From Okeania sp. KiyG1 (GTDB lineage Bacteria; Cyanobacteriota; Cyanobacteriia; Cyanobacteriales; Microcoleaceae): a DNA stretch of 64,000 nucleotides. Location of the stretch: assembly GCF_014132355.1 (NCBI RefSeq), contig NZ_BLZO01000132.1:1-64000 (forward strand), in the 5' to 3' direction. Under the pieces are notes generated by a model. That model did no database searches, was not told the origin of the DNA, and was given only the letters and a program-made list of their open reading frames with translations. Positions 1-64,000 of this stretch are shown here, one piece after another; positions within the stretch are counted from its first letter, which is position 1, and each line of letters opens with the position of its first letter. Both the position numbers and the translations under genes were made by a program.

Positions 1-6
1 GGGCAG

Positions 7-1647
7 TTGCAGATAGTATCTCGGTTTTGGCAGGTATGGCTGGAACAAGAGGACAAGCTTTATCGCTGCTGCCTCAAGTTGATGAGTTTTAACCCAACGG
101 AGGCTGAAGATGCTCTGGGTCAAGCAAGGATCAAGGCTTGGGAAAAGGTGCAAGAGTTGGGGGACTCCATCAGAAATTTAAGAGCTTGGCTAATGCAGTT
201 GACGAGCAACCTCTGCAAAGATATTCTCAAAAAAGACTCTCGGGCTCCAGTGGCTGTAGAAAATATTGAATTGGAGGGGGAGACAGGAGTCCTGTGTACG
301 ATGTCTTCGTTGCCATCGCCCCAGATAGCTCTGGAGGAGGAGGAAAGGTATGTCATGATCCGACGGGCAGTGGCTTCATTATCCCAAGGGATGCGCGATA
401 CTTTTGCTTTACATTATTATGAAGGGGTTGAGTATATAGAAATAGCCGAGCAACAAGGGTTAACCTACGGTAGCGTCTGCAAGAGGATATCAAGGGCACG
501 CCAGGAGTTGAAGAAGAAGTTGAGGGGTTATTTCCGGGATGAGGAAAAACTAGAAAGTGAGTTGGAGCTGATGGGTCGGAAATCGCCAAGGAGAAAGGCC
601 CAAGTGGAGAAGCAGAGTATAGGGTCTGATGGGAAGTCCTCAAAGAAGACGATAACTGTATCGGCTACTGGGAAGTGCGGGCGAGTGGTGGTGGAAGGAA
701 AATCCTCGTTAAAGAATGACCCAGGGTCGCAAAAGGCTTTAGCGGGCTCGGCAAGATCGGAAGTAAGGGTCAAGGGTTTTGCACAGGAGCATTCCCCAAG
801 CAGCTTAGAACAAGTAAAGGAGCGGACCATAGAGTCAGTTAACCCTATTGGGAAGGAGACGGCAACTTTATGGGGAGGGAGGGAGTGTGGGCAAGTGGTA
901 GTAGAAGAAAAACCTTCCTTAAAGAATGGTGCAGTAGAGCAGAGGGCTCTGGTGGTCTCCCAAATCAAGGAAGTAAGGGCCAAGGGTTCTGCACAGGAGC
1001 ATTCCCCAAGCAGGTTAGAACAAGTAGAGGAGCGGACCATAGAGTCAGTTTCTCCTATCGGGAAGGAGACGGCAACTGTATTGGGAGTGAGGAAGTATCG
1101 GCAAGTGGTAGTAGAAGAAAAACCTTCCTTAAAGGATGGTGCAGTGGATCACAGAGCTCTAGTGGTCTCCCAAATCAAGGAAGTAAGGGCCAAGGGTTCT
1201 GCACAGGAGCATTCCCCAAGCAGGTTAGAACAAGTAGAGGAGCGGACCATAGAGTCAGTTTTCCCTATAGGGAAGGAGACGGCAACTGTATCGGGAGCAA
1301 GAAAGTGCGCTGCGGTGGGAGAAAAACGGCGAATTTGTCCGGCGAATGTGTTGGTAGCGATATGTAAACCAAAAAATGACGGGTTGATAAAATTTGAAAA
1401 GCCAGTAAATCAGCGCTTTGAGAATTTACTTGCCCCTCAATTAAAGATTGACAATAGCTCCTCTAGGCAAAAAAAACTGTCAGAAAATCCCTCCTGGAAA
1501 CGTCTTATATATGGAAGGCGATGCCAACCCCGGTATTGGGATAGTTCAGCCGGACAATATCACCCTATGCTACCGGACATGATATTGCTCAAGATTGAAG
1601 TGAGGCAAAAAATTAAGGATGAAGAAGCGTTTAGTTATTTGCTGTGA
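7..1647 (+). CDS. Sigma-70 family (ECF-like) RNA polymerase sigma factor with a long repetitive C-terminal tail; 5' end uncertain
   Basis: Residues ~10-85 look like sigma region 2 (helical, with DALGQARIKAWEKV and RAWLMQLTSNLCKDIL), and ~115-175 like region 4: VASLSQGMRDTFALHYYEG followed by the helix-turn-helix YIEIAEQQGLTYGSVCKRIS. It would direct RNA polymerase to a small regulon. Residues ~180-545 are not sigma-like: a charged tail holding three copies of a 70-residue repeat. The first possible start is TTG at base 7, so the true start may lie before the window. The 3' end overlaps the downstream DUF2235 gene by 29 bases, which suggests co-transcription and translational coupling. No anti-sigma factor is visible. 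Sigma identity is fairly secure; tail function is unknown. Confidence 0.8.
   Translation: MQIVSRFWQVWLEQEDKLYRCCLKLMSFNPTEAEDALGQARIKAWEKVQELGDSIRNLRAWLMQLTSNLCKDILKKDSRAPVAVENIELEGETGVLCTMSSLPSPQIALEEEERYVMIRRAVASLSQGMRDTFALHYYEGVEYIEIAEQQGLTYGSVCKRISRARQELKKKLRGYFRDEEKLESELELMGRKSPRRKAQVEKQSIGSDGKSSKKTITVSATGKCGRVVVEGKSSLKNDPGSQKALAGSARSEVRVKGFAQEHSPSSLEQVKERTIESVNPIGKETATLWGGRECGQVVVEEKPSLKNGAVEQRALVVSQIKEVRAKGSAQEHSPSRLEQVEERTIESVSPIGKETATVLGVRKYRQVVVEEKPSLKDGAVDHRALVVSQIKEVRAKGSAQEHSPSRLEQVEERTIESVFPIGKETATVSGARKCAAVGEKRRICPANVLVAICKPKNDGLIKFEKPVNQRFENLLAPQLKIDNSSSRQKKLSENPSWKRLIYGRRCQPRYWDSSAGQYHPMLPDMILLKIEVRQKIKDEEAFSYLL
681..1310 (+). repeat. Three tandem 210-bp coding repeats in the sigma-factor tail
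   Basis: Near-identical segments begin at 681, 891 and 1101, exactly 210 bp (70 codons) apart, so the frame is kept. The unit runs from QVVVEEKPSLK through AQEHSPSRLEQVEERTIES to PIGKETAT. Copies 2 and 3 are much closer to each other than to copy 1, as expected from a recent duplication. Confidence 0.9.
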
Positions 1648-2635
1648 TGGTACATGGCAAGATTTAAAAAGTTCTTACCCAAGTAACATAGTAAAAATTA
1701 CTCAAGCAGTCAAACCAATAGCTAGTGACGGAACCCCACAAATCCTCTTTTACGACTCAGGAATTGGGACAGAAAGCAACAAAATATTAGGAGGCGCTGC
1801 CGGAGTAGGAATTGATACAAATATACAAGATGGCTATAGATTTCTCTGTCTCAACTATGTTGATGGAGATGAAATCTATTTGTTTGGATTCAGTCGTGGT
1901 GCTTATACGGTCAGAAGTTTGGCAGGGATGATCTACTGTTCGGGGCTTCTAAAACGTTCTTGTATTAAGGAAGCACCGAAAGCTTACGAGCTTTATCGCC
2001 AACGAAATGTTAAACCGAGCGATAAGGAAGCTACTGATTACCGGAAAAATAACGGTGAACGTGTTCCTATTTCTCTAATCGGTTGTTTTGATACCGTAGG
2101 TGCTCTAGGGATTCCTGTTGTCCCCTTATTTCAACGGTTTAAGTCTCTACTTCATAGACGTTATAAATTCTATGACACGAAATTAAACAAATATGTGCAG
2201 AATGCACTGCACGCTATGGCCATAGATGAAATTCGGGAAATTTTTGATGTGACTCCCATGAACAAAAACCCTAAGGCGGAAAATCAACGAGTGATTCAAA
2301 AGTGGTTCCCTGGCGAACATGGTTGTGTCGGTGGTGGTACAGAAGAACATAGAGGTTTGTCAGATGGGGCATTGAAATGGATGATTGATTCCATTGGCGA
2401 GCTTGGGTTAGGGCTGGAATTTGATATTGATGCAATTCCTACAGGGATTCAACCTGATTGTAAATCAGAATTTAAAAACGATCCAGGATTTTTTAAATTG
2501 GCAGGAATTAAATTTCGTGATGTCAGCGAGGCTATGGAAGAACTTCATGAATCCACGGTTGAACGTTTGAAGAATCGCCAGGATTATCGACCAAAAAATC
2601 TAGAGAAAGTTATTCCTAAACTAAATCTGAAGTAA
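1619..2635 (+). CDS. DUF2235 domain alpha/beta hydrolase (Tle1-like lipase fold)
   Basis: The N-terminus KRLVICCDGTWQ is the DUF2235 hallmark. The nucleophile elbow GFSRG puts Ser92 as catalytic serine. FDTVGALG (Asp158) and EHGCVGGG (His234) match the other triad positions of Tle1-type phospholipases. The protein has 338 aa and no signal peptide, so it is probably cytosolic. In family knowledge, DUF2235 proteins include phospholipases exported as type VI effectors, but no secretion gene is nearby. It overlaps the sigma factor by 29 bases and lies 36 bases before the P450. With a P450 and a lipoxygenase downstream, an inferred role is releasing fatty acid from membrane lipid for oxygenation. 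Fold is confident; substrate is inference. Confidence 0.85.
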   Translation: MKKRLVICCDGTWQDLKSSYPSNIVKITQAVKPIASDGTPQILFYDSGIGTESNKILGGAAGVGIDTNIQDGYRFLCLNYVDGDEIYLFGFSRGAYTVRSLAGMIYCSGLLKRSCIKEAPKAYELYRQRNVKPSDKEATDYRKNNGERVPISLIGCFDTVGALGIPVVPLFQRFKSLLHRRYKFYDTKLNKYVQNALHAMAIDEIREIFDVTPMNKNPKAENQRVIQKWFPGEHGCVGGGTEEHRGLSDGALKWMIDSIGELGLGLEFDIDAIPTGIQPDCKSEFKNDPGFFKLAGIKFRDVSEAMEELHESTVERLKNRQDYRPKNLEKVIPKLNLK

Positions 2636-2671
2636 TTTCGACAATTTCACTACAAAAGTTAGAGGTTTTTT

Positions 2672-3994
2672 ATGTCCTATTTAGAAAGGTACGACAGTAT
2701 TCCGGCAGAAAATGTTAGCGACCGAGTTAATGTTATTAATCAAGGTGTTTGGACCGATTGGACACAATTATTTAAAGAATTGAGAGAAAGTCGTCCCATT
2801 TTTATCACCCCTAAATTTGTCCTAGTTAGTTTATTTCCAGACGTACAGGAAGTTTTATCTCGCTCGGAATACTTCTCAGTGAGAGGTTATACTGGCAAAA
2901 TGGACCCGGTTTTCGGACCTTGTATGCTGTCGAGAGATAACTCAGAACATAACTGGCGAGAAAAGTCCATAATTAGATCAGTGTTGCCCTTGGAAGATTT
3001 GTCAATGGTGAGAAAAATGGCTGGTGAAATTGCTAAATCCAGTTTAGATAAATCAGCAGCAACAGGAAAAATAGAAGTTGTTCACGATTTAGCCAAATTT
3101 GTTCCCATCAGACTTTGCGGTGATTATTTTGGCTTTCCTGGTCCGAATTTGGAAACTATGTATCGTTGGTCAAAAACAACCCAAGACGATATGTTTAGAA
3201 ACTTAACTAACGATCCAACAATTCATGAAGCATCTGTTCAGTCAGGTAATGAAATGCGTGCTTATCTATCTGAACTTCTCAAAGAGAAAAGAGCCAAGGA
3301 AACTGAAACACCTACAAATTTTTTCACATATCTAGCCCAATTTTTCCAACCAAAAACAGCCAACAACGACCAAAAAATTGCACCTGGGGACGTTTTTACC
3401 CGGTTGGCCAACACAAAGTTTCCTGGGGATATTCCCTTCTCGGAAGAGAGAATTATTGCCCACATGATAATTTTTTTGGTGAGTAGCATTGAAGGAACAG
3501 CCCAAGTCATCACCCAGATCATAGAACAACTGCTCAAGCGTCCTGAAATTTTCCAAAAAGCCTTAGCAGCAGCCAAGGCTAACGATGACGAAACATTTGA
3601 TAAATATGTTTGGGAAGCCCTCCGTTTTAATCCCTTTAGTCCTTTTGTCGTGCGTTTCTGCGAAGCAGATTATACCCTCGCAGCAGGAACTCCGAGAGAA
3701 ACCACTATCCCTGCCAAAAGCGTTGTCTTAGCGAGTATCGGTTCAGCTATGTTTGATTCAGCGGTGGTGACTCATCCTGATGAGTTTTCCATTAATCGTC
3801 CTAACTATAACTATATGCACTTTAGTTATGGTAGCCATACCTGTGTTGGAGAACACATTGCTGGAGTAGTAGTTCCCGAGGTGGTTAAACAAACTCTGTT
3901 GCGCCCAGGATTGAGATTTTTGCCAGGGGATGAAGGCAAAGTTGAATATCAAGGTTATATACCAGCACGTTTTGTTGTTGCTTATGACAAGTAA
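2672..3994 (+). CDS. Cytochrome P450
   Basis: The heme-ligand loop FSYGSHTCVGEH fits FxxGxHxCxG with Cys391, and the K-helix motif EALR places E315 and R318. The I-helix stretch FLVSSIEGTAQVI lacks the usual (A/G)Gx(D/E)T oxygen-activation pattern. This is a feature of P450s that rearrange hydroperoxides (CYP74, PpoA C-domain) rather than activate O2, so a hydroperoxide-processing role is plausible. At 440 aa with no membrane anchor it is a soluble bacterial type. The start ATG follows a purine-rich GTTAGAGG. It is co-oriented with the DUF2235 hydrolase 36 bases upstream and with a lipoxygenase downstream, from which it is separated only by an insertion sequence. P450 identity is sure; chemistry is inferred. 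Confidence 0.9.
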   Translation: MSYLERYDSIPAENVSDRVNVINQGVWTDWTQLFKELRESRPIFITPKFVLVSLFPDVQEVLSRSEYFSVRGYTGKMDPVFGPCMLSRDNSEHNWREKSIIRSVLPLEDLSMVRKMAGEIAKSSLDKSAATGKIEVVHDLAKFVPIRLCGDYFGFPGPNLETMYRWSKTTQDDMFRNLTNDPTIHEASVQSGNEMRAYLSELLKEKRAKETETPTNFFTYLAQFFQPKTANNDQKIAPGDVFTRLANTKFPGDIPFSEERIIAHMIIFLVSSIEGTAQVITQIIEQLLKRPEIFQKALAAAKANDDETFDKYVWEALRFNPFSPFVVRFCEADYTLAAGTPRETTIPAKSVVLASIGSAMFDSAVVTHPDEFSINRPNYNYMHFSYGSHTCVGEHIAGVVVPEVVKQTLLRPGLRFLPGDEGKVEYQGYIPARFVVAYDK

Positions 3995-4020
3995 CATAGG
4001 GTGATTAACTGTTAAACTTA

Positions 4021-5336
4021 AACCGTAGAAAATAGTTGTAAAATTTACACTCATTGTTGTAGTATTAAACAAGTAACAACTAAAATCTAAAAAATAGAAA
4101 GTGAATGCGACTTGTTGACAGACATATTATTAACCGAACACATAACTTTTGGCGAGTGTGTGATGAGTTAGCATTTAAGTCTAAAAACTTGTACAACTTA
4201 GCTAACTATTATTGTCGTCAGCATTTTTTCACTTTTCTCAAAAAGTCTGGATTTAACCAAGCTATACCATGGAACCAAAGATAGTGATGCTTACAGAGCC
4301 TTACCAACCAAGGTATCAAAACAAATAATCAAATGCTTGGTTGCCACTTGGCGTGGTTATTTTCAGGCTATAAAAGAATGGTCAAAACGTCCAGAGAAGT
4401 TTTTGGGTAAGCCCAAAATACCCAAATATAAGGACAAAACCAAAGGTAGAAATGTAGTTATATATTCAAAGGAATCAGTCTATAAAGCCCCTTTGAAGAA
4501 TGGTATTTGTCACTTATCTATGAGTCAAATTAAAATACCTGTAGTTGTGGATACTGTCATCGAAGTGAGGATAGTACCTGCGACTGCCTGCTATATAATT
4601 GAAGTTGTCTATGAAAAAACTCTTCAGCCACAAATAAATTCAAGATCTGTAGCCGGGATTGACTTAGGGATTGACCGGTTAGTAGCTCTATCTACAAATA
4701 AGCCTGGTGTCAAACCACTGCTGATTAACGGGAAGCCACTAAAAAGCGTCAATCAACTATATAACAAGCGTAAAGCTAAGTACCAAAGTAACCTCAAAGG
4801 CAACAGAAAAACCAGTCGTAAGATTGAAGCATTAAGTTATCATAGAAATCGTTTTGTCGAGAATTATCTGCATAACACCAGTAAATTAGTGGTTGAGTAT
4901 CTAACCACAAATAATATTGGTACTGTAGTCATAGGCCAAAATGATAATTGGAAACAAGGTGCAAACATCGGTAAAAAAAACAATCAAAACTTTACTCAAA
5001 TACCTCACTCTAAGCTAGTTCAACAGATAACTTATAAATGTGAACTTGCTGGTATTCAAGTTATGGAAACGGAAGAAAGTTACACCAGTAAAACATCTGC
5101 TATTGACTTAGAATTGCCCTTTGCTCAAGAAAATTATGTGGGAAAACGAGTCAAACGGGGTTTGTTTAGGAGTGGAACAGGTAAAGTGATTAATGCCGAT
5201 ATTAATGGCAGTCTTCAGATAATCAGAAAGAAATTTCCAGAGGCTTTTAGTGCCGAGGGAATAGTGAGCTGCGCCGTACAGCCAGTATTGGTTAATCCAA
5301 TATCAAGATAAAAGCTCAGATCGATTTTCTACAGTT
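4021..5336 (+). mobile_element. TnpB-only IS200/IS605-group element (IS1341-like)
   Basis: The element contains a single tnpB-type gene and no TnpA Y1 transposase, so it depended on a transposase in trans. A 13-base sequence AACCGTAGAAAAT at 4021-4033 recurs as an imperfect inverse copy (ATTTTCTACAGTT) at 5324-5336. A small palindrome (ATTGG/CCAAT) lies near 5286-5300. These are consistent with the subterminal structure of IS605-type ends, but exact boundaries are approximate. It is inserted between the P450 and lipoxygenase genes in the same orientation. Confidence 0.7.
4105..5311 (+). pseudogene. tnpB: tnpB RNA-guided nuclease/accessory protein, N-terminal frameshift
   Basis: ATG 4105 opens a typical TnpB N-terminus (MRLVDRHIINRTHNFW, then SKNLYNLANYYCRQHFF), but the frame stops near 4282. 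The homologous continuation (LYHGTKDSDAYRALPTKVSK) resumes one base later, near 4261, and runs to 5311. A one-base insertion therefore splits the gene. RuvC-I is present as AGIDLGIDRLVAL and RuvC-III as INADINGSLQII. The RuvC-II position reads TVVIGQNDNWKQ, without the usual catalytic Glu, and the zinc-ribbon cysteines are absent. A Glu-rich METEESYTSKTS sits where the ribbon begins. The longest intact piece (4337-5311) could still be translated. Confidence 0.8.
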
Positions 5337-5376
5337 TTTTTCGTACGGTCAAATTTATTCACAAGGAGTCATTATC

Positions 5377-7386
5377 ATGTCAGACAAGATCAAAAAAATT
5401 ATCGGTGAAGTTAAGCAAGTTGTGGGTATTACAGTCGCTGATAGTGCTTTAGGCAAAAGTAAAACCGAAAGGGAAGCCAAAAAAAGCATAGTTAAACGCC
5501 ATGAACAGCAGTTTGACAAACCCCTCGATCAATTACGCAAAGCCACTGGGAAGTTAGTTTTTAGCGATACTAACAAGCCATTGCACAATATGGACCTCGA
5601 ATTATGGGACAGGGATATAGGTAGGCCAGGAGATTATTTAGGAACAGGGGTAACTGACGACAATGGTAACTTTGAAATCTATTACGATCCTGCCAAAGGA
5701 GGCTTTCTAGACACGCCAGATTTAGAGTTAAGAGTGCTAGACAGTAAGATTAGTTTTGATAGTAATAGTGACCCAGTTTCTACCTATCGCATTGCATACA
5801 CTATAAAAGGGGAAGACAATGTAAGGGAAAAAGAATATGATTTTGGTACTTGTACTGTTCCCTACTGGCTTTATAAACCTGATAGTCATTTTGCCCGTCT
5901 ATTTTTTAGTGAATTAGAAGGCACGCCAGATGATTATTCTGTTGGTCGTACTCTTCAAGGTTATGATGCGGCTAGTGGTTTAGTACCTATTAAGGCAAAG
6001 CACGTTATTACTAATACACTCAATCCTAACGAACCTACTCTGGCAGAAGTCCAGGCAGCTTATCCACCAAATTTGACCATAAAATTGGATCAAGAAAATC
6101 CAGGGTATAGTCGTAGTGATGAATACTTTGTTTCGTGCATTCTCAATGGGATGAATCCTTGTTTACTAAAACGTAATAAAAACAATCCTCATCAATTTAA
6201 GGTGACATTTAATTGGGATAAGTACGAAAAAGATGATGACCACGATCTGAATAATGTGGAAGCTTTTTTTGAATTGAAAGATGAGAAGTTAATCCCCACT
6301 GCAATAACTATTCAAAGTCGGTATCCAGATTCTATTGCTCCCAATTCTCCTCTAAAAGAGCCAGTTACCTATACTCCCAATGATGGGGAAAAATGGTTAC
6401 AAGCAAAACGTATTTTCCGCACTAATAGTTTCTTTGCGGCTGAAATGATTGAGCATTATATTAAGGCTCATTTGCAGATGGAACAGTATACCATTGCAGC
6501 TTTCCGAAATTTACGCAAAAATCCTGTGCGCCTGATTTTATCTCCTCATATCAAGAGTCTGGTTAACATTAATCAACGGGCTGATGAAGTATTAGTGTCC
6601 CCTACCGTTGGCTTAGTTACTACCAACGGCCCCTTAACTCCTGAAGCAGTGGTAGAAGTATGCAAGGAAAGTATGGCGACTTATGACTGGAAAGGTTGGA
6701 AACCTCGTCAGCCTCTTTGCGAAACTCATACGTTTGCTAAAATTGGTAATCTTTACTGGCAGGTTTTAACTGAATACATTGATATCTTTTTTGAAGATTA
6801 CCAAGAGGAAATAGTGAAAGAATGGCTGGAAATTCGTCGTTTTTCCGATGATATAGTTGAACATAGTGTTGCTTATCAGCCATCCCAACCAAGCGGCTCT
6901 TCTGATGATAGCGACTACGACTGGTATGATTACAATGAGCTTGACCAACCTGATATTCCCAGAGCCACAATTAATGGTATCGTTAAGGCAACTCGACCCA
7001 TTACTGTTTCGGATGAACCTAGTGAGGCAGATATTGAAAACTTAAAAGAGTTTTGTCGTTATGTTGTCTATTACATCACCTTTTGGCATTCTTGGGTTAA
7101 TGATTCTCAAGCGGACGAAGGGGGAGAAGTAGTTTATAGTTCCCTGGCTTTACGCAATGGTAGTTTTGGCAGTGAAGATGATCCAAACATTGCCCCGAAT
7201 ATTATAGAATCAACCAATTTGATCTATATGGTCAATGTTCTGACGGCGATTAAGTACGGCTATATTATCAAGAATGAAGACGACGACATCCCTGAAGAAT
7301 TAACAACAATATTGGCTAGTTACAAGGATCAATTTGCTGATTTTGGCTACGATATTAGCAATATCAGATCCTTGATCAATATTTAG
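5377..7386 (+). CDS. Lipoxygenase with an N-terminal beta-sandwich domain
   Basis: The catalytic helix HYIKAHLQMEQYTIAAFRNL supplies His360 and His365 (HxxxxH). FWHSWVND gives His571 and Asn575, and the chain ends in Ile669, whose carboxylate is the classic fifth iron ligand. All lipoxygenase metal ligands are thus present. PHIKSLVNINQRA matches the conserved strand after the iron helix. Residues ~45-150 resemble a transthyretin-like/C2 sandwich (GKLVFSDTNKPLHNMDLELW). At 669 aa it is normal for bacterial LOX. Expected reaction: stereospecific dioxygenation of polyunsaturated fatty acids to hydroperoxides. AAGGAG lies 11 bases before the ATG. Upstream are the P450 and lipase-like genes. The segment after His571 diverges from plant LOX, so regiospecificity cannot be read. 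Confidence 0.93.
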   Translation: MSDKIKKIIGEVKQVVGITVADSALGKSKTEREAKKSIVKRHEQQFDKPLDQLRKATGKLVFSDTNKPLHNMDLELWDRDIGRPGDYLGTGVTDDNGNFEIYYDPAKGGFLDTPDLELRVLDSKISFDSNSDPVSTYRIAYTIKGEDNVREKEYDFGTCTVPYWLYKPDSHFARLFFSELEGTPDDYSVGRTLQGYDAASGLVPIKAKHVITNTLNPNEPTLAEVQAAYPPNLTIKLDQENPGYSRSDEYFVSCILNGMNPCLLKRNKNNPHQFKVTFNWDKYEKDDDHDLNNVEAFFELKDEKLIPTAITIQSRYPDSIAPNSPLKEPVTYTPNDGEKWLQAKRIFRTNSFFAAEMIEHYIKAHLQMEQYTIAAFRNLRKNPVRLILSPHIKSLVNINQRADEVLVSPTVGLVTTNGPLTPEAVVEVCKESMATYDWKGWKPRQPLCETHTFAKIGNLYWQVLTEYIDIFFEDYQEEIVKEWLEIRRFSDDIVEHSVAYQPSQPSGSSDDSDYDWYDYNELDQPDIPRATINGIVKATRPITVSDEPSEADIENLKEFCRYVVYYITFWHSWVNDSQADEGGEVVYSSLALRNGSFGSEDDPNIAPNIIESTNLIYMVNVLTAIKYGYIIKNEDDDIPEELTTILASYKDQFADFGYDISNIRSLINI

Positions 7387-7488
7387 CCAATCGGAAAGCC
7401 CAAAAAGGAGAGAGGGTAAAAGTTATCCGATCAAGCTCTTGGTTATATATTTGCATAAATCTATTTTAGTGCTAATTTTTACCGAATA

Positions 7489-7606
7489 ATTAAGGTTTAA
7501 AGCCTCTCCTTTTAAGGAGAAACAAGAAAAAATTTTCCTTTGATTCAATCCTCTTCCTTTTAGGGAGAGGTAATTATCAATTATCCATTATCAATTATCA
7601 ATTATT
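7489..7606 (+). repeat. Dispersed repeat family A (TTACCGAATAATTAAGG type), copy 1
   Basis: The element begins TTACCGAATAATTAAGG, contains two oppositely oriented CTCTCC-type motifs, and ends in iterated AATTATCAATTATC. Related copies occur at about 23775-24045 (-), 27467-27727 (-), 29821-30063 (+), 32369-32440 (-, truncated), 33373-33578 (+), 35223-35376 (-), 37053-37170 (+) and 38639-38710 (-, truncated). All are non-coding and intergenic. Confidence 0.75.
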
Positions 7607-7688
7607 GAAACACCTGGTGGTCTTATGAGTACTCTGTACCTACTGGATCAAAATCCTGATATCAAGTAACATTAATTAACCGCAATTT

Positions 7689-7712
7689 AGGGACGTTGTA
7701 TGCAACGTCCCT
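7689..7712. terminator. Palindromic hairpin (AGGGACGTTG/CAACGTCCCT)
   Basis: A near-perfect inverted repeat with a 4-base loop lies about 300 bases after the lipoxygenase stop. There is no strong T tract, so it may be a dispersed palindrome rather than a true intrinsic terminator. Confidence 0.4.
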
Positions 7713-7985
7713 ACGAGGTTGGGGAAAGATTGTTTATTACAGTTATTTAATGAGACATGATATGAGTGGCGATCGCGTCTCGAAAATGAGCTTAGGTCTC
7801 TTCCCTTGAACTCCCTTAAACTTGAGGGTTTAGAACAATGTTCACCACGTTCTACTGATTTTCCAGTATAGAACCCCTAAGCGTATCTCTAAAAATTTAG
7901 GCGATCGCTAACCTCTTAAGCATCAGTCGAATCAAACAAAGATTAATCTTGGCAGTAGCATTACCCACATTCCGCTTAATTAAAT

Positions 7986-8381
7986 AGGGTTTGCGTATGG
8001 AAAGTCTTTTTATTGAGGTAGGGAGTAGGGAGTAGGGAGTGGGGAGTAGTTAAGAGTCAGGAGAAATGGGAGTTATAGAGAAGGTGGTCGTTCATTATAG
8101 CAAGAGTGATTTTTCTGCTATGGTCTCCCCAAAATACACTCCTTTTTGAGCGTGAAGGGCTGAGAACCAGGTATTTACAGCGGTTTTCATTTCAGTAAAC
8201 CACAGTAGGGGCGAATGGCATTCGCCCGGCGAATGGCATTTGCGCTCCGCAAAGCTCCGAATTGCGCCCTTATAGGTTTTTGGTTATGACGATGTGGTTT
8301 ATCAATCTGAAAAGGGCTGTAAAGCTAAAAAAGGATAAAACCAATATCAGTCAATGCTTTGAGATTTAATCAGCAAGCCCT
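7986..8381. mobile_element. MITE family B (AGGGTTTGC ends), copy 1, with 4-bp TSD AAAT
   Basis: Terminal inverted repeats AGGGTTTGC and GCAAGCCCT are flanked by AAAT at 7982-7985 and 8382-8385. Shared internal text (GGGAGTTATAG, TTTTTGAGC, ATTTAATCAGCAAGCCCT) links it to copies at 29535-29755, 37216-37459 and 38281-38638. It also carries a partial copy of the GTAGGGGCGAA palindrome near 8208. The rest of the 7387-8500 gap holds no gene I can support. Confidence 0.8.
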
Positions 8382-8500
8382 AAATAGACAAGTTTTATGC
8401 AACCTGTTGTAATACAATTTAAAGTGCGGAATGTGGGCTTAAGATGAAACAGTCCACTACTGATTCTTATTAACTGGCTCTCATTAACCTTCAATTTCTG

Positions 8501-9832
8501 TCAAATCCCGCCAATAAAAGAATGGGGATTCAGAATATTTTGTGGGTCAAATTGTTGTTTAATTCGGCGCATTATCTCAAGACCATTCTGATTATAACCC
8601 CAAACATCTAGTTTTTCTTTAATGTCTAACGGTGCTGCTAAAACTGTGAGAAATCCACCTTTAGATTCACACCAACGCCGTAATTCTAGAAGAGTTTCAG
8701 GAGTAACAGAATTAAATTTTAATTCTCCCAAACCACTACCTGCATGAATTAATCCTAAACCTGTTTCTAGTGCCGATCGCTCTAAAGTTTCTACAGCTTC
8801 AGTAGGAATAACTCCTATTTTACAGATAATTTCATTTTGCTGATAATTCCAGATGTGTTGTTTTAAATTTTGCCATAATTCTGCTTCATAATCATGGTAA
8901 CGGGTGGAATTTAAACCTAAACTATCTCCCACTTTTAATAATTGATTAGATTGCTCTTCAACACTCTCTATTATGCTTTGAAATCTAACCATTAATCCCA
9001 CACCTTTACCTAAGTCTAATTGTTCTACTAATTTAGTTGAAAGTAAGTCAATAGCAACAGGAGTTAATGCTGAAGATAATAAAGTTTGAGTTGCTTTGGC
9101 AATGTTATTTTTTTCTCCTACTAAAACAACAGTACCGGATGCTTGTTGTTGAGGATAAACTCTCAGAGTAACTTGACTAATGATACCTAATGTGCCATAG
9201 GAACCTGTAAATAATTTCATTAGGTCGTAACCTGCCACATTTTTAACTACCCGTCCTCCCGCTTTAGCAATTTTTCCATCTGATCGCACAAAACTTATAC
9301 CAAGTAGCATATCTCGTACTCCCCGGTAGCGTTGACGTAGGGAACCTGTATCAGCAGTGGCAATGATACCGCCAATAGTAGCAGTTTCTGGATAAGCAGG
9401 GTCGATAGCGATAAATTGACCTGTTTTTGCTAAAGTTTCTTGTAGTTCTGCATATTTCATCCCAGCTTCCACAGTAACAGTTAAGTCACCAACAGCGTGT
9501 TCGATGAGATGGTTGAGGCGATCGCTACTGACAACTATTATTCCTTGTTTGTGAGTAGTTGGGTCTACTTTCATTAACCCTCCCCAATGAACTTTGCTAC
9601 CGCTACCACAAGGTAATATTGCACAATTATTTTTAGCACAGCAGGTAACTATAGTAGAGAGTTGTGCTTGAGTTTCTGGATAGACGATACAGTTGATGGT
9701 AGTGTCGGGAGCGATCGCCTGTGATATTTGTTGTTTTTTTGCTTGGTCTATATCTTGCCACAAACTAATATTGTCTTTGCCGACAATAGTTGCTAATTCT
9801 TGTGCGTTAAATGTATTTTCTTGGGAAATCAC
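8501..9832 (-). CDS. glcE: Glycolate dehydrogenase FAD-binding subunit GlcE
   Basis: This is a FAD-binding oxidoreductase of the GlcD/GlcE group, 443 aa. PCGSGSKVHWGG, ATIGGIIATADTGSLRQRYRG and RDMLLGISFVRSDG form the FAD-binding (PCMH) core, followed by the GGRVVKNVAGYDLMKLFTGS signature. The C-terminus (LDVWGYNQNGLEIMRRIKQQ, then FDPQNILNPHSF) is the family's closing motif. GlcE works with GlcD and GlcF to oxidise photorespiratory glycolate to glyoxylate, passing electrons to the membrane chain. The start is GTG at 9832. GlcD and GlcF are not in the window, which is common in cyanobacteria. The gene stands alone between repeat-rich spacers. Confidence 0.88.
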   Translation of the reverse strand: MISQENTFNAQELATIVGKDNISLWQDIDQAKKQQISQAIAPDTTINCIVYPETQAQLSTIVTCCAKNNCAILPCGSGSKVHWGGLMKVDPTTHKQGIIVVSSDRLNHLIEHAVGDLTVTVEAGMKYAELQETLAKTGQFIAIDPAYPETATIGGIIATADTGSLRQRYRGVRDMLLGISFVRSDGKIAKAGGRVVKNVAGYDLMKLFTGSYGTLGIISQVTLRVYPQQQASGTVVLVGEKNNIAKATQTLLSSALTPVAIDLLSTKLVEQLDLGKGVGLMVRFQSIIESVEEQSNQLLKVGDSLGLNSTRYHDYEAELWQNLKQHIWNYQQNEIICKIGVIPTEAVETLERSALETGLGLIHAGSGLGELKFNSVTPETLLELRRWCESKGGFLTVLAAPLDIKEKLDVWGYNQNGLEIMRRIKQQFDPQNILNPHSFIGGI

Positions 9833-10104
9833 TATGATTAATTATGGATGGTATTTAGTCAAATTATTTTTTTACAGTTAGGGATTTAAAATAATTCCCT
9901 TTTCTTTTTATAGCATATTTGTTGCGTTTATTTGATTGACTTTTTGATCGTTTTATGATATTTACTTATGTAATAATAAATCTCATACTAATACCAAATC
10001 TTAAAAAGTTTGCTATATATTTTTAGTAATGGGAAAGTAGGGAGGTAGGGAGATATGGAGAGGGGGAGGTAGGGAGTGGTGAGATAGCTCAAATAAGCAT
10101 TATT
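9833..10104. other. Spacer between glcE and the EF-hand gene
   Basis: AT-rich sequence divergent between glcE and the EF-hand gene. It contains a purine-rich low-complexity tract (GTAGGGAG-type) at about 10030-10085. I see no gene. Promoters for both flanking genes should lie here or in the adjoining repeat. Confidence 0.5.
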
Positions 10105-10219
10105 AGGACTTACGCAGTGCAACCTATTTTCGTCCGAAGCGACTGACAGGGTTTGCGGAGCAGTCCGTAACTGAAAGAAATCTCAAATCCTAGTTTTTCC
10201 TACTTCATGTGTAAGTCCT
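10105..10219. repeat. Small inverted-repeat element (AGGACTTAC ends)
   Basis: AGGACTTACGCA at 10105 is mirrored by TGTGTAAGTCCT ending at 10219, giving a 115-bp non-coding element that looks like a MITE. No unambiguous target duplication is readable. The EF-hand gene starts 69 bases downstream. Confidence 0.6.
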
Positions 10220-10287
10220 GATTATTATTCAGAAGTAGATTAAATTTTTTCTACTTTTACTGGAGGTTAGATAACGAAAACAAAAAT

Positions 10288-11367
10288 ATGCTTACCACAT
10301 TGCAAAAAAGAAAATGGACGCGTTTGTTTCAAGTCTATGATGCCGATCGAAATGGTACAGTAGAAAAAGATGATTTTGAAGCAATATTTTATAATCTTGC
10401 TCAAGCTCGTAATTTAACTGAGGAAATGCCACAATACCAGCAACTCTATGCAAAGTTTATGGAAGAGTGGGAATATTTGCAAAAAGATGCAGATAAGAAT
10501 GGCAACGGTAAAATTGAGCTAGCAGAATGGCTCCAACACGCCGAACGTCGCATCAATAGTCCAAATATATACCAAATACTTGTTGACCTAGCAAATCTGA
10601 TTTTCGAGTTATTGGATATTGATGGAAATGGGGTTATTGGGGTGGAAGAGTACAAAACTTTTTATTGGAGCTGGCGAATTCCTAAAGATTTAGCTGTAGA
10701 AATTTTTCCTAAGTTAGACCTAAATGGTGATGGCAGTATAACTAAAAAGGAATTCTTGAAATTAGTACGGCAATTTCATCGTAGTGATGACCCTGATGCT
10801 CCCGGAAACTCACTTTTTGCTTTCTATACTACCACACTGCAAAAAAGAAAGTGGACGCGTTTGTTTCAAGTCTATGATGCTGATCGAAATGGTGCAATAG
10901 AAAAAGAAGATTTTGAAGCAATATTTCATAATCTTGCTCAAGCTCGTAATTTAACTGAGGAAATGCCACAATACCAGCAACTCTATGCAAAGTTTATGGA
11001 AGAGTGGGAATATTTGCAAAAAGATGCTGATAAGAATGGCAACGGTAAAATCGAGTTAGCAGAATGGCTCGAACATACCGAGCGTCGCATCAATAGTCCA
11101 AATATATACCAAATACTTGTTGAGATAGCAAATCAAATTTTCGAGTTATTGGATATTGATGGAAATGGGGTTATTGGTTTAGAAGAGTACAAAACTTTTT
11201 ATTGGAGCTGGCGAATTCCTCAAGATTTAGCTGTAGAAATTTTTCCTAAGCTAGACCTAAATGGTGATGGCAGTATAACTAAAAAGGAATTCTTGAAATT
11301 AGTACGGCAATTTCATCGTAGTGATGACCCTGATGATCCTGGGAATTTATTTTTTGCTTATTACTAA
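10288..11367 (+). CDS. Calcium-binding protein with eight EF-hands in two 179-residue units
   Basis: Each unit begins TLQKRKWTRLFQVYDADRNG and holds four EF-hand loops: DADRNGTVEKDD, DKNGNGKIELAE, DIDGNGVIGVEE and DLNGDGSITKKE. The key acidic or Asn residues sit at loop positions 1, 3, 5 and 12 (Asp at 12 in the first). The two units are nearly identical at DNA level and exactly 537 bp apart, so this is a recent in-frame tandem duplication. There is no signal peptide, so a cytosolic Ca2+ buffer or sensor is likely. The usual single-unit relatives (~180 aa) are calcium-binding cyanobacterial proteins. The next gene is secreted and in the same direction, but a ~330-base gap argues against an operon. 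Confidence 0.88.
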   Translation: MLTTLQKRKWTRLFQVYDADRNGTVEKDDFEAIFYNLAQARNLTEEMPQYQQLYAKFMEEWEYLQKDADKNGNGKIELAEWLQHAERRINSPNIYQILVDLANLIFELLDIDGNGVIGVEEYKTFYWSWRIPKDLAVEIFPKLDLNGDGSITKKEFLKLVRQFHRSDDPDAPGNSLFAFYTTTLQKRKWTRLFQVYDADRNGAIEKEDFEAIFHNLAQARNLTEEMPQYQQLYAKFMEEWEYLQKDADKNGNGKIELAEWLEHTERRINSPNIYQILVEIANQIFELLDIDGNGVIGLEEYKTFYWSWRIPQDLAVEIFPKLDLNGDGSITKKEFLKLVRQFHRSDDPDDPGNLFFAYY

Positions 11368-11504
11368 TATAGGAAAATTAATTAGTAATTCTCCATAAAG
11401 TAACTTCCAATAGAAAAATTTTTCTAGTTAATCTCGATAAATATTCATTCAACAGAAAACTGAAAAGAAATGAGATTATGGAAGCTAGAATTTACTAGAT
11501 AAAT

Positions 11505-11583
11505 GAGATTTTCGAGTTATTAGATTTAGATAGGGTTATTGGTCTGGAAGAGTAAAAAAAATTTTGTTGGAGCTTGCGACTTC
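11505..11583 (+). pseudogene. Decayed fragment of a third EF-hand unit
   Basis: Sequence from about 11512 (GAGATTTTCGAGTTATTAGA) to ATTGGTCTGGAAGAGTA and TTGTTGGAGCTTGCGA mirrors the third EF-hand and the following helix of the intact units. It carries an internal deletion in the loop and a stop (TAA) where the units have TAC. It implies the array was once longer or was copied and degraded. The rest of the 11368-11694 gap shows no gene. Confidence 0.65.
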
Positions 11584-11694
11584 TCGCACACTTTCTTGAT
11601 GCACTACTAGAAAATATTAGGCTTGTTAAAGAAGAGATTGGAAATGGGTAAAATAGAAATACCGCAAGTTTCTACTTTTATCAATGGAGGGTGT

Positions 11695-14600
11695 ATGAAA
11701 TGTAAAACGCTTTTAAGTGTAATAGGAAGCATAACATTTTTAGCGATTTGTTCCCCGTCGGCGATCGCTCAACCTAACAGGATAATTCAAAGTAGGTCTA
11801 ATAGTAATCCACTCTATGCGCAAACACAATCTTTAAGGCAGGTAGCTGAAGTATTTCGCCCTATTCTATCTCAACTAAAGCGCGAAACTAGAGTACCAAT
11901 TTTATTGCCTAGTCAAGAAGCTTTTTCATTTCCTATACAAGTTTATGTAGAAGCTAATGGGGAAGCAAATGGCTATAAAATTTCATTGGGCAGCAGACCA
12001 AATTGTGGAGGAGTTACGGTTTGCTTTGTAGGTTATTTAGCTGCAGAAAGAGGTGGAAGAATTATTGGCAGTCGCGGCGGTGAGTCAAAAGAAGTGCGTC
12101 TCACACAAGGAATTACTGGATACTTGAGTATGCCTGTGTCGAGGGGTCGTTACAAAGCACCAACAATAATAAATTGGCTATTTCAAGGGGTTCTTTATAC
12201 AATTCAAATACGAGGAGAAAATCCAGAAGCATACATGATTGAGTTAGCTAACTCGGCAATAGAGTTTGGATTACAAAATTCTCAGGTTGATCGAAGTTCC
12301 TCTGAAGGTAGGTCAATTTTTAAACCAATACTTAGGGATATTCAAGAGCAACTTCCTTCTAATTGGGTAATGCGCTTACCATCTGATATTGTAATGACTC
12401 GCGCTGACGGTACAAGAGTTCCTATTTACGCAAGGGTGAAACCCTCAAGAGACAGTAGTTACAATTACTTTAGAATTATCTTGACATCTCGCCCTAACTG
12501 TCAAGCAAGAGCTTGCCTATTTGGCCTATTAGCAACATTTTCTAAGGAAGATTTACCTAGCTACTCTAATTGGATAAACAGTTTCTCTTCAAAATATCGA
12601 CGAGTTGCTCCTATCACTTTAGCAAATGGTATTCGAGGTACTTATGCTCAAGTTGACCCAAGGGGAGCATCTACTGGTCCTTTTGGAGTTGGTCCTTTTG
12701 GAGTGGTGTTGTGGGAACAAGACAATCAGGTATTTTTCGTGTCTTTAGGGTATGCATCGAGTATTGAAGAAGGGAAAGAGGACGTAATCCTAGCAGCAAT
12801 GTCAATGGCTAAAGAGCCTCCTATTGCCAGTATAAATCAACCAAAAATAGCTAGACGATCGCCGTCTGAGAATAGGTCAATTTTTCAACCAATACTGAGG
12901 GATATTCAACAACAACTTCCTTCTAATTGGGTAATGCGCTTGCCATCTGATATTGTAATGACTCGCGATGACAGTACAAGAGTTCTTATTTACGCAAATG
13001 TGGAACCCTCCAGAGGAAGAGAAAATTACTTGAGAATTAGCTTGACATCTCGCCCCAACTGTCAACCTAGAGCTTGTCAAATTGGCTATTTAGCAACATT
13101 TTCTAAGGAAGATAATACCTACTCTGACTGGATGAACAGTTACTCTTCAAAATACCGACGAGTTGCTCCTATCACTTTAGCAAATGGTATTCGAGGTACT
13201 TACATTGATACCGATCCAAGAGGGGCATCTACCGGACCTTTTGGAGTGGTGTTGTGGGAGCAAGACAATCAGGTATTTTTGGTGTCTTTAGGGTATGCCT
13301 CAAAAAACACTCAACAAAGCAAACAAGAGACTATCCGAGTAGCAATGTCAATGGCTAAAGAGCGTCCTATTGCCAGTATAAATCAACCAAGAATAGCCAG
13401 ACGATCGCCCGTCAAAACCTACAACAACGCCAGAGAATTAGGAATGGCACAATTCTTGCAAGGAAAACAAGAACTAATATCTGCCCTAGAAAAATTAAAA
13501 CGTGCCGCCAAGCAAGAATACGAAACAAACATCGACTCTTTCAATCTCAATCTTTTAAAAGAAACGGTAACAACACTCAGCCCAGTAGAATGTCGTGCCG
13601 TAGGAGTAGAATGCGAAAGAAAAGGAATTTCTTACGCCGATTATCTGGAACTAAAAATGAAGTACAAACTACAACCAGATATTTACAAGAATGGCTACAA
13701 AATCTTTGATGCAGTAGCTGAATACCAAAAACTGCTGAATAACGACAACCGATATGGCGGAACCCAAGCAAGCGATCGGCTATATTCTATAGAGCAAGAA
13801 ATTAAGCAGGAAATAGCAGAAAAGTGGGGAGAACAAGAAGAAAAATTGAATCGAACTACCTTGGAAAACTTGGTGTTAGCAGGGAGGCAAGCATTGGAAG
13901 ACTCAGGGGAAATGTTAGGCGATCTATTGTTCACCACAATAATTCCTAAATCAATTCCAAGCATATTAGACATGGAAGGAGTTGCTGAAGAGATGTCCAA
14001 GGGCCTCCCAAAGTTTATGAGAATATTAGAGAAAAGGTTTGGAATCAAACCAGACAGTGATGAGGTTGAACCAACAGCTCTTTTCGTTGAAATGTCTCCT
14101 GAAGGATTAAAATTTTTGGCAGGCTATCCAAAATATGCTTTTGCCGTAGTAGAATTCACGAAAAGTTTAAGCCAAAATTTCGCAGAGGGTAATACCGATG
14201 GTATCAATAAAACTTGTACTAAGATGGCTGAAGAAACTCTAGAATTTCTCAATAATTTTGATGATTTTCCTGGCTATGCTCCCAAAGAACTAGCTTCTAT
14301 TTCCAAGGCTAGTCGAGAAATTATGGAAACTTCCGATGTACTAGAAAAACCTGAAGTTAGACAACTTTTAGATGATTTTGATAAACTAAATTTGCAGGTA
14401 GCACAACTCAGTGCCACTCTAGACATGATAGACGCAGTAATTTCCTTGATAAATAAGAAAGTTATATCAAAAGAACAACAAGTTGTTCAAACATTAGGCA
14501 AAATGACTAAGTGGCAACTTCTAGCAAAGTTCTTACAAAAAACCCTAAAAGATTTGATAGCTGACGGAACTAAGCACACCTATAAAAATGATTTGCAGAG

Positions 14601-14787
14601 GACTTATCCCCGATTTCTATTTAACTACGAACGCAACCAAATAGCAATTGAAGGGTTATCTAAATTTCTTGATAAATCTGCCGAAGAAGTGGGAGAATAT
14701 TTAATCAAAGCAAGGAGCGATGTTATTGTCCGTCAAGCCGATGGTAAAATAGCCGTAATGACTGATAAGGTTTTATCTCCACCTTAA
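11695..14787 (+). CDS. Secreted 1,030-residue repeat protein of unknown function
   Basis: I chose ATG 11695 over an upstream in-frame ATG at 11623 because GGAGG lies 5 bases before it and it begins a clear signal peptide (MKCKTLLSVIGSITFLAI, cleavage after AIA). The first ~560 residues hold three copies of a domain of roughly 170 residues. Copies 2 and 3 (IFKPILRDIQEQLPSNWVMR and IFQPILRDIQQQLPSNWVMR) are close, copy 1 (VFRPILSQLKRETRVPILLP) is divergent. Each contains SRPNCxxxxC, a likely disulfide. The C-terminal half is long, helical and charged, without recognisable catalytic motifs. It is probably periplasmic or exported. I do not recognise the family. Confidence 0.75.
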   Translation: MKCKTLLSVIGSITFLAICSPSAIAQPNRIIQSRSNSNPLYAQTQSLRQVAEVFRPILSQLKRETRVPILLPSQEAFSFPIQVYVEANGEANGYKISLGSRPNCGGVTVCFVGYLAAERGGRIIGSRGGESKEVRLTQGITGYLSMPVSRGRYKAPTIINWLFQGVLYTIQIRGENPEAYMIELANSAIEFGLQNSQVDRSSSEGRSIFKPILRDIQEQLPSNWVMRLPSDIVMTRADGTRVPIYARVKPSRDSSYNYFRIILTSRPNCQARACLFGLLATFSKEDLPSYSNWINSFSSKYRRVAPITLANGIRGTYAQVDPRGASTGPFGVGPFGVVLWEQDNQVFFVSLGYASSIEEGKEDVILAAMSMAKEPPIASINQPKIARRSPSENRSIFQPILRDIQQQLPSNWVMRLPSDIVMTRDDSTRVLIYANVEPSRGRENYLRISLTSRPNCQPRACQIGYLATFSKEDNTYSDWMNSYSSKYRRVAPITLANGIRGTYIDTDPRGASTGPFGVVLWEQDNQVFLVSLGYASKNTQQSKQETIRVAMSMAKERPIASINQPRIARRSPVKTYNNARELGMAQFLQGKQELISALEKLKRAAKQEYETNIDSFNLNLLKETVTTLSPVECRAVGVECERKGISYADYLELKMKYKLQPDIYKNGYKIFDAVAEYQKLLNNDNRYGGTQASDRLYSIEQEIKQEIAEKWGEQEEKLNRTTLENLVLAGRQALEDSGEMLGDLLFTTIIPKSIPSILDMEGVAEEMSKGLPKFMRILEKRFGIKPDSDEVEPTALFVEMSPEGLKFLAGYPKYAFAVVEFTKSLSQNFAEGNTDGINKTCTKMAEETLEFLNNFDDFPGYAPKELASISKASREIMETSDVLEKPEVRQLLDDFDKLNLQVAQLSATLDMIDAVISLINKKVISKEQQVVQTLGKMTKWQLLAKFLQKTLKDLIADGTKHTYKNDLQRTYPRFLFNYERNQIAIEGLSKFLDKSAEEVGEYLIKARSDVIVRQADGKIAVMTDKVLSPP

Positions 14788-14857
14788 GCTAATTAACTAT
14801 GTAAAAAAAAACCTCTGGACTACCTCTTCTTTCTTACTGACAATCGCCATATAATGC

Positions 14858-14884
14858 GTAGGGGCGAATGGCCATTCGCCCTCT
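14858..14884. terminator. Palindrome between convergent genes (GTAGGGGCGAA type)
   Basis: GTAGGGGCGAATGG pairs with CCATTCGCCCT. It lies midway between the convergent ends at 14787 and 14927, so it could serve as a bidirectional terminator. The same palindrome family occurs at ~8208 and inside glsF (62582-62609), so it is also a dispersed repeat. Confidence 0.55.
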
Positions 14885-14926
14885 TATCTTTAATGCTGAA
14901 TAACACCGATGTTAACTGGTTTGATA

Positions 14927-15592
14927 TTAAACCTGACGATAAGCAATTACAACATAAAAAGGGTCGCCCCCTCCTAAACCTAACATCTGCAAAAAACTAG
15001 GTACATTTGACTTTTGAGAAATTACCTCTACTTGACTAAAACCTGGAACTTCATTAGCACTTTTTACACTGTCAAAATAACGCTTTACTAACTCTACTCT
15101 TGAAGTTTCTGAACCATCTCGCCAAGCACTAATAGCCTTCTGATAAAACATTCGATTAGAAAAGCTAATAATTGCTATGCCGCCAGGTTTCAAAATTCGA
15201 TAAATTTCATAAAATATAGCATCAGGATATTGCAAATATTGAATAGAAACACAATTAACAACGGCATCAAAATCTTTGTCAGGAAAAGGTAGTTTTAAAT
15301 CCTTGTTTAAATCTTGAACAAAGTAATGATTTAATTGACGATTTTTAGCCAACTCCTCCTCATTCATACCATGGCCTTCAACATGAGCAAATTCCATATC
15401 CTGTGGTAAATGAGAAACCCAACTACTCATCATATCTAAAATCCGAGTATTAGGTTTTAGGCGATCGCGATATAAACTTGTCAACTGGTCAATAAACCCT
15501 TCATCCACATGAGTAACAAACCTAGGGTAAGAATAAAACAGGCGATCGTCAGAGTCATCTAACTTCGTGCGTTGATTAGCTTGCAGTAACAT
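14927..15592 (-). CDS. Class I SAM-dependent methyltransferase
   Basis: A compact 221-aa Rossmann methyltransferase. RILDMMSSWVSHLP is a variant motif I lacking the usual GxGxG glycines. DKDFDAVVNCVSIQYLQYPD is the motif-IV region, and EIYRILKPGGIAIISFSNRM is the motif-V/VI region shared with the Methyltransf_11 family. The family knows many small-molecule acceptors and the substrate cannot be read. It is convergent with the upstream secreted protein and separated by a palindrome. No operon partners. Confidence 0.8.
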   Translation of the reverse strand: MLLQANQRTKLDDSDDRLFYSYPRFVTHVDEGFIDQLTSLYRDRLKPNTRILDMMSSWVSHLPQDMEFAHVEGHGMNEEELAKNRQLNHYFVQDLNKDLKLPFPDKDFDAVVNCVSIQYLQYPDAIFYEIYRILKPGGIAIISFSNRMFYQKAISAWRDGSETSRVELVKRYFDSVKSANEVPGFSQVEVISQKSNVPSFLQMLGLGGGDPFYVVIAYRQV

Positions 15593-15724
15593 AAATAGTC
15601 AAGGAGGGTTTACACTACATAATCTATTTTATCCAAATGTTATGAATTGTAAAGTAAGCTATACAATAAAAAATGTATAGCAATAGCTAGAACAGTTAGG
15701 ACAGAGACTGAATAATGATCTTTA

Positions 15725-15932
15725 GGCGTTGCTGAATTGAAGTATGAATGCGCGATTGTTTGGTTCAAGTCCACGCCCCCGCGCATCCCCCGTTCAACAA
15801 AAAGCGCAGCAACATCTGGCTTCCCCCGATCTTCGGGGGACGGGAGGGGGTTCAAGGGGGACTTTTAGAGTTTTATTCCCCCCAAAATTGGGGGGTTAGG
15901 GGGGCAAAATCATACCCAGAATCAGCAACGCC
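15725..15932. mobile_element. MITE family C (GGCGTTGCTGA ends), copy 1, with 8-bp TSD GATCTTTA
   Basis: Ends GGCGTTGCTGA and TCAGCAACGCC are perfect inverse copies, and both are bordered by GATCTTTA (15717-15724 and 15933-15940). At 208 bp it is too short for a transposase. The interior has a CCCCCGATCTTCGGGGG-type hairpin and G-rich text. It fills most of the spacer between the methyltransferase and the S9 peptidase. Confidence 0.88.
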
Positions 15933-16029
15933 GATCTTTAGACAGATGAAATGTTTTTCAATCTTTTGCCTGTTGCCTATTCCTGTTGCCTACTATGCAA
16001 CTTCAGTAAATCAAATATTCAACTAAAAT

Positions 16030-17928
16030 ATGACCACAACAACTGCAGAAAAAATTACAACCAAACTTCCTCCCCTGATTCCCCGTGAAATTTTGTTTGG
16101 CAACCCCGAACGTACCAGTCCCAAACTTTCACCCGACGGCAAATATCTGGCATACATTGCTCCAGATGAAAAAAATGTCTTGCAAATATGGGTACGAACA
16201 ATAGGTCAAGAAGACGACCGCCAACTCACTGCCGACAAAAAACGGGGCATTCGGATGTATTTCTGGACTTACAATGAAGACCAACTAATATATCTTCAAG
16301 ATGCTGATGGAGACGAAAACTATCATCTCTATCAAGTCAATATTCAATCAAATATGGTGCGCGACCTCACCCCATTCCAGGGAGTCAAAGCACAAGTAAT
16401 AGATTTAGACCGTAATTTCCCTGACCAAATATTGGTGGGTCTAAACCTGAAAAACCCCCAAACTTTCGATGTTTACCGCATCAACCTCAATAATGGTGCA
16501 GTAGAATTTGACACCCATAACCCAGGCAATATTATTGCTTGGACTGCTGATGCAAAATTTCAAATCCTGGCTGCAGCAACCATCACAAAGGATGGAGGTT
16601 CGGATTTACTGTATCGCGAAACCACAGAAAAACCTTGGGAAACTATCCGTCAGTGGGGGCCAGATGAAGAAGGAGGCCCGAGTTTCTTCTCCAATGATGG
16701 CAAAATTCTATATATATCAGCTAACCATGATGCTAATGCTATACGTTTACTAGGTCTCGATCTTGCCACTCGCGAAGAAAAAGTAATTGCTGAAGACTCT
16801 CAATATGACATTAGTGGCAGTTTGACTCATCCTATTACTCGTGCCATTGAAGCAGTGGGTTTCTACAAAGATAAATTAGAATGGCAGATTCTAGATGATA
16901 GCATTGCTGCAGATTTTGAATTTCTCAAGCAAGCACACAAAGGTGAGTTTCGCATCGTTAGTCGTACCTTAGAAGACAATAACTGGTTGGTAACTTATTT
17001 TACTGATGACGGACCTGTTTATTATCACACTTACGACCGCACTGCTAAAACAATAACTTTCCTCTTTAGCAACCAACCCCAACTCGAAGGTTTACAGTTG
17101 GCGTCAATGGAACCTATTTCCTACACTGCTAGGGATGGTCTAACTATTCATGGTTATCTGACTAAACCTGTAGGTGTTCCAACTCCTGCGCCAGCAGTGC
17201 TTTTAGTTCATGGGGGACCATGGGCGCGGGATACCTGGGGTTATAGATCGCAAACTCAGTGGTTAGCTAACCGAGGTTATGTTGTATTGCAAATTAATTT
17301 CCGGGGTTCGACTGGTTACGGTAAAGATTTTCTCAATGCTGGTAACCGGGAATGGGGAGCGAAAATGCACGACGATCTAATTGATGGAGTTAACTGGTTA
17401 GTTGAAAAGGGTATTGCTGACAAGGATAAAGTTGCTATCATGGGTGGTTCTTATGGTGGTTATGCAACATTAGCAGGGTTGACTTTTACCCCAGAAGTGT
17501 TTGCTGCTGGTGTGGATATTGTCGGACCGAGTAATTTGATCACTTTAATGCAAACTATTCCTCCTTATTGGGAACCTTTGAAGAAAGTCTTTTTCCATCG
17601 TGTGGGAAATTTGGAAACTGAAGCAGAATTTTTGAAGTCGCGATCGCCTCTGTTTTTTGTAGATAAAATTGAGAAACCTTTGTTAATAGGTCAAGGAGCA
17701 AATGACCCACGGGTGAAAGAGTCAGAAAGTACGCAAATTGTTAAGGCAATGGAAGACGCGGGTAAACCGATCGAATATGTACTATATACAGATGAAGGAC
17801 ATGGTTTTGCCCGTCCAGAAAACCGTTTACATTTTTACGCGATCGCCGAGGAATTTTTGGCAAAGTATCTGGGTGGAATATTTGAACCAGTAGGGAATAT
17901 AGAAGGTCACTCTGGTGTAGTTCGTTAG
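16030..17928 (+). CDS. S9 family serine peptidase (acylaminoacyl-peptidase/dipeptidyl type, S9C)
   Basis: Residues ~25-370 form a WD/PD40-like beta-propeller (SPKLSPDGKYLAYIAPDEK). Residues ~375-620 are the alpha/beta-hydrolase domain. The triad is Ser474 in MGGSYGGYATLAG, Asp559 in GQGANDPRVKESES and His591 in DEGHGFARPENR. HGGPWARDTWGY marks the oxyanion region. At 632 aa it is the normal length. No signal peptide, so it is a cytosolic oligopeptidase that cuts short peptides or acylated N-termini. It stands alone, and the 3' side is low-complexity repeat DNA. Family assignment is firm; exact specificity is not. Confidence 0.92.
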   Translation: MTTTTAEKITTKLPPLIPREILFGNPERTSPKLSPDGKYLAYIAPDEKNVLQIWVRTIGQEDDRQLTADKKRGIRMYFWTYNEDQLIYLQDADGDENYHLYQVNIQSNMVRDLTPFQGVKAQVIDLDRNFPDQILVGLNLKNPQTFDVYRINLNNGAVEFDTHNPGNIIAWTADAKFQILAAATITKDGGSDLLYRETTEKPWETIRQWGPDEEGGPSFFSNDGKILYISANHDANAIRLLGLDLATREEKVIAEDSQYDISGSLTHPITRAIEAVGFYKDKLEWQILDDSIAADFEFLKQAHKGEFRIVSRTLEDNNWLVTYFTDDGPVYYHTYDRTAKTITFLFSNQPQLEGLQLASMEPISYTARDGLTIHGYLTKPVGVPTPAPAVLLVHGGPWARDTWGYRSQTQWLANRGYVVLQINFRGSTGYGKDFLNAGNREWGAKMHDDLIDGVNWLVEKGIADKDKVAIMGGSYGGYATLAGLTFTPEVFAAGVDIVGPSNLITLMQTIPPYWEPLKKVFFHRVGNLETEAEFLKSRSPLFFVDKIEKPLLIGQGANDPRVKESESTQIVKAMEDAGKPIEYVLYTDEGHGFARPENRLHFYAIAEEFLAKYLGGIFEPVGNIEGHSGVVR

Positions 17929-17929
17929 A

Positions 17930-18035
17930 GTGCGGGAGTGGGGGAGTAGGGGAGCGGGGAGTGGGGGAGTGTTGGGAGATGGGGAGATGGGGAGATGGGG
18001 AGATGGGGAGTAGGAGAGTAGGAGAGTAGGAAAGA
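17930..18035. repeat. G-rich low-complexity tract (GAGTGGGG / GATGGGGA units)
   Basis: Short iterations of GAGTGGGG, then 8-base GATGGGGA, then GAGTAG, directly after the peptidase stop. Several G runs on the plus strand could favour quadruplex formation. No gene. Confidence 0.7.
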
Positions 18036-18140
18036 AACTGAAATACCTCTTTCTTTTACAATGCAGCACCACCCAAAAGTTTCAAACTCACACAACGCAA
18101 TATTTTTCCTTTTTTGTTGTGAAATACATCCTCTTTCTTT

Positions 18141-18262
18141 GGCGTTGCATAATTGCGGGATGATTTTGTCAGAGAGCAAAAACCATAATCCCCCTGTCTG
18201 CGTGTCTCCGTGTCCCCGTGTCCCCGTGGAGCGCCGAAATCATCCCAGTATTCAGCAACGCC
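18141..18262. mobile_element. MITE family C, copy 2, with 8-bp TSD CTTTCTTT
   Basis: The left end GGCGTTGCATAATTGCGGGA and right-end TCCCAGTATTCAGCAACGCC are imperfect inverse copies. CTTTCTTT flanks both sides (18133-18140, 18263-18270). 122 bp long. The interior has the iterated GTGTCTCCGTGTCCCCGTG. Its structure and TSD length match the copy at 15725-15932. Confidence 0.88.
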
Positions 18263-18305
18263 CTTTCTTTGGCAGTCCTGCGGAGCGTAATGGTATATAG
18301 CAAAA

Positions 18306-18545
18306 AGGAATAAATACCAGGCACGGGAGCAAGATGCTCCCACTGCCGTCTCTGGTAACAAACATTGCCGGACAATGCACCACCACCCAAAAGTTTAAAA
18401 CTCACACAACACCAGATTTTTCCTAAGGAATAAATACCAGGCACGGGAGCAAGATGCTCCCACTGCCGTCTCTGGTAACAAACATTGCCGGACAATGCAC
18501 CACTACCCAAAAGTTTAAAACTCACACAACACCAGATTTTTCCTT
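18306..18545. repeat. Tandem duplication of a 120-bp unit
   Basis: The two units starting near 18306 and 18426 differ at only about one base. Each includes a GGGAGCAAGATGCTCCC hairpin. A partial third copy (CACCACCCAAAAGTTT region) lies at about 18066-18120, split from the others by the MITE. It is followed by a 7-base CTTCTAC microsatellite at 18545-18585. Confidence 0.88.
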
Positions 18546-18620
18546 CTTCTACCTTCTACCTTCTACCTTCTGCCTTCTGCCTTCTTTAATTATTAATTAT
18601 TAATTATTCATTATTAATTG

Positions 18621-20006
18621 TTAAACCCTACTATTCTTCTTCATAAAAACTATAAAAAGATATTCATTTTTAAAACCATGTTTATCTAAGACATGATGAA
18701 TTAACCCACGATCGATTAATAATTGACCAATTGAAATTGCTTCTTGTAAATTAAAATTTTGAGTCCTCATTAACCATTTTACTGCCTCAGAACCAACAAA
18801 ACATTTTGAGTAAATACCCCACCGATGTCGGCGGTCTTTTATTGCTACTCCATGAGAACCACGCATTTCCTTAATCAAGGTATCTATATCTATATTATTA
18901 AGAATTTTACTGTCGATATTATCTCTGGTTGATACAGTTAAATTATCCTCTTCATCTAGCTCTAAATCAGAAATTTTTCTTTCCAGTTTATGTACAAAAT
19001 TATCAGGATAATAAAGCTCTACAGACTGGGGAGTATTTTTCTGCATCCAAGTCTGAATCATTTGCTCTATTTCTGGAGATTTTAAATGCAAATCTCGCTG
19101 AGGAAAAGGAATTTCAATTCCATATTTTCTTAGACTTACTTCAATACGATAATTTAGTTCACTTTTTAGCTTATGTTTTTTCTGAGGTTCTCTAATCCAA
19201 ACAAGCAAATCAAAGTTTAGAGAACTATCACCAAATTCTTGAAACCATAGTTGCGGTGATGGATGTAATAATACTTCTGGATGACTTTTAGCTACTTCTA
19301 AAATAGCTTTTCTAACTGACTTAATTTCAGAACCATAAGCAACTCCTATGGGAACTTTTACCCGAGAAATCGGATTGTTGTGACTCCAGTTTAAAACTTC
19401 ATTTTCTAGAAAACGAGAGTTAGGAACAATTAAAGAAATCTTATCTAATGTAGTAATGTAAGTGCTGCGTAAACCAATCCGTTTAACAATACCTTCTAAA
19501 TTTCCAACTTGAATAAAATCACCTACTTGAATAGGTCGCTCAAAAATTAGAATAATGCCACTCATAAAATTGTTAGCAATATTCTGTAGACCAAAACCGA
19601 TACCTACACCAAGGACACTAGCAATAATTGCTAAAGAACTAACATCTACGCCCCAAAGTTGCAGAAGAATGAGTAGACCTAAGAAAATCAAGCCATATTG
19701 AACTAAGAAACTAATTGTATCTTGAATGCTCTGCTCTGCTCCTGTTAAGCCAATAATTTTAGTTCTGAAGATTTTAATAAAATATCCGACTCCTTTCCAC
19801 ATTGCAATGGTTAATCCGACTAAAAACATTATGTCTAAAATGGAAAAACCTTTGTTACCTAGAGTAAAAATAGGAGAAGTAAAGCTCTCTATTAAAAAAT
19901 TTAATACCTGATTACGATAGTCGCGAATTAATGGTATTAAATCAGTTATATAGAAGACAACTACTATCCAGACTATGACTCTAACAGCAATTCCAGCCAA
20001 TGGCAA
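18621..20006 (-). CDS. MscS-type mechanosensitive channel core with C-terminal DEP domain (3' part of a frameshifted gene)
   Basis: Four or so membrane segments (VIVWIVVVFYI, IMFLVGLTIAMW, YGLIFLGLLILLQLWGV) lead to the MscS pore helix and beta domain (GIGFGLQNIANNFMSGIILI, PIQVGDFIQVGNLEGIVKRI, NSRFLENEVLNWS). Residues ~375-455 are a DEP domain (IYSKCFVGSEAVKWLMRT), which is unusual on MscS and may link it to membrane or signalling partners. The frame stays open upstream of the TTG at 20006 and reads EEKYPQFVNYLPTILPLAG, so the real start is in the neighbouring reading frame (19973-20599). Gated by membrane tension, it would release solutes on osmotic downshift. Confidence 0.85.
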   Translation of the reverse strand: MPLAGIAVRVIVWIVVVFYITDLIPLIRDYRNQVLNFLIESFTSPIFTLGNKGFSILDIMFLVGLTIAMWKGVGYFIKIFRTKIIGLTGAEQSIQDTISFLVQYGLIFLGLLILLQLWGVDVSSLAIIASVLGVGIGFGLQNIANNFMSGIILIFERPIQVGDFIQVGNLEGIVKRIGLRSTYITTLDKISLIVPNSRFLENEVLNWSHNNPISRVKVPIGVAYGSEIKSVRKAILEVAKSHPEVLLHPSPQLWFQEFGDSSLNFDLLVWIREPQKKHKLKSELNYRIEVSLRKYGIEIPFPQRDLHLKSPEIEQMIQTWMQKNTPQSVELYYPDNFVHKLERKISDLELDEEDNLTVSTRDNIDSKILNNIDIDTLIKEMRGSHGVAIKDRRHRWGIYSKCFVGSEAVKWLMRTQNFNLQEAISIGQLLIDRGLIHHVLDKHGFKNEYLFIVFMKKNSRV

Positions 20007-20599
20007 AATTGTCGGTAAATAATTGACAAATTGAGGATATTTTTCCTCAAATAAATTGCTAATTTTGAATTCAAAAAACGATAAGAGAACTCTAGAGCTA
20101 AGGCAGCTAAAATTAGAATAATACTGATGATTAATACTTTGAAAATATAACCTGGCTGACGTTCTGTTTGAGCTAATTCCAAAGCTTCTTCAATTTTATA
20201 TTTCCAGATTACTGCTTGCTCTTCTATCTTCATTCTTCCTTTAACATCTGCCACAGTTACTGTGAGTAGATAGTTATTATTAGCACGCAGAATTGTTTCT
20301 TTATTTTGCTGGTCTATGTCTACCTCTATAGATTCACCTGAGTTTAAGATATCTTCTAATTTTGAACTGATGATTTCAGCCCGTTTAGCAGCCGTCAAAT
20401 TGGTCTCATCATTACCTGCTACTTGAAATAAGTTTTGACCATTAAGCTCTACTGGAGCTGTTTTAAAATTATTATTAGTAGCAGTAGATTGCCCCCAAGC
20501 TGGTACTATGAAAAATAATAAAGGTAACAAACAAGCAATTATTAATATTTTGAAAATTTGTTTTGTAGCTGTTTTTCTCCGCAGTGGAAAAATCCTCAT
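19973..20599 (-). CDS. N-terminal periplasmic part of the MscS-DEP channel (5' part of the frameshifted gene)
   Basis: ATG 20599 begins a signal peptide (MRIFPLRRKTATKQIFKILI, hydrophobic stretch to PAWGQ). A longer TTG start at 20701 is possible but adds no recognisable domain. A ~120-residue periplasmic domain with LTVTVADVKGRMK follows, then a membrane helix (ILIISIILILAALALEFSY-like). The frame then runs out 34 bases into the 18621-20006 frame. A shift of -1 at or just after the minus-strand run TTTTTTG (20072-20078) fuses the two into a normal large MscS of about 660 residues. Confidence 0.75.
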   Translation of the reverse strand: MRIFPLRRKTATKQIFKILIIACLLPLLFFIVPAWGQSTATNNNFKTAPVELNGQNLFQVAGNDETNLTAAKRAEIISSKLEDILNSGESIEVDIDQQNKETILRANNNYLLTVTVADVKGRMKIEEQAVIWKYKIEEALELAQTERQPGYIFKVLIISIILILAALALEFSYRFLNSKLAIYLRKNILNLSIIYRQFCHWLELLLES

Positions 20600-20718
20600 G
20601 TTATTAATTACTAGAGAGCGATTTGTTTGTTCGCCTCTTGCCAGTTTTTTCAACTTTAGCCACAAATATTCATACCACATAGCTACCCTTGAAAACCTCA
20701 ATGAACCTTTAATTATAG

Positions 20719-20930
20719 GTAAGCATTCAGCCGTCAGCCATCAGCTAGCCTCCTATGGTCGTAACTGCGAACTTCAGCTATTGCTTTTAGTTTATTTTCA
20801 AAGCAATATTTAATTGTCTTACTACAAAAGTTGCCTCCCTTACCCTTAAAGTCAGTTGTTAATTTCAATACTGTCCTATATGAGAGAGTCTTGTTGCTGA
20901 TAGCTGACAGCGAGCTAGCTGAATGCTTAC
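20719..20930. mobile_element. MITE family D (GTAAGCATTCAG ends), copy 1, with 8-bp TSD AATTATAG
   Basis: Ends GTAAGCATTCAGC and GCTGAATGCTTAC are flanked on both sides by AATTATAG (20711-20718, 20931-20938). The interior is shared with the other family-D copies (GCTATTGCTTTTAGTTTA, GAGAGAGTCTTGTTGCTGA). Non-coding, 212 bp. Confidence 0.9.
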
Positions 20931-20996
20931 AATTATAGACTAATTTGCTGTGGACAAATTGACGCACTAAATTTGTTAACTTATTGGTACTTTCTA

Positions 20997-21253
20997 GTAA
21001 GCATTTCCTACGGAATGCTGCGCAAACAGCCGTCAGCCAGCCTCCTATGGTCAGAACTGCGAACTTCAGCTAGCCTCCTATGGTCGGAACTACGTTAACA
21101 GCTATTGCTTTTAATTTAGGATAAAAGCAATATTTAATTGTCTTACTACAAAAGTTGGCTCCTTTGCCTTTAAAGTAAGTTGTTAATTTAAACACTATCC
21201 CATAAGAGAGAGTCTTGTTGCTGATAGCTGACAGCTAATAGCTGAATGGTTAC
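20997..21253. mobile_element. MITE family D, copy 2 (no readable TSD)
   Basis: Starts GTAAGCATTTCC(T)ACGGAATG and ends CTGAATGGTTAC. The flanks do not match, so one end is probably altered. It has a duplicated CAGCTAGCCTCCTATGGTC block. The rest of the 20702-21533 gap shows no gene. Confidence 0.75.
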
Positions 21254-21533
21254 CTTGGAATTATGATAATCCTTACTTTATAGAGATAAAGTATAAGGAT
21301 TTAATTCAAGATACTAATCTGATTTTATTCAGAGAATTTTTTCTTCTAGGGTTTAAGGAAAGAATTATTCCTAGTCTATTAAGAATAGCCTACAGAAAAA
21401 GTTTGTTTTCTGGACTGGTTTCAAACAGTAAGCATATCAGATAGGGAAAAAAACAGCAGTGGAAAGAATATTTTAAACCCATTCACGAAGCAAAATTTTC
21501 CGATCTATTTGATGATGTTTTGCTCAAACTCAA

Positions 21534-22604
21534 TTATGAGTAATTATTCAATAATCGACCGACTAAATTTGCTAATCTTTTAGCACTATCATTTACTGCT
21601 AATTTTTCCGAACCATGACTCATTTTTTCCAGTTTTTCTGGTGAATTTAATAACTCCAAAACTACTGTTTTAAGTTTGTCTGAAGTTAATTCTGTTTGAG
21701 GAAAAACTATTGACGCTTCCATATTTGCAAATACATTAGCATTATAAACTTGATGATTATCAGCAGCATAAGGATAAGGAATTAAAATAGATGGTGTATG
21801 AGTAACTGCTAACTCTGTTAAACTACCTGCTCCTGCTCTACTAATCACTAAATTTGCCCGCTGAAATAAACCAGCCATATTATTATAAAATGTCGTGGGA
21901 AAATATTGGGGATGTTCTACACTAAAAGCATCTTGGTCATTTTCTCCAGTTTGGTGAATAATCCAAGCACCAGCATCAACCCATGCAGGAACACATTCTC
22001 TCACTAATTGGTTAACCGAAACTGCTCCTTGAGAACCACCAACAACTGCAATTACAGGGACATTTTCTGGAATAGGTATATCTAACACTTGGGGAGACAA
22101 AAATTGCTCTCTGACAGGAGTACCTACATAAACCGTCTTACTATTAGGAAGATATTTTGCTCCTTCCTCAAAACCCACTGCCACTACATTACATAAACGA
22201 CTAAACCAGCGTGTCACCTTTCCTGGCAACACATTAGACTCATGGAGAATAACTGGTAAACCTAGAGAACGAGCAGCAATAATGGCCGGAGCAGCAATAT
22301 AACCGCCTGTGGTAAACAATCCTTGAAAGTTTCCCTGCTTAAGTATATGTCTTACCTTTAGAATAGAGCCAATCAGTCCACTCAAAATTTTTAAAGTTCC
22401 CAGGCCCAATTTCTGTTGAAAACCTTCAACTGATATAGTATGGAGAGGATACTCGGATGGCACTAACTTAGTTTCTAGACGATTAGGTACTCCTAGCCAT
22501 TCGATCTGATAATCCTTTAATTGGTCAGCAGTGGCGATCGCTGGAAATAAATGTCCGCCAGTGCCACTGGCCGCGATTAACAATTTAATTGATGTATTGG
22601 TCAA
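21534..22604 (-). CDS. murG: UDP-GlcNAc:undecaprenyl-PP-MurNAc-pentapeptide GlcNAc transferase MurG
   Basis: Peptidoglycan glycosyltransferase making lipid II from lipid I at the inner membrane face. LIAASGTGGHLFPAIATADQ is the N-terminal GGT motif, with TTGGYIAAPAIIAARSLGLP and ESNVLPGKVTRW as family signatures. The C-domain shows VVGGSQGAVSVNQ and SRAGAGSLTELAV, the UDP-GlcNAc-binding region. 356 aa, the usual length. The start is TTG at 22604, preceded by GGGAGAAAG. No division genes are adjacent, as is usual in cyanobacteria. Confidence 0.95.
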   Translation of the reverse strand: MTNTSIKLLIAASGTGGHLFPAIATADQLKDYQIEWLGVPNRLETKLVPSEYPLHTISVEGFQQKLGLGTLKILSGLIGSILKVRHILKQGNFQGLFTTGGYIAAPAIIAARSLGLPVILHESNVLPGKVTRWFSRLCNVVAVGFEEGAKYLPNSKTVYVGTPVREQFLSPQVLDIPIPENVPVIAVVGGSQGAVSVNQLVRECVPAWVDAGAWIIHQTGENDQDAFSVEHPQYFPTTFYNNMAGLFQRANLVISRAGAGSLTELAVTHTPSILIPYPYAADNHQVYNANVFANMEASIVFPQTELTSDKLKTVVLELLNSPEKLEKMSHGSEKLAVNDSAKRLANLVGRLLNNYS

Positions 22605-22964
22605 GGTTTCTTTCTCCCTGGTATAACAATGAAATAAGTCAAAAATCTCAAATCAAAAAGCCACAGTAATGAAAATTGATAATTTGTGTGTTGTAAATTA
22701 TCTATAGCAGGGAACAGGGAATAGGGAACAGTGACAAAAGCTTTTCTCTGTCTCAGGTTCATCATCAATCTATATCCTAACCAACTCATTCCTTGCTATA
22801 ACTTTCAGTTTTGCAGAAGGTCTAAATATTTCATAATCAGTCCTTAAATGCAGTAACATTCGGTAAAAATCAAACCTATGGCCATAGAATTCGATTCTAA
22901 CAACTTTTATAAGTTAAAAATGATTATTTCTCAAATTATATTTCGTTCCCAAAGCAAATTTTTG

Positions 22965-23092
22965 ATGAAATTTCAGAAATTATCAATAACATTATTTAGT
23001 TCTTTATTACTAAGTTTAACTGTTTCTTCTGGAATAGTTTTATCTCCTAATTTGGCTTTAGCTCAAGATAGAGATAAAACCCTGATGAACTG
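22965..23092 (+). CDS. Signal-peptide fragment of a frameshifted secreted NTF2-like protein
   Basis: ATG 22965 encodes a signal peptide (LSITLFSSLLLSLTVSSG, cleavage after ALA) followed by QDRDK, then a stop at 23090-23092. The neighbouring frame reads PDELTDMLKKIDRAASRQD, so the natural protein should continue across a -1 shift in AAAACCC near 23078-23084. As it stands this piece is not functional alone. Confidence 0.6.
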
Positions 23093-23098
23093 ACCGAT

Positions 23099-23764
23099 AT
23101 GTTGAAAAAAATCGATCGAGCTGCCAGTCGTCAAGACTTAGAAGATGTAATGGATTTCTATAGTAATGATTTTACTAACTCTGATGGTTTAAATCGGGAA
23201 AGTTTGTCAGAAGCTTTATCTGAATTCTGGCAACTTTATCAATCAGTTAAATATCGTACTGAAGTAAAATCCTGGGAAATAGATGGCGATGCAATTGTGG
23301 CTGAAACTGTTACTTACATTACTGGTATTCAGGAAATGAACGATAGAAATATAACATTAAAGTCTACAATTACTTCTCAACAACGTTATGAAGGTAAAAA
23401 AATTGTTGAACAAGAAATTTTAGCCGAGCGTAGTGAACTTACATCAGGCAAAAATCCGCCTACTATTAATATCAATTTACCAGTAGAAGTAGAAGTAGGT
23501 GAAAAGTATAACTTTGATGTGGTTGTTGCAGAACCTTTAGGCGAACAAATTATGTTAGGAGCTGCTTGGGAAGAACCAATTAATGAAAATTCTTATAATT
23601 TTGAGCCTGCTAAATTTAAATTAGAACTATTGCCTTCTGGGGGAATTTTTAAAATTGGTGAGGCTACAGAAAATTCTCAGGATCAATGGTTATCAACAGT
23701 TTTGATGCGAAAAGGAGGTATTACTATTAGTACCCATCGTTTAAGGGTTTTGGATAAGTTCTAA
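23099..23764 (+). CDS. NTF2-like / DUF4440-type domain protein, N-terminally truncated by frameshift
   Basis: LEDVMDFYSNDFTNSDG and LTVxxxVKYRTEVKSWEIDGD-type strands fit the SnoaL/NTF2-like fold, which binds small ligands or serves as a scaffold. The C-terminal ~90 residues (INLPVEVEVGEKYNFDVVV) form a beta-rich extension. With the upstream signal peptide restored by a one-base shift, it is a ~265-aa periplasmic protein. ATG 23099 has no Shine-Dalgarno and is probably not a natural start. No enzyme motif seen. Confidence 0.65.
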   Translation: MLKKIDRAASRQDLEDVMDFYSNDFTNSDGLNRESLSEALSEFWQLYQSVKYRTEVKSWEIDGDAIVAETVTYITGIQEMNDRNITLKSTITSQQRYEGKKIVEQEILAERSELTSGKNPPTININLPVEVEVGEKYNFDVVVAEPLGEQIMLGAAWEEPINENSYNFEPAKFKLELLPSGGIFKIGEATENSQDQWLSTVLMRKGGITISTHRLRVLDKF

Positions 23765-23774
23765 GGAGTCATTA

Positions 23775-24045
23775 GAATTTAGAATTTAGAATTTAGAATT
23801 TAGAATTATTTATTCTTATAAATAATATAAATAAGAGGATTGAATAAAAGGATTTTTTTTCTTCTCTTGGTCGATTGGATATGCTTAGGAAACCCATCCA
23901 TCCCACCCTTCGGGAAGCTGCGCTTTTCGGTGCGGAATGCGCTCGCATTCATGTCGCGTAGCGTTAACGTAGTTATGCGCCAGCAAAACGACCGCTTTTT
24001 TCTCCATGAATGGAGAGGCTTTATACCTGAATTTTTCGGTAAATA
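23775..24045 (-). repeat. Dispersed repeat family A with inner GGTCGATTGG module
   Basis: Opens with a 7-base AGAATTT microsatellite and ends at TTTTTCGGTAAATAAT, the reverse of the family-A head. The inner module (CTTGGTCGATTGGATATG through AGCAAAACGACCGC) also occurs in the copies at 27467, 29821 and 33373 but not in the short copies. Non-coding. Confidence 0.7.
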
Positions 24046-24081
24046 ATTAAATCAAACTGGTAAATTTATAGAATAGTCAAT

Positions 24082-24855
24082 ATGATTTCTGTTGATAATA
24101 AAATAGTCTTAATTACAGGTGCTAGTAGTGGTATTGGAGAGTCTTGTGCCAATGTATTTGCTCAAGCAGGTGCAAATCTAATTTTGGCTGCACGTCGCCA
24201 AGAAAAACTGGAAAAACTTGCTGATGAATTAACTAAAAAATTCCAGTGTAAAATTTATTTATTAAAGCTAGATGTACGCGATCGCCTAGCAGTAGAATCA
24301 GCAATAAATTCTTTGCCTGACCCTTGGAAAAATATTGATATTTTGATTAATAATGCTGGTTTAAGTCGTGGTTTAGAGAAACTCCATATTGGGGACTTCA
24401 ACGATTGGGAAGAAATGATTGATACTAATGTTAAAGGATTACTATACATGACTCGCTATGTAGTACCAGGAATGGTTAATCGTAGTCAAGGTCATGTAGT
24501 TAATATTGGTTCTATTGCTGGTCGTGCTGCTTATCCTGGAGGTAATGTTTATTGTGCTTCTAAGGCTGCTGTTAGAGCAATTTCTGAGGGGTTAAAACAG
24601 GATTTATTAGGAACTCCTGTGCGAGTCACTGAGATTCAACCAGGTTTAGTAGAGACAGAATTTAGTAATGTCCGATTCCATGGGGACACAGAAAAGGCTA
24701 AGAATGTTTACAAAGACTTGACACCATTAACCGGAGATGATATTGCAGATTTAGTATTTTTCTGCGTTACGCGATCGCCCCATGTTAATATCAGTGAACT
24801 ATTGGTAGTACCCACAGACCAGGCTAATGCAACTATGGTTCATCGACATCATTGA
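24082..24855 (+). CDS. Short-chain dehydrogenase/reductase (YdfG/serine 3-dehydrogenase-like)
   Basis: Classical SDR, 257 aa. ITGASSGIGESCANVFAQAG is the nucleotide-binding motif, NNAGLSRG the structural NNAG, and YCASK gives Tyr157 and Lys161, with Ser upstream in NIGSIAGRAAYPGG. EIQPGLVETEFSNVRFHGD closely resembles YdfG-type NADP-dependent 3-hydroxy acid dehydrogenases. Cytosolic. The substrate is not certain. It stands alone, with an 8-base minisatellite 25 bases after the stop. Confidence 0.88.
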   Translation: MISVDNKIVLITGASSGIGESCANVFAQAGANLILAARRQEKLEKLADELTKKFQCKIYLLKLDVRDRLAVESAINSLPDPWKNIDILINNAGLSRGLEKLHIGDFNDWEEMIDTNVKGLLYMTRYVVPGMVNRSQGHVVNIGSIAGRAAYPGGNVYCASKAAVRAISEGLKQDLLGTPVRVTEIQPGLVETEFSNVRFHGDTEKAKNVYKDLTPLTGDDIADLVFFCVTRSPHVNISELLVVPTDQANATMVHRHH

Positions 24856-24880
24856 CATCTCCATAAAAGGGCAGGGAATT

Positions 24881-24978
24881 GATGGGGAGATGGGGAGATG
24901 GGGAGATGGGGAGATGGGGAGATGGGGAGATGGGGAGATGGGGAGATGGGGAGATGGGGAGATGGGGAGATGGGGAGA
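24881..24978 (+). repeat. 8-bp minisatellite GATGGGGA, about 12 units
   Basis: Uninterrupted 8-base iterations, each with a G4 run, giving spurious open frames on both strands. The rest of the 24856-25164 gap has no gene. Likely length-variable between isolates and G-quadruplex prone. Confidence 0.92.
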
Positions 24979-25164
24979 TTTGCACAATTATCTGATGAAT
25001 ATTCTCTGACGACAAAGAATTAGCCCTGCCATAAAAGGGGGAATATGGAACAGGGAGAAGTAATTGATAAATTACAGATAAGAAATGATGAATTTTTTTT
25101 TGCACAAAAGACTAAAATTCATCTCAACTTCTAAGATGATAGAAACAATTTACACACAAAAAAG

Positions 25165-27276
25165 ATGAAATATCCAAAACAACCTTTAACATATCCCATT
25201 ATCCACAAAACAGACATAGTGGAAAATTATAATGGTGTTCAAGTTCCTGACCCCTATCGATGGTTAGAAGACCCTAATTCAGAAGAAACTCAAGCATGGG
25301 TAAAGGCGCAGAATGAAATTACTTTTAATTATCTCTCAGAAATTTCCGAACGAGAAAACATCAAAAAACGACTAACTAAAATCTGGGATTATGAAAAATA
25401 TAGCGTTCCTTTCAAAGAAGGCGATCGCTACTTCTATTACAAGAATGATGGTTTACAAAATCAAAGTATTTTATACACTTTGCCTTCTCTTGATGCTGAA
25501 TCAAAAGTTTTGATAGACCCCAACAAATTCTCAGAAGATGGAACAGTTGCTCTTTCGGGAATTGCTATTAGTAAAGATGGAAAATTAATCGCTTATGGTA
25601 TTTCTAAGTCTGGTTCAGACTGGCAAGAATGGCGGATTAAAAATATTGAAACGGGAGAAGATTTACCAGATGTTTTGCAATGGATAAAATTTAATGTACC
25701 AGCTTGGAAAAATGATAATCAAGGTTTGTTTTATAGTCGCTACGAAAAACCACAAGCAGGAGAATTAGAAGAAACTAATTATTTACAAAAAGTTTACTAC
25801 CATAGTTTAGGTACTCCTCAAAATGAGGATGTACTAATTTATGAAAAACCAGAGCGAAAAGAATGGAGTTTCAATTGTTATGTCACGGAAGATAGTAAAT
25901 ATTTAGTTATTACAGTTTGGCAAAGTACAGACCGCAAAAATTTGGTCTTTTATCAGGATTTAACTATAGAAGATGCGCCGATAGTAGAACTAATTAGTGA
26001 ATTTGAAGCTGAATACCGTCTGATAGATAATGATGATAATATCTTTTGGTTTGTCACAGATTTTGATGCTCCGAAAAGACGAGTTATTGCTATTGATATT
26101 AATAACCCTCCATCTCCTTCTTTAGTCACAGGAGAAAATAAGGATAAATGGCAAGAAATTATTCCTGAAACAACAGATACATTGAGAGGAGTAGGTACAC
26201 TTAATAATCAGTTTGTTGCTTTCTATTTAAAAGATGCTCATACTCAAGTAAAAATATTTAATCTTGATGGTTCCCCAGTCAGAAATGTAGACTTACCCGG
26301 AATTGGTTCTGTGGGTGGTTTTTATGGTAAACGTTACGAGACAACTACATTTTATAGTTATGTTAGTTTCACAACTCCCTCAACTATTTATCAGTACGAT
26401 CTGGTCAGTGGTGAAAGTAAAATTTATCGTCAACCAACTGTAGATTTTAATCCTGATGAATTTGAAACCAAGCAAATTTTTTATAGTAGTAAGGATGGTA
26501 CAAGAGTACCAATGTTTATTACTCATAAAAAGGGTCTGAAGCTGGATGGTAATAATCCGACTATTCTCTATGGATATGGAGGGTTTAGTATTTCTATCAC
26601 TCCAAGTTTTTCTATTAGTAGATTAGTCTGGTTAGAGATGGGTGGCGTATATGCAGTTGCCAATATTCGTGGAGGTGGAGAATATGGTGAAGAGTGGCAT
26701 AAAGCAGGAATAAAACAACATAAACAAAATGTATTTGATGATTTTATTAGTGCTGCTGAATGGTTGATTGAAAATAACTGGACTTCCTCGAAAAAATTAG
26801 CTATTACTGGTGCAAGTAATGGTGGTTTATTGGTAGGTGCTTGTATAACTCAAAGACCAGAATTATTTGGTGCAGCTCTACCTGCAGTGGGAGTAATGGA
26901 TATGTTACGTTTCCATAAATTTACTATTGGTTGGGCGTGGGTTGCTGATTATGGTTCTCCAGATAATCCAGAAGAATTTAAAGCTTTATATGCTTATTCT
27001 CCCCTACATAATTTAAAGCCAGAAATATCTTATCCGGCAACTTTAATTACTACTGCTGACCATGATGACCGAGTTGTTCCAGCTCATAGTTTTAAGTTTA
27101 TTTCTGCTTTACAAGCCGCTCATATTGGAGATAATCCAGTGTTAATTAGAATTGAAACTAAAGCAGGTCATGGAGCAGGAAAACCTACTACGAAAATTAT
27201 TGAAGAAATTACAGATGAATTTGCTTTTTTGCTGAGAAATTTTCAGATTGAATTGCCAGAACATTTTGGTAATTAA
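25165..27276 (+). CDS. Prolyl oligopeptidase (S9A)
   Basis: 703 aa. N-terminal YPxxxKTDIVENYNGVQVPDPYRW is the S9A signature, leading into the seven-bladed propeller. The C-terminal hydrolase carries Ser551 in TGASNGGLLVGACI, Asp635 in DHDDRVVPAHS and His669 in KAGHGAGKP. ANIRGGGEYGEEWHKAG is the conserved pre-elbow segment. It cleaves short peptides after proline in the cytosol. No signal peptide. Monocistronic by spacing. Distinct from the S9C enzyme at 16030. Confidence 0.95.
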   Translation: MKYPKQPLTYPIIHKTDIVENYNGVQVPDPYRWLEDPNSEETQAWVKAQNEITFNYLSEISERENIKKRLTKIWDYEKYSVPFKEGDRYFYYKNDGLQNQSILYTLPSLDAESKVLIDPNKFSEDGTVALSGIAISKDGKLIAYGISKSGSDWQEWRIKNIETGEDLPDVLQWIKFNVPAWKNDNQGLFYSRYEKPQAGELEETNYLQKVYYHSLGTPQNEDVLIYEKPERKEWSFNCYVTEDSKYLVITVWQSTDRKNLVFYQDLTIEDAPIVELISEFEAEYRLIDNDDNIFWFVTDFDAPKRRVIAIDINNPPSPSLVTGENKDKWQEIIPETTDTLRGVGTLNNQFVAFYLKDAHTQVKIFNLDGSPVRNVDLPGIGSVGGFYGKRYETTTFYSYVSFTTPSTIYQYDLVSGESKIYRQPTVDFNPDEFETKQIFYSSKDGTRVPMFITHKKGLKLDGNNPTILYGYGGFSISITPSFSISRLVWLEMGGVYAVANIRGGGEYGEEWHKAGIKQHKQNVFDDFISAAEWLIENNWTSSKKLAITGASNGGLLVGACITQRPELFGAALPAVGVMDMLRFHKFTIGWAWVADYGSPDNPEEFKALYAYSPLHNLKPEISYPATLITTADHDDRVVPAHSFKFISALQAAHIGDNPVLIRIETKAGHGAGKPTTKIIEEITDEFAFLLRNFQIELPEHFGN

Positions 27277-27466
27277 TTACAGCATTTTTGGAGTTGATGA
27301 AGTCAAAATTTTAGGACTTTAGGGAGTATGGAGTAGGGAAAAAAAGATTAATTTTAACACTGTACCTCACGCTTCCTAAAAAGTGTTGTAAGTTGTTAGT
27401 TAATCATAACTCCAATAATGATTTGATAAATTATTCTCCGGTATAACCAACTAAAAATCCATTCAT

Positions 27467-27727
27467 TAATTGATAATGGATAATTGATAATTGATAATTA
27501 CCTCTGGTTAAAACCGTTACGGAATTGAAAATAAGGAAATATTATTTCTTCTCTTGGTTGATTGGATATGGCGAGGGGACCCGCTCTTGACAGAGCCGCT
27601 CCGCTTTATATGTTGCGGAGCAAAACGCCATCCCTCAACAGCTTTTTTCCCCTTAAAAGGGGAGGCTTCAAGGCGCGAATTATTTAATTATTAATTATTA
27701 ATTATTAATTATTAATTATTCGGTAAA
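27467..27727 (-). repeat. Dispersed repeat family A with inner module
   Basis: From TTGATAATGGATAATTG to TTAATTATTCGG, with the inner GGTTGATTGGATATGGCGAG module at about 27549-27625. Together with short low-complexity text it accounts for most of the 27277-27885 gap. No gene seen there. Confidence 0.7.
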
Positions 27728-27885
27728 TATTCCTCCCCAAAAATCTTCAACAGAAACAACCTGTTGAACATTACTTTTTCGAGCAAATTAAACCATATAC
27801 CAAAGAAGGATAATTAACGATTAGATTAGCCAGCTATAAACTACCTTAAGTTATAATTATTATTGGAAGTTAAAAATTTAGAAAA

Positions 27886-28317
27886 ATGACAATTACAGTT
27901 AATGACTTACAGAATATGCTACAGCCTGAGCTAGATGAACTTTACAAAAATAGCCAGACAGGTATTATTCCTGATGGTGAAAGTAAAGGCACAGTAATAT
28001 TTGCTCCTGGCACATCTTTTTCTCAGAATATTTCCTCAATTATTAAATTTCTAGCTTGGCAAGGTAAAATTTTTGATCGAGAACAAGGTTACTTACTAAA
28101 TAAGATAACTCCTCTAAATATAGAATTAGTTAAAGCAGAAGTTTATTTGGGAAAAAGCTGGCTTGATGAGGGAGAGTCTATCATTCTTGACTATTCTCAA
28201 ACATCTTTTATTGCTCAAAAAATTAGGGATGAAATTAGAGAAGTTGCGCCAAATATTTATCTAGGAAATGCTTACTGGGAAAAATATCGAGTTCTTAACT
28301 TTGTTCTAGAGTTTTAG
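27886..28317 (+). CDS. Conserved hypothetical protein (143 aa) next to heme peroxidase locus
   Basis: Features include GIIPDGESKGTVIFAPGT, FLAWQGKIFDREQGYLLNKI, VYLGKSWLDEGESIILDYSQ and IRDEIREVAPNIYLGNAYW. The alternating strands and the DG/WQGK/DYS motifs read like a single beta-rich domain. I know this pattern only as an uncharacterised bacterial family and do not assign a function. No signal peptide. It is divergent from the P450-like pseudogene and the alpha-dioxygenase-like gene, so association with fatty-acid oxygenation is possible but unproven. Confidence 0.7.
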   Translation: MTITVNDLQNMLQPELDELYKNSQTGIIPDGESKGTVIFAPGTSFSQNISSIIKFLAWQGKIFDREQGYLLNKITPLNIELVKAEVYLGKSWLDEGESIILDYSQTSFIAQKIRDEIREVAPNIYLGNAYWEKYRVLNFVLEF

Positions 28318-28425
28318 TACAAAGCCGAATAAATTCCAAATCAATCCGTAGTGTTTAATTTTTTTTCAGTAACTCAACCCATTAATATTTTTTTGCAATA
28401 TCTACTAACTACTAAAACCCTAATC

Positions 28426-29331
28426 CTAACTTTGAGATTTTGTCTGACGCAACTCTTGTTGTAAATCTTTCATAAATTCCAGAAAAAAATCTTTAAATAC
28501 ACAAGCTCTTTCTGAACTTCCAGTGCTAAAGGTAAAATTTATATCTTGGGTTTCAATAGCAGCTTCTCCAATTTTAAAGATAAAAACTGTTTTTCCTGGA
28601 ATTGTAGGAGATGATAATAACCCATCAAAATTTGATTCCTTCACAGCTATTCGTGGTGCTTGAGGAGTCAAAGGATTAGATGTAAAAATTTATTCTACTG
28701 ATTTATCTAGGTTATTTTTTAACGTTCTTAATCCACCTGTTGTTGCTTGCACAACCTCCCCAATATTATGTCCGACATCTAAAATATGAACATCATTGGG
28801 AAGATTTTTTGCACAGTAATTCATCAGTTGATTCTGTGCTTTTCTACCAGCTATATATTTCCACGGCAAGATAGCTTCGCCTAAACTTTGTACTGTATTT
28901 TTGGCAGTTTTAGTAATAGGTAGAGGAATCTCTTTATCAAAAAATCTTTGATTAACTATTTGCACCATTTCATAAGCAAGAACTTCATCTTCTGCATTTT
29001 TATTTAACAGTTAAGCAATTCTTTTAACATCTGCTTCACTATAACTTGTTGCCACTTTTTCCTCAAGATATGCTCGTCTTTGTTGATAGGTAGGATTAGA
29101 AGTTGACTCGAAAGGACAAAACCATAAGTCACGCTCTCGATCGTGAAATTTAGTAGCTCTAAAATAAATTTTTGCCCACTAAGGTAAGGAAGCAGTATCG
29201 TATGTGTGTAAACGGTCTACATCTCCTGAAGTTTCAATTTTCTTTATTTGCTCTGAATCAGAAATTATAATGATGTCTAGTAAAAATGGAATTTTCACTC
29301 GAAATGGATTAAAGCTGATAATATCTAACAT
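28426..29331 (-). pseudogene. P450-like protein with three in-frame stop codons
   Basis: One continuous minus-strand frame from ATG 29331 to 28426 (302 codons) is broken only by TAG after TYDTASLP, TAA after EADVKRIA and TAA after NLDKSVE. No frameshift is needed. Readable parts: NPFRVKIPFLLDIIIISDSE, FHDRERDLWFCPFEST, PLPITKTAKNTVQSLGEAIL, ILDVGHNIGEVVQATT and FSTGSSERACVFKDFF. The last is reminiscent of a P450 heme loop (F..G....C), but with altered spacing. The first resembles a P450 N-terminal strand. It lies before the alpha-dioxygenase-like gene on the same strand. Recently inactivated gene of tentative P450-like family. Confidence 0.7.
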
Positions 29332-29390
29332 TTTTCTGTTTCCTAAATATAGGTTTTATTACTTTTCTAATAGCTAGTGTCGCTACGCGG

Positions 29391-29443
29391 AAGTTAAAAG
29401 TTAAAAGTTAAAAGTCAAAAGTCAAAAGTTAAAAGTTAAAAGT
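29391..29443. repeat. Heptanucleotide short tandem repeat (AAAAGTT)
   Basis: About seven units of AAAAGTT/AAAAGTC just downstream of the P450-like pseudogene start region. Similar 7-base tandem repeats occur at 18545-18585 (CTTCTAC), 23775-23805 (AGAATTT) and 63505-63536 (GTCAGAA). Confidence 0.8.
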
Positions 29444-29534
29444 TAATCATTTTTGATTTGTAATTGTTTTAGGATTTTGTAACTGGTCAGTTATTTCCGC
29501 CATCCTGCACTAGGGAGAATTAATTTTACTAATT

Positions 29535-29755
29535 AGGGTTTGCTGAAAAAGTCTTATGAGTGAAGGGAGGAGTCAGGATAAATGGGAATTATAGAAGAGG
29601 TAGTCGGATATTTTTCCCCTCGGTTTTTCTTCTGCTTGTCTACCCAAAATGCTAACTTTTTGAGCATTTTAGACTGAAACAAACGCACTTTATTTCGACA
29701 CAAAAAAGCTAAATTTTTTATCTATAAATGCTTTGATATTTAATCAGTAAGCCCT
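29535..29755. mobile_element. MITE family B, copy 2, with 4-bp TSD AATT
   Basis: AGGGTTTGCTGA at the left and TCAGTAAGCCCT at the right are near-perfect inverse copies, flanked by AATT at 29531-29534 and 29756-29759. 221 bp, non-coding. Confidence 0.85.
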
Positions 29756-29820
29756 AATTAAAATGATAACTCTTATAACTTCTGACTTCTGACTTCTTAC
29801 TTCTTACTTTTGAATTCGTT

Positions 29821-30063
29821 ATTACCGAATAATTAAGGTAAAAATCCTCTCCTTTAAAGGAGAAACAAGCGGTCGTTTGCGGAGCAGTCCGTTAGGATGG
29901 GATGGCGTTAGCGGAGCGGCTCTGATAAGAGCGGTCTCCTCGCCATATCCAATCGACCAAGAGAGAAAAAATTTTCCTTTTATTAAATCCTCTTCCTTTT
30001 AGGGAAAGGTAATGATCAATTATTAATTATCCATTATCCATTATCCATTATCCATTATTGAAA
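29821..30063 (+). repeat. Dispersed repeat family A with inner module, abutting the heme peroxidase 3' end
   Basis: Begins ATTACCGAATAATTAAGG, has the inner GCGGTCGTTTGCGGAGCAG ... CCAATCGACCAAGAG module, and ends in TTATCCATTATCCATTATTG. This tail overlaps the last codons and stop of the peroxidase gene. Confidence 0.75.
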
Positions 30064-31813
30064 CACCCACCTTTCGCCAAGGTGCAAAAGCATTTTCCAC
30101 ACTAAATAAAGCCCGACTTAAACTAGGATAATGCCGACGTAAAACAGTCAACATACTGTTATTATCAATCCAATCTAAACCAAATTGGGTATAAATTTCA
30201 GCTCGATAATCTTCAGTAAAGAAACGATCGCTTTTCAATCTTCGAGATGCCATAAGAATAAACACACGAAAAGCAGTATCACTAAAACCAAATCCCGTGG
30301 GAGGATTTTCCGCAAACATACCCACCATTAAATCCACACTATCAATATTATTCTGATAAACCTCTCGTAATTCTTTCACCCATTTTTCATTATCAGTAAT
30401 CTCTTCAAAAGATTTTACTCGTCCACGACCAATCAATTCTCTAAAATCATTATAACGAGGAACACCCCGCTCCCGGTCTCGCAAAATATCTACAGCAGCT
30501 AAATCAAAAACTTCACCATTATCTCGCACAAGTTGTTGAAGAAAACTCGGATAATTATATAGAGTAATTGCTCCTGGATTAGTGATACCAAATGAGTAAA
30601 ACAAATCCGGCATTTCTAAATTTTCAACCAGATTTCTAGTACGATTACCAGCAACTTCAAATAGATTATTCTTTTGTAATAAATTCCCGTTTTTAACCGA
30701 ATAAAACTTAAATTCATCCGGCATTAATGGGTGCATTCTATACACAGAAACAAATTCTTCAGTTAAATAGTAGGGAGCTGTATGATGGTCAGTAGAAGAA
30801 CCAATAATACCACTCAGCAGTTCGCTATCTCCCACACGGCCAAAAATATTCTTGAAATGTTGACCCAATAAACCCCACCAGTTAGAATCCATAGCTATTT
30901 GTAAAGCAGGAAGTCCTAGAATTCCCGGAGTCCATTCTACGGTGTGAATTTTTGCTAGTAAAGCAGCATTAATTAAACGAGCATGGTCAAATAGGTCTTC
31001 ATCTGTCCATGCAGGATACTCTTGTTTAAGATGGTCGCAAATTGTGTTGTGTTCTTTGACAAATATAGTGTGGAGCATACTCAGTCCAATCCACCAATTA
31101 TCGTCAAACCCTACTAGATCGATACCATTTTCAGAATTAATAGGTAATAAACCATCATCCTCAATTAACATTTTGCCGTCTACATGGGAACGTAACTTAT
31201 CTATTGTTTCGCGATCGCTACCATATATTTGAGAAGCATCCCACCAATGAGTAACTGTATTAATATAAGTGGGAGGTCCTTGTGTATTCTCATCGCTACG
31301 AGTTGTATCTAGTAAAGTTTTTTTGATTTCTAAAGGTCGATATTCTTCAGGCCAAGGATCGCCTTCCTCCAGGGGAATTTGAAACTTATTGTCCTGTTGA
31401 TTGCCTCCATGAGAAAACCAGTCATGGGTTTGAAATTGAATCCAAGCAGCAGCTAATAGATTTAGGGTAGTAGCTGGTACAAATTCCTCTCGCGTCAATA
31501 ACTTTCGGCTAATCACACGAGGGTTAGGATTAAGTAAATTCTCTTCATTAGGATAAACATTCTTAAGTGGAAAATTACGCCCAAAGCGAGTACCTGCCAT
31601 ACCCATTTTGGGGTCTTCCAAGTCATTAAAACTACCATCAGCAGTACGCACAACTAAATGGCGATCGTCTGGTAGAGGTAGAGGTAACTCAATGTCATCT
31701 TGAGTAGGTAATTGTGCCGTATTATGAAGGTTTTCTTCTCTTAATTTGTTACGAAATCCAAGTAATTTTAGCAATGCAATGGGAGTAGGAAATTTATACC
31801 AAGACCACTTCAT
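30041..31813 (-). CDS. Animal-type heme peroxidase, fatty-acid alpha-dioxygenase-like
   Basis: 590 aa of the cyclooxygenase/alpha-dioxygenase superfamily. Distal-site IQFQTHDWFSHG contains His130. Proximal EEFVSVYRMHPLMPD contains His361, the likely axial heme ligand. RDRERGVPRYNDFR and NTVTHWWDASQIYGSD are also conserved. The pattern is closest to plant alpha-DOX and bacterial homologues, which convert fatty acids to 2-hydroperoxides. No signal peptide or EGF/membrane-binding module. The last residues (SIMDNG) are encoded by an adjoining dispersed repeat, so the native C-terminus may have been altered. Upstream on the same strand nothing is co-transcribed; downstream is the P450-like pseudogene. 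Confidence 0.88.
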   Translation of the reverse strand: MKWSWYKFPTPIALLKLLGFRNKLREENLHNTAQLPTQDDIELPLPLPDDRHLVVRTADGSFNDLEDPKMGMAGTRFGRNFPLKNVYPNEENLLNPNPRVISRKLLTREEFVPATTLNLLAAAWIQFQTHDWFSHGGNQQDNKFQIPLEEGDPWPEEYRPLEIKKTLLDTTRSDENTQGPPTYINTVTHWWDASQIYGSDRETIDKLRSHVDGKMLIEDDGLLPINSENGIDLVGFDDNWWIGLSMLHTIFVKEHNTICDHLKQEYPAWTDEDLFDHARLINAALLAKIHTVEWTPGILGLPALQIAMDSNWWGLLGQHFKNIFGRVGDSELLSGIIGSSTDHHTAPYYLTEEFVSVYRMHPLMPDEFKFYSVKNGNLLQKNNLFEVAGNRTRNLVENLEMPDLFYSFGITNPGAITLYNYPSFLQQLVRDNGEVFDLAAVDILRDRERGVPRYNDFRELIGRGRVKSFEEITDNEKWVKELREVYQNNIDSVDLMVGMFAENPPTGFGFSDTAFRVFILMASRRLKSDRFFTEDYRAEIYTQFGLDWIDNNSMLTVLRRHYPSLSRALFSVENAFAPWRKVGVSIMDNG

Positions 31814-31897
31814 AAAGCTCTCCTTTTATAACAGTTATATTTTGAGGACTTGAGTTTAGAGTAAGGCTCAAGGGTGGGTTAAAAATATAGTTTTAAC

Positions 31898-32086
31898 GTA
31901 AGCATTCAGCCGTCAGCTATCAGCTTATTGTTTTTAGTTTTAGATAAAAGCTTTACTAACTGATTCAGAATTGATACTTACTACAAAAGCCAGCTAAAAC
32001 AGTCTATATTCATTTAAACTCCCTCATGAAAGCTGACAGCTGACAGCTAATAGCTGTTTGCGCAGCATTCCGCAGGAAATGCTTAC
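31898..32086. mobile_element. MITE family D, copy 3, with 8-bp TSD GTTTTAAC
   Basis: GTAAGCATTCAGCCGTCAGC on the left, CGCAGGAAATGCTTAC on the right, with GTTTTAAC at 31890-31897 and 32087-32094. 189 bp. It occupies the start of the 31814-32497 gap. The remainder has a truncated family-A repeat (32369-32440) and no gene. Confidence 0.9.
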
Positions 32087-32497
32087 GTTTTAACTCCTTT
32101 ACAATATAACTATTAAGTACAGTAATTGCCTAGTGTTATTTTTTGATTAACTTATGTGAAGATTCCCGATATAAATTTGACTTTATTTAGCATTGTATAA
32201 TTAATGAATTTATTTGTGTTTAATATATCGCTCTTAGAGTTAATTTTTATTAAGATTAAAATTTAGTAGTGGTGCATTGTAATTATTTCGGTAACAGTAT
32301 AGTAGGCGTTTCAGCCACCATTCTTCACTACTATACATAACTAAAAGGAGTAGGTAGTGGTGTATTTTCAACAATTAATAATTAATAATTAATAATTACC
32401 TCTTCTTATAAAGAAGAGGATTGGCTAAAAGGTATTTTTTGCTAAAGTCCCGGTAAGAATTATTAAGCGTATTTTTACAAAGAAATAGTATTATTTA

Positions 32498-32941
32498 TTA
32501 CACTCCACAAATACCCCTTTCTTGGTTCCACAGGTTGTCAACTGATACTGATACTTCCGAACCAGGTTTGACATTACCTCCTGATATATCGATAAGAACT
32601 ACATCTGCTGCTCCCAAGAAACCACCTCGGTAAACTGGTTGACCTTGCTCATTGACAGTATCGTAGGTTAATTCCGAGACTACAGGGGGTAAATCTGGAG
32701 AACGATCAAACCGGACTTGAGTAAACAATCCATTTATATAGGATGCTGTATAAGGATTGCCACCATGATCCAATCCATCACAAGATAGGGAATATGCTGC
32801 GTGGGCTAAAGGTACTGGTAGGAAAAATGTGCCGACAAATAGTAAGACAAATGTTGTTACTAATGTAGCTACTAATTTAGATATTTGTTGTGGGAACTTA
32901 TGCCACACACTGCTGAAAAACTTAGTCATAAGATTGCTCAT
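32498..32941 (-). CDS. Small secreted protein of unknown function
   Basis: 147 aa. A long signal peptide with hydrophobic core TLVTTFVLLFVGTFFLPVPL and cleavage after AHA. The ~100-residue mature part is beta-rich (YSLSCDGLDHGGNPYTASYI, then VSELTYDTV) with two cysteines, near the start and at the end (ERGICGV), possibly bonded. No family recognised. Monocistronic, facing away from EgtD across a long gap. Confidence 0.65.
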   Translation of the reverse strand: MSNLMTKFFSSVWHKFPQQISKLVATLVTTFVLLFVGTFFLPVPLAHAAYSLSCDGLDHGGNPYTASYINGLFTQVRFDRSPDLPPVVSELTYDTVNEQGQPVYRGGFLGAADVVLIDISGGNVKPGSEVSVSVDNLWNQERGICGV

Positions 32942-34079
32942 GTTTTTTCCTCGTTGAAGGGTTCAATAAATAGTGAATATTATAACAATACCAAAAAATT
33001 ACTCTTCGTCAAGAAAATAATCTATCTAAATCTATAGTTTTATAGTTAGTTAATTAAGCCAAATTTTTGTGTGGGAAAAAGTTGGTTTTATTGTAAAGAA
33101 TATTCAAGGTCTATTGTTTTTATCTAATATCACTTTGAAAAAGAATGCTAAAAATAAGGTATATATAGCAATCCTATTTTATTCGTGTCAAAAATCTTAC
33201 TGCTTTTTAGGGAACAGGGAACAGGTAAGAGTTTCAGTTTTTTTATCTACTTTTTGATTTTTCGCAACCTATTTAGGATTGCCATATTAATTCAGATATG
33301 CTTATACCAATTTCCTCAAGTAAAACTACATAGAACTTGACATCTTGGTTTTTAAGCTTGATAGATTACTTTTACCGAAAAATTGTGGTTGAAAGCCTCC
33401 TATTTTAAGAGGATAAAAGCGGTCGTTAGCAGAGCTTCCCGTTAGGGTGGGATGGCTCCGAAACCTGCGCCATATCCAATCGACCAAGAGAAGAAAAAAT
33501 TTGATGATTAGTCAATCCTATCCGTTTTAAAGGAGAGGTAATTCTAAATTATTAATTCTTAATTCTAAATTCTTGAAAACCGTTGTTTAAGTTTATGAAA
33601 TTGGTATTAAAAATAGCTAAATAAATTTATTTTAGATAATTATATCTCTCGTTTTCTATCTTTTTAAATATTTATTCCTTATTCATTCTTGTTTCTTCCT
33701 TCTTCCTTACTTCTACCATTTATATCATGTCTGCGCTTTATCATTTGTGTAAACCCAAGGGTAAATATCTAGTGAAGATTTCGAGGAAATTTAAGTTTTT
33801 TTTTCAGACTTTTAAGCCTTCCTCTCTCTTCCTTTTTCCTTTTCCCATATCTGGTATTCCGTACTTGCGCGGTCTACCATTCAATCTACAAAACTAACAA
33901 AAGATTTATATGTTGCTTTTACTCCTCAAAAGTAGCCATTTACTTCCAGATTTGTTCATTTACTCCAAGGAACATTTATACTAAAATTTTTCTAGAAGAA
34001 TTTTATGATGACAAATTTTTGTCCATAATTTGTTAACAAAAACTCTTGATTATCCAACCTATTATGTAGGAGTTACAGA
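32942..34079. other. Long spacer upstream of the ergothioneine genes
   Basis: Contains one family-A repeat (33373-33578, with inner module) and otherwise AT-rich text without a convincing reading frame. A 62-codon frame at 33069 lacks a ribosome site and family features, so I do not call it. The egtD promoter should lie in the last few hundred bases. Confidence 0.5.
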
Positions 34080-35078
34080 ATGTCCTCACAACTTTTAACC
34101 GTTATCAATGACAACTATCAAGCAGTAAAAAATGATGGACAAGATGTGATTGCCGGATTGAAAAAAAGTCCCAAGAGTTTGCCCCCCAAATATTTTTATG
34201 ACGATCGCGGTTCAGAACTATTTGAAGATATTTGTCAGTTACCTGAATATTATCCGACTCGTACAGAAGCTTCCATTCTAGAGGAATATGCAGATGAAAT
34301 TGCTCAACTAACTGGATGTTGTGAATTAGTAGAATTAGGCAGTGGTAGTTCGACCAAAACTCGCCTGTTGTTAGATGCTTATCAAAAAGTAGGTGGTTCT
34401 TTTAGATATGTACCTACTGATGTAAGTGGGGGAATACTCAAAAATAGCGTATTAGAGCTAAAAGAAAAATATCCAAATTTCTCTATTGAAGGATTTATTG
34501 GCACTTATGATGAAACTTTAGCTCATCTAAAGTCAAACCCTACACCAACCTCTTTTGTAGGAACTTCCCTAAACAGAACAATTTGTTTTTTGGGAAGTTC
34601 TGTTGGTAATTTTCCACCAGAAGAATTAGACCGTTTTTTGAACCAAGTTACTGATGCTTCAAAACCAGGAAATTATTTTTTACTTGGTATAGATTTACAA
34701 AAACCCAAAGAAATTTTAGAACCAGCTTATAACGATAGTCAAGGAGTTACGGCTGCTTTTAATTTGAATATGTTATCCCATTTGAATTGGCGTTTCCAAG
34801 GAAATTTTGACCTCGATTTATTTACTCATAAAGCTATTTATAATCAAGAAAAATCTCAAATAGAAATGCGTCTTTATTGTCAAGAGAATGTCACCTTCTC
34901 TTTAGAAATTCTAGATTTAAAGGTTGATTTTGAAAAAGGGGAAAGTATTCTGACTGAAGTTTCTCGCAAGTTTGATTTAGCAGTTATTCAAACAGAGATG
35001 GAAACAAAAGGACTTAAAGTTAAGAAAGTATGGACAGACCCTAAAAAGTGGTTTGGATTAATTCTTTGTCAAGCTTAA
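34080..35078 (+). CDS. egtD: L-histidine N-alpha-methyltransferase EgtD
   Basis: Trimethylates histidine to hercynine using SAM, the first step of ergothioneine synthesis. PKYFYDDRGSELFEDICQLP and EYYPTRTEASILEEYADEIA are the family's N-terminal signature, ELVELGSGSSTKTRLLLDAY the SAM motif, and CFLGSSVGNFPPEE the second conserved block. 332 aa, the usual length. AGGAG sits 8 bases before the ATG. The sulfoxide synthase follows ~520 bases downstream with a family-A repeat between them, so co-transcription is uncertain. Confidence 0.93.
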   Translation: MSSQLLTVINDNYQAVKNDGQDVIAGLKKSPKSLPPKYFYDDRGSELFEDICQLPEYYPTRTEASILEEYADEIAQLTGCCELVELGSGSSTKTRLLLDAYQKVGGSFRYVPTDVSGGILKNSVLELKEKYPNFSIEGFIGTYDETLAHLKSNPTPTSFVGTSLNRTICFLGSSVGNFPPEELDRFLNQVTDASKPGNYFLLGIDLQKPKEILEPAYNDSQGVTAAFNLNMLSHLNWRFQGNFDLDLFTHKAIYNQEKSQIEMRLYCQENVTFSLEILDLKVDFEKGESILTEVSRKFDLAVIQTEMETKGLKVKKVWTDPKKWFGLILCQA

Positions 35079-35222
35079 TTTGAAGGAAGAAGGAAGAATG
35101 AAGAAGGAAGAAGGAAGAAAAAAATATGGTAAACATTTCCTATGGAATGTTGCCCAAAGAGAGGTCATGTCTCAGCAATTAGTGGGAAAAAACTGTAGGG
35201 GTTTGGAGACAAAACCCCTACG

Positions 35223-35376
35223 TTCAATAATTGATAATTGATAATGGATAATTGATAATTACCTCTCCCTAAAAGGAAGAGGATTGAATAAAAGGAAAAA
35301 ATTTATTTTTTTTTCCCTTGAAAGGGGAGGCTTTAAACCTGAATTACTTAATTATTTAATTATTAATTCTTCGGTA
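35223..35376 (-). repeat. Dispersed repeat family A (short form) between egtD and the sulfoxide synthase
   Basis: From CAATAATTGATAATTG to AATTCTTCGGTAAAAT, without the inner module. Most of the 35079-35602 gap is this element plus low-complexity GAAGGAAGAA text and a remnant of the family-D end near 35127. No gene. Confidence 0.75.
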
Positions 35377-35602
35377 AAATATTACAACCTATAGCGTTTT
35401 CAAATGAAGTGTAAATCTAGATTGAGGTTTTTTATCATAAAAATAATCCTGTCTTGAGTGCCTACTAATCCTTGTGGAAAGCTACTACTTAATGTTGTTT
35501 TCCTTTACTTTCTTTATTCCTTATTCACAAAAAAACTGAATCCTAAATCTTAAACACCTTGCAAAAGTAAACAATTAAAATTATTTTCCCGTTAATAACA
35601 CT

Positions 35603-36970
35603 ATGAACCAGATAAAATCTACTACTCCACCAAAATTTGATAGTTGTCATACTAACAGCAACCTACGCCAAGAAATTCTTGACTACTTTCAGAATGCTTG
35701 GCAACTTGAAGATATTTTGATGAACAGTCTAGTCGGTGAAGAAACATTTTATTCCAATCCCGACCCTTTGAGAAATCCTTTAATTTTTTATCTCGGACAT
35801 TCAGCAGTTTTCTACATCAATAAATTAATTCGTGTGGAATTATTAGAAAAACGCCTCAACCCTAACTATGAAATATTATTTGAATTGGGAGTAGATCCAG
35901 AAATACCAGAAGAGTTAGACCAAGCGATCGCTCATATAAACTGGCCTAAACTTGAAGATGTTTGGCAGTATCGAGAAAAAGTCTATCAAATTATATTAGA
36001 CCTAATTGAGAAAACTCCTTTAAATCTTCCCATCCATCAAAATCATCCTCTGTGGGGATTAATGATGGGTATCGAACATCAACGCATCCATATCGAAACT
36101 TCATCTATGTTGTTTCGGCAACTACCTGTAGAAAAACTAAAACGTCCTAGTAATTGGGAATATGCTCCTACAAATGCTAGGCAAATTGATAATGAAATGG
36201 TTGAAGTTGCTGCTGGGGTAGTAAAAATAGGTAAACCAGCAGATTATCCTACTTTTGGTTGGGACATAGAATATGGCGATCGCCAAGTGGAAGTCTCACC
36301 TTTTATTGCTAGTAAATATTTAATTACTAATTCAGAATTTCTAGAATTTGTTAAGTCTGGTGGTTACGAAAATCAAGATTATTGGACTCAAGAAAGTTGG
36401 CATTGGAAAACTCAAAATAACATCAAACATCCTAAATTTTGGAGACCTGAAAATGGTAACTATAAATATAGATATCGAGCCATGTTTGATGAAATAGATT
36501 TACCTTTAGATTGGCCTGTAGAAGTTAATCATTATGAAGCAATGGCTTATTGTTGTTGGAGGGGTGAAAATACTCGGTTAATGAGTGAAGCTGAATATAA
36601 CTTAGCAACTTATAGTAATGGTAAAGAAGCAGAAGCAGATAATTATAATCTGAATTTTAAATTTGGTTCTCCTTCTCCAGTTGGTTTATTAGAAACTGCA
36701 AAAAATGAATCGGGATTATATGATTTGCGGGGTAATGTTTGGGAATGGTTAACTGATAATTTGAATCCTCTTTCAGGATATAAAACTCATCAACTATATG
36801 AAGATTATTCGGCTCCATTTTTTGATAGTAGACATAATATGATGTTAGGGGGATGTTGGATAACTAATGGAACAGAAGCTTTGAAATATTATCGTAATTG
36901 GTTTCGTCCAAACTTTTATCAACACGCTGGTTTTAGAATAGTTCAGGGATATTCAAAAATTAATAATTAA
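35603..36970 (+). CDS. egtB: OvoA-like nonheme iron sulfoxide synthase, probably the ergothioneine EgtB
   Basis: 455 aa: DinB-like N-domain plus a C-terminal formylglycine-generating-enzyme-like domain. Likely iron ligands are His66 (FYLGHSAVFYINK) and His159/His163 (GIEHQRIHIET). NPLIFYLGHSAVFYINKL and the run after it are typical of OvoA (5-histidylcysteine sulfoxide synthase) rather than mycobacterial EgtB, but the C-terminal methyltransferase domain of OvoA is missing. From memory, some cyanobacteria recruited an OvoA-type enzyme to make ergothioneine. With EgtD adjacent, that reading fits: hercynine + cysteine + O2 to the sulfoxide. The final residues come from an ATTAATA repeat tract. 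Confidence 0.85.
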   Translation: MNQIKSTTPPKFDSCHTNSNLRQEILDYFQNAWQLEDILMNSLVGEETFYSNPDPLRNPLIFYLGHSAVFYINKLIRVELLEKRLNPNYEILFELGVDPEIPEELDQAIAHINWPKLEDVWQYREKVYQIILDLIEKTPLNLPIHQNHPLWGLMMGIEHQRIHIETSSMLFRQLPVEKLKRPSNWEYAPTNARQIDNEMVEVAAGVVKIGKPADYPTFGWDIEYGDRQVEVSPFIASKYLITNSEFLEFVKSGGYENQDYWTQESWHWKTQNNIKHPKFWRPENGNYKYRYRAMFDEIDLPLDWPVEVNHYEAMAYCCWRGENTRLMSEAEYNLATYSNGKEAEADNYNLNFKFGSPSPVGLLETAKNESGLYDLRGNVWEWLTDNLNPLSGYKTHQLYEDYSAPFFDSRHNMMLGGCWITNGTEALKYYRNWFRPNFYQHAGFRIVQGYSKINN

Positions 36971-37052
36971 TAATTAATAATTAATAATTAATAAAGCTTT
37001 GAACATAAACTAAAAGCTATAGTTGATGGCTGACGACTGAATGCTTACATTT

Positions 37053-37170
37053 TTACCGAATAATTCAGGTTTAAAGCCTCTCCTTTAAAGGAGAAACAAT
37101 AAAATATGTTCCTTTTATTCAATCCTCTTCCTTTTAGGGAGAGATAATTATCAATTATCAATTATTGAAA
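37053..37170 (+). repeat. Dispersed repeat family A (short form)
   Basis: TTACCGAATAATTCAGG through AATTATCAATTATTGAAA. A family-D end remnant (GACTGAATGCTTAC) directly precedes it. Confidence 0.75.
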
Positions 37171-37215
37171 GTATTACTCCCAATTTTTTTTGACCATTAA
37201 TCAATTATATTAAAT

Positions 37216-37459
37216 AGGGTTTGCGCTCAAAAGTCTTTTTGCGCTTGACAGAGAGTAGGGAGTAGTGAAGAGTCAAGAGGAATCAGGAGTTGTAGAGGAC
37301 GTACAAAGGAAAAATTATCCCAAGATTGTTCTGCCTCTTAACTTACGCCAATACTCACTTTTTGAGCTTTCCGTAAGGCAAAAACCTGGTACTTTTTCAC
37401 TACCATTAAAGGCCAAAACCTTTATAGATCAAGACTTTTATATTTAATCAGCAAACCCT
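37216..37459. mobile_element. MITE family B, copy 3, with 4-bp TSD AAAT
   Basis: AGGGTTTGCGCTC to ATCAGCAAACCCT, flanked by AAAT at 37212-37215 and 37460-37463. A 60-codon frame inside is an accident of the element. It ends 28 bases before the oxygenase start, so it may supply or displace that gene's promoter. Confidence 0.83.
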
Positions 37460-37487
37460 AAATAGAAAAAATCCTAGATAAATTAAT

Positions 37488-38222
37488 ATGAAAGACTCTC
37501 AAATTACATCCGCAGAAGAATTTCAAATAGCAGGATATTTTTTGCAAGAAAATTTTCTTTCTCACAAAGAATGTGATTCCTTATTACAACTAATTACCGA
37601 TTATCGCCAGAAAAATTCTATTCCTAAAATTTATCGCAATATTAAACCCATTCCCTTAAGTTATTTTGTCATAGATGGAAAAATAATTAAGTCTCAGATT
37701 CCAGAAATTCAAAAACTATACGAAACTGTGAATCTAGTTATTAATAACGTAACAAATAGACAATTTTTTCCTTTAAATGATATTCAAGTAGGGTGCAATA
37801 TTAATATTACTGAAAAAGGAGGTACATATCGCTGGCATTATGACCGAAACGCTATTACAGCTCTCTTATATTTGAACAAAGTTGATGGAGGAGAAATCGA
37901 ATTTTATCCCAACTATAGAATCATCTTACCCAAAGCTAAATTTTCTAGATTTCAGAATGTGATAGACCGGGTACAACAATTGAGTTTTTTTCGTCACACC
38001 TTTGGAAAACAAATTATTATTAAACCTCAGCCAGGTCTACTGTTAGTTATGGCTGGCAATAAATCTCTACATAGCGTTCGTCCAGTAACAGAATCAAGGG
38101 AGCGAATTAATATTGTTATGGCTTACGATTTACCTAATGCTAGTTTTGTAGTTAAAGACCAACTGAATACTTATTTATATAGTTCAGAAGACGTTTTAAA
38201 TACAGACCCAAATTACTCTTAA
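37488..38222 (+). CDS. 2-oxoglutarate/Fe(II) oxygenase (prolyl 4-hydroxylase-like)
   Basis: 244 aa with the double-stranded beta-helix iron triad: WHYDRN (His117, Asp119), then LHSVRPV (His195), followed by RERINIVMAYD whose Arg would bind 2-oxoglutarate. GGEIEFYPNY is the usual strand between them. Such enzymes hydroxylate proteins, peptides or small molecules. It follows the ergothioneine pair but is separated by ~520 bases of repeats, so a functional link is only possible. No signal peptide. Substrate unknown. Confidence 0.85.
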   Translation: MKDSQITSAEEFQIAGYFLQENFLSHKECDSLLQLITDYRQKNSIPKIYRNIKPIPLSYFVIDGKIIKSQIPEIQKLYETVNLVINNVTNRQFFPLNDIQVGCNINITEKGGTYRWHYDRNAITALLYLNKVDGGEIEFYPNYRIILPKAKFSRFQNVIDRVQQLSFFRHTFGKQIIIKPQPGLLLVMAGNKSLHSVRPVTESRERINIVMAYDLPNASFVVKDQLNTYLYSSEDVLNTDPNYS

Positions 38223-38280
38223 TCGGGTAATACTAACTCAAGCTAAAGTTAAATTATAGATAATTCAACAATTAATAATT

Positions 38281-38638
38281 AGGGTTTGCTGAAAAATTCT
38301 TATGGGTAAGGGTAGGAGACAACCCACCCCTCGCCCCTCCCCTCCCAACCCACCCCTCGCCCCTCCCAGGAGGGAGGAGAAGACAGGAGACAACCCACCC
38401 CTAACCCCTCCCCTCCCAACCCACCCCTAACCCCTCCCAGGAGGGGAAGGGAAGACAGGATAAATGGGAATTAATTAGGAGGTAGGAGGAAGAATAATCA
38501 AGGGATTATTCTGCGCAACAAAGCCACCTAAAATGCTAATTTTTTGAACCATTATGACCATTAAGCTTGGACTTTTTTTAACTAAAAATGCGCTCTAGCT
38601 TTATATTTCAGTGCTTTTAGATTTAATCAGCAAACCCT
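38281..38638. mobile_element. MITE family B, copy 4, with 4-bp TSD AATT and internal C-rich tandem repeat
   Basis: AGGGTTTGCTGA to TCAGCAAACCCT, flanked by AATT (38277-38280, 38639-38642). Inside, a ~71-bp unit rich in CCCCTCCC and CCCACCCC is repeated twice (about 38316-38458), a strong G-run array on the minus strand. Non-coding. Confidence 0.88.
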
Positions 38639-38818
38639 AATTAACAATTACCTCTCCTTGAAAAGAAGAATATTGACGCGGTAGGGAAAATTTTTTCTTT
38701 TTTCTTCTTTAAACCTGAAACCCTTTAACAGTTTACTATTCCCTATTCCCTCTTCCCTATTACCGATTCAAGTAGCCCTATAACTCTATTTTTATACTAA
38801 CTTTAGAGATATAATTTC

Positions 38819-39051
38819 GTAAGCATTCAGCCATCAGCCATCAGCTAGCCTCCTATGGTCGTAACTGCGGACTTCAGCTATTGCTTTTAGTTTAGGATCA
38901 AAGCAATATTTAATTGTCTTACTACAAAAGTTGCCTCCCTTACCCTTAAAGTCAGTTGTTAATTTCAATACTGTCCTATATGAGAGAGTCTTGTTGCTGA
39001 TAGCTGACAGCGAGCTAGCTGTTTGCGCAGCATTCCGCAGGAAATGCTTAC
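38819..39051. mobile_element. MITE family D, copy 4, with 8-bp TSD ATAATTTC
   Basis: GTAAGCATTCAGCCATCAGC to CGCAGGAAATGCTTAC, flanked by ATAATTTC at 38811-38818 and 39052-39059. 233 bp. It ends 70 bases before the DUF427 gene. Confidence 0.92.
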
Positions 39052-39121
39052 ATAATTTCTAATATCCTGCTTTCAAAATTGCCAAATATATAGGTATATT
39101 AAAATTAGGAGACTATTGACA

Positions 39122-39616
39122 ATGAAACCTAATCCAATTCCACCAAAACCAGGTCAAGAATCAGTGTGGGATTATCCACGTCCACCCCGTTTAGAAGATA
39201 CAGATAAATCTATTCGAGTAATCTTTAATAATGTAGTTTTGGCAGAAACAAATAAAGCAAAAAGAGTATTAGAAACTAGCCATCCTCCTTGTTATTACAT
39301 ACCGCCTGAAGATGTTAAGGTAGAGTATTTAATTCCTAATCCCAAGAAAACTTTTTGTGAGTGGAAAGGTTACGCTTCCTATTACGATATCTCAGTAGGA
39401 GATAAATATGTAAATCATCCAGTATGGCAATATTTGGAGCCAAACCCTAGTTTTCTTCCCATAAAAGGATATTATAGTTTCTATGCTAATTTAATGGATG
39501 CTTGTTATGTCAATGATGAGTTAGTAAAGCCTCAAGCTGGTAATCTTTACGGAGGATGGATTACTTCTGATATTGTCGGACCATTTAAAGGTGAGCCTGG
39601 TACAAGAGGTTGGTAA
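39122..39616 (+). CDS. DUF427 domain protein
   Basis: I prefer ATG 39122, ten bases after AGGAG, over TTG 39116. 164 aa. VWDYPRPPRLEDTDKSIRVI, NNVVLAETNKAKRVLETSHP and CYYIPPEDV are the DUF427 pattern, with FCEWKGYASYYDI and the duplicated LMDACYVNDE closing it. DUF427 is a small beta-roll family of unknown biochemical function, widespread in bacteria and fungi. Cytosolic. Neighbours give no clear clue. Confidence 0.88.
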   Translation: MKPNPIPPKPGQESVWDYPRPPRLEDTDKSIRVIFNNVVLAETNKAKRVLETSHPPCYYIPPEDVKVEYLIPNPKKTFCEWKGYASYYDISVGDKYVNHPVWQYLEPNPSFLPIKGYYSFYANLMDACYVNDELVKPQAGNLYGGWITSDIVGPFKGEPGTRGW

Positions 39617-39724
39617 ATAATGAATATAGAATATATAAGATAAGCAAACAGCTATTAGCTGTCAGCTTTCAGGAATAAGACTATGCACTTAACGAAAGTG
39701 TTTAAATGAATATATCAAGGTATC

Positions 39725-40423
39725 CGAATTTTGTAGCAAGATTTAATTTCTGTTCAATTAATAAAGCTTTTATCCCATTATATTTCCCAGAAAATTCAGG
39801 AATTACTGCTCCATAAACTCCAGTATCTGTCTTTGAATCATTGTTTTTAATGTTAGATAAAGGATACAATTACTTATGTTTAGCTCACGAAAAAAGTGCT
39901 AATACTGGAAATTTATTCTGAGAATAAATAGGCAGAGAAGTTAACCATCAATGGGGGAAAGGTCTAGAAGCATAACAACTTTTATACCAATTTATTCCGG
40001 ATAATATCTTATCTCTTATCTAACTTTAAATACTTTAGTATCCTCCAACCTATTTATGAGCTTCGTATTTTTCAAAACTTGAGTAAATATCCTGAAATTA
40101 TTCCAAAAATTCATTCCTGTAATATTAAAAAACCTTGGTGTAAAAAATTCCCGAAATGTGCCTATGTTTGGCTAGGGTTAATGACTTTTTGTCAGCGGGA
40201 TATTATCGATGAAGTTTTTCAGGTAAATTTATTTGATGATGAAGATTTACTGTCGATTTTTAAAGCAATGATAGGTTGATCAACCCATACTCCCTTTGAA
40301 TGTATTGGTGAAATTGATGAAAGTCGTTTGATGATGAAAAAATGTCTGGAAAAAGGTTGAACTGGCAAAGTATTAAATATGTTTGCTGAACAAGTTTTAT
40401 CAGATACTAAAATTGACTGATAA
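39725..40423 (+). pseudogene. MurL-like (UDP-MurNAc-Ala-Glu epimerase-like) pseudogene
   Basis: The degraded frame reads FLMLDKGYNYLCLAHEKSAN (cf. 'NERSANEGN'), REVNHQWGKGLEA, then after a frameshift near 40020 LQPIYELRIFQNLSKYPEII, HSCNIKKPWCKKFPKCAYVW and HTPFECIGEIDESR. Spacing of the SCN...WCxxxPKCA and PFECxG motifs matches what I recall of MurL-type QueC-related proteins. At least five in-frame stops (TAA after ITAP, TGA and TAA near NLF, TAA after GLEA, TGA after AMIG and ECLEKG region) show it is dead. The N-terminus is missing or hidden. A 66-codon frame at 40079-40279 is part of it. Confidence 0.5.
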
Positions 40424-40517
40424 CAAATAGATAAAAAATATAATTCTGTGTATGAAAAAGCTATCCTCAGCCGTCCTTTATCAATGTCGAATTTGACAAC
40501 CCCTCTTTTTGATTTTC

Positions 40518-40741
40518 GTAGGCATTCAGCCGTCAGCTATCAGCCAGCCTCCTATGGTCGGAACTGCGAACTTCAGCTATTGCTTTTAGTTTGAGATAAA
40601 AGCTTTACTTTACTAATTGAGTCAGAATTTATAGTTCCTATAAAAGCTAACTAAACAGTCTATATTCATTAAAACCCCCTTCTTTTGCTGAGAGCTGACA
40701 GCTAATAACTGTTTGCGCAGCATTCCGCAGGAAATGCTTAC
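40518..40741. mobile_element. MITE family D, copy 5, with 8-bp TSD TGATTTTC
   Basis: GTAGGCATTCAGCCGTCAGC to CGCAGGAAATGCTTAC, flanked by TGATTTTC at 40510-40517 and 40742-40749. 224 bp. Beyond it, 40750-41014 shows no gene. Confidence 0.9.
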
Positions 40742-41014
40742 TGATTTTCTAGCATTCATCTAGCAATAAACCTGTTTTTTCTCGCAAAGTTTAGTCTATT
40801 TTAAAAGTATCAGTAGAATCTACAAGATAACACAGACATCTATTTGTCTAGCTTCTCCCCGCACTTCACGAGGTGCTTTTACTTCACCAATAGTTGATAG
40901 TAATTCTTCTAAATATTGTTTAGCAAATTGGTCATAAGGAAATCTGGTCATCAAACTTTCTTGCTTTTCTAAAATTTCTCTGAAATTTCCTCAAAAACCC
41001 AGTTTCTGTCCCCC

Positions 41015-41212
41015 TTATTCAACATTCTGAACTTGTCCCCAAAGTCGCCATCCCAGTAATATCCCTACAACTATTGGAGGTGTGAGTACAGCAATAATGG
41101 CATTGCTTGCTGTAGAGGAAATAGAAAGATAAGGGCCAGCATATTTAATTAGCAAAGACAGTCCAGCAGAGAGAATTAGGACTTTGAGAATGAAAGTTAT
41201 TTGATTATTCAT
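41015..41212 (-). CDS. Small membrane protein, two predicted helices
   Basis: 65 aa. Hydrophobic stretches ITFILKVLILSAGLSLLI and NAIIAVLTPPIVVGILLGW would span the membrane as a hairpin, with charged C-terminus QVQNVE. No family known to me. Divergent from the methyltransferase at 41315 across ~100 bases, which probably holds both promoters. Confidence 0.6.
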   Translation of the reverse strand: MNNQITFILKVLILSAGLSLLIKYAGPYLSISSTASNAIIAVLTPPIVVGILLGWRLWGQVQNVE

Positions 41213-41314
41213 ATTACGATGTTACGATCAATTCTTATATCAATCAAAATTTAATCTATTCATAATTATACAGAATAGGTATATTTATAACTCAGCACTA
41301 CCAATCAAACAATT

Positions 41315-42640
41315 ATGAACCCTCAAGAATCAGAACTACAAGCAAAAATTCGTCAACAATTTGATGTAGTAACTTATCCTAGAATACCTGTAGAAAAATC
41401 TCCTAAAGATGACTATGAATTTCTTTATATTCATAATTTTGTCACACCATATTATCTGAGAAATCAAAAAGTAATAAATACTGAGGGGAAAGTAATTTTA
41501 GATGCAGGATGTGGCAGTGGTTATAAAGCATTAATATTAGCAGAAGCAAATCCAGGGTCAAAAATAGTCGGTATTGATATTTCTGAAAAGTCTGTAGAAT
41601 TAGCTCGTCAACGTCTGCAATATCACGGTTTTGATAATGCCGAATTTCATGTTTTTCCCATAGAAGAATTGTCAAGCTTAGGTTTAGAGTTTGACTATAT
41701 TAACTGTGATGAAGTGCTTTATTTATTGCCAGATATAGTTATGGGTTTGCAGGCAATGAAATCTGTTTTAAAACCTGATGGAATTATTAGAACAAATCTC
41801 CATAGTTCCCTACAGCGACATAACTATTTTAAAGTTCAAGAAATTTTTCAAATGATGGGATTAATGAATGAAAATCCTGGAGAAATGGAGATGGAAATTG
41901 CGCGAGAAACTATTGCAGCTTTGAAAGATTCAATCATACTGAAACAACAAATTTGGAAGCCAGAAAGAGCAAAATATGAAGAGTGGATGCTGAGTAATTA
42001 TTTACTATTGGGAGATAAAGGTTTTACTATCCCGGAAGTTTTTGCTGCTCTGAAAAATGCTGATTTAGAATTTATTAGTATGGTTAATTGGCGACATTGG
42101 GAAATTATGGATTTATTCAAAAATGAGGATGATTTGCCAGCTTTTTTAGGAATGAGTTTACCAGACATTTCTGTAGAGGAGCGACTGCATTTATTTGAGC
42201 TATTACAACCTATACACCGTTTACTAGACTTTTGGTGTGGCCATCCCCAACAAGGTCAGTCTTTTGTGCCTATTTCAGAATGGACTAACTCTGACTGGCA
42301 AAAGGCCAAGGTACAGCTACATCCTCAACTGCGAAATTCTCAAGCGAGGGAAGATTTGATTAGCTGTATCAATAACCATAAACCTTTCGAGATTAGTATT
42401 TATGTTAAGTTACCAACTTTAAAACCTATTCATATAGGTAGCAGTATAGCTGTTTGTATACTGCCACTATGGGATGATGTTTGTACTATTGAATCTTTGG
42501 TGGAACGGTGGGTCAAGATTAGACCATTAGACCCTATTACTCTAGAATCTGTGACCCAAGAGAAAGCTTGGGACGAAATTAAGGAATTGTTGGATACCTT
42601 AGACCCATTTCTGTATATGCTTTTGGAGCCTTACTTGTAG
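41315..42640 (+). CDS. SAM-dependent methyltransferase with a large C-terminal extension
   Basis: 441 aa. Residues ~40-200 are a class I methyltransferase: VILDAGCGSGYKALILAEAN is the SAM motif, IVGIDISEKSVELARQRLQ the second, and MKSVLKPDGIIRTNLH the later strand. The C-terminal ~230 residues (ALKNADLEFISMVNWRHWEI, then LPDISVEERLHLFELLQPIH) are a mostly helical region seen in other cyanobacterial methyltransferases and of unknown role. No tight operon. The pilin gene follows after a small inverted-repeat element. Substrate unknown; a glycan or peptide is possible given the neighbours. Confidence 0.82.
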   Translation: MNPQESELQAKIRQQFDVVTYPRIPVEKSPKDDYEFLYIHNFVTPYYLRNQKVINTEGKVILDAGCGSGYKALILAEANPGSKIVGIDISEKSVELARQRLQYHGFDNAEFHVFPIEELSSLGLEFDYINCDEVLYLLPDIVMGLQAMKSVLKPDGIIRTNLHSSLQRHNYFKVQEIFQMMGLMNENPGEMEMEIARETIAALKDSIILKQQIWKPERAKYEEWMLSNYLLLGDKGFTIPEVFAALKNADLEFISMVNWRHWEIMDLFKNEDDLPAFLGMSLPDISVEERLHLFELLQPIHRLLDFWCGHPQQGQSFVPISEWTNSDWQKAKVQLHPQLRNSQAREDLISCINNHKPFEISIYVKLPTLKPIHIGSSIAVCILPLWDDVCTIESLVERWVKIRPLDPITLESVTQEKAWDEIKELLDTLDPFLYMLLEPYL

Positions 42641-42642
42641 TT

Positions 42643-42756
42643 AGTAGGTTGGGTAGAACGATAGTGAAATCCAACAAACCTTTCTTGGTTTTGTGTTAAT
42701 GATGTAGGGTTTATCCTACAGATAAGCTCCGCTAACGTCCTTTTACCCAACCTACT
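42643..42756. repeat. Inverted-repeat element (AGTAGGTTGGGT ends)
   Basis: AGTAGGTTGGGT at 42643 and ACCCAACCTACT ending at 42756 are perfect inverse copies bordering a 114-bp non-coding insert between the methyltransferase and pilA. MITE-like. Target duplication not clear. Confidence 0.75.
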
Positions 42757-42860
42757 ACTGAAAAAAAATTTCTGTGGGAGATGATATGAAATTTTGGGAA
42801 GGTGGGTAAGTTAGATTCAGTAGATAAATTTTATTTGTCCAAATTCTTATAGGAGAAAAC

Positions 42861-43382
42861 ATGAAAACTGAATTTAAGGCCAAGTTCTTACAGCACGTTG
42901 CTAAGAAGAAAAAAGAAGAGGGTTTCACCCTGATTGAATTGTTGGTGGTTATCATTATTATCGGTATTTTGTCCGCTATTGCGTTGCCTTCTTTCTTGAA
43001 CCAAGCTAATAAAGCAAAGCAGTCTGAAGCCAAGCAGTATATTAGCTCTATTAACAAAGGTCAGCAGGCTTACTATGTTGAGCGAGGTCGTTTTGTTCCG
43101 GCCTTAGCTGATATTAGCGATCTAGGTCTTGGTATCAAAGTTGCTACTTCCAATTATACTTATAATATTGGTACAGATGATTCAACTGAGCGTGCTGCTG
43201 CGTGGACTGATCAAGGTAGTGCTTCTCTCAGGGGGTATGTTGGAGTAGCTTTCATACAACCAATTGCTGGTGGCGCAAATACTTCTGAAACAATTATTTG
43301 TGAGGGAACGGAAGCTCATACTTTTGCTGCATTTACAGCTACAGCGTGTTCTCAGGCTACTGGCTATACAACTGCGCTCTAA
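42861..43382 (+). CDS. pilA: Type IV pilin (PilA-like major or minor pilin)
   Basis: A 21-residue basic leader ends in Gly21; PilD cleavage before Phe22 gives mature FTLIELLVVIIIIGILSAIA with the essential Glu5 (Glu26 of the precursor). 173 aa, typical. Two cysteines in the C-terminal D-region (IICEGTEAH and TACSQATG) can form the pilin disulfide. The mature part is Ser/Thr-rich. AGGAG is 5 bases before the ATG, and a hairpin terminator follows the stop. A glycosyltransferase gene follows, which suggests pilin glycosylation. Used for motility, adhesion or DNA uptake. Confidence 0.92.
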   Translation: MKTEFKAKFLQHVAKKKKEEGFTLIELLVVIIIIGILSAIALPSFLNQANKAKQSEAKQYISSINKGQQAYYVERGRFVPALADISDLGLGIKVATSNYTYNIGTDDSTERAAAWTDQGSASLRGYVGVAFIQPIAGGANTSETIICEGTEAHTFAAFTATACSQATGYTTAL

Positions 43383-43473
43383 ATTTTTATACACTTTAGT
43401 TTGAAATTAGTTGAGCGTAAATTTTAACTAGAGTATCTTTTTTTTCAATCTAAGTTTTGATATCTAGACATAG

Positions 43474-43497
43474 TAGGTAGCGTGTATGCGCTACCTA
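43474..43497 (+). terminator. Hairpin after pilA
   Basis: TAGGTAGCG and CGCTACCTA form a 9-bp stem with a 6-base loop, followed by ATTTTA. It is 90 bases after the pilA stop and just before the next gene, so it likely ends or attenuates the abundant pilA transcript. Confidence 0.65.
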
Positions 43498-43528
43498 ATT
43501 TTATAGTTTATGTAAAAAATATTGTTCT

Positions 43529-44044
43529 ATGGTTTCTAGTGATTCATCTATTTCTACATATAGTTGGCAGCAAGAGGCCAACCAATCTTTGAGGAATGGC
43601 AACTATGCCAAAGCTGCAAGTCTATATGAACAGGCAATAACTTCAGAGCCTGGCAAAAGGCACTACTACTGGCAATTAGGATTAATTTTGCTACTGCAAG
43701 GCCAAGAAGCTGAAGCACAGACAACTTGGCTGTTAGCGATCGCAGATGGTGAACCAGAAGAAGTAGACATTTGGACACAAGAACTAATTGAGGTCTTAGC
43801 AACAGAAGCTAATAGACAAACTTCATTAGAGGAATATAAAGTTGCTTGGGTTATCCGACAACATATTCGGGAAATTAATCCCACCGAGATAAATAATCTT
43901 TTGTGTTTAATTGACCTCTATTTTATCCTTGAGACCTACACAGGAGAAGAATTAATTGAATTTGGGATAGTTGACCAACTGAAAGCAGATCCACTAATAG
44001 AGCTAGATTTAGATTTATTGTTGCATATATTTAAAAAATATTAA
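43529..44044 (+). CDS. N-terminal TPR part of a frameshifted SPINDLY-family O-GlcNAc transferase
   Basis: 171 aa: TPR-type helices (NQSLRNGNYAKAASLYEQAI, HYYWQLGLILLLQGQEAEAQ), which in this family bind acceptor protein. The frame ends at FKKY just after a six-A run (44033-44038). Reading on with a -1 shift gives KKILISAPLYPSS and joins the catalytic half without loss. So this is the 5' part of one ~745-residue gene, 146 bases after pilA. Confidence 0.8.
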   Translation: MVSSDSSISTYSWQQEANQSLRNGNYAKAASLYEQAITSEPGKRHYYWQLGLILLLQGQEAEAQTTWLLAIADGEPEEVDIWTQELIEVLATEANRQTSLEEYKVAWVIRQHIREINPTEINNLLCLIDLYFILETYTGEELIEFGIVDQLKADPLIELDLDLLLHIFKKY

Positions 44045-44193
44045 TATCTGCTCCCCTATATCCATCATCTATAGCTTTTGCAGAAGCTTGTGCAAATTAT
44101 GTTAAGAAACCCAAAGATTTTATTAATATTGTACTGCCTGTAATATATGATATTGCTTATTCCTATGAAGAACCGAGAACAGCCATAAAATAT

Positions 44194-45765
44194 TTGGAAA
44201 TAGCTGTATATTTAGCACCAGAACATTTAGAAGTTTTGCGAAATCTAGGTCAATTTTATGTTGATACAACTAATTTTCCCCCCGGAATAGAGTATGCAAA
44301 AAAATGTTATTCCATAGCAGAAAAACTGTCAGATAAAATTTTTGATAATCACATGATTATACGGGGAATGATGTATGCGGGAGGATGTAATGAAGAAGTA
44401 AAAGAATTAATTGATCGACAAGAATCACTATTAGAATCTTTTATAAAAGAATCACCTATTAATTTGGGTACATCAATTAGTTTAATGCGCTTATACAACT
44501 CTTCCTTCTTTTTCCCTTATGTTCAAGACTCTCCCGTTACTAATGTCAGGCTGCGCCATCAAGTAGCTAAGGTTTGTCAAGCAAATATGGAAGATAGTCA
44601 TAAGGAAGAAGTTAAAAAATATCGCCAAAGACTATCAACCCTTCAAGGGACTAAAAGTTTAGGGAAGCCTTTGAAAATTGGATATGTATCTCATTGCTTG
44701 AAAAGACATTCTGTAGGTTGGATAGCACGATGGCTATTTGAGTATCACGACCGCGATAAATTTGAAATTTATGCTTATTTGGTAGCAGCTAAAAATCGTA
44801 ATGACCCCTTACAACAATGGTATGTCAACAAGGTAAATAAAGCTTATAAATATGGTATTATTGGAGCAGAAATTACAGAACAAATTTATGAGGACGAGAT
44901 AGATATTTTAATTGATTTAGATAGCAGTACATTAACAAATACTTGTGGAATTATGGCATTGAAACCAGCGCCTATTCAAGTAACATGGCTTGGTTGGGAT
45001 GCTTCGGGAATACCAACTGTTGATTATTATATAGCCGATCCCTATGTTTTACCAGACGACGCTCAAGATTATTATTCTGAGAAAATCTGGCGACTACCTC
45101 AAACTTATGTAGCAGTCAATGGTTTTGAAGTTGGCGTACCTAGTATACGTCGCGAAGATTTAAACATACCTAGTGATGCAGTAATATATTTCAGTATTCA
45201 AAAAGGACCTAAATACAATCCTCAGATGTTGAGACTGCAAATGAAGATTTTGCAAGATGTACCCAACAGTTATTTTTTAATTAAGGGGTTTGGCAATGAA
45301 GATTTTCTCAATGAGTCTATTATAGATGTGGCAGAAAAAGAAGGTATAGACAGAAAACGCTTAAAATTTACAGATAGAGTTCCATTTGAAGAAATTCACC
45401 GAGCTAACTTAGGTATTGCAGATGTTGTTCTTGACACATATCCCTACAACGGAGCTACAACTACTTTAGAAACCCTCTGGATGTGCATCCCAATGGTAAC
45501 GCGGGTGGGCGAACAATTTGCAGCACGTAACAGCTACACTATGATGATTAATGCTGGCATCACTGAAGGTATTGCTTGGAGTGATGAAGAATATGTAGAA
45601 TGGGGAATTAGATTAGGAAAAGATGAAAATTTACGACAGCAAATATCTTGGAAATTAAGAAAATCAAGGCAAACTGCACCATTATGGAATGCAAGACAGT
45701 TTACCTTAGAAATGGAAAAGGCTTACCAGCAAATGTGGGAAAAATATATTGAGGGAGGGAGTTGA
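44194..45765 (+). CDS. Catalytic part of SPINDLY-family O-GlcNAc transferase (GT41-like)
   Basis: The frame is open from about 44037, not only from the TTG at 44194. After further TPR-like helices (ISAPL..., AIKYLEIAVYLAPEHLEVLR) the GT-B domain begins at KIGYVSHCLKRHSVGW. Signatures of GT41/SPINDLY are PIQVTWLGWDASGIPTVDYY, FSIQKGPKYNPQMLRLQMKI, DVVLDTYPYNGATTTLETLW and GEQFAARNSYTMM. These enzymes transfer GlcNAc (or fucose) to Ser/Thr of proteins; with pilA immediately upstream the pilin is the obvious candidate acceptor. If the frameshift is real the enzyme is inactive or needs slippage. Confidence 0.85.
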   Translation: MEIAVYLAPEHLEVLRNLGQFYVDTTNFPPGIEYAKKCYSIAEKLSDKIFDNHMIIRGMMYAGGCNEEVKELIDRQESLLESFIKESPINLGTSISLMRLYNSSFFFPYVQDSPVTNVRLRHQVAKVCQANMEDSHKEEVKKYRQRLSTLQGTKSLGKPLKIGYVSHCLKRHSVGWIARWLFEYHDRDKFEIYAYLVAAKNRNDPLQQWYVNKVNKAYKYGIIGAEITEQIYEDEIDILIDLDSSTLTNTCGIMALKPAPIQVTWLGWDASGIPTVDYYIADPYVLPDDAQDYYSEKIWRLPQTYVAVNGFEVGVPSIRREDLNIPSDAVIYFSIQKGPKYNPQMLRLQMKILQDVPNSYFLIKGFGNEDFLNESIIDVAEKEGIDRKRLKFTDRVPFEEIHRANLGIADVVLDTYPYNGATTTLETLWMCIPMVTRVGEQFAARNSYTMMINAGITEGIAWSDEEYVEWGIRLGKDENLRQQISWKLRKSRQTAPLWNARQFTLEMEKAYQQMWEKYIEGGS

Positions 45766-45816
45766 TACTTTACCATTTGATTTTCATTGTCAAGGGGGAT
45801 GATTTTAATCTTGCTT

Positions 45817-46434
45817 TTACCTTATTCGTGGTTGACTTGCAGCTACAATTTGTTTGACAGTTAACTTTAGCTCTGGAAAAGTAGGAGAAATAATCCGATC
45901 GCTTCCCCGAAATGCTTGACTCTGATAGTCACCATCAACAATTTGATAAACAAAAACAGTGGGAACTTTAGAACGACCCAAATAAGACCTAGATGCGATC
46001 GCTAAATAATCTACTATCCAATACTCGACAATACCAAGACGCCCATACTCATCCAATTTGTCTACATAATCATCCTCCCAGTTAGTGGAAGTAACCTCCA
46101 CTGCTAACCTCAAAGGTTCTCGAAATCCCTGGTATGTATAAAGATATCTGTCCCAAATCTCTCCATCTACCACAGACACATCAGGATTTCGTCCTTGTTC
46201 TTGCCCATCTTTTGTTTCAACTCTCACCAGTGCAGTGCGTGTTACTACTAAATCTAGATTTAGCCGTTCGATTTCACGGTCAATAGCTCTCTGAATTAAG
46301 TTAGCAACGTTTTCATGGGCACCTATAGGTCGCATTTCTATGATTTCTCCATCCACGAGTTCATAAATACCTCTAGCTTCTGGGTATTGCTCAATAAATT
46401 GCTCAAAAGTTAATCTAGTTTTGGTGATATTCAT
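45817..46434 (-). CDS. Uma2 family (DUF820) putative restriction-fold endonuclease
   Basis: 205 aa. TFEQFIEQYPEARGIYELVD, GEIIEMRPIGAHENVANLIQ, GRNPDVSVVD and LRLAVEVTSTNWEDDYVDKL give the PD-(D/E)XK-like arrangement of Uma2. Such proteins are extremely multiplied in cyanobacteria with uncertain roles, possibly linked to mobile DNA. ATG 46434 is favoured over the TTG at 46455 because it begins the conserved N-terminus. No partner gene. Confidence 0.88.
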   Translation of the reverse strand: MNITKTRLTFEQFIEQYPEARGIYELVDGEIIEMRPIGAHENVANLIQRAIDREIERLNLDLVVTRTALVRVETKDGQEQGRNPDVSVVDGEIWDRYLYTYQGFREPLRLAVEVTSTNWEDDYVDKLDEYGRLGIVEYWIVDYLAIASRSYLGRSKVPTVFVYQIVDGDYQSQAFRGSDRIISPTFPELKLTVKQIVAASQPRIR

Positions 46435-46571
46435 AGCGATCGCTCTTCTACACAACTGGGAACGGTAGGTGTGAATTTCATTGACTTTAGTTTATTGCTG
46501 CTCTATTGTGTTACCCTGCGGGCATTTTATATTATCTGGTAAATTGGTCGTGAATAAATCTAGTCATCAAT

Positions 46572-48200
46572 TTAATTTAAAGTTGGAACTGAAAAATTCT
46601 CTAGTTCAATTAGTGGGATTTTATTTACTTTAGCTTTTGCTTCTTCATTCTCATTTTCCAACTGAATTCTACCTTGCAATTGAGGGATTAAAGCAGACCA
46701 TTGTATTTGACTCAACTCCCCAACCAAAAAAATTTCTGGTCCCTCATCTACTTCTAAATCCTCTTCCATTAACAGGTTCATTACCACACTGGATAAAATT
46801 AAATCAGCATCTTCAGCAGCAATATTGCTGTTATCTATTAATAAAGTCATCTTAGCTTTCTCTGGATGAGTCACGAGGCTTTTAATTACTTCTTGTAATT
46901 CTAATCCTACCCTTTCTTCTGATTGCAACCAATCTGGAAAAATAATTAAATTAATTTCTGTTAGCGAAAAGGGTAATCTCTGGGTAGCAAAGCATTCTGT
47001 AATTTCTCCTTTCGTTTTCTGCTTGCCGCTGACTATTGCCAGAAAACGCAAGGCCGTGGGAACTGGTGAATAATTTTTAATTGCCCACTGTCTCCCCGCA
47101 ATAGATATCCTTTCTAAAATTTCTGGTTCCTCGATAAGGTGCTCGACTGTTGCCTGCATATTATCTAAGTTAATACCGATATAGTGTTTCCAATTTTCCG
47201 GCATCACTGGTAAATTAACACCATACTTATCAAAATCAATATGAAACGTTACACATCCTGCAGCTAAAGACTCCCAAAATCTCCAACTATCCCACCATTC
47301 TGCATAAAATTTTTGACAATTATTATCTGGAGTTAAGCAACCGCCAAAAGCTGCACAGGCAACAGACTTAATTAGTCTTTGATAATACTCAGGATGGTGG
47401 CGTTTACCAGTTTGCTGCCATAGTTGGTAGTTATCATTATCTTTAGGTGCTGTGAAACCTTCGGTAGTGTAGTCTAGTGCAATAATATCTTTAATTAAAG
47501 GGTGAAAACGCTCGTCAGCAATTTTTCTTAAGGGAAAATCTACTTTGTATTCAACACATTTCTCATCTCCTATCTCATCAATTTTTTGTAGTCCTGGAAT
47601 TTTGAGGGAAGTGTTTACACCAGATAATAAGAATAATTTCTCATGTTTAATTCTATAATTAATTAGTAGTTTATTGCTTCGCTCTTCAAATCTGCTAACT
47701 TTTTGAGTAAATTTTAAAATCCGATTAGATATTCCAAAAAACCAGGGGTAGAAATTATTGGGATGTTGATATATATTATTACAACCTGTTCTTAAAACAA
47801 CATCAAAGTTTTTAACTACACCATAATTTAATTGATAAAGTAGGAGACTAGGACCATCTGTATTGTCTAAATAAACGGTGAGATATTTTCTGTGAGGATC
47901 GAATAAGCCATCTGGTAAACTATAATTGTATTTCAACCTTTCACTACTTAAAACTACAACAGAACAATCCCAGTGATTGACAGTAGAATCATAGTTAAAA
48001 AGATATGATTCAGAATCCGATACAGTTTTCCAATAATTTATATTAGCATAAAATGGGATTCCTAATGCTTTCAGTCCATCAGCTATATTAACCATTAAAT
48101 GCTCGTATGCTTGTTCGTGAGATATATAGAAATAAACTGAACCAGAAAAGCTGCACTCACCGTTCAATTTTTTAGTTGCTATAGTGGTTATCATAGTCAA
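46572..48200 (-). CDS. Glycosyltransferase with C-terminal domain shared with the neighbouring giant protein
   Basis: 542 aa. AEWWDSWRFWESLAAGCVTF, LPVMPENWKHYIGINLDN and ISIAGRQWAIKNYSPVPTAL form the donor-site half of a GT-B/exostosin-like enzyme. The N-terminal half (YFYISHEQAYEHLMVNIADG) is less clear. Residues ~413-527 (INLIIFPDWLQSEERVGLEL and SSVVMNLLMEEDLEVD) are nearly identical in protein and DNA to the last domain of the giant protein, to which this gene is joined by a 4-base overlap. Same operon, therefore likely the same glycan. Confidence 0.82.
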   Translation of the reverse strand: MTMITTIATKKLNGECSFSGSVYFYISHEQAYEHLMVNIADGLKALGIPFYANINYWKTVSDSESYLFNYDSTVNHWDCSVVVLSSERLKYNYSLPDGLFDPHRKYLTVYLDNTDGPSLLLYQLNYGVVKNFDVVLRTGCNNIYQHPNNFYPWFFGISNRILKFTQKVSRFEERSNKLLINYRIKHEKLFLLSGVNTSLKIPGLQKIDEIGDEKCVEYKVDFPLRKIADERFHPLIKDIIALDYTTEGFTAPKDNDNYQLWQQTGKRHHPEYYQRLIKSVACAAFGGCLTPDNNCQKFYAEWWDSWRFWESLAAGCVTFHIDFDKYGVNLPVMPENWKHYIGINLDNMQATVEHLIEEPEILERISIAGRQWAIKNYSPVPTALRFLAIVSGKQKTKGEITECFATQRLPFSLTEINLIIFPDWLQSEERVGLELQEVIKSLVTHPEKAKMTLLIDNSNIAAEDADLILSSVVMNLLMEEDLEVDEGPEIFLVGELSQIQWSALIPQLQGRIQLENENEEAKAKVNKIPLIELENFSVPTLN

Positions 48201-51200
48201 TTTTTATCTTTGAATTGTGTTTCTGATAAACTGTTGAAATCATAATTAGATAGGGGAGCTAATTTGAATTTAGCCATTACCTCTACATTCTCATTCTCCA
48301 ACTTAATCCTACCTTGCAATTGAGGGATTAAAGCTAACCATTGTATTTGACTCAACTTTCCAACCAAAATAATTTCTGGTCCATCATCTACTTCTAAATC
48401 CTCTTCCATTAATAGGTTCATTACCACACTGGATAAAATTAAATCAGCATCTTCAGCAGCAATATTACTATTATCTACCAGGAGAGTCATTTTACTTTTA
48501 TCTGGATGACTCACCAGACTTTTGATTACCTCTTGTAATTCTAACCCCACAGTCTCTTCTGAGTGAGACCAATCAGGAAAAATGACTAAATTAATTTCTC
48601 TTAATCTTAAATTTTCTTTCAACTCAGCTTGATATCTATTTTGTAGGAAATCTTCATCACCATCTCTAATTTTCAAAATTTCGTCAAACTTACTTTCCAA
48701 AATATCCACCGACCTTTCAATATCGAAGATCTCAAAAGCACGTTTTACTCCTGTCATAGCAATATTTTTCCATCCCTCCCGGTCTTCTACCAACTTTATT
48801 AAAGCTGCTGCTAAACTTTCAGCATTTCCTGGAGGGAAAGTTAAACCACTGACATTGTTTTTAACTACTTCACTTGCACCCCCTGTACCACTGGTAATTA
48901 GCAACATTCCAGCAGCCATTCCTTCTATCTGAGAAATGCCAAAAGGCTCCTGCCACACAGAAGGAAAAACAAAGACGTTATGAGTTCCATAAAGATTGAG
49001 TAACTGAGGGCGCGATAAGTACCCTAAGAAATCTACCTTATCTTCTATTCCCTGCGATCTAGTAAAACTCTTTAACTGATTTAGGAAATTCTCATCAGGA
49101 GTGTCTCCAGCTATGGAACAGTGAAAATCTATGCCTGCTTTGTGCAGAATACTCATAGCTTCCACTAAAGTTTGAGGCCCTTTGTAAGGTAATACCAAGC
49201 TAGCAAAAGCAATACGAAGTTTTTCAAACTTAGGACTTACAGGCATTCTGAATTTGTTAACAAAAGCTCCTGGATAAATAACACTAATATCTTGAAGAGG
49301 ATATCCATTACTTAGTATATTCTGTTTGACATATTCACTGCAAGCAGATAAGTGATAAATTGGACTTTGTGGTGTATTAGGGATAGGATAGTTTGGTAAG
49401 TTGAAAGCTACATGATGTATTATAGGAATTTTGCTATCCAAAAATGGTTGGAAAACTTTGTAACTCAAGAAGTCTATATTACCAACTAGGCAAACGTCTG
49501 GAGTATATCTACTAATTGTATTTCTAATAATTTGATTGTTATGAACTAAGACTTCCTCAATTTCAGATTCATTTTCTAATGACTTAGGAGGTAGTTTTTC
49601 GTAATTTCCAGTCAGGAGTAAACTTCTGTCTACATATTCTTCATTAGTCTTTATTTCCCCTAAGTAGGGAGCATCTGAGGTTAAAACTTGCACGGTATGA
49701 CCACGACCGCGCAGAATATTGGCAAAATCTGATATATAACGACCATATCCTCCTAACTCCTGGGGTGGATAGATATTATTGATGACTAGAATACGTTTTA
49801 ATTTCGTCTTAGCAGTGGATTTCCTGGCTATGTCAATAGGTGTCTCTGATAATATTTTACCTGTTTTGAGATTTTGGCAGTAACGATACACTTCCAGTGC
49901 TTTCTCATCTAAACCTAACTGGCGATAACAATTTTCCAACAGTAACCACGAGGATAAATCTTGGGAATTAATGCTAACTAAATGTTCTAAAATATCTTTG
50001 CTTTTTTCATATTGATTCAAATGCTGAAGAACTCGACCTAAATATTCTAGTGCTAAAGGATTCTGCCGTTCTAAACTGACAGCTTGCTGCAAGAGTTGCT
50101 CTGCTTGTTCTAAATAGTTCAGCTTAAAGCATAGGATACCGAGATCCAGCAATGCAGTGACATCATTAGGATTATCTTGTAATGCCCATTCAAAAGCTTT
50201 TACTGCCTCCAAAAGCTTCTGTTGTGACAATAGTAAATTTCCCCAGTCTGCCTTTCTTTGCCAGTAATAGACAAGCGGGCGATCGCTATTTTTGACAAAT
50301 CCTGGTCTTTCTAAAAGTTCATCTAATGCTTTTTGCTTTTCCTCTGCTAAATTATTGGTTGCATCAGTAATTATCAGCCACCTAAAATTTACTAACTTTA
50401 GCAAATTATAAGCCCCAACTCTTTCTAGTTCATCCCATGTCAAAGCAAGGAAATCATATTGCTCAGTAAGTTTTGCAGTTGGATAGGAGCGAAAGGTAAT
50501 TTGATCTAAGATTTCGCATTGCATAAACAAATGATTTGTATCCGCAGTTTCCTGGTTATCCAAAATCAGATGTATGTCTAATCTAGGTAAGTCTACAACA
50601 TCGCAGATAATTCGGGAGTCAACTTGAGGCCAAAACAGCCCTTTTAAGCTAGTTTGATGTAGATGTATTTCTTGAATGTACTCGTAAATTGAAATGCGGT
50701 CATTCAGTTCTCTTGAACTATTACTTTTCATCAATACACTGCGTTTTTCATTCTCTATCTGAAATATAGATTCTATTTCTTTCCCACCGATATAATCTAA
50801 AACTCGCTTAATGTTAAGTTCTGGTCGGTGCTTACTCCAAAACGCCTCATAGCCTTTATCTGAAATTTCTCTGCCAGTTTCAGGATGATCTAAAAAGAAT
50901 TCAATTTTATGCTTAAGTTCTAATTCATTTCTAAATGTTAGTAAATGCTCACCATCTTTAAATAATAAGTCTAACCCAGACTGTTTACTTAGCTTGTCTG
51001 TCAGCAATAAGCCACCACTTGCTAACACCTCAAACACTCTTAAGTTTAAATCCCCGTTTAAACTGATGTTTAAGTTAATTAAAGAACTTGCATAAACTTC
51101 GGCTGCTTGTTCTTGAGTACCTCTAAACTGCTGAAGTGGTAAACCAAAATTCCTGATTTGACTCAGAATATATTGACGATAGGGGTGAAATGCTCCCACT

Positions 51201-54200
51201 TGACCTACAAAACTTAGGGCATATTTTACTTGGTTTGCTTGTTTAGGAAAAGGATTAATATTAAAGCCTGGAACCCAGAAAACTTTCTCAAAACCAGCCT
51301 CCTTAAAATAATGTAGATGATGACGCTTATGGTCAGACATTATGAAGTCGAATTTTTCTTCTTTGGCATATTCGATTAAAGTATTTAGTGGAGAATTCAA
51401 ATGCTGCGTATTTCCGCAAATCAGAAGTTTTGGACATTTGAGACTTTGCAAATTAACCGGAAAGTTACGTTTAGTTGAATCAGCCTTCACAATCAGCAGT
51501 TCTGGTTGTTGAGATTGAGGTAGTTGCTGTATTATTTCTCCTATATCATACTTTCCTACAGGTGTATTAATTGTACGATAGTTCTGTCCTTCAAATGTTG
51601 TTTCACAATCAGGTCCACAAAATACTTCTTGAGATGAAATAATAGTTTCTCTGTAGATATTCCTTGGAGCTAAGAAACTGATTAAAACTTTTGTAGAAAC
51701 ATTATTGAGTTTTTCTTTTTCAAGACTTCTTACTTCTGAAACATTATTAGGTGGTTCAATATTTTTCAAGACTTCTATGCTTATTTCCTGTTGTTTATTT
51801 TGACGTTCGTCACTAATATTTGCATAAGTCATCCACCTATAAGTAAACATCTCTCTCTTGATAATTTCAAATTCCTGTTTTTCACTAATTTCTAAAGATT
51901 GATTCTCGATCAAGACATTTTCATTAGTTACAGGAAAATCATATTTGTATAAAGGTGGAAAAACTTCATATTTTTCCAAGATATTTTGCAAATTTTTCGC
52001 TTCAGACTTTCTGGAATTAAAGCATTCTTGCAAAGTCAAATGAGAGCCATTTTTTCGAGGGTAATTGTCATCAAAGATTAGATGTTTAAATCCTTTACTT
52101 CTAGCTTGTAATACTCTTTGATAAGCATTTTGATGATCGTCAAAAAATACTAAAGCATTATCTATATCGTAGCTACTGAAATCTATTTCAGAAAAATCAA
52201 TAGTATAATAACTAGCTTTGTTAGAAGTATATTTTCTGACTTCGGGAGCAGGATCTATACAAATAATCTTAGCTTCTGGTAAAGTTTTCTCAATCAACCA
52301 TGTCGTCAAGCCTAACCATACACCGCTTTCTACAACTAACTTTGGCTTCTCCCTTTGTAAGAAAAACCACAAACTAAATGCACCAACAGACCTAACCCCA
52401 CCTTGATTATCTCTAATAGGTCTTCTGTCGTACAAAACTAAAAATTCTTGTAGTAGCTCTTCTAGCTTTTCTTTTGATGGTAGCCAGTTAGGCCAAGATT
52501 CTGTTACAGTCTCCCGTTTCATTATAATTGGATTTGCTTCAACTTTTGCATCTCGAAATATTGTTTCACTACTCCAAGGGTCAAATGGTATCAATTTTTT
52601 TGATGGCAAATGGGGTCGAAAAAACAATTTCCCCTTTTCATTCAGCATACAAGCTGCAAAAGAAAAGGAACTATTTGAAATCCCCACAATATCACATTGA
52701 CTTAATATATAAAAATCAGGATAAAACTCTGCTTGTGAAAACTCTACACCTAATTGCTTGGAAGTTACTGGATTATATTCTGCAAAATCACCCAGTACTT
52801 TTTCTAATTCATCGCTAGCAATAAATAATACTGGTTCTTCTAATGTTTCCCATAAACCTCTGAGCCATTCTTTATACCATTCACTAGGAGATACAAAAAA
52901 ATGTCTATAACCATAGTCACTACGGCGCAGATGAATACCAATAATAGTTTTTCCTCTTGAGCGTAGTTGATGCATTGCTTGTTGCATTCTGTTTTCTATT
53001 TCTGTCACAGGTTTAAAGAGCGCACGAAAATACTCTTTGTGTGGCGCATAAAATTTGGTATTGTACTGAAAATATCCCCAAAAATCTACATTTTTAAAAG
53101 GTTCACTGGCATGAGGAACCTTTGCTATGGCTAAATCGTTAGTTATTTCTTGAAGGACTGGTAACTGCTTAGATATAGGTGGATCATTATGACCGAAAAG
53201 AGTTTGCCCTATCCACACTGGTGTCTCAACCCGAAAATTGTGTTCCCGAGCATAAATTTTTAAGAAAGCATATTGAAATAATTGATTGGCAAAACGTCCA
53301 TTTTTACCAAGTGTTGACATTGTAATAACTGGCTTTCTAACATAAAAAGCATCTCCCCAGGAAGGATGATAAGGTGTTGTAGTCGCTACTCTTTCAAATC
53401 CCTCTTTTTCAAGAAAATCATCAATTTTTTCAATTAATGCACATCCCTCGTACAACTCTTCATAATTTACTTCTGTATTAATTGCATCAATATGTTGTAG
53501 TAAATTAGTAGCTCCTTCTAAAGCTAAAAGTTCCGCTCCTTGTATATCTAAATTAATAATGTTAAAATCTGAAGGGTTTAATTCTAACTCTTGTAATAAA
53601 GTATCTATTCTTCTAGATTTTACTGTAATTTTGTTAGTTTCTTTGATATTGGGGTAATGTTCCTTAACTTTTTTCAATGGTAAAATAGAGCTGCTTTGAT
53701 CTAAGGAAGTTAAGTTCATAGTTACAGTACCGTCAATATTGCTAACAGCACAGTTAACTACCTTTACATTTGGATATCCTACGACATTTGCTTGCAATCT
53801 TTCAAAAACAACTGGGTTTGCTTCTATGAATAATGTTTTTTCTACTCCCATTGATCGGTATTGAGCCACTTCCTTCCCTTCGTAAGCACCTACATGGATC
53901 GCGCCACGGAGTTTAACTGAATGCTTTTGGCAAAGGTCGTTAATATCCAGCATTTTCGGACTTTCTCCTAAAATATTAGACAGAAAGCGCTCGTTAACAG
54001 CTAAAAAATTACTATATTGATAATTTTCGTATTCTGGAGAAAATATAGGTTTATATTCTAAACCTTTCGATGTAATTTGAAATAAGCTGTAACGTTTTTT
54101 TTGTAGGTACTCAAATACTTCCTTTAAAGTTATTTTTGCATCTAAAAAAGTTCCTCCGTACTCAAATTGGATGTAATCAATATATCCTTTTTTTAACAAA

Positions 54201-54442
54201 TTTTCGCACCCTTTTAATACCTCTAATTCACCACCTTCTACATCAATTTTTAAAAAATTAATTCTACTAATTTCCCAACGATGACAGTAAAGATCAAGAC
54301 TCGTTACTAAAACAGAAAAAGATTGTGGCGGTTTAATATCGTATTGTTTTTCAACTTCAAAACGCCGGAAAAATGTACTCCAAGCTGGTTTTTCCTGATA
54401 GAAATAAAACTCATGTAATTTTTCAGCGCTACCGATTGCCAA
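48197..54442 (-). CDS. Giant multidomain glycosyl/methyltransferase (3' part of a 2,448-codon frame)
   Basis: Domains by residue: 1-160 end of a FkbM methyltransferase; ~163-370 second FkbM domain (AIHVGAYEGKEVAQYRSMG, INLDIQGAELLALEG); ~373-640 alpha-1,2-fucosyltransferase GT11 (GRFANQLFQYAFLK, GIHLRRSDYG); ~660-830 class I methyltransferase/hydroxylase-like (VVESGVWLGLTTWL, LIFDDNYPRKNG); ~915-1215 CgeB-like GT (RVFEVLASGGLLLTDKL); ~1390-1505 TPR; ~1545-1915 GT4 (INNIYPPQELGGYGRYISDF, SVWQEPFGISQIEGMAAGML); ~1945-2060 shared C-terminal domain. TTG 54442 lies inside the first FkbM fold, so it is not a natural start. The frame is open to the TAG at 54695. Probably builds or decorates a surface glycan. 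Confidence 0.85.
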   Translation of the reverse strand: MAIGSAEKLHEFYFYQEKPAWSTFFRRFEVEKQYDIKPPQSFSVLVTSLDLYCHRWEISRINFLKIDVEGGELEVLKGCENLLKKGYIDYIQFEYGGTFLDAKITLKEVFEYLQKKRYSLFQITSKGLEYKPIFSPEYENYQYSNFLAVNERFLSNILGESPKMLDINDLCQKHSVKLRGAIHVGAYEGKEVAQYRSMGVEKTLFIEANPVVFERLQANVVGYPNVKVVNCAVSNIDGTVTMNLTSLDQSSSILPLKKVKEHYPNIKETNKITVKSRRIDTLLQELELNPSDFNIINLDIQGAELLALEGATNLLQHIDAINTEVNYEELYEGCALIEKIDDFLEKEGFERVATTTPYHPSWGDAFYVRKPVITMSTLGKNGRFANQLFQYAFLKIYAREHNFRVETPVWIGQTLFGHNDPPISKQLPVLQEITNDLAIAKVPHASEPFKNVDFWGYFQYNTKFYAPHKEYFRALFKPVTEIENRMQQAMHQLRSRGKTIIGIHLRRSDYGYRHFFVSPSEWYKEWLRGLWETLEEPVLFIASDELEKVLGDFAEYNPVTSKQLGVEFSQAEFYPDFYILSQCDIVGISNSSFSFAACMLNEKGKLFFRPHLPSKKLIPFDPWSSETIFRDAKVEANPIIMKRETVTESWPNWLPSKEKLEELLQEFLVLYDRRPIRDNQGGVRSVGAFSLWFFLQREKPKLVVESGVWLGLTTWLIEKTLPEAKIICIDPAPEVRKYTSNKASYYTIDFSEIDFSSYDIDNALVFFDDHQNAYQRVLQARSKGFKHLIFDDNYPRKNGSHLTLQECFNSRKSEAKNLQNILEKYEVFPPLYKYDFPVTNENVLIENQSLEISEKQEFEIIKREMFTYRWMTYANISDERQNKQQEISIEVLKNIEPPNNVSEVRSLEKEKLNNVSTKVLISFLAPRNIYRETIISSQEVFCGPDCETTFEGQNYRTINTPVGKYDIGEIIQQLPQSQQPELLIVKADSTKRNFPVNLQSLKCPKLLICGNTQHLNSPLNTLIEYAKEEKFDFIMSDHKRHHLHYFKEAGFEKVFWVPGFNINPFPKQANQVKYALSFVGQVGAFHPYRQYILSQIRNFGLPLQQFRGTQEQAAEVYASSLINLNISLNGDLNLRVFEVLASGGLLLTDKLSKQSGLDLLFKDGEHLLTFRNELELKHKIEFFLDHPETGREISDKGYEAFWSKHRPELNIKRVLDYIGGKEIESIFQIENEKRSVLMKSNSSRELNDRISIYEYIQEIHLHQTSLKGLFWPQVDSRIICDVVDLPRLDIHLILDNQETADTNHLFMQCEILDQITFRSYPTAKLTEQYDFLALTWDELERVGAYNLLKLVNFRWLIITDATNNLAEEKQKALDELLERPGFVKNSDRPLVYYWQRKADWGNLLLSQQKLLEAVKAFEWALQDNPNDVTALLDLGILCFKLNYLEQAEQLLQQAVSLERQNPLALEYLGRVLQHLNQYEKSKDILEHLVSINSQDLSSWLLLENCYRQLGLDEKALEVYRYCQNLKTGKILSETPIDIARKSTAKTKLKRILVINNIYPPQELGGYGRYISDFANILRGRGHTVQVLTSDAPYLGEIKTNEEYVDRSLLLTGNYEKLPPKSLENESEIEEVLVHNNQIIRNTISRYTPDVCLVGNIDFLSYKVFQPFLDSKIPIIHHVAFNLPNYPIPNTPQSPIYHLSACSEYVKQNILSNGYPLQDISVIYPGAFVNKFRMPVSPKFEKLRIAFASLVLPYKGPQTLVEAMSILHKAGIDFHCSIAGDTPDENFLNQLKSFTRSQGIEDKVDFLGYLSRPQLLNLYGTHNVFVFPSVWQEPFGISQIEGMAAGMLLITSGTGGASEVVKNNVSGLTFPPGNAESLAAALIKLVEDREGWKNIAMTGVKRAFEIFDIERSVDILESKFDEILKIRDGDEDFLQNRYQAELKENLRLREINLVIFPDWSHSEETVGLELQEVIKSLVSHPDKSKMTLLVDNSNIAAEDADLILSSVVMNLLMEEDLEVDDGPEIILVGKLSQIQWLALIPQLQGRIKLENENVEVMAKFKLAPLSNYDFNSLSETQFKDKN

Positions 54443-54694
54443 GTTATTCGGAAATATGTTACCAGTATCTAACGCATAAGATATATTTTGTACAAGACTT
54501 TGATAAGTTTGAGGAACTGGTTCAAATAAATGTATTTTGATATCTGAATGAGAGCTTAATACAGATTGTGTCCATGAGCCTGTATTAGCACCTACATCAA
54601 AAACAGTTTGTTTTGATTGAATAAATCGATCTATTATTAATTTTTCTCCTGTTACTTTAAAGTTTTTCGCTCTTTTTTGTAATATGTGAATTGT

Positions 54695-55540
54695 CTATTT
54701 TTTTGCTTTCTCTAGCAAATTTTTACTAGCTACATTATTTATTGTTATTGTCTCATTTTTATATTTTGCACATATTTCTAAGATGTTATCTATTTTTAGG
54801 CTTTCAGAAGCAATTCCTCTAATTGCTATAATATTTCCGTATACGGAAACTTCAGGAAAAATTTGACAAGTATCTAAGTTAGAAGATTGTAAGTTTAAGA
54901 TAATTTCTTGGGCTTCTTTTGCCGAATCTATAATAATAAGGGAATCATACCCGCAATCTTTCAAAATTTGAAGGCACTCATACGTTCCAGATGCAAACTT
55001 TTCTGACCAACCTTTTTGACCTCCAGCCTTGCGATCGCCTCCACCATATTCAAACATTACTACATTTGGTAAAAGTGATTTAGACAAGGATATAAACTGT
55101 CTAATAATTCTAGACTCTGCTCCTTCAACATCAATTTTTATACAAGTAACTTTCTTAGTATCAACACTTGATAATACTTGTGAAAGGGTTAGCGATTGCA
55201 CTTCTACAGTTTTTGTCGAGGAACCCCACCAATCAGACTCTAAAGAAGAAAGGTTAAGATTTTCAGACCCCTTAAAAGTTCCTATATGCAAGATTTGATT
55301 ACCACTAACTTCTGAAACACAAGCTTCAATTAGAGTGATGCCATAATGAGAGCATCGTTGTCTAAGAACATCTATTGGGAGTGGTTCCACTGCTACAGTT
55401 TTAAATCCTAGTTTGGCAAAGATTTCACAGTAAAAAGCAAATGTACCTACACCAATATCAATGCAAATACCTTCTCGTTGTTCGTCTATAGTCGGTAATA
55501 TTTGAGACAATAAAGCCTGACAGCAATCTTCTACCTGCAT
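54695..55540 (-). CDS. FkbM family methyltransferase, ends at an in-frame TAG before the giant protein
   Basis: 281 aa. ICIDIGVGTFAFYCEIFAKL and TVAVEPLPIDVLRQRC are the SAM site, IKIDVEGAESRIIRQF is the FkbM core motif, FEYGGGDRKAGGQKG follows. The frame is the same as that of the next protein, separated by the single TAG (54695-54697); downstream codons TIHILQKRAKNFKVTGEKLI belong to the next FkbM domain and contain no ATG, GTG, TTG or CTG up to 54442. So either one 2,448-codon gene has gained a stop, or the second gene lost its start. Confidence 0.87.
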   Translation of the reverse strand: MQVEDCCQALLSQILPTIDEQREGICIDIGVGTFAFYCEIFAKLGFKTVAVEPLPIDVLRQRCSHYGITLIEACVSEVSGNQILHIGTFKGSENLNLSSLESDWWGSSTKTVEVQSLTLSQVLSSVDTKKVTCIKIDVEGAESRIIRQFISLSKSLLPNVVMFEYGGGDRKAGGQKGWSEKFASGTYECLQILKDCGYDSLIIIDSAKEAQEIILNLQSSNLDTCQIFPEVSVYGNIIAIRGIASESLKIDNILEICAKYKNETITINNVASKNLLEKAKK

Positions 55541-55597
55541 TTTTGATTCCTTTTTAGTATTTTTAGTATTTTTTATACATGAGCATAAGGAGGTAAA

Positions 55598-55990
55598 TTA
55601 GCGATCACCTCCATCTTTCCCTATAACTTCCAACCTCACCTGTTCCAATGCAACTTTATAATCCTCTCTCTCTGGATACAACCCCACCAACTTTTCCAAA
55701 GGCTCGATCGCCCCTTCTTTATCCCCTATCTCCAACCGCACTTTAACCAAACCTTCCAAAGCATTCACATTTTCAGGCTCCCGCTCCAATACTTTCTCAT
55801 ATCCTTTTGCCAGTTTCTGCAACCTCTCCTCTACCGACACAACTTCCACCGTCTCTACTTGTTGAGACTCTTGAAAAGCAGTTTTAAACATATTCGCCAT
55901 CCCAAACAAGGCCGTACCACCAAAAGATACAATCCCAACTAGGGACATTATCTTTTTCAATCTCTTACTTCGTTGCTGCCGAGCTTCCAT
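55598..55990 (-). CDS. Small membrane-anchored TPR protein
   Basis: 130 aa. A membrane helix (IMSLVGIVSFGGTALFGMANMF) after a basic N-terminus, a short linker, and two TPR motifs (LAKGYEKVLEREPENVNALE, LVKVRLEIGDKEGAIEPLEK). The TPRs would face periplasm or cytosol depending on orientation. Common cyanobacterial type; partner unknown. The upstream start lies 22 bases from the 3' end of the iscB pseudogene. Confidence 0.85.
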   Translation of the reverse strand: MEARQQRSKRLKKIMSLVGIVSFGGTALFGMANMFKTAFQESQQVETVEVVSVEERLQKLAKGYEKVLEREPENVNALEGLVKVRLEIGDKEGAIEPLEKLVGLYPEREDYKVALEQVRLEVIGKDGGDR

Positions 55991-56011
55991 ATTCCGTTTC
56001 TCTGTTAAGTT

Positions 56012-57319
56012 TTAGACGGCATTTTCCTCGACATTTATCGACAACTGTGGACAAAATGCATAGGTATAACCGTCTTTTTTATGTACAACTTTTAATTTAC
56101 TCATATTAACACTTTTTGCTTTCTGTCCTGGCACTGTGAAATTAAAACTATTTGATTTTGACCGAGGATTAACTCTACCTACTTCTCCTGTTTCAATATT
56201 CAATGCTAAGTCCCCACTATTCCAACCTTTTATCGGTTTGAGTGGGTTGTACCTGATGGGGTATCCATATTTATTGACCGCTGCTTTCTGTCTACCTCCT
56301 TGGCCTTTGCAAATAGCAGCTAAAGCTTGGGTAGTCTTAAAATCTAAGTGATTCACTTCACCTACACAAGCAGCGTCTATGCAGTGCGCTTTTGGCAGCT
56401 TACATTTTCTGCGGTTAAATTTTGTTTGTCCCCCGCGCTTATGTGATTACGGTCAACCCAGTAGTCTTTAAGGTATTGAACAATTTCCATCTAGTAGAAT
56501 TAACCGCTGCTGCATCTTTTAATGGTCTTCTTGCTTGGGTTAGTATTCGCTTTAATAATTCTGGTTTTCCTGATAAGAAGTCTTTGACATCTTGATTACT
56601 TTTTATATGATTGCATTTAGTACAGGCCACAGTTAAGTTAGATACTCGGTCTGAACCTCCTTTTGACTTTGGGTAGATATGTTCCACCTCTAGCGGTGTA
56701 TTAGTTTGACCACAATAAGCACATCTCGGACCCCATTTTTTTAACAAATACTCTCTCAATTCATATCCTGCTAATTCACCCTGTTGATACTCATATCCCT
56801 TAATTTCTGGATTTTGGATCAATTGAGTATCAAAGCTCACAAACTCCATTGAGATTGATTCTACTGGACAAAACTTCATTAATATTTTGACCCAAGTCAT
56901 AGTAGTTTCGACTCTGTGCATTAGAGAGGGTGCTAACCAACCTTCAGACTTTTTTTTGTTCGGGTTACCTGGTTTACGGTATCTGAGGTTTTTTGTCCTT
57001 CTTGCTCTCCGTCTGTGAGAACGCTTTTGCAGTTTTTCGGAAATTAATGAACCTCGGTGCTGAATTTCTAGCATCCAGATCACTTTGTTTCCTTCTAATA
57101 GAGCCATCCCTGTAAATTTTGAACCAGGGTCAATCTTTAGAGTTAAAGTTGTTTTTACAACTATTTCAACTGCTTTGCGTGAGAATCAAAGTAAACGGAA
57201 AGCGTCTAAATACAGAAGCTCTGCCCGAATTTAACAACCTACGAGCTACAGTTGGTTTGCAAGGTTGTAATGGTTTTTTGTTTGTATCTAGTCGCGAAAA
57301 TGTAATTAGTATTAGACAT
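56012..57319 (-). pseudogene. iscB: IscB RNA-guided nuclease, three frameshifts
   Basis: ATG 57319 starts MSNTNYIF; after a +1 shift LDTNKKPLQP..ARRLLNSGRA (PLMP domain); after another +1 shift TLTLKIDPGSKFTGMAL (RuvC-I). Then the Arg-rich bridge helix (LQKRSHRRRARRTKNLRYRK), RuvC-II SISMEFVSFDTQ, HNH with CAYCGQTNTPLEVEHIYPKS and CTKCNHIKSN, and, after a third +1 shift near 56440, RuvC-III HCIDAACVG and the C-terminal domain. Span 1,308 bp fits the ~430-aa family. All catalytic motifs remain, only frames are broken. The intact piece 56439-57107 holds bridge helix, RuvC-II and HNH. Confidence 0.87.
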
Positions 57320-57339
57320 TGTGGTGTCTATTCCTTTTC

Positions 57340-57520
57340 AGTAAAGTGTTCCTCGATCATGTTGGCCAGGCTTGTTCATGCTCTAAACACTATCGGTATC
57401 AAACCCACTTCCGATTGGCGCACTTTAACGCCGTCCTTAATTTAGAGCGATCAGCACATAAGCTGGAGTTCACTTATGGTGGTCGTGACCAGCCAACGTA
57501 GTCAGTTAAGACTTGATCTG
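57340..57520 (-). ncRNA. Candidate omega RNA upstream of iscB
   Basis: Just 5' of iscB, where OMEGA guide RNAs are encoded, GC content rises and inverted repeats nest: GTTGGC (57361-57366) with GCCAAC (57492-57497) closes the region; inside, ATCGG (57392) with CCGAT (57411), CATAAG (57457) with CTTATG (57473), and GGTC/GACC (57481-57490). The guide would be at the far end from iscB (above ~57520). Structure is by eye. The rest of the gap to 57972 has no gene. Confidence 0.5.
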
Positions 57521-57972
57521 CAACCTTTGAGAGACAACCCTAGAAATGTCTAGGATTGGCTAGGTTTTTCAAAGGTGTACCTTGCATTGGCTATTTTACT
57601 CTCAATATTCTACTTTCTCCAGTTTTCCCAGTTTTAGCTAAAAAGCGATCATATAGATCATATAAGTGATGCGGAGTATTATCACTCCCTACTATTTCGT
57701 CCCTTGTCCCAGAAAATTCCTCAAATAAGAGTTTCTTTTCTGGCCAAGCTCACTCATTATTATTTTTAATATTTACAATTATTCAGTAATCGCTCTTTCT
57801 ATTTTGTCCAATAATTCGGTTTCTGTCGTTTTCCCCAAACATTTCTCAAATTTTCTGGCATCTCTTTGGACTGTTCCATATTTTGTGCTTTGCCTCGATC
57901 AGAAAAGAGGCGATCGCTATTCATCGCCCCTACAATTATTCAATACTGAACCTTCAGTTTAAACTCGCTCTC

Positions 57973-60900
57973 CTAAACCTTCACCGTAACCTTCTCTTCA
58001 GCATCAACACTTGCTTGTGGTGTACACGCTTCAGAAGGAGGAACAACTTGATAAAACTTCGGCAAATACTCAGACCAACTTGCCAAAATAATCTTCGCCT
58101 TCTCACTTCCAGTGCGATCGACGTGCAATGAAATCAAATCCTGCAACTGCGCCTCACCTTCTGGCGTACAAACACGCTGAATAGAAACGATTTCATTATT
58201 CACTCTGGCTGGAAAATCACCATCCTCATCCAAGAAATAAGCAATTCCCCCAGTCATACCAGCGCCGACATTCCGACCTGTCTTACCCAAACAAACAATC
58301 ACACCACCAGTCATATATTCACAAGCATGGTCGCCAGCACCTTCAATAACTGCCTTACCCATAGAATTCCGGACAGCAAAACGTTCCCCTGCTTGACCAT
58401 TTGCAAACAAAATTCCACCAGTAGCACCATACAAACAAGTATTACCAATAATTACATTTCTTGCCGGGTCGTAACCAGTTTTGGCAGGTGGCTTAATAAT
58501 AATCTCTCCACCGTGCATTCCCTTACCAACATAATCATTCGCATCACCTCGTAATGTCAAAGTCATTCCTGGCAAGTTGAAAGCGCCAAAACTCTGACCA
58601 GCACTACCATTAAACATCAGATTAATCTGCCCTTCAAAACCAGTATTACCATAACGAGCAGCGATCGCTCCTGCCAACCTTGCTCCCACAGTACGGTCGG
58701 TGTTGACTAACTCTATTGTCTTAGTCACAGTTCCCTGGTTGCGAATTGCAGCCTGAATTTCTCGGTCATCCAGCAACACATCATCTAAAACAGAACCATT
58801 GCTGTGAACAGTTCCATGATTCAACCAACCCCTGTCACTGCTAGTATCTGGCAACTTGAGCAAACAATCTAAATTTAAAGCTGCTGTTTTTGTTAACTGT
58901 ACATTTTCCCTTACTTTCAGCAAGTCAGCACGACCCATCACTTCACTCAGAGAACGGTAACCTAATTTTGCCAAAATACTCCGTACTTCCTCAGCAATAA
59001 ACCAGAAGAAATTAACCACATTTTCTGGGATACCAGTAAATTTCTTACGCAACTTTTCCTGCTGAGTTGCCACACCCACCGGGCAACTGTTGGTATGACA
59101 AATTCTTGCCATGATACAACCTTCAGCAATCATAGCAATAGAGCCAAAACCATATTCTTCTGCTCCCATTAAGGCCGCCATGAGTACATCCCAACCAGTC
59201 TTCAGACCGCCATCAACCCTGAGAGTTACCCGATCACGTAACTTATTGTCCATCAACACCCGATGCACCTCACTCAAACCCAACTCCCAAGGACTACCTG
59301 CGTGTTTGATTGAACTTAAGGGGGAAGCACCTGTACCACCATCGTGACCAGAAATTTGAATCACGTCAGCATTTGCTTTAGCTACACCAGCAGCGATCGT
59401 ACCAATACCAATTTCTGCTACCAACTTCACCGACACACCAGCTTTAGGATTAATTTGGTGGAGGTCAAAAATTAATTGTGCCAAGTCCTCAATAGAATAA
59501 ATATCATGGTGAGGAGGGGGTGAAATCAACGTAACTCCTGCTTTAGAACGACGGAGTGTGGCAATGTAGTTACTTACCTTTTTACCAGGCAACTGACCGC
59601 CTTCACCTGGTTTTGCACCCTGAGCAACTTTAATTTCTATCTGTTTGGCATTCATCAGATATTCTGGAGTCACACCAAACCGACCAGAAGCAACCTGTTT
59701 AATTGCAGAAGAAGCGGTGTCACCATTTTGTAATCCCTTGAGATGAGGTAACAAGGTAGACAAACCTTGACCATTAACATCATCCAATACCTTAAACCTT
59801 GTGGGGTCTTCTCCACCTTCGCCAGAATTAGACTTACCTCCTATCCGGTTCATAGCGATCGCTAAAGTTTCATGTGCTTCCCGTGACAGCGACCCCAGAG
59901 ACATTCCCCCAGTACAGAAACGTTTCATTATTTCTGCTACGGGTTCCACTTCTTCTACAGGGATGGGAGAGCGATCGCTATTAAAATCCAACAAATCTCG
60001 TAAAGCAGTTATAGGTCGCCCTTGCAAAGATTTCCGGTAAACTTCATAGTGGTCGTACCCCGATTTTTCTGGCTGTTTACCATTGCCATTACCATTACCA
60101 TTACCATTATTAAAGTCAGCAACCGCTTTATGGAGTGTTTTCGCCATCTCCGGACTATTCATGTGATATTCCCCAGTGGGGCGATATTGCACAAACCCAT
60201 AATTCTCCAACTTCTTAATATTCAATTCTGGGAACGCCCGACTGTGGAAAGCGATCGTCTCTTGTGCTAACTCTGCTACTGTTAAACCACCTACCCGAGA
60301 AGTAGTTCCTCGGAAAGCAAGTTCCAATAAATCTCCACCAATACCGATCGCTTCAAAAATTTGTGCCCCCTGATAAGAAGACAACAAAGAAATTCCCATT
60401 TTAGAGAGAATTTTCAACAGTCCTGCTTCTATTGCTTTGCGATAATTTTTTTGAGCTTCTTCGATAGTAATTTGTGCAATCTTACCCCGTTCCATTTGTT
60501 TTTGAACTGTTGAGTTCGACCACCAAGAACGTACAGATTCTAATGCTAAATAAGGATGAACTGCACTAGCTCCATAACCAATCAAACAAGCAAAATGATG
60601 GGTACTCCAACATTGAGCTGTTTCTACCACCAAAGACGCCTTCATTCGTAATTGTTCTTTTATCAAATGATGGTGAACTGCGCCCACAGCTACTAAAGGA
60701 GGAATATAAGCAGACTCCGCACTAATTCCTCCCTCTATTTTGTCAGATAAAATAATAATTTCCTGACCATTTTTAACTGCTGTTGCTGCTTGTTCGCACA
60801 AATTATTTACTGCTATTTGTAATCCTTCTGGTCCATTAGCTATAGGAAAGACAGTAGATAAAGTTTCTGTAGCAAATTCTGACTCGTAAACTTCCCTTAA

Positions 60901-62664
60901 TTCTGCTTCATTTAATAGTGGTGATTCTATCTTTAATAATCGTGCATTTTCTGGGCTAATTTCTAATAAGTTACCCCGCTTACCTAGCAGCATATTTAGT
61001 GACATTACCATACCTTCCCGAAGAGGATCTATAGGAGGATTTGTCACTTGAGCAAACCTTTGCTTGAAATAGTCATACAGCAAATGAGGCTTTTGAGAAA
61101 GCACTGCCAGAGGAATGTCATCTCCCATACAAAATGTTGGTTCTTTCCCTAGATTTGCCATATCAGAAATTACCATTTCTAGGTCTTCTAAACTATATCC
61201 AAAAGCCGTTTGTGACCTCAGCAAAGTTTGCGAATCCAACTGAGTATTACTAACAAAAGATTGCCTTGTTATCTGCTTTCTTTGTTGTAACCATTCTCCC
61301 AAAGGAAACTGATTACTAATACGTTTTTTAATCTCCCAATTTTTCAGAATTTCATTAGTGGCTAAATCTACAGCAATCATTTGTCCCGGTCCGAGGCGAC
61401 CTTTTTCGACTATTTCTGCCTCTGGTATTTCTACGACTCCTGCTTCAGATGCCACAATTATTAGATCGTTATTTGTAATGCAATAACGCGCTGGTCGCAA
61501 ACCATTCCGGTCCAGAGCTGCTCCTACCTGTTTGCCATCACTAAATACCAATAATGCTGGACCATCCCAAGCTTCCTGCAAACCACTGTAATATTCATAA
61601 AAATCAACAATTTCTGGATGCTCTGACAAGTCCGGTTGATTTCTGTATGCTTCCGGCACCATAATCATCAATGTTTCCATTGGCGATCGCCCGGAACGTA
61701 CAATTAATTCCATCACGTTGTCTAGATTTGCCGAATCACTACTGTCAGCATTTACAAAGGGTTTTAATTCATTTAACCGCGCTCCCCAAGTCGATGAACT
61801 TAGACTAGACTCCCGAGCTTTCATCCAGTTAATATTTCCCAATAGAGTGTTAATTTCTCCATTGTGACCAAGCAAACGCATCGGTTGAGCAAGAGGCCAT
61901 CGAGGCATTGTATTTGTGCTGAAGCGTCGGTGGTAAACTGCAAAGGCGCTCTCGTAGGCAGGGTTTTGCAGGTCTGTGTAAAACTCTCCCAAAACAGCAG
62001 ATCGCACCATTCCTTTATATACAATAGTGCGACTGGAGAAAGAACAAATATAAGCATCTACTCCCCAAATAAAATCCTCTGCTTCTAAAGCACAACCAAT
62101 ATTACGCCGCATTAAGTAGAGCGATCGTTCTAAATCATCTCCTTGCAATGTTTCTGAAGTTACAATTAGCTGTTCAATTTTTGGTTGATTTGCTCGTGCT
62201 TGTGCTCCTAATACTTCTGGTCTAACTGGTACAACTCGCCAACCAACTACTGTTAAGCCTTCTTTGGTAATTACTTTTTCAATTATTTGGCGTGCTTGTG
62301 CTGCCTTCTCTTCTGTTTGGGGTAAAAATATCATTGCAACCCCACAGCGTTCAGGATTTAACTCCAAATTTTCAGATAATAATTTCCATGGAATTTGACT
62401 CATTAAACCTGCTCCATCTCCTGAGTCTTGGTCAGCACTACAGCCACCACGATGTTCTAAGCAGGTAAGAGCAGGTAAAGCTTTCATAATAATTTCATGA
62501 CTCTTTTTTCCTGATGGATGAGCAATGAAACCTACCCCACAAGCATCTCGTTCTTCTACTAGCCATCTTTGGCCGTTATAGGTAGGGGCGAACGGCCGTT
62601 CGCCCCTACAAGACATGGGCGCAGAGATTTGTTTCTGTTGGGAATCGTTACTGATGTTATTCAT
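57973..62664 (-). CDS. glsF: Ferredoxin-dependent glutamate synthase (Fd-GOGAT)
   Basis: ~1,563 aa from ATG 62664 (a GTG at 62709 would add 15 residues). N-terminal glutaminase with nucleophile Cys after the propeptide ([14 protein letters not shown]), [18 protein letters not shown]; central domain; FMN/synthase domain ([26 protein letters not shown]); 3Fe-4S cluster cysteines in [21 protein letters not shown]-terminal GXGXG beta-helix domain. It converts 2-oxoglutarate and glutamine to two glutamates with reduced ferredoxin, the GS-GOGAT nitrogen pathway. A 28-bp genomic palindrome encodes part of the propeptide, and an (Asn-Gly)n run lies near residue 860. Monocistronic. Confidence 0.95.
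62582..62609. repeat. Perfect 28-bp palindrome inside the glsF coding sequence
   Basis: Begins GTAGGGGCGAACGG and is its own reverse complement over 28 bases. It encodes [10 protein letters not shown] just before the catalytic Cys of glsF. Diverged relatives lie at ~8208 (in MITE B copy 1) and 14858-14884, so it belongs to a dispersed palindrome family. Confidence 0.9.
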
Positions 62665-62709
62665 GTTTAATTTACTCACAAGATTGTAAACTTTAAGTAA
62701 GGGTTTCAC

Positions 62710-63429
62710 CTTTGATAGTAAGTATTCATCTCATCCCATTGCTACTTGCTTGGGATCAATACACTACAAAACAAGCCACACAATTGAGTGAAAATTTAAT
62801 ATTGTTTGAAGGTTAATATAATACTCGGTGTAATATTTCGTGCTTTCCTCATTATTCTTTATAAAGATATAAGATTTGACAAAAATAGCAAGCTCTATTA
62901 TCAACCACCAACTATCTTAATGATTTCTTGAAAATAATTATGATACAAAAATACTCTAAGTTATACTCAACTGATGTATGATGAAACACGCAGCTCACAC
63001 TAATTTCTTGTTTGTCGATTGAGTTAGATTTAGGGTGCGATCTTTCCAAATTATGTTTCAACCTAATATGAGTATGAGCTTTAATTTTGCTTTTATGCTT
63101 GTCGCTTATAGCTCATCATTTAGTTAGAATTATTTTACTTATTATAGTCAAGTGTTAATGAGAACGAGTAGGCTTATATATTTTTTAACTTTTTCAATCT
63201 TTGTATATTTAGATTATAGATAAAAATAGTTTTATTGACTGATGGACATACTTCTAAAAATTCGGCCTTACTTCTAGCATTTTGGCCTTCTGCATACCCA
63301 CAGCACAGTATAATTTTTCAGGAGCTAGTTAGTTACGATACCAGATCCAATAGCATAAATCAATGTTTGAAGCTCGAAGTTGCATAGATAGAAAGAATAA
63401 GCTCTCGATCTGGATTGAGTTTAGTAGCG
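62710..63429. other. glsF upstream region, no gene seen
   Basis: AT-rich spacer that should contain the glsF promoter. I looked for an NtcA-type GTA-N8-TAC site in the first few hundred bases and did not find a clean one. No frame with ribosome site or family features. Confidence 0.5.
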
Positions 63430-63643
63430 TGACACACCTAAAATGTTGCATCGGGTAGGGGACGTTACAAATTATTAGATGAACCCGCTCCCACCCCATT
63501 AACGAATTCAGAAGTCAGAAGTCAGAAGTCAGAAGTTATTTTTGTAATGTTAAGCCCCGCTTCAAAAATATTTAGCCTTAAAAAGCGGGGTTGAGCGGTC
63601 CAATTCTATTGATAATCACCCCGCACAAAATTAGGTGTGTCAT
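63430..63643. repeat. Inverted-repeat element (GTGACACACCTAA ends)
   Basis: GTGACACACCTAA at 63430 and TTAGGTGTGTCAT ending at 63643 are near-perfect inverse copies. Inside are a 7-base GTCAGAA microsatellite and a CCCCGCTT/AAGCGGGG hairpin. No clear target duplication. From 63644 to 64000 I see only a short direct repeat (AAATTGGTATA at ~63709 and ~63783) and no gene. Confidence 0.65.
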
Positions 63644-64000
63644 TTCAGTAGATGTAGATTTAGATAGACAAGTTCACAAATTTCATAATTCATCGCCACC
63701 TCATATAAAATTGGTATAACACCTACCACCTAAAACCTACGGCCTATGACCGCGCCACCTAATTCTGTGCAACCTCACATAAAATTGGTATAGATATATG
63801 AAGATTTGATGTAGATATTCAAAAAGCTTGAATAGGGGGTGACAGTAATAGGGGTAATTTTGCTATGGTTTATATGGTATCTAATTTGACTCGACCCCTA
63901 GACTATTTTTCTTCAGCCTGAACCTCTAGAAATACTAGGTAGGAGAATTATTTGTGTACCAGATTTTAGAGAAACAGTCTCTATCTCTAATAATTTCTGG

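Follow-up and report, generated by a model that had tools for sequence, protein, structure and literature searches.

The lipase-cytochrome P450-lipoxygenase (LOX) set at the start of the window, by which we mean the whole stretch of DNA analysed (positions 1-64,000 of the 64,001-base contig NZ_BLZO01000132.1 of Okeania sp. KiyG1, assembly GCF_014132355.1), is a real, conserved cassette. We consider it likely that this locus serves oxylipin biosynthesis, with release of a fatty acid by the lipase, dioxygenation by the LOX and rearrangement or cleavage by the P450, and that it is one version of a wider module. The genes of the row, with the Pfam model and E-value of each, are as follows:

1-1647, + strand, sigma-type frame (ECF-type sigma factor; Sigma70_r4_2, 2.3e-10)
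1619-2635, + strand, Tle1-like serine lipase (PF09994, DUF2235 in the original prediction; T6SS_Tle1-like_cat, 3.1e-81)
2672-3994, + strand, cytochrome P450 (p450, 1.4e-17)
4337-5311, + strand, TnpB-type gene of an IS200/IS605-like element (OrfB_IS605, 5.6e-21)
5377-7386, + strand, LOX, CspLOX1 orthologue (Lipoxygenase, 1.9e-10)

The original prediction described a row of four co-oriented genes (sigma factor, DUF2235 serine hydrolase, P450 and LOX) joined by a 29-nt overlap and a 36-nt gap. The four genes are indeed present, all on the + strand, and the junctions recomputed from the coordinates agree, with the overlap lying between sigma factor and lipase and the gap between lipase and P450; the row nevertheless consists of five genes, because the TnpB-type gene, mentioned in that prediction merely as an insertion sequence, sits in the 1382 nt between P450 and LOX. 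This gene aligns to its family model only from model position 84 onward, and a short upstream frame (approximately 4105-4281) resembles by eye its missing start, in another reading frame. The element is decayed and splits the P450 from the LOX; this interruption was counted against the cassette model. The sigma-type frame is open at the first base of the window, which is also the first base of the contig, so that its 5' end lies at the contig edge, and its long C-terminal part holds a 210-bp tandem repeat (759-1297). Its proposed membership in the cassette was rejected, despite the 29-nt overlap with the lipase: a search at E 1e-4 through L053-L086, the other LOX loci covered, gave no match to it, and its family has 9 matches in its own genome, itself counted.

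Other cyanobacteria carry an uninterrupted lipase-P450-LOX block, with no insertion sequence, and a check of the gene order in relatives, where its absence had been named beforehand as grounds for abandoning the idea, did not refute it. In a sample of 389 genomes of the order, 15 have a P450 match at 1e-30; all 10 P450 orthologues with at least 59% identity (the window's included) adjoin a CspLOX1-type LOX, a count that leaves out three weaker P450 matches (G346, G272, G249). The identity matrices of LOX and P450 are correlated (n = 11, rho = 0.85, p = 0.0005 by permutation), and the two genes are thus both adjacent and co-inherited, which is what we understand by a dioxygenase/hemoprotein pair. 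The distances of lipase and LOX are not correlated (rho = -0.21, p = 0.91, n = 11): the lipase is not inherited together with the LOX. CspLOX1-type LOXs have neither lipase nor P450 nearby in 4 of 20 genomes, a set that leaves out those with LOX fragments only (G289, G261, G256, G286, G349). A plasmid search gave no match.

The LOX of the window is a full-length orthologue of CspLOX1 (PDB 5EK8; 64% identity over the full length, 1028.7 bits over residues 1-669), and the five iron ligands expected of it were all found as H360, H365, H571, N575 and the C-terminal I669, in the pattern H, H, H, N, C-terminal Ile/Val. CspLOX1 is the 9R-lipoxygenase of Cyanothece PCC 8801 (PMC5437038). An assignment of 5EK8 to CspLOX2 was considered and rejected, since CspLOX2 is 5MED, with a C-terminal Ile at 569, and the residue numbers of CspLOX1 in the same paper fit 5EK8. 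The window LOX has the same iron-ligand positions as CspLOX1 and 4 of 6 clamp residues in common with it, and the CspLOX1 gene likewise follows a Tle1-like lipase and a P450 of the same type (L064); the main text of one CspLOX paper makes no mention of a P450, operon or gene cluster. The loci differ in that the window P450 has no N-terminal extension, and the enzymes in that Gly401 and Ile617 of CspLOX1 are replaced by Ala402 and Met618. The first of these residues occupies the Coffa-Brash position, where Gly is the mark of 9R enzymes; among 20 rows of the LOX clade it is Gly only in UBA11370, G129, G169 (PCC 8801 type) and Tolypothrix. A 9R product is therefore not to be assumed for the window LOX, which, judging from Ala402, is predicted to make an S product, probably 13S.

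The lipase carries the predicted serine hydrolase domain (Tle1-like catalytic domain, PF09994, 3.1e-81), with its GxSxG serine in the motif GFSRG, which is invariant in an alignment of 9. That this lipase is dedicated was also part of the original prediction, and is borne out by its relatives: out of 41 full-length sequences with at least 64% identity, 40 are followed within 3.5 kb, on their own strand, by the gene of a fatty-acid dioxygenase (9 CspLOX1-type LOXs, 1 mini-LOX and 30 COX-like dioxygenases, DOX), and the 41st lies at a contig edge with 62 bases of sequence left. Seven partial matches at or above 64% (two in G357, and one each in G044, G139 C79, G125 C55, G197 and G148) are excluded from the 41. 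Six of the lipases form one natural open frame with the DOX, recognised by Pfam in one case as Tle1-like plus An_peroxidase. Among 11 more distant lipases that were looked at (47-62%), 9 have no dioxygenase. The clade is thus dedicated to fatty-acid dioxygenase loci. In a tree of 31 lipases (11 from LOX loci and 20 others, not all 41), those from the LOX loci of Nostoc CHAB 5844 and Tolypothrix fall within the DOX-type lipases (support 95/96 and 87/91). The literature searched, mostly without full texts, yielded no description of this P450 or lipase beside a CspLOX1-type LOX, and DUF2235 and lipoxygenase were not found together in it.

Beyond the dioxygenase, 29 of the 30 lipase-DOX loci continue with a catalase-related gene, and the 30th is cut by a contig end. 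A profile built from seven catalase-related proteins reaches 6.3e-40 with coral allene oxide synthase (1u5u), compared with 3.7e-9 for the best true catalase. Of 19 LOX-type genomes, 18 have no DOX match at 1e-30, and the remaining one has the row P450-DUF1304-LOX-DOX-catalase-related. A catalase-related gene precedes the CspLOX1-type LOX in G098, and is clearly beside such a LOX only there and in the combined G225 row. CATb, a protein encoded after the LOX at two loci (Anabaena 4-3 and G274), was considered as a possible catalase-related protein: neither copy has a Pfam match, there is no PDB match, the Pfam catalase model gives no match, hhalign returns a probability of 0.66 of 100 (E 0.087), and the single-sequence structure prediction (mean pLDDT 36.4) was too poor for use. 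Because the same lipase clade heads LOX/P450 and DOX/catalase-related rows alike, the P450 fills the slot of the catalase-related hydroperoxide enzymes.

From this gene context the P450 probably rearranges or cleaves the LOX hydroperoxide, and would then be an isomerase or lyase and not a monooxygenase. An unlikely though not negligible explanation is that it acts as a conventional monooxygenase, hydroxylating or epoxidising the free polyunsaturated fatty acid or a LOX-derived alcohol through the general ferredoxin system of the cell, so that oxylipins would arise with no hydroperoxide rearrangement. The window P450 has the ExxR motif and the heme loop FSYGSHTCVG, and a loop of this ordinary bacterial type (FxxGxHxCxG, with Y for F in one) is found in all 11 orthologues, as a monooxygenase would have it; its best-ranked PDB relatives are also mostly named monooxygenases or hydroxylases (for example YjiB, 7y97, and mycinamicin IV hydroxylase, 5uhu), among the best 60 of 249 PDB sequences. 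The I-helix, SSIEGT, keeps the acidic residue and has Gly in place of the usual Thr. A non-oxygenase-like I-helix, as originally predicted, can thus be recognized in the window P450 and in 6 of the 11 orthologues when the window's is counted, which speaks against a conventional monooxygenase, but not in the other 5, where E/D-T-T is retained. In these five the acid-alcohol pair typical of ordinary monooxygenases is still present, a fact in favour of that explanation and, like the ranking of PDB relatives, counted against the cassette model. The position of the P450 in the catalase-related slot weighs against a monooxygenase, as does the finding that no redox partner was recognised among annotated gene clusters recurring in at least 3 loci.

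CYP74 enzymes are marked by an unusual heme-binding loop together with loss of the I-helix Thr, and CYP152 peroxygenases by an Arg-Pro in the I-helix. Neither pattern is seen here: the loop is ordinary in all 11 sequences and Thr is lost in only 6, while SSIEGT and its counterparts contain no Arg-Pro, the sole one flagged (L074) being an RPEI located after the I-helix, and the NCBIfam CYP152 model gives the window P450 25.5 bits versus a cut-off of 600. A beta-trefoil-like N-terminal extension occurs in 5 of the 11 orthologues, and is absent from the window P450. Structure prediction from a 7-row alignment (mean pLDDT 34.4) was too poor for use. An apparent link between the Gly/Ala state of the LOX and the I-helix of the P450 may reflect a single event and is no independent evidence, because those Gly rows in which a P450 occurs make up a single clade in each of the two trees.

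Lipases and hydroperoxide enzymes are in general compatible with lipid turnover, and no export or receptor gene was recognised as recurring beside the cassettes; both points would suit a role in membrane repair or detoxification, in which the lipase would strip off damaged acyl chains for breakdown by LOX and P450, and no signal would be made. We find this improbable, as a LOX produces a hydroperoxide and does not remove it, and the dedication of the lipase clade to dioxygenases favours synthesis over repair. The naming of its Pfam family for T6SS effectors might suggest that the lipase acts as an antibacterial phospholipase, with P450 and LOX only incidental neighbours; a Tle1 effector of that kind would be secreted with an adaptor and have an immunity gene. 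This reading is strongly disfavoured, since for 40 of the 41 close relatives the row continues with a fatty-acid dioxygenase, in six cases in one frame with the lipase.

These results can be accommodated in an oxylipin pathway whose presumed substrates and direction of flux follow the gene content. The Tle1-like lipase would free a polyunsaturated fatty acid from the lipids of the membrane; by adding dioxygen, the LOX would convert this acid to a specific hydroperoxide (9R for CspLOX1, and S, probably 13S, for the window copy); and the P450 would rearrange or cleave the hydroperoxide to a product of the allene oxide, epoxy alcohol or aldehyde kind, with no need for a redox partner. In the wider cyanobacterial module a dedicated lipase would come first and an exchangeable pair of dioxygenase and hemoprotein after it, the dioxygenase being a CspLOX1-type LOX, a mini-LOX or a COX-like DOX (10S-DOX type), and the hemoprotein this P450 or a catalase-related protein. 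A bolder version, which we put forward tentatively and think somewhat more apt to fail than to hold, would make this a general plug-in module, the P450s a family with independently evolved hydroperoxide chemistry, and the LOX of the window's clade one switched from 9R to S (probably 13S), giving plant-like 13-hydroperoxide products. The proposal gives a bacterial lipoxygenase of known crystal structure a candidate first step and a candidate third step, and it predicts a new family of P450s that handle hydroperoxides. One branch of a Pfam family that takes its name from toxin effectors would consist of lipases that release the substrate for oxidised lipids, and the recurrent exchange of unrelated enzymes within one three-position layout would amount to a natural experiment on oxylipin pathway assembly.

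Several known systems share parts of this layout, as far as the accessible portions of the sources describe them. Nostoc punctiforme has a 10S-dioxygenase and a catalase-related 10S-hydroperoxide lyase (Brash et al. 2014, as cited in PMC13049297), the same two-step layout of dioxygenase and then hemoprotein; neither enzyme is related to the window LOX or P450. Our DOX-type loci, which follow the same lipase clade as the window LOX locus, resemble that 10S-DOX in carrying the start of its central motif, and Tyr305 and Tyr342 have the same numbers in L118 and L121. The Acaryochloris catalase-LOX fusion, which gives a 9R product (PMC11719350), likewise couples a LOX to a hemoprotein that transforms its hydroperoxide; there the hemoprotein has a catalase fold instead of being a P450, and the accessible part of that paper mentions no lipase. 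In plant LOX plus CYP74 and in fungal DOX-CYP fusions a P450 acts on the hydroperoxide of the dioxygenase (PMC13049297, PMC11507377), as the window P450 is predicted to do, whereas the latter has an ordinary bacterial heme loop, and dioxygenase and P450 are separate bacterial genes; among the best 60 of 249 PDB sequences none points to a close relation between the window P450 and the plant CYP74 or fungal DOX-CYP P450s. The same three-step layout with exchanged enzymes suggests that bacteria build signal lipids resembling those of plants or animals out of components that can be swapped.

Positions 1-7386 of the window hold five frames on the + strand: a sigma factor, a Tle1-like lipase (PF09994), a P450, a TnpB-type gene and a lipoxygenase (LOX). 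The original prediction had described four co-oriented genes; the common strand stands, but the row includes the TnpB-type gene as a fifth frame. The junction sizes, a 29-nt overlap and a 36-nt gap, were reproduced on recomputation. The sigma factor, whose frame is open at the first base of the contig, had been proposed as a dedicated member of the set, but is without match in the other LOX loci searched; its family has 9 matches in the same genome (window copy counted), and a match is present in 31 of 60 genomes of the window's family. The C-terminal part of its gene contains a 210-bp tandem repeat of 2.6 copies (759-1297), and at 10288-11367 the window encodes a protein whose two halves are nearly identical and both contain acidic loops that look EF-hand-like by eye.

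Among 389 genomes of the order (numbered G), full-length members of the CspLOX1-type clade of this LOX were found at a level of at least 60% in 14 genomes besides the window's; 5 genomes have LOX fragments only, and 3 have relatives at 42%. Scanning GTDB contigs yielded 14 LOX loci, 9 on contigs already seen and 5 in further genomes, so that the LOX-clade set consists of 20 genomes, the window's included. The LOX row contains a P450 orthologue in 11 of these, an intact lipase in 11 (in pieces in two more, Anabaena 54 and Aphanizomenon FACHB-1287), and both P450 and intact lipase in 8; four have neither (G372; G258, at a contig edge; G098; Pseudanabaena cinerea). The gene orders seen include:

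lipase-P450-LOX: G169, G129, Crocosphaera MO_202.B2
lipase-NTF2-P450-LOX: Dolichospermum UHCC 0259, Nostoc CHAB 5844
lipase-NTF2-P450-second P450-LOX: Cyanothece BG0011
lipase-second P450-LOX-CATb: Anabaena 4-3
lipase-P450-DUF1304-LOX: G330
lipase-LOX-CATb: G274
lipase-LOX: Tolypothrix FACHB-123
catalase-related-LOX: G098

The block of lipase, P450 and LOX without the insertion sequence, which the original prediction proposed to look for in relatives, is present, for example in the first three genomes listed. A comparison of nine loci with all the others revealed no more than single, scattered matches beyond this cassette, and common flanks are those of the close Nostocales relatives L054, L060 and L071 (L numbers denote loci; L071 has a LOX fragment only); the unit conserved over distance is therefore the cassette. 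A class-3 lipase (PF01764) adjoins the LOX in Pseudanabaena cinerea (same strand) and G266 (opposite strand), in both of which the Tle1-like lipase is missing. CATb (L061 6482-7816, L086 12115-13383; coordinates within the locus), which follows the LOX in two genomes, has 422-444 aa and a hydrophobic N-terminus, and matched no Pfam family.

P450 and LOX are inherited together. All 10 P450 orthologues at 59% identity or more in the 389 genomes (window's included) stand beside a LOX of this clade, the main groups of the two trees agree, and the distances are correlated (rho = 0.85, p = 0.0005, n = 11). Five weaker P450 matches (31-45%) occur in the 389 genomes; for the two examined, G198 (a 5.9-kb contig) and G268, there is no LOX nearby in the stretches available. 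The I-helix reads GSIEGT or SSIEGT in 6 of 11 orthologues and E/D-T-T in 5. Five of 11 (L064 6086-7825 and four other loci), the window P450 not among them, carry an N-terminal extension of ~160 residues; one extension weakly matches beta-trefoil proteins in the PDB (7zoi, 1.1e-5; FRG1, 0.002), and another fell just under the cut-off for Pfam FRG1. Such a beta-trefoil-like domain might bind a sugar or a lipid head group. An NTF2-like protein accompanies the P450 in 5 of 11 (DUF6841, 6.6e-8, in Nostoc CHAB 5844; under the Pfam cut-off in Cyanothece BG0011). The LOX of L055 and L056 is immediately preceded by a second P450 (462-468 aa) that differs from the first, and one of these two loci lacks the first.

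Relatives of the window lipase occur in 101 of the 389 genomes at 1e-40, mostly without a LOX of this clade, and an initial reading that the lipase is not dedicated was reversed by the gene neighbours of the full-length matches with at least 64%, 41 in all. As originally predicted the lipase is dedicated, with a dioxygenase context in 40 of 41: a LOX of this clade downstream in the same row in 9, a 460-aa mini-LOX followed by a catalase-related protein in G285 (the window genome's family; lipase 88%), and a COX-like heme dioxygenase (DOX) in 30, followed by a catalase-related gene in 29 and cut by the contig end in one. The remaining lipase, that of G225, lies at a contig edge. Copies of DOX submitted to Pfam are animal heme peroxidases (PF03098, e.g. 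1.9e-49). In six loci from six genomes of the window's family (L128 5219-8017, L156, L157, L158, L159, L160) lipase and DOX share one frame of 905-944 aa, a natural lipase-dioxygenase fusion; the one checked by Pfam (932 aa) has both domains. Among the 11 lipases examined at 47-62%, 2 have a DOX context and 9 have no dioxygenase beside them, two of these with <400 bases of downstream sequence. The G033 DOX gene (L126 8094-11078) is interrupted by a second frame that by eye resembles a transposase.

A tree of 31 lipases separates a LOX-type group (9 LOX loci and the G285 mini-LOX locus; support 92/80) from a DOX-type group (88/93), with the DOX-type lipase of G362 outside both. Since the lipases of two LOX loci, Nostoc CHAB 5844 and Tolypothrix, nest in the DOX-type group (support 95/96 and 87/91), in each of two lineages this LOX appears, with moderate supports, to have become positioned after a DOX-type lipase. 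The mini-LOX and catalase-related genes of G285 have counterparts in the window genome, 78% and 83% respectively, which form a pair lacking the lipase that G285 has with them; that both pairs occupy the same site is judged from the initial residues of two upstream genes (L135, L114). The only lipase match at 1e-40 in the window genome is the window copy. DOX is absent at 1e-30 from 18 of 19 genomes, a set made up of 15 LOX-clade genomes, G285 and the three that have 42% relatives; the G225 row, P450-DUF1304-LOX-DOX-catalase-related, unites both types. An 805-aa frame in L140 (2539-4956), weakly matching catalase (25.7 bits) and lipoxygenase, is a catalase-LOX fusion; a 34% relative of the window LOX lies two genes from it.

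PDB 5EK8 (CspLOX1) aligns over the whole length of the window LOX (1028.7 bits). Because the G169 LOX matches 5EK8 end to end with 1566 bits, as expected of a self match, we regard G169 as Cyanothece PCC 8801. According to excerpts of PMC5437038, CspLOX1 is a 9R enzyme and CspLOX2 (5MED) gives an 11R product; the CspLOX1 residues tabulated are Tyr360, Ile397 (printed as Ile379 in the running text), Gly401, Leu405, Ile617 and Leu621. The aligned residues are Y, I, G, L, I, L in G169 and Y, I, A, L, M, L in the window LOX, which by this comparison and its 64% identity to the G169 enzyme is a CspLOX1 orthologue with Ala at the Coffa-Brash position. Gly at this position marks R-specific and Ala S-specific enzymes (PMC5437038, in excerpt), and the window LOX thus probably forms an S product, probably 13S; this is not certain, because Gly401Ala in CspLOX1 gave 6% 11-HPODE with 5-8% of wild-type activity (same excerpts). 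In the three 42% relatives (L067, L068, L069), which share a neighbourhood of their own, the last two iron-ligand positions align with His and Ser. In Microcoleaceae UBA11344 a 924-aa lipoxygenase with Laminin_G_3/concanavalin-like domains (L053 1545-4319) adjoins the CspLOX1-type LOX.

The analysis establishes the genes, their order, the joint inheritance of LOX and P450, the dedication of the lipase and the single lipase-DOX frames; reactions, substrates and stereochemistry are predictions. In the pathway that we infer for the cassette, polyunsaturated fatty acids are plausible substrates, because the window genome has four genes of the fatty-acid desaturase family, and the P450 would, by its position, take over the third step in the slot of the catalase-related hydroperoxide enzymes. 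No redox partner was recognized among gene clusters recurring in at least three loci. The literature search, with the primary CspLOX1 and 10S-DOX papers outside it, returned no description of a P450 in the hydroperoxide slot or of a dedicated lipase. The DOX proteins of the lipase loci were compared with the 10S-DOX of Nostoc punctiforme, whose central motif is printed in PMC13049297 (in excerpt): the start of the central motif is present in 5 of 5 proteins checked, L118 and L121 have Tyr305 and Tyr342 with unchanged numbering, and the terminal motif, in the form used, matches 1 of 5. The profile of seven catalase-related proteins from these loci has coral allene oxide synthase as its best match, and their N. 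punctiforme counterpart is a hydroperoxide lyase (PMC13049297, in excerpt). The pairing of a hemoprotein with a LOX is as such known, since an operon of catalase-related allene oxide synthase and LOX genes has already been published (PMC11507377, in excerpt).
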